A DNA stretch of 22,090 nucleotides from a virus. Where the stretch lies: positions 1-22,090 of the IMG/VR virus record IMGVR_UViG_3300049595_000581. One strand, given 5' to 3'. The notes beneath the pieces are model-generated. The model searched no databases, had not been told where the DNA came from, and saw nothing but the letters and a program-made list of their open reading frames with translations. The translations under genes and the position numbers were made by a program. This document shows, piece by piece, positions 1 through 22,090 of the stretch; position 1 is the stretch's first letter; the number at the start of each line of letters is the position of its first letter.

Positions 1-118
1 AAATATTATCAGTTTCCTCGACAGCCTGCTGTCTAGGTTCCTCGCAACGCTCACGGACTTCCCCCAGACCGTGGGCGCTGCAAGGAGAACTAAAACCAAC
101 AAACGAAAGGGAAAGAAA

Positions 119-211
119 ATGCCAGCAAACAAAAAAGTAGCTAAGAAAGCAGTAACCAAAACCATCAAAACCAAGAAGGCCAAGAAGACAGTAAGCAAAA
201 AGAAGAAATAA
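119..211 (+). CDS. lysine-rich basic mini-protein (30 aa)
   Basis: A 30-residue ORF with 14 lysines and no acidic residue; the rest is mainly Ala, Val and Thr, with KKA and TKK patterns like the tails of histone-H1-like or AlgP-like nucleic-acid-binding proteins. The start ATG has a purine-rich AAAGG about 8 nt upstream. The stop lies 28 nt before a terminator-like hairpin, which fits a short independent transcript. Caution: the same frame stays open to the left window edge, so this could be the basic C-terminal tail of a longer protein whose start is outside the window. Non-specific DNA or RNA binding is inferred from charge only; no domain is recognisable. Confidence 0.5.
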   Translation: MPANKKVAKKAVTKTIKTKKAKKTVSKKKK

Positions 212-239
212 GATTCGTCGGCTCCCATCCGATGAGCGA

Positions 240-292
240 GGCCAGGACCAACACCATGCGTGTTCCTTTCAATGGTTCTGGCCTTTTCTTTT
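240..292 (+). terminator. rho-independent terminator-like hairpin
   Basis: GGCCAGGACC at 240-249 pairs with GGTTCTGGCC at 274-283: 10 bp with one G-U pair. A T-rich run, TTTTCTTTT, follows at 284-292. The 24-nt loop holds a smaller nested hairpin (AACAC/GTGTT around CATGC). It lies just after the lysine-rich mini-gene and before the zinc-ribbon gene, so it would end transcription of the former. Confidence 0.6.
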
Positions 293-331
293 CTTCGGGC
301 TATGCTGTCAGAAGGATGGGAGGGACGCGCC

Positions 332-469
332 GTGGTGTTTTTTTGCGAAACGTGCGAGATGACGAAGACACGCGACCAGGTGATTCGGAAGATTTACACT
401 TGGGTCTGCGCCGATTGCCGATCGATCCTCATGGTGGTGTCCAGTGAGCCAGACAGAAATCTCAACTAG
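332..469 (+). CDS. small four-cysteine zinc-ribbon protein
   Basis: A 45-residue protein with two CxxC pairs (C5/C8 and C26/C29, counting from GTG 332) separated by 17 residues, the spacing of a small zinc ribbon. Such phage mini-proteins often bind nucleic acid or a host protein, but nothing here identifies a partner. The GTG at 332 is preferred because a strong SD (GGGAGGG, 318-324) lies 7 nt upstream. In-frame ATGs at 302 and 260 would add 10 or 24 residues but have no SD, and the 260 start falls inside the terminator hairpin. The stop abuts the end of the convergent - strand operon at 470. Confidence 0.55.
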   Translation: MVFFCETCEMTKTRDQVIRKIYTWVCADCRSILMVVSSEPDRNLN

Positions 470-745
470 TCATTCCCACGGGAGCTTGAAGTCTTCGCTC
501 GGGAAGCTCATCGGCACGTTGAAGACGCTTTTCCTAACCTTGGTGATCTTCTTCGGAGCCATGATCTTTTTCTCCGATAATCTCTCTTGATCCATGAGAT
601 CGCCACACCAGCATCGCTTTTGCTTCACGACCCACATCCCAGAATCGTAGCCAGCCGACGTCCTACAGTATATCTTGCACTCAGCGTCCCGGAGCTGGTC
701 GAGACTGAAGCAGAGCGCGATCAGTGCCAGGATCCCAGCTCTCAC
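470..745 (-). CDS. small cysteine-rich exported protein, unknown function
   Basis: A 91-residue protein, third gene of the - strand operon. It starts with GTG, overlapping the stop of the HELIH gene by 4 nt (GTGA), which suggests coupled translation. The N-terminus has a basic residue and a short hydrophobic stretch (about residues 4-15) like a signal peptide. There is a Cys at position 12, but no proper lipobox, since Leu is at -1. Cysteines at 23, 27, 45 and 47 (CxxxC and CWC) flank a GYDSG segment and could form disulfides after export. The C-terminal half is Lys/Pro-rich with no recognised fold. A role at the cell envelope (lysis, exclusion) is only inference. Confidence 0.65.
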   Translation of the reverse strand: MRAGILALIALCFSLDQLRDAECKIYCRTSAGYDSGMWVVKQKRCWCGDLMDQERLSEKKIMAPKKITKVRKSVFNVPMSFPSEDFKLPWE

Positions 746-1065
746 TTCTTCGCGCCTCGGTCGCGATAGTAGGCTAGAAGCCGATCGGCGTCTTTAATCA
801 TGGTGCGACCGTACTTACCGAACAGCTCGGCGAACCACTCCTCGACCTGGTCATCGTCCAACTGAAGCTCATGAAACGAAAGCTCGTGCTGATAGGCGTG
901 AATCAGCTCGTGGAGGATCGTTTCCGAGTTCATGCTAGAGCGCCGAATGTGGATCTTCCGATCCTCGAGCATGGCGATCCCGTGAGTCTCTCCGAAGCGA
1001 GCGTTATGCACCTTATCGGAGCGGACGGTGATCTTCCATTTCTTATTCACTACTTTAACGATCAT
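742..1065 (-). CDS. HELIH zinc-metallopeptidase-like protein
   Basis: A 107-residue single-domain protein with the zincin signature HELIHAYQHE at residues 52-61. His52, His56 and Glu53 are the expected zinc ligands and catalytic base, and Glu76 or Glu80 in the following EEWFAELFG helix could be the third ligand. It looks like the minimal SprT/ImmA-type core rather than a complete known protease. The frame stays open upstream to 1344, but that part is antisense to the phosphoesterase. ATG 1065 is chosen because a GAGGAG SD stands 6 nt before it. It lies 16 nt after the phosphoesterase stop, in the same operon. The substrate is unknown; a repressor, a host protein and a virion maturation target are all possible. 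Confidence 0.75.
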   Translation of the reverse strand: MIVKVVNKKWKITVRSDKVHNARFGETHGIAMLEDRKIHIRRSSMNSETILHELIHAYQHELSFHELQLDDDQVEEWFAELFGKYGRTMIKDADRLLAYYRDRGAKK

Positions 1066-1081
1066 CTCAGTCTCCTCGGTG

Positions 1082-2032
1082 TTAGAAGCTAATGAAGCGT
1101 GGGCCGTATTCGTCGATGAGCCCGATCCCGGTCGTCCAGTTATGGATCCGCTGGGGCCTGTACGATAGGGCTTTGGAGTAGGGGTCGCCGATGAATCCTG
1201 CGTTAAGCTCCCAGAAGGTCTCTCCGTTATACGAGCGATAGTTAACGCCGCCCCTGTGAGAGTGACCGCAAACGACGTTACATTGGTTATAATCACGATG
1301 AGCGCCCAGTTTTGAATAGTGGCCGTGAGTGAACAAGATCCCATTTATGAATAGCTCCTCAGTCGGGTCGTGGATAGTGTGGACGGCGTTGAAGGTCATT
1401 CGCTGGCGCATCGCCTGCTCGATGAGATGCTCTCCCTCGGGGAACTTCTCGACGATTCGCTTTAGCACTCTGGCGTCATGGTTGCCCATAAGCTGGAAAC
1501 GCTTAGCGTTCGGAACTAGCTCGAGGAGCTTCTCCCAGAACTCGACCGCCATGCTGTGGGCCAGCTCATCCTCGGCCTTCGGCGTGTAGGTGTTCAGCGA
1601 TCGGGCGAACTTCGAGGCCGAATACTGGTCGGTCAGATCGCCGACTTGGACGATTACGTCCGGCTGTTCCTTGTAGGCGAAGGCGTACACCATCGAGAGC
1701 GCGTTCTGGTTCACGAATGGTAGGTGCATATCACCGATGACCAAGATCTTCTCGGCATGGTTCAGCCTGACCACGTTCCGCATCTCCTTCGACTGGATCA
1801 CCTCGCGGATCTTCTCGGGATCGTCGATCGGTGGGAAGGGATCCTTTTTCTTTGGCTCCTCCTTCTCCTCAGTCCATAGGCCAGCCGCTCGAAGAGCGTT
1901 GTCCCATGTCCCGAAGAGCAAGCTGACCGGGATCCGTGGAAAGATCGCTTGAAAGTCCGAGATCATCGGGACGCGATCGAGTTCGTGGGCCAGTTCCTTC
2001 AGCTTTACGACAACGTAGTGCTTCTGATCCAT
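1082..2032 (-). CDS. calcineurin-like metallophosphoesterase with N-terminal HNH-associated repeat
   Basis: A 316-residue protein and first gene of the - strand operon. Residues 10-52 resemble the short homing-endonuclease-associated repeat (Pfam HNH_repeat), with an LKELAHELDR start and a FGTWDNALRAAGL end. This suggests a DNA-binding helix pair. Residues 95-285 carry the dinuclear-metal phosphoesterase motifs in order: GDMHLP (D101, H103), GDLTDQ (D132), GNHD (N184, H185), HGH (236-238) and GHSH (256-259). It probably hydrolyses phosphodiester or phosphomonoester bonds, on DNA, RNA or nucleotides. Start at ATG 2032, with GGGGGA in front. An upstream in-frame ATG at 2062 lacks an SD. The catalytic set looks complete. 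Confidence 0.88.
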   Translation of the reverse strand: MDQKHYVVVKLKELAHELDRVPMISDFQAIFPRIPVSLLFGTWDNALRAAGLWTEEKEEPKKKDPFPPIDDPEKIREVIQSKEMRNVVRLNHAEKILVIGDMHLPFVNQNALSMVYAFAYKEQPDVIVQVGDLTDQYSASKFARSLNTYTPKAEDELAHSMAVEFWEKLLELVPNAKRFQLMGNHDARVLKRIVEKFPEGEHLIEQAMRQRMTFNAVHTIHDPTEELFINGILFTHGHYSKLGAHRDYNQCNVVCGHSHRGGVNYRSYNGETFWELNAGFIGDPYSKALSYRPQRIHNWTTGIGLIDEYGPRFISF

Positions 2033-2086
2033 GTTGTTCCCCCACCGATAGGGTGAAGGCATCAGGTAGGAAAAAAAAGCCTAGCC

Positions 2087-2170
2087 TCATGGCGCAGAGC
2101 GGTAACGGCTTCGAGTTCCATTCCCGACGCTCATGGTCTAATCATGGATTAAGGGCCTCGGTGGGGCCTC
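2087..2170. promoter_or_regulatory. phased direct repeats in the divergent intergenic region
   Basis: TCATGG occurs at 2087-2092, 2131-2136 and 2142-2147, offsets of 44 and 11 bp, i.e. whole helical turns. GGGCCTC occurs at 2153-2159 and 2164-2170, again 11 bp apart. A small inverted repeat TAATC-ATG-GATTA spans 2139-2151. These lie between the divergently read phosphoesterase (start 2032) and the ParB-methyltransferase (start 2197), where an operator would be expected. I see no convincing -35/-10 pair on either strand; TCTAAT at 2137 is only a weak -10-like match. The regulator is unknown. Confidence 0.3.
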
Positions 2171-2190
2171 CTGGACTCATCCAGTGGAGG
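2167..2190 (+). promoter_or_regulatory. hairpin sequestering the SD of the ParB-methyltransferase
   Basis: CCTCCTGGA (2167-2175) can pair with TCCA plus GGAGG (2180-2183 and 2186-2190): 9 bp with a 2-nt bulge (GT) and the loop CTCA. The GGAGG side is exactly the Shine-Dalgarno sequence for ATG 2197, so the folded form would hide the ribosome site. The pairing is directly visible; the regulatory role is inferred. Confidence 0.4.
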
Positions 2191-2196
2191 GACAGA

Positions 2197-3468
2197 ATGG
2201 AAGCAACGATTCATTGCAAGTACGACACGCTGGCCGATCCGCGCACTCTTCGCGATCACCACAAGAACCGGAACAAACACTCAGACGAGCAGATCGAGCG
2301 CCTGGCGAAGCTCTACGGCTATCACGGGGTCAGACATCCGATCATCGTCTCGAGCCTCTCTGGATGCATCGTTGCAGGCCATGGCCGGAAGCTAGCCGCC
2401 ATCAAGGCAGGGATTCCAGAGATGCCTGTCGTGTTCCAGAGCTTTGCCGATGAGCAGGCCGAATACGCTTTCATTCAAGCCGACAACGCCATAGCGCTGT
2501 GGGCTGACCTTGATCTCGCTGGGATCAATGCAGACCTTGGAGACCTCGGGCCGGACTTCGATCTCGACATGCTGGGGATCGAGGACTTCACGCTCGACAT
2601 CGCTGAGAAGCTCGAGCCAGGATGCGACGAAGACGACGTGCCAGAGGCAAGGCCAGAGCCGAAGGTGGTTCGTGGCGAGGTTTACATCCTAGGTAATCAT
2701 CGCCTGATGTGCGGAGACTCGACTGCGATCACTGATGTACAGCGGTTGATGGACGGTCGAAAAGCTGATTTTGTATTTTCAAGTCCTCCATACAACGGAA
2801 ATACCTCGATAGGTTTTGCAGGTTCTGGACTTAAGAATACGACGCTCTATAGGCAAAACGAAACAGATGCTAAAAGCAGTGAAGAATATCTTCAATTCAA
2901 TCGAGATATATTTGCTTCAATTATCGCGATTGGATCGGAAGATTTAACGGTATGCTACAACATCAACTACAACAAAAACAGTCCATCGGAGTATATTGAC
3001 ATTGTATCTGACGCAAAGAAGGTCATTCCACTTCGCGAAACTGTAGCCTGGGAAAAGGCAATGGCGATATCTTTAGCCGGACATAACTTCACTAGAATAT
3101 TTGAATTTGTGTTCATCTTTTCGGTTAATTCCATTCGCATGAATAAGAATCATAATGATTGTATTAAAAACCTCTGGAAGATTTCGAACGCAAAAGCGAA
3201 CACAGATATACATAAAGCGTGTTTTCCGGTCGAGCTTCCAGAGTATGGTATAAATCTTATGTCAAAGCCAGGATCGAACGTATTTGAGCCATTCGGTGGA
3301 TCAGGCACTACCTTGATCGCTTGCGAGAAAACCGCCAGATCCTGCTTTATGATGGAACTCGATCCGATCTACTGCGGAGTGATCCTCGACCGATGGCAGA
3401 AGTTCACGGGCAAGAAAGCGCATCGGGAAGACGGTGTCTCCTGGGATGAGATCAAGGGGGCTGAGTAA
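2197..3468 (+). CDS. ParB/sulfiredoxin-like domain fused to DNA methyltransferase (N4/N6-type)
   Basis: A 423-residue fusion. Residues 5-100 are a ParB-like nuclease/DNA-binding domain with the GHGR box at 61-64. Residues about 160-405 are an amino-methyltransferase of beta-type order: catalytic SPPY (196-199) first, AdoMet-binding PFGGSGTT (365-372) near the end, then ELDP. SPPY is commoner in N4-cytosine enzymes, so the modified base is uncertain. ATG 2197 follows a GGAGGG SD. Upstream in-frame ATGs (e.g. 2090) have no SD. The central part, about 2757-3280, is AT-rich (33% G+C in a hand count of 2881-2940, against 60% in 2521-2580), which suggests a swapped specificity region. It probably protects phage DNA from host restriction. 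The stop overlaps the next start by 1 nt (TAATG). Confidence 0.9.
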   Translation: MEATIHCKYDTLADPRTLRDHHKNRNKHSDEQIERLAKLYGYHGVRHPIIVSSLSGCIVAGHGRKLAAIKAGIPEMPVVFQSFADEQAEYAFIQADNAIALWADLDLAGINADLGDLGPDFDLDMLGIEDFTLDIAEKLEPGCDEDDVPEARPEPKVVRGEVYILGNHRLMCGDSTAITDVQRLMDGRKADFVFSSPPYNGNTSIGFAGSGLKNTTLYRQNETDAKSSEEYLQFNRDIFASIIAIGSEDLTVCYNINYNKNSPSEYIDIVSDAKKVIPLRETVAWEKAMAISLAGHNFTRIFEFVFIFSVNSIRMNKNHNDCIKNLWKISNAKANTDIHKACFPVELPEYGINLMSKPGSNVFEPFGGSGTTLIACEKTARSCFMMELDPIYCGVILDRWQKFTGKKAHREDGVSWDEIKGAE

Positions 3469-3788
3469 TGGCACGGCCTGAGATCGAGATCGACGAGAAG
3501 CTGGTGTACAAGCTGGCTAGCATCGGGTGCAAGGTGAGCGAGATCGCCGACTTCGTGGGATGCTCGACTGATACGCTCGAGCGCCGTTTTGCGGGAGAAA
3601 TTAAAAAAGGCAAGGCCGAACTGAGAATGTCGCTCAGACGCTGGCAACTCGAGGCGGCTCGGAAGGGCAACGCATCGCTATTGATCTGGCTTGGTAAGCA
3701 GATGCTAGACCAGAAGGATACGATCGAGATCGACGGCGACTCTGGGATCAAGCTGACCATGAATTACGAACGCAAGAAAAAGGCATGA
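3468..3788 (+). CDS. terS: small terminase subunit-like helix-turn-helix protein
   Basis: A 106-residue basic protein. Residues 10-50 form a helix-turn-helix (KVSEIADFVGCSTDTLERR). A helical segment with RRWQLEAARKGNASLLIWLGKQML follows in two adjoining pieces, the typical ending of a group of phage small terminases. It would bind the packaging start site on the genome and load the large subunit. It lies two genes before the large terminase, with a methyltransferase between. It starts on the stop of the ParB-methyltransferase (TAATG) and ends 1 nt before the next ATG. Some homologs are annotated only as HTH DNA-binding proteins. Confidence 0.75.
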   Translation: MARPEIEIDEKLVYKLASIGCKVSEIADFVGCSTDTLERRFAGEIKKGKAELRMSLRRWQLEAARKGNASLLIWLGKQMLDQKDTIEIDGDSGIKLTMNYERKKKA

Positions 3789-3789
3789 C

Positions 3790-4947
3790 ATGAAGTTCGA
3801 ACTGTTAAACGGCGACTGTCTGGAAGTATTGAAAACACTCGAATCGAACTCGGTGGACTCTTTGGTTACCGATCCACCGGCTGGGATTTCGTTCATGGGC
3901 AAGGAATGGGACTCGGACAAAGGTGGGCGAGACGGATGGATCAAGTGGATGGCTGAAGTCATGACCGAGTGCAAGCGCGTGATGAAGCCCGGGGCGCATG
4001 GTCTAGTGTGGGCCATTCCAAGGACTAGCCATTGGACCGCAACGGCGCTTGAGGATGCAGGATTTGAAATTCGCGATGTGGTAACGCATTTATTCGGCCA
4101 GGGCTTTCCAAAGTCTTTGAACATTGAAAAAGCCGGAGCAGGAAGTAAATGGTCCGGGTGGGGAACGGCTCTCAAGCCTGCGTCTGAACACTGGATCCTT
4201 GTCCGTAAGCCGTGCGAGGAGAAGACCGTGGCGGCCAATGTCCAGAGGTGGGGAACTGGTGGGATCAACATTGATGAGAGTAGGATTGCAACCGACGAAC
4301 TAAGGGGTAAGGTTTACAATAATTCAAACACAGGCTGGAAATGTTCTAGTGCTCCATCAATTCAATATGGGAGCGAAAATGGACGCTTTCCTGCCAACCT
4401 AGTACTATCCCACTCGGAACATTGCACCGATAACCAGTGCGATATCGAGTGCGCGATCAAGGCGCTTGATGGGCAGAGTGGAATTCTTAAAACTGGAAAC
4501 GGACCAACAAAAAGAAGCGGCCTAGGATTTCACGGAGCAGAAGGAAACATTAACAAAGAACCAAGGCCATCCAACCAAGGATGCGCATCTCGTTTCTTTT
4601 ACTGCGCTAAGATCAGCACAAGCGAGCGCAACGCAGGGCTTGAAGATATGCCAGATAAAGTTTCAAACATTGGAGACGAACGACCTTCTGGAAATATGAA
4701 TCAAAGAATACACGGAAAAGATAAGCGTAATGATGTTATTGCAAAAAACAACCATCCTACAGTTAAGCCTCAAAAGCTCATGAGCTATTTCGTCCGAATG
4801 ATAACCCCACCGGGCGGCGTCGTGTTGGATCCATTCATGGGAAGCGGATCGACCGGAATGGCTGCCAGGGCCACTGGATTCGGATTCATTGGCATCGAGC
4901 GAGATCCTGGATACTTCGAGATCGCCCAGAAAAGAATCAATGGATGA
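3790..4947 (+). CDS. site-specific DNA methyltransferase with DPPA catalytic motif
   Basis: A 385-residue protein. Near the N-terminus is motif IV, TDPPAG (27-32), followed by FMGKEWD. HPTVKP (322-327) and DPFMGSGSTG (347-356, AdoMet binding) are near the C-terminus, again beta-type order. The aromatic residue of DPPY/F/W is replaced by Ala31. I recall related phage sequences with DPPAGI, so this may be a subfamily trait rather than a mutation, but activity is unproven. A Cys/His cluster (H208, H211, C212, C217, C221) sits mid-protein. About 4300-4760 is AT-rich (33% G+C in a hand count of 4681-4740), like the middle of the first methyltransferase. The stop overlaps the large terminase start by 8 nt. 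Confidence 0.85.
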   Translation: MKFELLNGDCLEVLKTLESNSVDSLVTDPPAGISFMGKEWDSDKGGRDGWIKWMAEVMTECKRVMKPGAHGLVWAIPRTSHWTATALEDAGFEIRDVVTHLFGQGFPKSLNIEKAGAGSKWSGWGTALKPASEHWILVRKPCEEKTVAANVQRWGTGGINIDESRIATDELRGKVYNNSNTGWKCSSAPSIQYGSENGRFPANLVLSHSEHCTDNQCDIECAIKALDGQSGILKTGNGPTKRSGLGFHGAEGNINKEPRPSNQGCASRFFYCAKISTSERNAGLEDMPDKVSNIGDERPSGNMNQRIHGKDKRNDVIAKNNHPTVKPQKLMSYFVRMITPPGGVVLDPFMGSGSTGMAARATGFGFIGIERDPGYFEIAQKRING

Positions 4948-6295
4948 ACAATACTCCAAGCCATACTTCAGCGACTTCAATCCGCGAGTTATTCCGTATC
5001 AGTCTGATGTCGTCGATTTTCTTGATGACTGGGATTTCGGACGAGGTACGCCTGAGATTCTCCTTTCTGGCAGTTATGGATCCGCAAAGTCTATCCTTAT
5101 GGCTCATTTGGCCGTCCGTCATTGTGTCGAGAATCCTGGAGCAAGAGTCTGCCTAGCGCGTAAGGCGTTGCCGGATCTGAAGGACACGATCTTCAAGGAG
5201 ATCCTAGAGCACATCGCGGAAGACTTCGTCGAAGGTAAACATTACAGGGTGAACCATTCGATCGCTAAGGTTACATGGTGGAACGGATCCGAGATCATCT
5301 CGAGAAGTTGGTCGGATAAGAAATACAAGAAGGCCAGGTCGCTTAAGCTGTCCATGGTGGTCTTCGAAGAGCTCACCGAGAACAACGAGGATGACAAGGC
5401 CGCGTTCGATACGCTGAAGGCCAGGCTTCGCCGGATCCCAGAGGTGAAGGAGAACATCCTGATTGCCGCCACGAACCCAGACGGGCCAGGCCATTGGGTG
5501 TATAAATACTTCTTCGACAGCGAATCCAAGACTCGAAAGGTGTTCAAGTCGGTAACGACCGATAACCCGTTTCTGGATCCGGTGTACATCGAGCAACTGA
5601 AGCAGGACTTGGCTCCTCGAGAGGCCCAGAGGTACATCTATGGCGAGTGGGTCGAGATCGACCAGGATCGGATCTACTCGGCCTATGACGCCGATAAGAA
5701 CTACCTGAACACCGCCTACCAGGTAAGGCCCCATCTCCCGATCGTGCTCGCGTTCGACTTCAACATCGGCCACGGGAAGCCCATGTCATCGGCGGCTGGC
5801 CAGTGGGACGGGAAGGCCTGGCACTGGTTCGACGAGGTGGTGATCCAGGGAGCTCGGACTCAGGACGCTATCGACGCATGGATCGAGAAGGGAATCCTGA
5901 CGCACCGGGCGAAGATACTGGTGAGGGGCGACGCCTCTGGGCAGGCACGGGACACGCGCTCCATCGTGTCGGATTATGACATCATCAGGAAAACGCTGGC
6001 CAACTCAGGAGCTACCTTCGAGATGCAGGTCCCTCGGGAGAATCCTCCGGTGAGGAAGCGCCACAATATCGTGAACGCCTATTGCCAGAACGAGGCAGGC
6101 GAAAGACGCTTGTTCGTTTACAAAACGGCTCCCGTGACGCACGATGGGCTAAGGCTGACAGCTTTGAAAAAGTCCGGCGATTACATCGAAGACGATTCAA
6201 AGCCTTACCAGCACATCACGACCGCAATCGGCTATGCGGTAGTGTACGAGCACAACGCGCTCGGGACCGTAATGGTCGGAAGCTCAAGGAGATAA
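4940..6295 (+). CDS. terL: terminase large subunit
   Basis: A 451-residue packaging motor. The ATPase domain has Walker A SGSYGSAKS (43-51, Lys50), Walker B-like MVVFEE (139-144) and the TNP coupling motif (178-180). The nuclease domain has acidic residues in LAFDFN (Asp273) and RGDASG (Asp331). The usual third acid region reads HITTAIGYAV, without an obvious Asp at the common place. It cuts concatemers and pumps DNA into the prohead through the portal. ATG 4940 lies inside the end of the methyltransferase gene (8-nt overlap); the longer reading to 4889 runs further into that gene. The SD is weak, so coupling to the upstream gene is likely. Confidence 0.95.
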   Translation: MDEQYSKPYFSDFNPRVIPYQSDVVDFLDDWDFGRGTPEILLSGSYGSAKSILMAHLAVRHCVENPGARVCLARKALPDLKDTIFKEILEHIAEDFVEGKHYRVNHSIAKVTWWNGSEIISRSWSDKKYKKARSLKLSMVVFEELTENNEDDKAAFDTLKARLRRIPEVKENILIAATNPDGPGHWVYKYFFDSESKTRKVFKSVTTDNPFLDPVYIEQLKQDLAPREAQRYIYGEWVEIDQDRIYSAYDADKNYLNTAYQVRPHLPIVLAFDFNIGHGKPMSSAAGQWDGKAWHWFDEVVIQGARTQDAIDAWIEKGILTHRAKILVRGDASGQARDTRSIVSDYDIIRKTLANSGATFEMQVPRENPPVRKRHNIVNAYCQNEAGERRLFVYKTAPVTHDGLRLTALKKSGDYIEDDSKPYQHITTAIGYAVVYEHNALGTVMVGSSRR

Positions 6296-6296
6296 A

Positions 6297-7802
6297 ATGC
6301 TGAACCTTTTGAACCCTAACGTCCGTAGACAGATCATCGACGAATCCAAGGCAAGCGAGAACGTCGAGCGCAAGAAGGTGAGCTTCGGACAGTTCGAGAT
6401 CTTCAAGGACCGGATCCTCCAGCAGGTGAAGGCTTACCTCGAGGGGTTCTATTCGAAAGACACCATCCAGAACACGCCGATCGTAAGCTCGGTCAACCTG
6501 GCTCGCCGGATCGTGAAGAAGGAGGCTAGCCTATACCGGAAGGCCCCTGTCCGCGAGTTCTACGGGCTCAGCGAAGAGCAGGAGATGGTCGTCCGTCAGG
6601 TGTATGCGGATCTCAAGATCGACACGGTCATGATGAAAGCCAACGAATACTTCAAGCTTCAAGACCAGACGCACCTATACCTGATCCCTCGGGCCGGCAA
6701 GCTGAAGCTCCAGGCCTTGCTCGCCCATAACATCGACGTGGTTCCATCGTCCCAGGATCAGGAGGAAGGCGAGGTTTATTGCATCAACGGATTCGACCGT
6801 AACCTGGCAAACGTCAAGGTGACCGAAGACGGCGACAGCATGAACGAGCTGATCGCTGACGAGGACGACTACCAGGCAGGGATGAAGGCGATCGCGGTCT
6901 GGTCGCCTGTGTTCAATTTCGTCATGGATGAGCAGGGTAACATCATGCCATCCGAGAGCTACGAGAACCCGATCGGTGGGGTCGTTCCGTTCGTGGACAT
7001 CAACGGTGGCAAGGACGGCGAGTACTGGGTCCGCTCTGGCGCGGCTCTGACCGACTTTACCATTCAGTTCAACGCAGGTCTGACCGACCTTGGGAACGTG
7101 GTCAGGATGCAGGGATTCGGCCAGGCATGGCTCAAGGCTCCCTCTAACCTGATCCCGAATAACATCCAGATCGGGACTAACTTCGTCCTGCGCTTGCCGA
7201 TTGATCCGAATAACCCTGTCGAGACAGATTTCGGATATGCTAACGCGAACCCTGATCTGCAAGGCTCGCTGTCCTACCTCGAGGGCCTCCTCTCTAGCTT
7301 CCTGACCAGCCGTGGCGTTGATCCGAAGGTGGTCAATGCGAAGATGGACTCGGTGAAGTATAGCTCGGGATTCGAGCGCCTCCTGGCCATGGTCGAGCAG
7401 TTCGAGGCCAGCGAGTCCGACATCGCAGCATTCAAGGACGCAGAACAAAAGCTGTTCAAGATCATCGTGGCTTATCTGAACACCTACGGAGGAACTAGCG
7501 TTCTCCCGGGCTACCGTGTCGCTCCGATCTCTGAAGACGCCTTTATGAGCATCACCTTCAAGAAGCCTTCAAGCGTGGTATCCGAAGCCGAGAAGCTCCA
7601 GAACATCCAACAGCGCAAGGAGATGGGCCTGATCACTCAGGTCGAAGCCATCGCCTTGGACCGCGAGATCGAGCTCGAAGACGCGCAGGAAGTCTATCAG
7701 CGAATCCAGGAAGAGTCTGGTCGGGAGATCGAAAGAATCATGCCAACTCAAGCCCCACCTGCGGCCGATGTTGAGGACGATAAAGAAGAAATAAATGGCT
7801 GA
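6297..7802 (+). CDS. portal protein
   Basis: A 501-residue protein directly after the large terminase, of normal portal length and position. Visible features are an N-terminal SVNLARRIVKKEASLYRK segment typical of portal wing regions, mixed alpha/beta middle parts, a long helix-rich part before the end, and an acidic C-terminal tail (EDDKEE). As a dodecamer it would form the DNA entry vertex, bind the terminase during packaging and the connector afterwards. ATG 6297 follows a GGAG SD and the terminase stop after 1 nt. The end overlaps the next gene by 8 nt. The assignment rests on position, length and general pattern. Confidence 0.88.
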   Translation: MLNLLNPNVRRQIIDESKASENVERKKVSFGQFEIFKDRILQQVKAYLEGFYSKDTIQNTPIVSSVNLARRIVKKEASLYRKAPVREFYGLSEEQEMVVRQVYADLKIDTVMMKANEYFKLQDQTHLYLIPRAGKLKLQALLAHNIDVVPSSQDQEEGEVYCINGFDRNLANVKVTEDGDSMNELIADEDDYQAGMKAIAVWSPVFNFVMDEQGNIMPSESYENPIGGVVPFVDINGGKDGEYWVRSGAALTDFTIQFNAGLTDLGNVVRMQGFGQAWLKAPSNLIPNNIQIGTNFVLRLPIDPNNPVETDFGYANANPDLQGSLSYLEGLLSSFLTSRGVDPKVVNAKMDSVKYSSGFERLLAMVEQFEASESDIAAFKDAEQKLFKIIVAYLNTYGGTSVLPGYRVAPISEDAFMSITFKKPSSVVSEAEKLQNIQQRKEMGLITQVEAIALDREIELEDAQEVYQRIQEESGREIERIMPTQAPPAADVEDDKEEING

Positions 7803-8388
7803 ACCCGGGATCAAGCTCACGAAAAGCCGAGTCTCTCAGAAGCTCGACTTAAACGAGCTCACTGGCCGGGATATCTCATCCGATCCGGTTCTGGTCCGTA
7901 AGATCGCCCAGGGCGTGATCGACTACATGGTCGACCGGGCCAAGGAGGGGCGAGGGCTTGGCCGTAAGGATCTGAAGAGCCCTTACTCCAAAGCCTACGC
8001 GAACAGCCTTTCCTTCAAGGCCGCAGGCAAGAGCCGGAACCAAGTAAACATGACGCTCACTGGGGACATGCTTCGCTCGATCGACATCCTCGAGGAGGAC
8101 GGAGCATCGGTTGTGATCGGCATCGACGACGAGACGGACGCGCCTAAAGCCTACGGCCACCAGACCGGATTTGAAGGCCATCCGACGATCCCAAACGGGA
8201 AGTATAAGCGCCCGTTCTTCGGCGTGACAAGCGACGAGGTGAAGCGCGAGGTCTTGCCAAAGTTCAAGGCCGAGATCGACGCGAGCGCAGGCGCTAGGAC
8301 GATCAGCTCGCTCGAGAGCCAGGAGACCGCGATCTCGTTCATCCAGGGTCTTCGTAGGCTGGGCCAGCTATTCGAGGTTATTGAGTGA
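7795..8388 (+). CDS. virion morphogenesis protein (Mu gpG / HK97 gp10-like), copy 1
   Basis: A 197-residue protein with the family hallmarks: MTLTGDMLRSIDI in the middle, a VVIGID strand, a YGHQTG segment and KRPFFGVT before the C-terminal helix. The position between portal and scaffold matches gpG of phage Mu, a head/tail-joining morphogenesis protein. The next gene shows the same order of motifs, so the two appear to be diverged tandem copies. It overlaps the portal gene by 8 nt, and its stop overlaps the next start (GTGA). Confidence 0.65.
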   Translation: MAEPGIKLTKSRVSQKLDLNELTGRDISSDPVLVRKIAQGVIDYMVDRAKEGRGLGRKDLKSPYSKAYANSLSFKAAGKSRNQVNMTLTGDMLRSIDILEEDGASVVIGIDDETDAPKAYGHQTGFEGHPTIPNGKYKRPFFGVTSDEVKREVLPKFKAEIDASAGARTISSLESQETAISFIQGLRRLGQLFEVIE

Positions 8389-8918
8389 AGCTAAAGGTGA
8401 ACCAGAAAAGCATCGACAGGCTGGAGCAGGAAACCAAGGATCGGCTTAATCGAGTCCTTTCGAATCGCGAGATGCTAAATGAGGTCGGGACTCTGGCAAC
8501 TGAATTGCTCAGGTTCACATCTAGGAAGGGCACATCGCCAGAGACTGGCGAGAAGTTCAAGCCATTATCGAAAGGCTGGATCAATAAGCGCGATAAGATC
8601 GCCGAGTCCACTCGGCCTCACCAGGCCTATTCGAAGCGCAGGTCGAATCTAACTTTGACCGGGCAACTGATGGACGCGATCAACCATTCCGTGATCGGTA
8701 GAACGATCAGGATCACCATCGACGGGATTCATGAGCCCTACAAGATGAAGACGCGCAACGGACTCTCAACCGTTGGAAAGCGTATAAGAAACTCGGATCT
8801 GGCGCGATATGTCGCAGAGGCCGGGCGATCGTTTTTTGGGTTCAGTAGAGCTCTCGAGGAAAAGCTCCTGACTCAGGCGAAAAAGATTGTCATTCGCTAT
8901 ATCCGTCGTAATCTCTAA
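8385..8918 (+). CDS. virion morphogenesis protein-like, copy 2
   Basis: A 177-residue protein starting with GTG, overlapping the preceding stop by 4 nt. The layout resembles the preceding gene: a helical N-terminus, LTLTGQLMDAINHSV, a short beta segment (RTIRITI), a Tyr/Lys-rich loop, then RSFFGFS and a basic C-terminal helix. It is more basic than copy 1. It could be a second head-completion or tail-completion factor, or a minor capsid protein replacing the missing Mu gpF-like gene. The family call is by motif order only. Confidence 0.55.
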   Translation: MKLKVNQKSIDRLEQETKDRLNRVLSNREMLNEVGTLATELLRFTSRKGTSPETGEKFKPLSKGWINKRDKIAESTRPHQAYSKRRSNLTLTGQLMDAINHSVIGRTIRITIDGIHEPYKMKTRNGLSTVGKRIRNSDLARYVAEAGRSFFGFSRALEEKLLTQAKKIVIRYIRRNL

Positions 8919-8952
8919 CCAACACTTGAAAACCATAGGAGGATAATCAAGA

Positions 8953-9537
8953 ATGGAAGAAACGAACGTGGTCAGTGGCCACCAAGTCGAAGGCAGTGCC
9001 GGAAACAAGGACAGTTCGAGCGATAGCGTGAAGTATGAAACTTACTCACGAGCAATCGGGGAAATCAAAGCCCTGAAAGCAAAGCTGAATGAGTTTCAGG
9101 CTAAGGAACACGAGCGCGAGCAGACGGTGTTAGCAGAGCAGGGCAAGTATAAGGAAGCCCTGGAGGGTGCTTTGAAATCCAAGCGGGAAATCGAAGAGGC
9201 TCTCAAGGCCAAGGATGCAGCCTACGCTAGAACCATCTTCCAGAAGGAGGTTAAGCAATTAGCCCTCACCATGGGAGCGCGCAAGGAAGCCTTGGAGGAC
9301 ATCGTCAAGGTGGGCGACTGGTCCAGTGTTGAGATCGACGAAAGTTTCAATCTGAACACTGAACAGCTAAAGACCCAGCTTGCAAATCTGGCGAAGTCAA
9401 AGCCTTACTTCTTCACGACTGGAGCACAGAAGCCGGGTGATGTTCACTTATCGGCTGGGACGTTCTCTGGAGAGAAACCTGTGAAGGAACTCACCAAGGA
9501 CGAATTGATTGAGAAACTGAAAACCCTGAAACCATAA
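8953..9537 (+). CDS. capsid scaffolding protein
   Basis: A 194-residue highly charged protein just upstream of the major capsid gene. Residues about 30-95 are a Glu/Lys/Ala-rich coiled coil (EIKALKAKLNEFQAKEHERE and following), and the C-terminus is a short basic/hydrophobic helix (LTKDELIEKLKTLK) of the kind that contacts the capsid protein. This is the usual make-up of an internal scaffold that shapes the prohead and then leaves. No protease motif is seen here or nearby, so removal without cleavage, or by a protein elsewhere, is possible. The AGGAGG SD at about 8937 is strong, as expected for an abundant protein. Confidence 0.8.
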   Translation: MEETNVVSGHQVEGSAGNKDSSSDSVKYETYSRAIGEIKALKAKLNEFQAKEHEREQTVLAEQGKYKEALEGALKSKREIEEALKAKDAAYARTIFQKEVKQLALTMGARKEALEDIVKVGDWSSVEIDESFNLNTEQLKTQLANLAKSKPYFFTTGAQKPGDVHLSAGTFSGEKPVKELTKDELIEKLKTLKP

Positions 9538-9547
9538 AGGAAACATT

Positions 9548-10390
9548 ATGCCTGACGTCATTACTGGGAATACCCAACTAGTCGCAACCAAGAACGATCT
9601 AATCACTAGCCTCGTCCAGAAGGAACTCAAGTTCCGGGCGAAGCTCCTCGCATCTGTAACCGACCTTTCTAGCTACGCTGGCAAGGGCATGAAGTCTATC
9701 AGCTTCCCTAAGCTGTCTAGCTTCACCGTTGAAAACCGCGCTTCGGCTGTTCCTGGAACCATCCAGGCCCTGAGCGCTACCACCGACAAGCTCGACCTCA
9801 ACCTGAACGCTTACGTGTCTTGGTTGATCGACAGCTCCGACGAGATCCAGTCGTCCATGGACGTCCAGATCGAAAACGCTCTCCGCGCAGCTTCCGCTCA
9901 CGGTCGCTACGTTGACGAGCAGATCATCGCTGTCCTCGAAGCAGGCGCCGGACTCGACGTCGGAACCGCTCCTTTGACCGCTGACTTGATCCTGGATGCT
10001 CGCGAACAGCTCCTGAAGTCTTTCGCTGATCCTGCCGCTTGCGTTATGCTCATCGGTCCAGATCAGGAGAAGGCCATGCTCAAAATCGCCGAGTTCGTAC
10101 GCGCCGATTACTACGGCTCGTCCAACATTCCAAGCGGTCAGATCGGAACCGTGTACGGAATGCCCGTCATGGTTCACCAGGGCGTTGCCGCTGGCAAAGG
10201 CTACTGGTACAGCAAAGACGCTGTCGGTATCGCTTTCCAGAAGGCTCCTTCGATGGCTGAACAGCCTGCGATTGAGTACGGAACCAGCGCAAAGAAGGTC
10301 GCAATCGACCAGCTCTTCGGTGTTAAGGCTCTCCAGACTGGTGAGCTCGGCGCCGCTTCTGGCAAGTCGCCTCTCATCGTAAAGATCTAA
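9548..10390 (+). CDS. major capsid protein
   Basis: A 280-residue protein with the length and pattern of a compact HK97-fold capsid subunit. There is a helical N-arm (QKELKFRAKLLASVTD), a beta-rich E-loop region (KSISFPKLSSFTVENR), a long spine helix (MDVQIENALRAASAHGRYVD) and P-domain segments including CVMLIGPDQEKAML and IGTVYGMPVMVHQG. It follows the scaffold gene after 10 nt, with an AAAGGA SD. Five of its six Arg codons are CGC, and Ala is mostly GCT/GCA, while neighbours use many AGG/CGA codons. This is consistent with very high expression. No cleavable delta-domain is evident. Confidence 0.92.
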   Translation: MPDVITGNTQLVATKNDLITSLVQKELKFRAKLLASVTDLSSYAGKGMKSISFPKLSSFTVENRASAVPGTIQALSATTDKLDLNLNAYVSWLIDSSDEIQSSMDVQIENALRAASAHGRYVDEQIIAVLEAGAGLDVGTAPLTADLILDAREQLLKSFADPAACVMLIGPDQEKAMLKIAEFVRADYYGSSNIPSGQIGTVYGMPVMVHQGVAAGKGYWYSKDAVGIAFQKAPSMAEQPAIEYGTSAKKVAIDQLFGVKALQTGELGAASGKSPLIVKI

Positions 10391-10402
10391 TAAGCTAACG
10401 GA

Positions 10403-10624
10403 ATGGGACGGGATACGCTTCCGACAGCCATTCCGAACTTCATCACCGCCGGGAGCCCGATGGGCCTCCGGCGGTCGATGCTTATGAATAATGCCAGGAT
10501 GGGAGCCCATGTTCGTTATTTCGACATCGGGCAAGTCACGCTTAACGGACGCTTGGTCTGGATCGCGTGGTTCTACGAGGACTTCGATCCTCAGAAGGTT
10601 AAGGAACTGGAGGGGGCGAAATGA
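10403..10624 (+). CDS. small protein after major capsid, unknown (start uncertain)
   Basis: At most 73 residues. The C-terminal 45 residues (RYFDIGQVTLNGRLVWIAWFYEDF and after) look like a real protein with aromatic beta strands, and the stop overlaps the next start (ATGA). The N-terminal part is doubtful. ATG 10403 has almost no SD spacing. ATG 10460 has a GGGAG nearby but lies in the loop of a strong hairpin. ATG 10484 gives 46 residues. By position it could be a capsid accessory or connector protein; no family is recognised. Confidence 0.6.
   Translation: MGRDTLPTAIPNFITAGSPMGLRRSMLMNNARMGAHVRYFDIGQVTLNGRLVWIAWFYEDFDPQKVKELEGAK
10445..10475 (+). promoter_or_regulatory. strong stem-loop downstream of the major capsid gene
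   Basis: ACCGCCGGGAGCCC (10445-10458) faces GGGCCTCCGGCGGT (10462-10475) across a GAT loop: 12 Watson-Crick pairs, one G-T wobble and one A-C mismatch. No T run follows, so it is not a classic intrinsic terminator. It could protect or process the 3' end of capsid mRNA, attenuate downstream expression, or hide the start at 10460. It also overlaps the N-terminal coding part of the next ORF. Confidence 0.5.
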
Positions 10625-10893
10625 GTCTTCCAGGCTCTCAACAGGATAGGGAATACGGGAAGTTTCGCGAAGGCGAGGATGGAAAGCCAGCTATCGCGAT
10701 CATGCCAGCAGGCGACTCGCTGAACGTCGAGACCGCCGGGATCAAGTGGGATGAGATCATCACCACATTCCCAGCCACAAATATCGACGTGTTTACCTAC
10801 AAGCTCGGCGGCGTTACGGTTCAGACGGTAACGGTTACCTATGAATCATCAGCGAAGAAAACGCCCGTTAGCGTTGTGAAGGTGAGGCTATAA
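10621..10893 (+). CDS. hypothetical head-tail region protein (90 aa)
   Basis: A 90-residue protein with a polar N-terminus (residues 1-30, GSQQDREYGKF) and a beta-rich second half with repeated Val/Thr strands (TVQTVTVTYESS, VSVVKVRL), like a small beta-sandwich. It starts in the stop of the preceding gene (ATGA) and ends by sharing one base with the next start (TAATG). Similar small beta proteins in this region of other phages serve fibers or decoration, but the family is not recognised. Confidence 0.75.
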   Translation: MSLPGSQQDREYGKFREGEDGKPAIAIMPAGDSLNVETAGIKWDEIITTFPATNIDVFTYKLGGVTVQTVTVTYESSAKKTPVSVVKVRL

Positions 10894-11081
10894 TGCCTTG
10901 GAGATTCGACACACAACTGGGCGACCTAGTCTTCGTGATAAAGCCTGACGACGTGTCGGATCCTGCCAATGTTACACTTGGAGACTCTGGCGTCTCTGAC
11001 CTTGCCATTGATACTGGTGAGCGAACGAACGACAGCTCTACACTTGACCAGGGACAAAGAGTGATCGAGGTTAGTGGATAA
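10893..11081 (+). CDS. hypothetical small acidic protein (62 aa)
   Basis: A 62-residue acidic protein with many Asp residues (KPDDVSDP, DSGVSDLAIDTGERTNDSS). It is coupled on both sides by TAATG overlaps, which supports it being translated. There is no signal peptide, membrane segment or recognised motif. It sits in the run of small genes between the capsid and the fiber-like proteins. The tight overlaps make a real gene more likely than the composition alone would. Confidence 0.7.
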   Translation: MPWRFDTQLGDLVFVIKPDDVSDPANVTLGDSGVSDLAIDTGERTNDSSTLDQGQRVIEVSG

Positions 11082-11554
11082 TGGCTATCTTACGAGTTCC
11101 AAGGATTACGACCGCGCAGAGAGAGCCTCTAGTTCTGCTAGACGGCGAGATCGTCTTTGATACAGACAAAGGTAAATTTTACGGCGGTAACGGCGTAACG
11201 TCTGGAGGCGTCCCTGTCGGCGTCGGGATTCCAGACGGTGGCCTAGAGGGAGACCTTCTAATCAAGGCATCTTCCGTTGATTTCGACACGGAATGGCTAA
11301 GTCAGGACGAACTCAGTCAGAAGTGGAAGAGTGAGGCGATCACGCTGACAGAAGCCCACGTTTTAGAAAAGAAGTTCGCTCTCAGCTTCACTCCAAAAGC
11401 TCGCGAGGCTGTGCGATTCGTGCCGGATGGTGGGCCAGAACAGAGGCTCGGTGTTGACTACGAGGTATCAGGCAATGAGATACTGTGGAACGGTCTCACG
11501 CTTGATGGATTCCTCGAAATCGGTGAAACGATCCGGGTCGTCTATCCAGCGTAA
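11081..11554 (+). CDS. fiber/decoration protein with tropism-determinant-like N-terminus
   Basis: A 157-residue protein. Residues 5-45 (RITTAQREPLVLLDGEIVFD, then TDKGKFYGGNGVT) resemble the short N-terminal domain of the major tropism determinant and many fibers. A linker follows with the pattern EGDLLIKASSVDFDTEWLS, common in fiber stalks. Residues about 95-157 are a beta domain with LGVDYEVSGNEILWNGL and IGETIRVVY. The same C-terminal domain occurs in the next, larger gene. It probably forms trimers on the virion surface. It lies before the neck genes, so it may decorate the head or neck rather than the tail tip. Confidence 0.65.
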   Translation: MAILRVPRITTAQREPLVLLDGEIVFDTDKGKFYGGNGVTSGGVPVGVGIPDGGLEGDLLIKASSVDFDTEWLSQDELSQKWKSEAITLTEAHVLEKKFALSFTPKAREAVRFVPDGGPEQRLGVDYEVSGNEILWNGLTLDGFLEIGETIRVVYPA

Positions 11555-11587
11555 AGATCGCAACAAACAACAAAAGGATGGGAAATA

Positions 11588-13684
11588 ATGTCATCACCTA
11601 ACCAAATAAAGCAGAAGTATATCGCGAGAATTAACTCGCAGGGATACTACGTCGAACAGAATGGGGCGATCAAAGCCGTTAAAGCTGACGGAACCGAAGC
11701 CGATCTTCTGAAGCTCGACGGATCGGATCAGCCGATCCTGATGGGCCATGAAGTAGCCAAGAAATCCGAAGTCGATGCTGTATCGTCTGGCCTTGCTCAA
11801 GAGATTCTTGACCGTGCGGCTGGAGACCTGGCGAATCTCTCTAGGATCGAAGCTCTCGAGAATCTCTCGATCGCTCAAACGATCTATGTGTCTAAGAACG
11901 GTAACGACACCACCGGAACTGGTGGCCAACACAAGCCGTTTCTGACCCTGACCAAGGCTTTCGCCATGATCACTGACGCAAGCCCGAGCAAGCGTTACGT
12001 TGTCCGCGTTGCATCTGGTGCTTACTCTGAGGCATCTGTAGCGCTTCCGGCCAACGTGTTCGTGATCGGTGAGCAAAAAGAAACGGTGCGCATTACTGGC
12101 GCTGTGTCGATGGGAGCGTGGGCGCAGGATAACTCTGGATCGGACGACCGCTCCGGGTTCTCTATGGTCACTCTTTTGAGTGCCGCTAACTTTAACTGGT
12201 CAACTGCTAAGTCTCGCGCTGGTAAACTCTACATGAACGAAGTAGTTTTCGGATCTACTTTGAACCTGTACGGCTACGACAACGCTATCGCACAAGCTCA
12301 ATTCGATTCTTGCGTGATCTTCGGGGCCGTTACGATCAGCGGGATCAACGTGGGCGTTTTCTCGAACAACGTCTGTTACGGAAACGTGACGCTGAACCAG
12401 CATCCGAACGGTGGGATGGCTACAATCCTTAGCGCTTCTGGCGGTTACTGTGGCGGGACTGTTCGCCAGACTACCACTGTGAATGACTTCGGACGTCGCT
12501 GTTCTTCGTTCCTTCGGAGCTTCTTCTCCGAGAACCTGATCGTTGATGGCCCAAGCTCTTACGCTGACTGCGATCTCGACTCTCAGGGTAAAAACAGCAC
12601 TCAAAAGCTGAACGGCGGTCAGGTCGTCGCGATGACTCCTCGGATCAATCACGACATCCAGACTCAGATGATCACCCCGTTGAATACCAACTCACACAAC
12701 CTGGGAGACTGGGGTAAACAGTGGATGTTCCATTTTGCGTATGTTCACGGATCGTCTGGAACCGACCTTTACCTCTCTTCTTTAGACAGCTCCTATGACG
12801 CCGCCGGATCTTCCGCTGGTTACGCTGTTCACATCGAAGCCGATGGTTACGGTCTGAAGCCGAACGTAAACGGTGGAGACATCAATCTCACGACTGGCGC
12901 AGTCAGTGGTACTGGTGTTCGTGGTAAAATCAAGTTCGACGCTCGCGAAATCGACGCATCGAGCAAGAAGATCACGAATCTCGCAGATGGCTCTGCTTCT
13001 GCCGACGCAGTAAACAAGGGCCAGCTCGATGCTAGTTCTGTTGCTGATAAGGCATACTCTGACGCCGCTGTTCTGGTCGAGAAGACCAGGGCCGAAGGTG
13101 TTGAAGCTGGCCTCCAGTCCCAGATCACGACCGAGAAGGGTCGGATTGACGCGATCCTTGACGCCTCTCAGGCTGACAAAGACTCGTTTGCTGAGATCGT
13201 CGCTCTCATCAACTCTGTTGATCTCGAGAATGACAACGCTCTCGCAAGCGCCCTTCTGGCCGAGCAGACTGCCCGGGAGAACGCCGACAGCGCTCTAGAT
13301 GGTCGCCTCGATACAGCGGAAGGTGAGATCGATACGCTCCAGTCTGGACTGGCTCAGGAAATCCTGGATCGCTCCTCGGCTGATAGCGCTCTCGACTCTC
13401 GCGTGACCGCTCTCGAGACCGCTCCTCCTGCGATGATCGCTCACAAGATGAGCCCGATCACTGTCAGTGCATCGGAACTCGTGTCGATCGACTGTGATCA
13501 CGAAGCCAAGGCCATGAGCCTGCACGTGTTCGTCGGTCGTCTGGCCGTTCATGAGGGCGTGGACTACAATGTGAGCGTGGTCGGTGGAAAGACTCGGATC
13601 ACCTGGGCCGGAACCCTTGTGAACCCCACCGGGGTCGAGTCGATCGAGATCGGCGACCGGGTCTATATCTCCTACATGAGATAG
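11588..13684 (+). CDS. large fiber/spike-like protein, possible head fiber
   Basis: A 698-residue protein. The N-terminal anchor (1-95) includes SGLAQEILDR. Residues about 97-350 are a probable right-handed beta-helix starting with IYVSKNGNDTTGTGG and rich in Asn/Ser/Gly turns. KKITNLADGSASADAVNKGQ follows, a stalk motif of many fibers, then a coiled coil (about 480-630) with a second SGLAQEILDR. The C-terminal domain (about 635-698) has EGVDYNVS and IEIGDRVYISY, as in the preceding gene. Arg codons in the beta-helix core are nearly all CGC/CGT, as in the major capsid gene, so abundance is likely. Position between capsid and neck genes suggests a head or neck fiber. Enzymatic activity on polysaccharide is possible but not shown. 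Confidence 0.75.
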   Translation: MSSPNQIKQKYIARINSQGYYVEQNGAIKAVKADGTEADLLKLDGSDQPILMGHEVAKKSEVDAVSSGLAQEILDRAAGDLANLSRIEALENLSIAQTIYVSKNGNDTTGTGGQHKPFLTLTKAFAMITDASPSKRYVVRVASGAYSEASVALPANVFVIGEQKETVRITGAVSMGAWAQDNSGSDDRSGFSMVTLLSAANFNWSTAKSRAGKLYMNEVVFGSTLNLYGYDNAIAQAQFDSCVIFGAVTISGINVGVFSNNVCYGNVTLNQHPNGGMATILSASGGYCGGTVRQTTTVNDFGRRCSSFLRSFFSENLIVDGPSSYADCDLDSQGKNSTQKLNGGQVVAMTPRINHDIQTQMITPLNTNSHNLGDWGKQWMFHFAYVHGSSGTDLYLSSLDSSYDAAGSSAGYAVHIEADGYGLKPNVNGGDINLTTGAVSGTGVRGKIKFDAREIDASSKKITNLADGSASADAVNKGQLDASSVADKAYSDAAVLVEKTRAEGVEAGLQSQITTEKGRIDAILDASQADKDSFAEIVALINSVDLENDNALASALLAEQTARENADSALDGRLDTAEGEIDTLQSGLAQEILDRSSADSALDSRVTALETAPPAMIAHKMSPITVSASELVSIDCDHEAKAMSLHVFVGRLAVHEGVDYNVSVVGGKTRITWAGTLVNPTGVESIEIGDRVYISYMR

Positions 13685-13703
13685 TTATAGGTTGAAACTG
13701 GTG

Positions 13704-13732
13704 GCCCCTTCGGTACGATGTGCTGGAGGGGC
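13704..13732 (+). promoter_or_regulatory. stem-loop in the gap before the connector gene
   Basis: GCCCCTTC (13704-13711) pairs with GGAGGGGC (13725-13732), 8 bp with one G-T pair and a 13-nt loop. It fills most of the 69-nt gap between the large fiber gene and the next start and is not followed by T residues. It may be an RNA processing or attenuation element; it also covers a spurious upstream ATG (13718) for the next gene. Confidence 0.35.
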
Positions 13733-13753
13733 ACACTTCAAAAGGGGTTAAGG

Positions 13754-14464
13754 ATGGCTAACGTCTTCGGGCACTTGGAACATGAAGCGATCGTACAGGT
13801 TAAGGATAAGACTCGGCTCGATGCCTCGAAGTCGTTTTCCGCTAAGGGTGAACACTCGATCGACCAGGTGAAGATCAGCCCAGAAGTCGGAGTCGATCTG
13901 ATCCCAGTGCATGACGGTGGCAATCCTAAGAACTGGTTCCTTGACTGGGAGTATCAGACTCCCGGGACGAAGGTGATCGCGCTTGAGATCAAGGCGGGGC
14001 CTCACACTGTAAATTTTACCTATTCCATCGAGGTCGTGACTCCAGAGCAGGACAAGCTGTTCTCGAAGGACTCCGACCTGATCCAGTTCGAGCCTGACAT
14101 CCTGAAATGGCTTCCAGCTGGGAAGAGTTCCTACAACAATATCCACCGGAACGCCCAGACGCTGATCCTCGACTGGCTCGACTCGATCCGAGTCTGGCGC
14201 ACGGATGGCTCGAAGCTCACGAAGGCCGATCTCTCACTCTCGGATGACCTGAAACAGCTCTCGATCTACATGGTTCTCGAGCTGATCTTCATGGGGATTT
14301 CGAACCAGGTGGACGACGTGTTTCTGAACAAGGCCAGGGCCTATGGCCAGAAGGCGCTTCTGGTGCAGGGCCGAGGCAGGATCCAGGCTGATTTCAACGG
14401 CAACGGGACTTTGGACGCTGGCGAAGCCGCGGATCTGCGATCCTTTACGCTGGTGAGACGATGA
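13754..14464 (+). CDS. head-tail connector/neck-like protein with EF-hand-type loop
   Basis: A 236-residue protein of unrecognised exact family, directly upstream of the tail terminator. Residues 40-110 look beta-rich (WFLDWEYQTPGTKVIALEIK, VNFTYSIEVV), and residues 130-205 are helical. Near the C-terminus is a perfect canonical 12-residue calcium loop, DFNGNGTLDAGE (213-224; Asp1, Asn3, Asn5, Thr7, Asp9, Glu12). Start ATG 13754 has AAAAGGGG in front; the upstream ATG at 13718 lies in a hairpin loop and has no SD. The stop overlaps the next start (ATGA). Position suggests a neck or connector component; calcium binding is inferred from the motif. Confidence 0.6.
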   Translation: MANVFGHLEHEAIVQVKDKTRLDASKSFSAKGEHSIDQVKISPEVGVDLIPVHDGGNPKNWFLDWEYQTPGTKVIALEIKAGPHTVNFTYSIEVVTPEQDKLFSKDSDLIQFEPDILKWLPAGKSSYNNIHRNAQTLILDWLDSIRVWRTDGSKLTKADLSLSDDLKQLSIYMVLELIFMGISNQVDDVFLNKARAYGQKALLVQGRGRIQADFNGNGTLDAGEAADLRSFTLVRR

Positions 14465-14895
14465 GCCTGACAGCGATCCGGCCCTACGTTACCGCTAGAA
14501 TGACCGAGCTTGGGTTCTCCGAGCATACGGATCCCTTCAACGATCAGAACATCCCGAGCGCGATCATCGACGGCGCTTTTCACCAGGCCATGCTCGAGAT
14601 CAGTGGGGTGGAGAAGAACAACGAGGCGCAGGGCGTCGAGGTTCCTGTCCAGATCAAGGCCTTCTTCAAGGGGTTCCGAACGCCTGAAGAAGCACTAGAA
14701 CAGAGCATCGTTAGGGCCGAGGAAGTGATCGTCGGGATGCTCAGGGCCGAAAACTTCTTCAACTTCAGCCCAGCTATCACAGGGGTCTTCCTTGACTCAG
14801 TGGCTTTTGAGCCCTACGATACAGAAAGCAACGACAACACGATCCAAGTGGTTTTCGTGTTTCGGTTCAAGGTTTGGATCTGCGTCCAGAACTAA
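14461..14895 (+). CDS. tail terminator/tail completion-like protein
   Basis: A 144-residue alpha/beta protein in the usual place, just before the major tail protein. It starts RPYVTARMTELGFSEH, as many gpU-like tail terminators do, has a central strand (VEVPVQIKAFFKGFR), a helix, and ends in strands IQVVFVFRFKVWI. It would cap the finished tail tube as a hexameric ring and join it to the head. Translation is coupled to the preceding gene (ATGA). Confidence 0.6.
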   Translation: MSLTAIRPYVTARMTELGFSEHTDPFNDQNIPSAIIDGAFHQAMLEISGVEKNNEAQGVEVPVQIKAFFKGFRTPEEALEQSIVRAEEVIVGMLRAENFFNFSPAITGVFLDSVAFEPYDTESNDNTIQVVFVFRFKVWICVQN

Positions 14896-14910
14896 ATAAC
14901 GAAAACCCAC

Positions 14911-14916
14911 AGGAGG
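14911..14916 (+). promoter_or_regulatory. consensus Shine-Dalgarno of the tail tube gene
   Basis: AGGAGG stands 8 nt before ATG 14925, one of the strongest ribosome sites in the window. It fits the high demand for the tail tube protein and fixes the start. Confidence 0.75.
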
Positions 14917-14924
14917 GGTGAAAA

Positions 14925-15857
14925 ATGGCCTGCAACTCTAACAAGTATAACCTCGGTATTCGGAACATCATCCTCGGATCTGATCGTCCACAAAAGTTCT
15001 GCGTCTTCACCAAGGCAGACGTGAGCGACTCCCTCGACGGGAAGTTCTTCGTCGTCCATGAGCCCGTGACTCAGGCTAAGCATTATTTCTGGTTTAACAC
15101 CTCCGGCGGTTCCGCTGTCGATCCAGCTGTTCCAAACGCTACTGGACACGAAGTCGCTATCGCTACCGGAGCTAGCAAGAGCGCTGTTGCTTCTGCTCTC
15201 CAGGCTGTGATTGATCCGCTTTCTTTCGTTGTCGCTACCGTTTCCGGTAACGAGATCGAATGCACCATGGTCGCAAACGGCTACGCCTACGAATCCCGGG
15301 ACGCTCTGGACGCTGCGAAGAAGACCGGATTCTCGATCACCGTGGCTCAGTTCGGCTCTGTGGCCACTGACCTCGGTGGAACTAATGGCGACATCACCTT
15401 CACCGTTACCGAGCAGACCAAGGAAATCAAGGCTCCTCAGACTGGCGACTTCGTCCTGGCTGAGATTCGCCGTGGCGCTTCTGTGTCCGCATCCTTCGAA
15501 CTGAAGGACTCTTCGGTCGAGTCCATCCGTCGCGCTCTTAACTTCTACGGCGGGACGATCGTAACCGATGACGCCGCTTCTGAGGTGATCTCTGGCTACG
15601 GCTCTGCGAACCTGTTCAAGTCGACCGACGACGTGGCTGACAAGCTCGTCTTCCGTCCGACTGACAAGGCTGGCGACGCTGACGCTTCCGAAGACTTCAC
15701 CATCCATAAGTGTAAGCTGAAGCTCGGCGAGCAGACTTTCTCGGCTGAGAATGAATACATTCTCCCGATCGAAGCTATCGGATACCTCGACAGCTCGAAG
15801 TCTGGCTTCGCTAACCTGTTCAGCTACGGCGACGCTTCGGCACTTCCTGAAGCATAA
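14925..15857 (+). CDS. major tail (tube) protein with inserted domain
   Basis: A 310-residue protein. The tube fold is split. The N-terminal part (1-40) and the C-terminal part (about 160-310: FVLAEIRRGASVSASFELKD, CKLKLGEQTF, YILPIEAIGYLD) carry tube-type strands. An insert of about 115 residues (40-155) holds KHYFWFNTSGGSAVDPAVPN and a Val/Ala-rich helix (SAVASALQAVID). I have seen this insert type in many phage structural proteins. It would project from the tube surface. Arg is mostly CGT/CGC (6 of 8), like the capsid gene. The tape measure and frameshift chaperone genes follow, which supports the call. Confidence 0.85.
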   Translation: MACNSNKYNLGIRNIILGSDRPQKFCVFTKADVSDSLDGKFFVVHEPVTQAKHYFWFNTSGGSAVDPAVPNATGHEVAIATGASKSAVASALQAVIDPLSFVVATVSGNEIECTMVANGYAYESRDALDAAKKTGFSITVAQFGSVATDLGGTNGDITFTVTEQTKEIKAPQTGDFVLAEIRRGASVSASFELKDSSVESIRRALNFYGGTIVTDDAASEVISGYGSANLFKSTDDVADKLVFRPTDKAGDADASEDFTIHKCKLKLGEQTFSAENEYILPIEAIGYLDSSKSGFANLFSYGDASALPEA

Positions 15858-15871
15858 TACAAGGGGATCTA

Positions 15872-16138
15872 ATGGAGTTCGTTGCTAAGAAGAAAACGCT
15901 CAAGGTGACCATTGAGGGCAAGTCTTACGAGATGAGATGCCCGAGCATCGGCGAGCGTCAGGAGTTCCTGGAGAAGCTCAAGGCCATCAAGCCAGAGGAC
16001 GCTGTTAGCGCCTACGCAGACTGGTATCAGGGCCTTGGGCTTCCTAAAGAAGCGCTCTTTTCCTTTGATGCTGACGACTTCTTCGACTTCCTTGAGTTCG
16101 TGTCTAATCCAAAAAAAAAGCCGATGACTTCGACCTGA
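15872..16138 (+). CDS. tail assembly chaperone, short product (gpG-like)
   Basis: An 88-residue acidic protein between the tail tube and tape measure genes, the position of lambda gpG. Residues 1-30 form a small beta part (KTLKVTIEGKSYEMRCP); the rest is helical and ends in DADDFFDFLEFVSNPKKKP. It ends at a TGA (16136-16138) shortly after an A9 tract containing the slippery heptamer A AAA AAG, so part of the ribosomes should shift -1 and make a 179-residue fusion with the next ORF. It would coat the tape measure during tail assembly and is not expected in the virion. Confidence 0.88.
   Translation: MEFVAKKKTLKVTIEGKSYEMRCPSIGERQEFLEKLKAIKPEDAVSAYADWYQGLGLPKEALFSFDADDFFDFLEFVSNPKKKPMTST
16114..16120 (+). 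promoter_or_regulatory. -1 programmed frameshift site (A AAA AAG)
   Basis: In the frame of the short chaperone the sequence reads CCA AAA AAA AAG CCG. The last seven bases form A AAA AAG, the most efficient known bacterial -1 slippery heptamer (as in dnaX). A shift continues as GCC GAT GAC TTC straight into the frame of the downstream ORF with no stop. A short stem (GAAGC 16146-16150 / GCTTC 16157-16161) lies 25 nt downstream, farther than a usual stimulator. Confidence 0.88.
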
Positions 16139-16410
16139 TGAAGGCGAAGCTGGCCCGCTTCTATGGGTGGAGTCCAGACCAGATCGATAGCCTAGACGTT
16201 CAATCCGCTAACCTTTACTGGCAATGTATCGACCAGCTCGAGGCTGGCGAGGTGATTCTGAGCTTCACGATCCACGACTACCCAAACTTGACGCAGGACA
16301 AAAGGGAGGCGCTGTTCAAAAGGTTTGAAAAGCGTATGAACCCCGTGCGAAAATCCGAAGGTAAGAAGCTCACGAACAAAGAGCTGATGCAGATCCTAAG
16401 CCGACGATAA
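16138..16410 (+). CDS. tail assembly chaperone, frameshift extension (gpT-like part)
   Basis: This 90-codon ORF is best read as the 3' part of the frameshift product: residues 84-179 of the fusion come from the -1 frame, entering through ADDFDLMK just before its own ATG. It contains KLARFYGWSPDQIDSLD, a common opening of the T part, and ends in basic KKLTNKELMQILSRR. The T part would recruit tail tube subunits or the tape measure. Its ATG overlaps the TGA of the short form (TGATG), so independent re-initiation is a second possibility. Confidence 0.85.
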   Translation: MKAKLARFYGWSPDQIDSLDVQSANLYWQCIDQLEAGEVILSFTIHDYPNLTQDKREALFKRFEKRMNPVRKSEGKKLTNKELMQILSRR

Positions 16411-16417
16411 GGAAATA

Positions 16418-18127
16418 ATGGCAGACCAGAAGATCGAACTCGAAATAGTTTTAGACGATGGCTCGGTGAAACGAGCCTTCGCGACTGTTCGCAAGGAAGC
16501 CGAGGACACCGGAGATTCTTTCGGTAACGCTTTCCGAGTTCAGGGCCTGGCTGACTTCAAGGCTGGCCTCGATCTGGTAGGTATGGCGATGAACGCGCTC
16601 GCCAAGTCTGCCGACTATTTGATCAATCAAGTTTTGTCTGGCGAGAAGATCGACGCGATCAACAGGCGCTTCGAGATCCTGGCTCAACAGCAGGCCATCA
16701 ATGCTGATGCGCTGGCCTCTGGAGTGGCACGGGCTGTCGATGGCACTGTGGACATGGAAGACGCTCTCGAGGCGGCTGGTCGGGCGCTGATCAATTTACA
16801 GGTGGGGACTCGCGAGATCCCTCAACTCTTCGAGCTTGCTAGGAAGTCGGCTTCTGCTTTCGGTGGCGATACCGTGGCCAATTTTGAGCGGATCCAGCAG
16901 GCTATTCTTACTGGGAACACTCGGGCGCTCCGTGAGGTCGGAATCTTTATCAATGCCGAGCAGGCCTACAAGCGCCTGGCTGATTCGATCGGTACGCTCC
17001 CGAATAACTTGAGCGAGACCGGAAAACAGCAGGCGATTTTAAACGAGGTTCTTAGAGTAGGCGAGGAAAGGCTCAAGAATATTTCCACATCGATCACTCC
17101 AGTCGAAAAGTCTCTCAAGGTTCTGGCGGTATCGTTCGGCGAAGTGGGCGACACGTTCGCCATGCTCGCGAACAAGATCCTCGGGCCTGTTCTCCAAGGC
17201 GCTTTTCAACAGCTTGCAAACGGATTTGATCTGATTAACATCAAGCTCCGCGAGTTCCTACTAGGCACGGCTCCGAGCGCGGCTGAGAATGTCCGTCTCT
17301 TGAATGACGAGCTGACCAAGCTCACGCTTCTCCGCGATCAGCAGGCGAACCTTGCAAACAGTGAGGCTGAGGTCGCGATCTTAGACACTCAGATTTTACA
17401 GCTTCGCGCAAAGCTAGACGCTCAGACTCAGCTCGCTACTAAGCAGGCTGAGAAGAACCAGATTGATCTGCAAGGAAACGAGATCGCTCGTGAGACTCTG
17501 TTACTCAATCAAGAGCTGACCAAATCTCAGATCGAGGGACGTGCGGCGCTTGATGAATATACAAAGCTACAAAAGAAAGCGGCTCAAGACGCTCAGATGG
17601 CGGCCAATCAAGTAAACCAGGCCGTCAAGGCGGCTATCGTCAACGGTATTGTTCAAAGTATCCAGGCCATGATGACGGCGCTCGTTAAAGGAACAAACGT
17701 CATTCAGGCAGTCGGTAGCGCCATCCTTGGGCTATTCGCAGACCTTGCTATCCAAGTGGGAACGATCTTTCTTTCCACTGGTATCGGTATGCTCGCGACT
17801 AAATTCCTAGATCCTACTGGAGCGATTACTGCTGGTCTCGGGTTGATCGCTCTCGGGTCTCTGATGAAGGCGGCATTTAGTGGTGGTGGAGTCACGGGTG
17901 GGGCCAACACTGGAGTCACTGCGACGGGTGGCGGGGTGGCCTTTACTGGCGATACTCAGACGCTTATCCAGCAGAACGAAGAGCGTGACATGGTTCGCGC
18001 TCCTCAGACCGTTGTAAACTTCCAGGTAATGGGAGACATCCTCGACAGCTCGGACACGCAGAACAGGATCGTCTCGCTTCTCAATGACGCAATCGACACG
18101 AAGGGGGCCGTAATCCGGGGAGTCTGA
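16418..18127 (+). CDS. tape measure protein
   Basis: A 569-residue protein after the chaperone pair. The N-terminal part contains VRKEAEDTGDSFGNAF and a helix-rich body. A long coiled coil spans about 294-394 (LLNDELTKLTLLRDQQANLA and following). A hydrophobic, Gly-rich membrane-active region spans about 428-487 (AILGLFADLAIQVGTIFLST), followed by a Gly/Thr linker. It sets tail length and probably helps DNA cross the inner membrane. At about 0.15 nm per residue it predicts a tail of roughly 85 nm, short for a siphovirus. The stop overlaps the next start (TGATG). Confidence 0.92.
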   Translation: MADQKIELEIVLDDGSVKRAFATVRKEAEDTGDSFGNAFRVQGLADFKAGLDLVGMAMNALAKSADYLINQVLSGEKIDAINRRFEILAQQQAINADALASGVARAVDGTVDMEDALEAAGRALINLQVGTREIPQLFELARKSASAFGGDTVANFERIQQAILTGNTRALREVGIFINAEQAYKRLADSIGTLPNNLSETGKQQAILNEVLRVGEERLKNISTSITPVEKSLKVLAVSFGEVGDTFAMLANKILGPVLQGAFQQLANGFDLINIKLREFLLGTAPSAAENVRLLNDELTKLTLLRDQQANLANSEAEVAILDTQILQLRAKLDAQTQLATKQAEKNQIDLQGNEIARETLLLNQELTKSQIEGRAALDEYTKLQKKAAQDAQMAANQVNQAVKAAIVNGIVQSIQAMMTALVKGTNVIQAVGSAILGLFADLAIQVGTIFLSTGIGMLATKFLDPTGAITAGLGLIALGSLMKAAFSGGGVTGGANTGVTATGGGVAFTGDTQTLIQQNEERDMVRAPQTVVNFQVMGDILDSSDTQNRIVSLLNDAIDTKGAVIRGV

Positions 18128-18906
18128 TGGCATTACTAACTAAGTCTAAATTCTATTTCGGGGTTTCGGTCGATTCAGAAAATAACATCCTTGATATTGA
18201 CGAAGGAACAGGGTCGTTTCCAGTGACTCTCGCTGTGAAGGCCTACGCGCCTAGTGAGATCGCTACGGCTCTGTCTTCGGCACTGAATCAGGCCGGAACC
18301 CTAACCTACACAGTTTCTCTCAACCGCACCACACGCCTACTCAAGATCACGGCCAGTGGGGCCTTCTCTATCCGTAGGGCCACGGGGCCGAATAGCGCCT
18401 CCAATATCTATTCGGTTCTTGGCTTTCCGGGTGGGACTGACCTCACTGGCCTATCTCAGTACGAGGGCACGGTGGGCGTGGGCTTCGAGTTCGAGCCTCA
18501 GTTCTATCTGCTGGACTACGTTCCTCTGGATCATAACGTCAAGAGCGTGAAGGCCTCGGTAAACGAGACCGGATCGGGCGCGGTCGAAGTGATCCGGTTC
18601 GGGACGAAGCGTTACATGGAATGTTCGATCGACTTTATCTGTGACCGGAAGTTCATCGGTGACGATATTTGGTCGAGTAACCCGAACGGGATTGAAGACG
18701 CGCTCCGGTTCATGCGCTACTGCACTGAGAAATCGACGGTCGAGTTCATGCCGAATCGGTTAGACGTTGCGAACTATACGAAACTCATCTTAGAATCCAC
18801 GGAAAGCGACTCGCAGGGTACAGGGTTCAAGCTGTTGGAGATGCTGGACTACGGCGAGGGCCTTTACAGGACTGGTCGCTTGGTATTCAGGGAGGTTAGC
18901 TCATGA
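18127..18906 (+). CDS. distal tail (Dit-like)/tail tip protein
   Basis: A 259-residue protein directly after the tape measure. Residues about 15-115 form a small alpha/beta domain (ILDIDEGTGSFPVTLAVKAY, then a helix SEIATALSSALNQAG and strands), of the same general type as the tail tube insert. Residues about 130-259 resemble the tip proteins that follow tape measures: a FLLDYVPLDHNV-like strand, KRYMECSIDFICDRKF, EDALRFMRYC, VEFMPNR and a C-terminal GEGLYRTGRLVFREV strand. It probably forms the ring that links the tube to fibers. Coupled by overlaps on both sides (TGATG and ATGA). Confidence 0.65.
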   Translation: MALLTKSKFYFGVSVDSENNILDIDEGTGSFPVTLAVKAYAPSEIATALSSALNQAGTLTYTVSLNRTTRLLKITASGAFSIRRATGPNSASNIYSVLGFPGGTDLTGLSQYEGTVGVGFEFEPQFYLLDYVPLDHNVKSVKASVNETGSGAVEVIRFGTKRYMECSIDFICDRKFIGDDIWSSNPNGIEDALRFMRYCTEKSTVEFMPNRLDVANYTKLILESTESDSQGTGFKLLEMLDYGEGLYRTGRLVFREVSS

Positions 18907-20138
18907 GCGTTATCAATGGACAGAAGGCCGACGCGGCGACATTCAACTCGGCTTTCGGCTCGAAGCAGGACGACAACACCTTCTTCGGCGTCCAGACGCT
19001 CGACCATACCGGATCAGGGGCTCCTGTGGCCGACGTTCAGCAGGCCATCAATGACGTTATCGCTTCCGATGCTCTGAAGATCCCGCTCTCCGAGAAGGGC
19101 CAGCCTTTGGGCGTGGCCGAGCTTGGTGCAGATGGGAAGGTTCCATCGGCTCAGCTTCCGAGCTACGTCGACGACGTGATCGAGGTTCCCACGTTCTCAG
19201 CCTTGCCACCAACCGGAGAGACCGGAAAGATTTACGTCACGCTAGACACCAACTATTCATACCGCTGGAGCGGTTCCACCTACGTCTTTATTGGTCGGCC
19301 TATCGCCACCACTGACGACCTTCTCGAGGGCACAAGCAACCTTTACTTCACCGATGGCCGAGCGCAGAGCGCTACCATCAGCCAGGTGATCACGGATGGC
19401 GTGATCGACAAGGCTCCTTCTGAGGATGCTATATTCGACGCCCTGGCTCTCAAGCTCGATTCCGCAGACTTCGGCACTGAGTTCGACACAGCCTTCGGGC
19501 TAAAGGACACCGATGATCTGGCCGAGGGAGTGACTAACCTTTATTTCACTGATCTCCGCGCTCAGACTGCCACCATCACGGCTACCATTACAAACGGCGT
19601 GACTGACAAGGCTCCTTCGTCTGACGCTGTCTTCGATGCTCTGGCACTGAAGCAGGATGGAATCCAGTTCAAGGATGACGGATCGAACCTTGGAACGGCT
19701 GGCACGGTGACCGAGATCGACTTCGTCGGGCCTGGTGTAACGGCGGCTCGAGTCGGTAACGCTGTCTCCGTGACCATCAACGCGACCGGGACTGGTGGTG
19801 GATGGACGGCCTACTCTGATATTACACTGTCGCCCATCAATGACTCGCTTGCTATTGATACGACCAAGGGCCAGCAGAAATGGCTCGTGTCGGCTGGATC
19901 AAGCTCTGGAGCTGTTCTAGACGTGACTCCGTTCGGTGGCATCCCTCCGACTGGCGACGGCTCCATGATCAGGCTCGTGGGCGCATCTGACGAGAACTGG
20001 GTCGATGTTCAGAATTCGGACATCGTGAACGGCGTGATCCTGAACGGCGGGCCTGCGCGCTTGCATAAGTTCCACATCCTTGATCTGATGTGGGACGCAA
20101 CCCTTCAACGCTATATCGAAGTAAACAGGAACTTTTGA
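18903..20138 (+). CDS. tail fiber/stalk protein with tandem NLYFTD repeats
   Basis: A 411-residue fiber. The N-terminal anchor has VINGQKADAATFNSAFGSKQ, then LGADGKVPSAQLPSYVDDVI and GKIYVTLDTNYSYRWSGS, a module shared by many phage fibers. Two copies of a repeat follow (residues 137 and 203 onward, period 66): TDDLLEGTSNLYFTDGRAQS and TDDLAEGVTNLYFTDLRAQT, each ending APS.DA.FDALALK. The C-terminal third is beta-rich with a GTGGG hinge at about 296-300. It is probably a trimeric stalk that links the tail tip to the receptor-binding fiber encoded next. Coupled to the preceding gene (ATGA). Confidence 0.8.
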   Translation: MSVINGQKADAATFNSAFGSKQDDNTFFGVQTLDHTGSGAPVADVQQAINDVIASDALKIPLSEKGQPLGVAELGADGKVPSAQLPSYVDDVIEVPTFSALPPTGETGKIYVTLDTNYSYRWSGSTYVFIGRPIATTDDLLEGTSNLYFTDGRAQSATISQVITDGVIDKAPSEDAIFDALALKLDSADFGTEFDTAFGLKDTDDLAEGVTNLYFTDLRAQTATITATITNGVTDKAPSSDAVFDALALKQDGIQFKDDGSNLGTAGTVTEIDFVGPGVTAARVGNAVSVTINATGTGGGWTAYSDITLSPINDSLAIDTTKGQQKWLVSAGSSSGAVLDVTPFGGIPPTGDGSMIRLVGASDENWVDVQNSDIVNGVILNGGPARLHKFHILDLMWDATLQRYIEVNRNF

Positions 20139-20148
20139 GGTATAAGAG

Positions 20149-22086
20149 ATGGCACTGAATAGCAACTTCCGCACACTGACAGCCGACAACATCGAGGGGA
20201 TCGTCGAGGATAGGAACTACCTGAAGTCGAGCTTCGAGAACGGAACGATCACTGGATGGCGCGAGATGGCTGTCACTGTTGACGCAAACGGATTTCCTAA
20301 CGCGACTCCTACCATCGGGACGGATGCCTCTCCTAACGCGGCATCTTCGCTGTCTCTATCTGCCACTAGCACGACTCCGCTATCTGGAACTCGATCGCTT
20401 CTCGTTACTGTTCCGACCTCGTTAAGCCAGGGTCAAGGCTTCATCTCTGAAGAGTTCACTCTCGACCGGATGGATCTCGGAAAGGTTCTCACTGTGTCGT
20501 TCGACTACGAGCGGATTAGTGGGACTTACAACTTCTCTGGAACTCGCGGATCACAGACCTGGATGGTTTACATTTACGATGCTACGGCTGGAGGGGCGAC
20601 ATGGATTCAGCCTGCTGGCTTCCTCGGGATGAACCAAAGCTCGGGCCCTGGTCGAGTGGCCTGCACGTTCCAGACTAGCGTGACCGCTGGCCAGAAGTAT
20701 CGCGTGGCCGTGATCGCATCACAGGCTGCGGCTGGAGCTTCGTCCATCGAGTTCGATAACTTTACTTGCTCTCGTCAAACCGCTCCCATCGGGCCAGTGG
20801 TGACGGATACTTTAAATGCCGGAGCAATTACCATTGGAGCAACAGTTACAGCTCCAACAAAAGGAACAAGAACCGCCGATTCGGTGTCGTGGATGAGAAT
20901 TGGCGATAGCGCGTATTTTTCGTATCAATATAATCAAACTGGTGCGGGTGCTGCCGGATCTGGCGATTATTTGATTAGCCTTCCTTCCGGAATGTCATTT
21001 GATTCAAACAAGGTTTCATTTTATACGGGTGGATTAGTTAATTTTTCCGCACTCGTTCCTTATGGATTGCCGGATGCTTGGTTTGGATGGGGTCAGTCTC
21101 CCGGAACAAATTCGTATGGGTTAATTATTCCTTACGATTCTACAAGATTTCGCGTTGCATTTGAATACGTTTCGGCCTCTGGGCCTGTTGCAACTGGTGG
21201 GCTTTTTTGGGGATCTGGTGGAAATCAACTTTCCTATGCAACAGTTTCATTTAACGCCACCTTCCAAGTCCCCATCTCCGGTTGGTCGAGCAACGTCCAG
21301 CGTTCAAGTGACACCGACACTCGGGTGGTGTCTTTTGTTGGATCAATCAATGCTCAAGGATATACCTCGCTTACAACAAACCTTGCCATGACTGTTTCAA
21401 AAGACTCTCATGGGGCTTTTAGCTCTGGCGTTTACACAATTCCGGTATCTGGTGACTACTCTGTAAATGCTACTGTTATATCTGACCAAGCAAACTTTTT
21501 CCCTACTGTGTATCTTAACGGAGGTATTTACACCTACGGAACAAGGCAGGCATCCGCATCGCAAGCAACAACTGCGGCCATGCTTATTCCGAATCTAAAG
21601 GCTGGTGATACCATTTCTTTAAGGATTGGCAACACAAACGGAAACACAATTGCTGGTGGTTATTTCTCTATCAATCGCCTCTCCGGCCCGTCCGTGGTGG
21701 CGGCCAGTGAGACGGTTTCATTTTCGGCTAATACATCGACAACAGCGGGATCTACAACGCAATGCTTTATTTATACCGTGAAAGATCACGACACGCACAA
21801 TGCCTATTCGACCATAACTGGTAAATTCACAGTTCCGGTCTCTGGAAAATATGCTTTTGGGGGCTACGCGTATTTCAACGCCGTTGTGGGGTGTTTAGTA
21901 TTATACAAAAACGGGTCAGTTATTTCTCAAGGCATTGAATCAAAGGGGAATGCTTATCCGTCTTTTGTGTCCGCTCAATTAAATTTGGTGGCCGGTGATG
22001 TTATAGAATTAAGACCTACATCATCCGTAACTGCCGGTGGTCAATCTACTGTAAACAGTTTTTATGGGAATAGGATCGGACAATGA
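20149..22086 (+). CDS. modular receptor-binding fiber with tandem C1q/TNF-like domains
   Basis: A 645-residue protein. Residues 1-215 are a carbohydrate-binding-module-like jelly roll (SSFENGTITGWREM, VLTVSFDYERISGTYNFSG, SIEFDNFTCSRQ). Residues about 219-375 are a second beta domain (SWMRIGDSAYFSYQYNQTG, ISLPSGMSF). Residues about 390-515 and 520-645 are two C1q/TNF-type domains, each with a strand like FTVPVSGKY or YTIPVSGDY, a YKNG or YLNG turn and a LKAGDTISL/LVAGDVIEL strand. From about 20806 on the gene turns AT-rich (37% G+C at 21001-21060 against 50% at 20401-20460), with GC-rich linkers between domains. It probably binds a surface sugar or protein. Start ATG 20149, 10 nt after the previous stop. 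Confidence 0.82.
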   Translation: MALNSNFRTLTADNIEGIVEDRNYLKSSFENGTITGWREMAVTVDANGFPNATPTIGTDASPNAASSLSLSATSTTPLSGTRSLLVTVPTSLSQGQGFISEEFTLDRMDLGKVLTVSFDYERISGTYNFSGTRGSQTWMVYIYDATAGGATWIQPAGFLGMNQSSGPGRVACTFQTSVTAGQKYRVAVIASQAAAGASSIEFDNFTCSRQTAPIGPVVTDTLNAGAITIGATVTAPTKGTRTADSVSWMRIGDSAYFSYQYNQTGAGAAGSGDYLISLPSGMSFDSNKVSFYTGGLVNFSALVPYGLPDAWFGWGQSPGTNSYGLIIPYDSTRFRVAFEYVSASGPVATGGLFWGSGGNQLSYATVSFNATFQVPISGWSSNVQRSSDTDTRVVSFVGSINAQGYTSLTTNLAMTVSKDSHGAFSSGVYTIPVSGDYSVNATVISDQANFFPTVYLNGGIYTYGTRQASASQATTAAMLIPNLKAGDTISLRIGNTNGNTIAGGYFSINRLSGPSVVAASETVSFSANTSTTAGSTTQCFIYTVKDHDTHNAYSTITGKFTVPVSGKYAFGGYAYFNAVVGCLVLYKNGSVISQGIESKGNAYPSFVSAQLNLVAGDVIELRPTSSVTAGGQSTVNSFYGNRIGQ

Positions 22087-22090
22087 TTAA
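22083..22090 (+). CDS. probable start of a following gene (partial)
   Basis: ATGATTAA at the window end begins with an ATG overlapping the fiber stop (ATGA), the same coupling seen throughout the module. Only two codons are visible, so nothing can be said about the product. Confidence 0.3.

Follow-up and report, generated by a model that had tools for sequence, protein, structure and literature searches.

A metallophosphoesterase (MPE) gene and a gene for a small, probable zinc protease form a recurrent two-gene unit in phages. The pair recurs in several quite different phages, which suggests that it is swappable between them. In the window (the whole stretch of DNA analysed, 22 kb of the genome of an uncultured tailed phage), positions 470–2032 are occupied by three minus-strand genes. 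The MPE gene (2032 to 1082, ATG start, 316 aa) is followed after 16 bp by the protease gene (1065 to 742, ATG start, 107 aa), which shares a 4-bp GTGA start/stop overlap (742..745, minus strand) with the gene for a small protein (745 to 470, GTG start, 91 aa). The protease genes of the related loci L007 and L009 likewise have GTGA at their end. A mechanically called 200-aa protease ORF starting at 1344 is too long; conservation places the start at ATG 1065, preceded by a GAGGAGA motif. All three genes are real and under strong purifying selection, as the low dN/dS values indicate (MPE 0.02–0.12, protease 0.01–0.05, small protein 0.04–0.06), and they appear in the same order in every close relative contig from IMG/VR that reaches the region. 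The original prediction of an inverted three-gene operon whose members overlap or nearly touch was correct, coordinates included. A sigma-70 promoter scan of positions 1–2600 found none, and searches for terminators and Rfam families found nothing; the intergenic region between the MPE start and a ParB-like/N6-N4 methyltransferase gene (2033..2196) is a presumed divergent control region.

The near-complete relatives measure 33–34 kb and include an arm missing from the window, which encodes a DNA-cytosine methyltransferase, a PD-(D/E)XK exonuclease, an ERF annealing protein and a VRR-NUC protein. On one side the cassette meets this recombination arm tail-to-tail; on the other it stands head-to-head with an arm for DNA modification and packaging, where the plus strand encodes the ParB-like/N6-N4 methyltransferase, TerS, a second methyltransferase, TerL, portal and head genes. 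The genes had been described as facing away from the packaging module; more exactly, the cassette faces away from the two methyltransferase genes flanking TerS, and the packaging genes (TerS/TerL), which begin at 3468, are not its immediate neighbours. On the other side, a conserved 55-aa zinc-ribbon-like ORF (302–469, plus strand; 76–89% identical in relatives) ends tail-to-tail against the stop of the 91-aa gene without a spacer, and a short lysine-rich ORF (MPANKKVAKKAVTKTIKTKKAKKTVSKKKK; 120–209, plus strand) is 90% conserved in L007.

The methyltransferase beside the cassette (2197–3468; compared in L001, L003, L005–L014 and L026) is 73–99% identical in its ParB-like N-terminal part and exchanged in its C-terminal half (38–43% or no match), even between near-identical phages; what comes after it in L026 is instead a TET-associated glycosyltransferase (TAGT, 1.4e-35). 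These differences suggest a DNA-modification locus that changes fast. TerS (3468–3788, compared with L006–L014) is likewise exchanged among close relatives, with 99% identity in some and 30% in others, at 83–99% identity for TerL. The 40.3-kb contig IMGVR_UViG_3300032116_000506, the source of L007 and L010, contains the terL-to-MPE region twice, in versions spaced about 33.1 kb from each other and with differing TerS alleles (30% and 75% identical to that of the window); its assembly probably joins two strains of a single ~33-kb genome. Farther along the window, the adjacent genes at 7795–8388 and 8385–8918 share a similar core (LTLTG..M.R/D.I...) with no Pfam match, as if a head-tail connector gene had been duplicated in tandem, and a tail-end protein with a C1q-like domain (20149–22086; 1.3e-7) lies downstream of 11588–13684, where DUF1565 and a YadA-stalk segment are encoded.

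The original prediction had set co-occurrence outside this genome as its test, with independent scatter of the genes as the contrary outcome. The outcome was positive: we found the trio in L037, which has a different backbone, in the same order (MPE 40%, protease 60% and small protein 40% identical), and the MPE and protease paired again in unrelated phages. L059 carries the MPE then the protease, with no small-protein match; L027, on another backbone, carries the protease (61%) then the MPE (36%), in reversed order; and L026, with a near-identical backbone, has a 74% identical protease at which the contig ends. The search by protease returned only loci with an adjoining MPE; a scan with the A8 protease alignment found only its own four source loci and so gives no independent reverse test. 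When pairing is defined as a same-strand HExxH ORF of 60–230 aa at most 60 bp from the MPE, 10 of 36 phage MPE clusters are paired, against 2 of 313 background ORFs (Fisher test, 1.5e-6, with two neighbours per cluster as the assumed denominator and clusters that are not independent of one another). The ten comprise nine counted by script and the window clade, which the script missed through the mechanically extended protease ORF. Three of them (L081, L085 and L089) count on the motif or weak profiles only, and 7 of the 36 clusters are left if the protease needs phrog_1233 support or clear homology to that of the window. Pairing is recurrent and not obligatory, since each gene is also found without the other: a protease neighbour is missing from most MPE lineages, phrog_1233 is absent from seven sampled isolate genomes that encode MPE relatives, and none of the four phrog_1233-bearing Gram-positive phages that were checked has an annotated MPE beside it. 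The third gene was seen only in the close clade of the window and in L037; hence, of the predicted three-gene set, it is the MPE–protease pair that constitutes the recurrent unit.

The partners have also been exchanged. Well-supported branches of the MPE tree force three changes for the window-type protease and four for a second type. L037 and L059, with the window type downstream, are sisters of L060 and L061, with the second type upstream (support 100/100), and L074 and L086 form another pair of mixed protease type (support 99/98). The pair was thus kept or rebuilt as the protease switched type and side between sister MPEs, and this exchange of partners with pairing retained is the strongest sign of functional coupling. 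Domains are exchanged as well: the N-terminus of the L026 MPE is 73% identical to that of the window and its catalytic domain 22%, the catalytic domain having been replaced while the N-terminal domain and the protease gene were kept. The cassette comes after a lysis-like gene set in L037 and L059, which suggests late expression there, and an SSB-like gene precedes the pair in L060, L061 and L027, in an early-type stretch.

The MPE combines an N-terminal HNH_repeat (PF18780; residues 9–52; Pfam 3e-8, above cut-off) with a calcineurin-like domain (residues ~92–316) bearing the motifs GDMH, GDLTD, GNHD, THGH and GHSH, and all metal-ligand motifs (GDxH, GDxxD, GNH, H and GHxH) are conserved in the alignment. 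It matches Pfam Metallophos (PF00149) at 4.9e-9 (37.3 bits against a cut-off of 21.5), phrog_221 at E 6.9e-32 over residues 73–306, and a YfcE-like profile at 4.9e-6. The top structural match of the predicted model (pLDDT 71.5, best in the catalytic core) is Mre11 (Z 14.9, rmsd 3.0, 172 aligned), followed by PolD DP1 (Z 14.8), LpxH (13.9) and YfcE (13.7). The best matches of the model are DNA nucleases; because LpxH and YfcE nearly tie with them, the predicted fold, like the sequence, fails to separate a nuclease from a nucleotide or phosphate-ester phosphoesterase.

The 107-aa protein is a protease domain alone, predicted from its motifs to be probably a minimal zinc metallopeptidase of the gluzincin type. 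HELIH (residues 52–56) and EEWFA (75–79) are gluzincin-like, and HExxH and the downstream EExxA are invariant in six of six relatives, in keeping with the 'glutamate helix' that ArdC has as a gluzincin (PMC7213743). H65 and E75/E76 are both invariant, and a glutamate is the likelier third metal ligand. The protein matches phrog_1233, a family with no curated cut-off, at 1e-10 over residues 2–101; its matches to SprT-like (PF10263; 0.0031, 17.8 bits against 25.6) and M76 in Pfam fall below cut-off. For the protease (AF2 model, pLDDT 88.5), Foldseek and VIA yielded nothing beyond weak matches to IrrE, selecase and YbeY-like structures (Z 3–4), and the score against the IrrE/ImmA structures 3dti/3dte (Z 3.5) is no higher than that of unrelated entries; such matches were not used as family evidence. 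Sequence searches of the PDB with the MPE and protease profiles returned nothing significant. A profile search of genome contigs with the alignments of both proteins confirmed no relative, and therefore no host link, and none of the three proteins has a significant match among PADLOC defence profiles. Protease profiles match N4-like virion RNA polymerase weakly (E 0.008 with the L059 protease against phrog_2206; 0.04–0.06 in the PDB), a hint of a protease-like stretch in this giant polymerase that may be chance. A virion-protease reading is not favoured, as the cassette lies outside the structural block of the window and the protease homologues adjoin DNA-metabolism genes.

The small protein had been called a cysteine-rich exported protein, a description borne out in part. 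It has five invariant cysteines, an invariant LPWE tail, and a hydrophobic N-terminus (13-residue mean 2.1–2.6) followed by C-x3-C and C-x-C; it has no lipobox and no clear signal-peptidase site, and family profile databases gave no match. Export or membrane anchoring is probable, and the protein, whose 40% identical homologue occupies the same position in L037, may be an envelope or periplasmic accessory that accompanies the pair in two lineages.

We tentatively favour a DNA-directed nuclease and protease used in host takeover or counter-defence, a reading we hold to be plausible and still short of probable. The MPE would be a metal-dependent DNA phosphodiesterase or nuclease of the Mre11/YfcE type, which its N-terminal HNH_repeat domain would recruit to DNA, and the protease would cleave proteins bound to DNA. 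During host takeover the two enzymes would act jointly on host DNA and on the proteins bound to it, restriction or other defence complexes among them, with the phage's own methyltransferases presumably shielding phage DNA; that the cassette adjoins a modular DNA-modification locus supports this reading. Counting against it are the near-tied folds, the low identity between the window MPE and the cluster A MPEs (~28%), the lack of a significant match of the protease among solved structures, the occurrence of each gene without the other, and the lysis-like genes ahead of the cassette in L037 and L059, with their hint of late expression. Counter-defence, one of the roles originally proposed, has a precedent in Gp48 (PMC12287305), a phage MPE distantly related to that of the window, and a more indirect one in ArdC of plasmid R388, although the anti-restriction function of ArdC does not need its protease activity (PMC7213743). 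A more far-reaching proposal, which we regard as rather doubtful, is a modular two-enzyme system, not described in the papers searched, in which a DNA-targeted Mre11-type nuclease and a minimal gluzincin protease would work as a single unit directed at host DNA and DNA-bound defence complexes. Catalytic domains and types of protease would be swapped between phages, and some lineages would add an exported third component.

The close rival, possible and ranked just behind host takeover, is phage recombination and repair: an Mre11/SbcD-like MPE would act on blocked or branched phage DNA ends and a Spartan/SprT-like protease on stuck proteins, aiding the exonuclease/ERF pathway and the processing of concatemers before packaging. 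Gene neighbourhoods speak for it, since in the clade of the window the exonuclease/ERF/VRR-NUC arm stands tail-to-tail with the cassette, as do VRR-NUC and exonuclease-like genes in L037 and L059, and the pair in L060 and L061 is flanked by SSB-like and ERF-like genes. In Bacillus phage Novomoskovsk (L140, record 45318–46624) a phrog_1233-type metallopeptidase gene overlaps the gene for another kind of nuclease, a DEDDh exonuclease; Spartan cleaves DNA–protein crosslinks (PMC9240642), and SbcD is near-universal in jumbo phages (PMC7824862). However, cassette and recombination arm are transcribed in opposite directions in the window, and no SbcC-like ATPase, judged by size and known tail genes, was recognised among the listed ORFs of the near-complete relative G010. 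The patchy distribution, the gene swapping and the divergent site beside variable modification genes are also more like those of conflict genes.

The YfcE-like profile match and the near-tied YfcE and LpxH folds would also suit an MPE whose substrate is a cyclic or signalling nucleotide or the end of an RNA (of the anti-CBASS/CRISPR-signal or RNA-repair type), with the protease as an unrelated neighbour cleaving a host regulator, and T5 A1-like calcineurin phosphodiesterases are predicted to counter nucleotide signals (PMC7824862). We consider this unlikely: the phage homologue with a characterised activity is a DNA-degrading enzyme (PMC12287305), the HNH_repeat domain is held at 73% despite the change of catalytic domain, which points to a nucleic-acid target, and pairing with the protease is far above background. 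Equally improbable is a loose accessory ('moron') cassette of three independently useful small genes that share transcription and have no joint function. If the genes were unlinked, one would not expect the MPE to re-pair with proteases of different types, on either side, or the pair to survive the exchange of the MPE catalytic domain, even though most pairs have no third gene alongside, each core gene also exists alone elsewhere, and such sites gather phage accessory genes. The interpretation first given is thus supported in part, and its remaining suggested roles find no footing: nothing links the MPE or the protease to superinfection exclusion or to lysis timing, neither has a lysis-type fold, and the pair also stands in SSB/ERF stretches, following an SSB-like gene in L060, L061 and L027.

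Phage MPEs and phage SprT-like proteases are each already known singly, and we found no description of the MPE–protease pairing in the literature searched. The phrog_221 MPEs of SP6-like and K1-like phages and mycobacteriophages belong to the same sequence family as the window MPE and differ in their setting, the seven sampled isolate genomes being those without a phrog_1233 protease. Gp48 of mycobacteriophage A10ZJ24, an early, toxic phosphodiesterase and DNase, degrades host genomic DNA and overcomes host defence, and gp53 of A9GX2 was unable to replace it in the test of that study (PMC12287305). It is a distant homologue of the window MPE, compared here through the sequences of its cluster A relatives (27.5% identity over 72%, E 4e-10). 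The window MPE, also calcineurin-like, aligns motif by motif with A9GX2 gp53 and Fameo gp56, but has about 90 extra N-terminal residues with the HNH_repeat, which these two proteins lack, and adjoins a small zinc protease, whereas the neighbours of the cluster A MPEs are a primase and a glutaredoxin. The closest predicted fold, the Mre11 nuclease core (Z 14.9), recalls SbcCD/Mre11–Rad50; here no SbcC/Rad50-like ATPase was recognised nearby, and the extra N-terminal HNH_repeat is present instead.

On the protease side, the phrog_1233 metallopeptidases of Staphylococcus phage phi575 (gp9) and of Streptococcus and Listeria phages belong to the same family as the 107-aa protease, but lack an annotated MPE alongside in the four Gram-positive phages checked. 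Were the proposed role of the pair true, phrog_1233, listed as of unknown function, would gain a testable one. ArdC likewise has an HExxH plus EExx gluzincin centre, is encoded by a mobile-element gene and has a DNA-linked role; it carries its own N-terminal ssDNA-binding domain, whereas in the window the only recognised domain of DNA-binding type sits on the partner MPE. Spartan/SprT and Wss1 (WLM) are approached through weak profile matches, SprT-like for the window protease and WLM for the L081 protease, both below curated cut-offs, and the third metal ligand of Spartan is a histidine, whereas that of the window protease is likelier a glutamate, though H65 is invariant too. SprT-like and ArdC-like enzymes of jumbo phages have been proposed to cleave host proteins (PMC7824862). 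If the MPE and the protease act together, a protease clearing or attacking DNA-bound proteins would complement a nuclease, a logic akin to cellular crosslink repair and possibly aimed at host chromosomes or defence complexes.

Follow-up and report, generated by a model that had tools for sequence, protein, structure and literature searches.

In gp38 of the T-even phages, loops lie between glycine-rich motifs. Exchange between conserved motifs is described as swapping adhesin specificity in these phages (Tetart et al. 1998, as cited in PMC7468147). Metaviromic islands of phages from marine and cryoconite settings contain receptor-binding proteins with C1q domains (PMC3909814, PMC7468147); the available portions of these two papers report variable genes or domains along with inferred recombination, and neither linker crossovers nor conserved linker DNA is among the features reported there. 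According to Smug et al. 2023 (PMC10684548), tail fibers and spikes have often undergone recent domain shuffling within the protein; the study works on protein HMMs, and its text does not use the words “linker”, “breakpoint”, or “C1q”. Adhesin shuffling in phages is widely inferred from such protein mosaics, and the DNA rules for its location are rarely visible.

The tail fiber gene described here resembles the T-even adhesins in that short conserved motifs part variable receptor-binding segments and act as crossover points. Unlike in gp38, whole C1q-like beads are exchanged, the linkers are unrelated in sequence, and the phages that carry the fiber are uncultured. Very probably, the fiber consists of a vertically inherited N-terminal part and three exchangeable beads that are swapped by recombination at conserved linkers, with the beads probably setting specificity. 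The swapping principle is already known. What may be new is that such a family, with beads of C1q-like type and joints conserved at the nucleotide level, is widespread in the environment; no description of the linker-bead family or of codon-level joint conservation was found in the literature searched, which covered few subscription papers.

The analyzed DNA, termed the window, is the whole 22,090-nt stretch of virus record IMGVR_UViG_3300049595_000581 and contains terminase, capsid, and tail genes. An open reading frame at 1936-3468 matches ParB-like and DNA methyltransferase families. The gene directly upstream of the fiber contains a 72-nt direct repeat (19389-19460 and 19587-19658, 74% identity), which is an internal duplication in that tail protein. 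The fiber gene itself is divided by three junctions, termed L0, L1, and L2, into an N-terminal domain and the cassettes D1, D2, and D3 (Table 1). It has no Pfam or PHROG match that would indicate homology to gp37/gp38 adhesins. A search of viral contigs with the full-length fiber returned nothing, nor did any relative with the same pattern peptides appear, and this empty result is itself a sign of a mosaic.

Table 1. Positions of the fiber gene and its parts in the window (aa, amino acid; nt, nucleotide; GC3, G+C fraction at third codon positions).
Feature	Position	Strand	Remarks
Tail fiber / receptor-binding protein gene	20149..22086	+	645-aa open reading frame, last in the window; stops 4 nt short of the contig end
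N-terminal domain, residues 1-211	20149..20781	+	Native composition; 77-80% aa and 71-74% nt identity to four relatives
Junction L0 (APIGPVVTD)	20782..20808	+	70-79% nt identity to relatives; GC3 falls directly after
Cassette D1, residues 221-368	20809..21252	+	AT-rich, GC3 ~0.28; no blastn match in four relatives
Junction L1, NATFQVPISGWSSNVQRSSDTDTRVV, residues 369-394	21253..21330	+	GC3 0.73-0.75; nt islands in relatives
Cassette D2, residues 395-505	21331..21663	+	C1q/TNF-like bead by fold; GC3 ~0.35; no blastn match in relatives
Junction L2, INRLSGPSVVAASETV, residues ~508-523	21670..21717	+	GC3 0.76-0.81; specific codons conserved
Cassette D3, residues 524-645	21718..22083	+	C1q-like C-terminal bead; GC3 ~0.37; no blastn match in relatives

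An AlphaFold2 monomer model of residues 214-645, built from a 47-row alignment, shows a row of beta beads with a mean pLDDT of 80.7 and a pTM of only 0.46. Foldseek aligns solved structures of single-chain C1q trimers over the full length of the model; for individual gC1q domains, the TM-score reaches 0.85. The receptor-binding domain of phage TM4 gp23 is also among the matches. Residues 525-624 of D3 match the Pfam family C1q (PF00386; E = 1.3e-7, 32.3 bits against a cut-off of 23.7), and the assignment of D2 to C1q comes from its fold, with no sequence-profile match. The last two beads have a C1q/TNF-like fold and probably all three do, D1 being the least certain. Low-confidence loops are found at linker positions, residues 383-389 (pLDDT < 50) and 514-519, the former of which lies within L1 and forms an inter-bead loop in the model.

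Four relatives give the clearest view of how the parts of the gene are inherited. These contigs (L115-L118) were retrieved with the N-terminal domain as the only query, no linker being used, and all four carry the linkers. Their upstream genes are mostly 78-87% identical in nucleotides to those of the window, with two genes at 67-73% and some matching only partly in L117 and L118. The N-terminal domain appears to be inherited vertically with this phage backbone. D1, D2, and D3 have no blastn match in the four contigs and reach ~39-48% nucleotide identity, which is the level of unrelated sequence. Islands of near identity stand at the linkers, 21-63 bp long with 83-100% identity at L1 and 36-48 bp long with 87-97% at L2. 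The same pattern is seen when the five phages are compared in all ten possible pairs, and in each phage GC3 follows the same divisions (N-terminal domain 0.61-0.69, linkers L1 and L2 0.62-0.94, beads 0.27-0.46). The preliminary description had proposed exchange of receptor-binding domains at conserved linkers and named a shared domain set with even divergence in relatives as the pattern that would speak against it. The opposite is seen in these relatives: their D1-D3 are unrelated, islands remain at L1 and L2, and, as shown below, breakpoints fall at linkers, all of which support exchange at these sites.

The linkers recur far beyond these relatives. A DNA pattern for L1 that allowed every synonymous codon retrieved 37 viral contigs and one contig of a Deltaproteobacteria MAG, and a degenerate L2 pattern retrieved 92 viral stretches, 80 of which were taken further. 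The two patterns yielded at least 101 fiber open reading frames, at least 90 after removal of near-duplicates. The loci were gathered by linker motif, so that the shared linker protein is partly a matter of construction; the shared linker codons are not, except that the L2 pattern excludes AGY serine at one position. Nearly all fibers follow a common plan: an N-terminal domain, a GAPVTD-like junction, a variable domain with W-RRVGDS, L1, a bead, L2, a bead, and an RVGN end. The linkers, with consensus VPIxGWSSxVQMSxDTDTRVVAA for L1 and RLSGPSxIAASETV for L2, are the most conserved protein stretches of the fibers, and a search for them in other phages, as the preliminary description had proposed, found them joined to different domains in at least 90 other viral contigs. 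D1 of the window has 65% amino-acid identity over 64 residues to L002 (the same record as L008), and related D1 domains have other partners in both L003 and L004, in the latter behind a collagen-like stretch. In L111, the first fiber open reading frame, 650 aa long, joins a collar-type phage end, GSETRPANQAVAYHI, straight to the latter half of L1, GNVQLSDSTDTRVVAA; the junction here seems to lie within the linker. Exchange between the second and third slots was not seen among the fibers; the best D2-to-D3 identity is 0.47, which indicates no recent change of slot.

Where the beads part from each other was mapped with a single change point per contrast, which located a junction in 47 contrasts among the at least 90 deduplicated fibers. 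Within these contrasts, which are not phylogenetically independent and fall in the majority at L0, 38 of the 47 change points lie no more than 12 codons from a linker center, against 5.1 expected, with a median offset of 3 codons. The remaining 9 are outside linkers. Pairs that include the window break at codons 221-222, at L0. Individual pairs illustrate each joint. Amino-acid identity is 0.98 in the N-terminal domain and 0.97 in D1 for L024/L022 before dropping to 0.34 in D2, and L042/L111b falls likewise from 0.96 and 0.95 to 0.31; the DNA of both pairs is ~95% identical through the N-terminal domain and D1 and unrelated past L1. For L112/L072, an identity of 0.97 in the N-terminal domain gives way to 0.42 in D1, with DNA ~90% identical through the N-terminal domain and unrelated past L0. 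L051/L008 have D3 alone in common (amino-acid identity 0.69).

Codon alignments place the edges of identity within the linkers themselves. Identity stops inside L1 at GGC TGG TCT in L042/L111b, at CAA GTA in L108/L087, a pair that also declines stepwise through D2 and D3, and after two Val codons in L024/L022. For L051/L008, nucleotide identity starts within L2. The window and L112 have 10 consecutive codons of L2 in common (30/30 nt), with flanks of ~50% identity on both sides. Two fiber genes on one 104.5 kb contig (L050/L086) have ~50-65% nucleotide identity up to L0; past it they reach 97-100% through most of D1-D3, with one patch at 70-80%. This pattern fits duplication plus conversion and would point to a recent duplication or gene conversion.

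The exchange would proceed by annealing at the linkers. Beads would be traded between phages, and also between paralogous fibers of one phage, through crossovers in L0, L1, and L2, each linker offering about 25-80 bp of near-homology inside non-homologous DNA. Joining at the linkers would most likely be performed by a phage single-strand annealing recombinase, of the ERF type in the relatives, with one or more beads replaced per annealing event. An ERF-family annealing recombinase is encoded by all four relatives (E ~1e-25), the window itself being a 22 kb fragment. The enzyme varies among carriers: of 34 carrier records, which include many fragments, 10 have ERF and 4 have a RecT match, with three of the RecT matches exceeding the cut-off. 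An annealing recombinase is nevertheless the probable agent, and the borders of the exchanged fragments carry the short homology (21-63 bp, 83-100% identity at L1 and L2) on which it could act. Rad52-like recombinases drive homology-based mosaicism in phages and tolerate divergence, as reported by De Paepe et al. 2014 (PMC3945230). The present case is similar in that exchange is homology-driven at diverged borders and ERF occurs in relatives of the window; that work reports recombination assays in lambdoid phages, whereas here the gene and the anatomy of its junctions are described.

Diversity-generating retroelements and invertible fibers typically have hypervariable fiber ends with fixed borders. 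A dedicated system of this kind, in which a retroelement diversifies the fiber ends or site-specific recombination inverts them, would account for the outline of the present fibers and is the least probable of the explanations weighed, with hardly any likelihood left to it. Neither reverse transcriptases (PF00078) nor serine recombinases (PF00239), the two families covered by this search, turned up in the 34 carrier records, which include many fragments, while both were detected in control genomes. No long inverted repeats are present around the fiber (18900-22090), and the differences affect whole domains rather than codons. The recombinases of the carriers seem to point to ordinary short-homology annealing over a dedicated system. 

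Beads exchanged by annealing at the linkers would probably determine which receptor is bound and thereby the host specificity. A change of receptor or host range through bead exchange is suggested by the position of the beads at the fiber end and by the presence, in other phages, of variable islands that encode C1q-type receptor-binding proteins, and such exchange would probably let a phage alter its binding target on bacteria.

Base composition along the gene marks the same joints. The AT-rich domains and GC-rich linkers of the preliminary description (37%, 60%, and 77% G+C) are borne out by recounting, with fractions of 0.367 at 21001-21060, 0.600 at 21261-21300, and 0.767 at 21681-21710. 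The sliding-window profile suggested at that stage, run on GC3, drops at codon ~221, just past GPVVTD, and then peaks twice, at 369-394 and at 506-523, returning to low values after each peak. L0, a third, N-terminal junction that goes beyond the preliminary description, marks the start of the AT-rich part. GC3 is 0.61 in the N-terminal part of the fiber and 0.51-0.77, mostly 0.6-0.75, in the other genes of the contig; linker GC3 is 0.73-0.81, and that of the three domains is 0.28-0.37. The AT-richness of the domains is uneven, with a small GC3-rich stretch at residues ~241-255. The contrast between linkers and domains sits in synonymous codons. With linker bounds chosen after the GC3 profile was seen, 32/42 codons other than Met and Trp end in G or C in the linkers versus 116/374 elsewhere within residues 221-645 (Fisher p = 2e-8). 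The two top 16-codon GC3 windows coincide with both linkers (residues 369 and 506) and were compared with 20,000 synonymous shuffles of the same part of the gene (P = 0.007 for the top window and 0.0005 for the second), which means that the GC-rich linkers are due neither to chance nor to amino-acid composition.

Across the family, the segment equivalent to the N-terminal domain tracks genome GC3 with a slope of 1.06 (48 fibers). Among 68 phages with enough flanking genes, cassettes are below genome GC3 in 58 and linkers above it in 49; the AT-richness of the bead cassettes relative to the genome possibly comes from a shared AT-rich pool. Adjusted for amino acids, GC3 is 0.525 in the linkers against 0.405 expected by genome usage (excess 0.12, z 8.8) and 0.328 in the cassettes against 0.415. 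The linkers are thus GC-richer than their own genomes predict and are not merely native remnants amid foreign domains. Native genome composition alone is ruled out for the linkers by this excess, as is amino-acid composition by the genome-usage expectation together with the synonymous shuffles. The GC3 peak is sharp: at L1 it spans codons -4 to +15, at L2 codons -4 to +11.

Two rival explanations address this composition. The first dispenses with exchange: conserved linkers would retain optimal GC-ending codons under selection for accurate translation, and the fast-evolving domains would drift toward AT. The linkers are indeed the best-conserved protein stretches, and they are GC3-rich in most relatives, L1 exceeding D1 in 35/39. 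This account is nonetheless very improbable, because nucleotide identity of 95-100% breaks off abruptly within linkers, and because equally conserved columns outside the linkers have a GC3 excess of +0.013 versus +0.158 and +0.184 in the linkers, which also rules out generic codon selection at conserved sites. The recurring codons, AGG included, are moreover not simply GC-ending. The second explanation is GC-biased gene conversion at recombination hot spots, with high linker GC as a by-product of frequent exchange. It would fit an excess of 0.12 over the genome expectation that is confined to the linkers, where breakpoints cluster, and it is unlikely rather than remote, since the codons retained are specific in sequence and not in GC content, and this specificity is partly seen in separate lineages too.

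The codons CTC TCC GGC ... GCG AGT GAG recur in linkers across phages that are nearly saturated at other synonymous sites. At L2, CTC is found in 37/61 (6 expected) and CTG in 0/61, TCC in 51/90 (8 expected), GCG in 47/88 (16 expected) in preference to GCC, and AGT in 49/63 (9 expected), with AGC in only 6; at L1, GAT is the recurring codon at position +11. Across 18 separate lineages, AGT is kept in 11/14 and GCG in 13/18. Codon identity at L2 is 0.63 versus 0.31 expected in phages with related N-terminal domains and unrelated beads, and a small excess is seen in unrelated phages (0.361 versus 0.292-0.326), a few of which have near-identical linkers. The joints are conserved as DNA. High identity with related backbones and specific codons across lineages indicate that the linkers descend with the backbone and keep older nucleotides, and they may occasionally be exchanged between phages.

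Conservation of specific codons across lineages could also reflect another function of the linker DNA, such as an RNA structure, a regulatory element, or a protein-binding site, with exchange incidental to it. This is improbable; RNA folding of the linkers is not clearly stabler than in synonymous redraws (mean z: L1 -0.26, L2 +0.11), which rules out RNA structure as the cause of conservation. Selection for homology, repeated exchange, and conversion are all candidate causes of the persistence of linker nucleotides. One tentative proposal, which we consider possible and somewhat short of an even chance, is that the linkers are kept as DNA too, their synonymous codons forming a docking sequence shared across many unrelated phages that gives access to a common pool of beads, with the nucleotides preserved by selection for recombinability or by repeated linker exchange. 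At least 90 distinct natural fibers with three identifiable joints, at which the nucleotides persist as the beads to either side change, make several matters testable: the minimal length of homology, a possible retention of synonymous codons for recombination, and the sharing of one pool of receptor-binding beads by phages of differing base composition. The conserved L1 codons AGG GTG GTG G.., absent from L1 of the window and found at many loci, such as L014, L032, and L036, spell GGTGGTGG, which is near the Chi octamer of E. coli.
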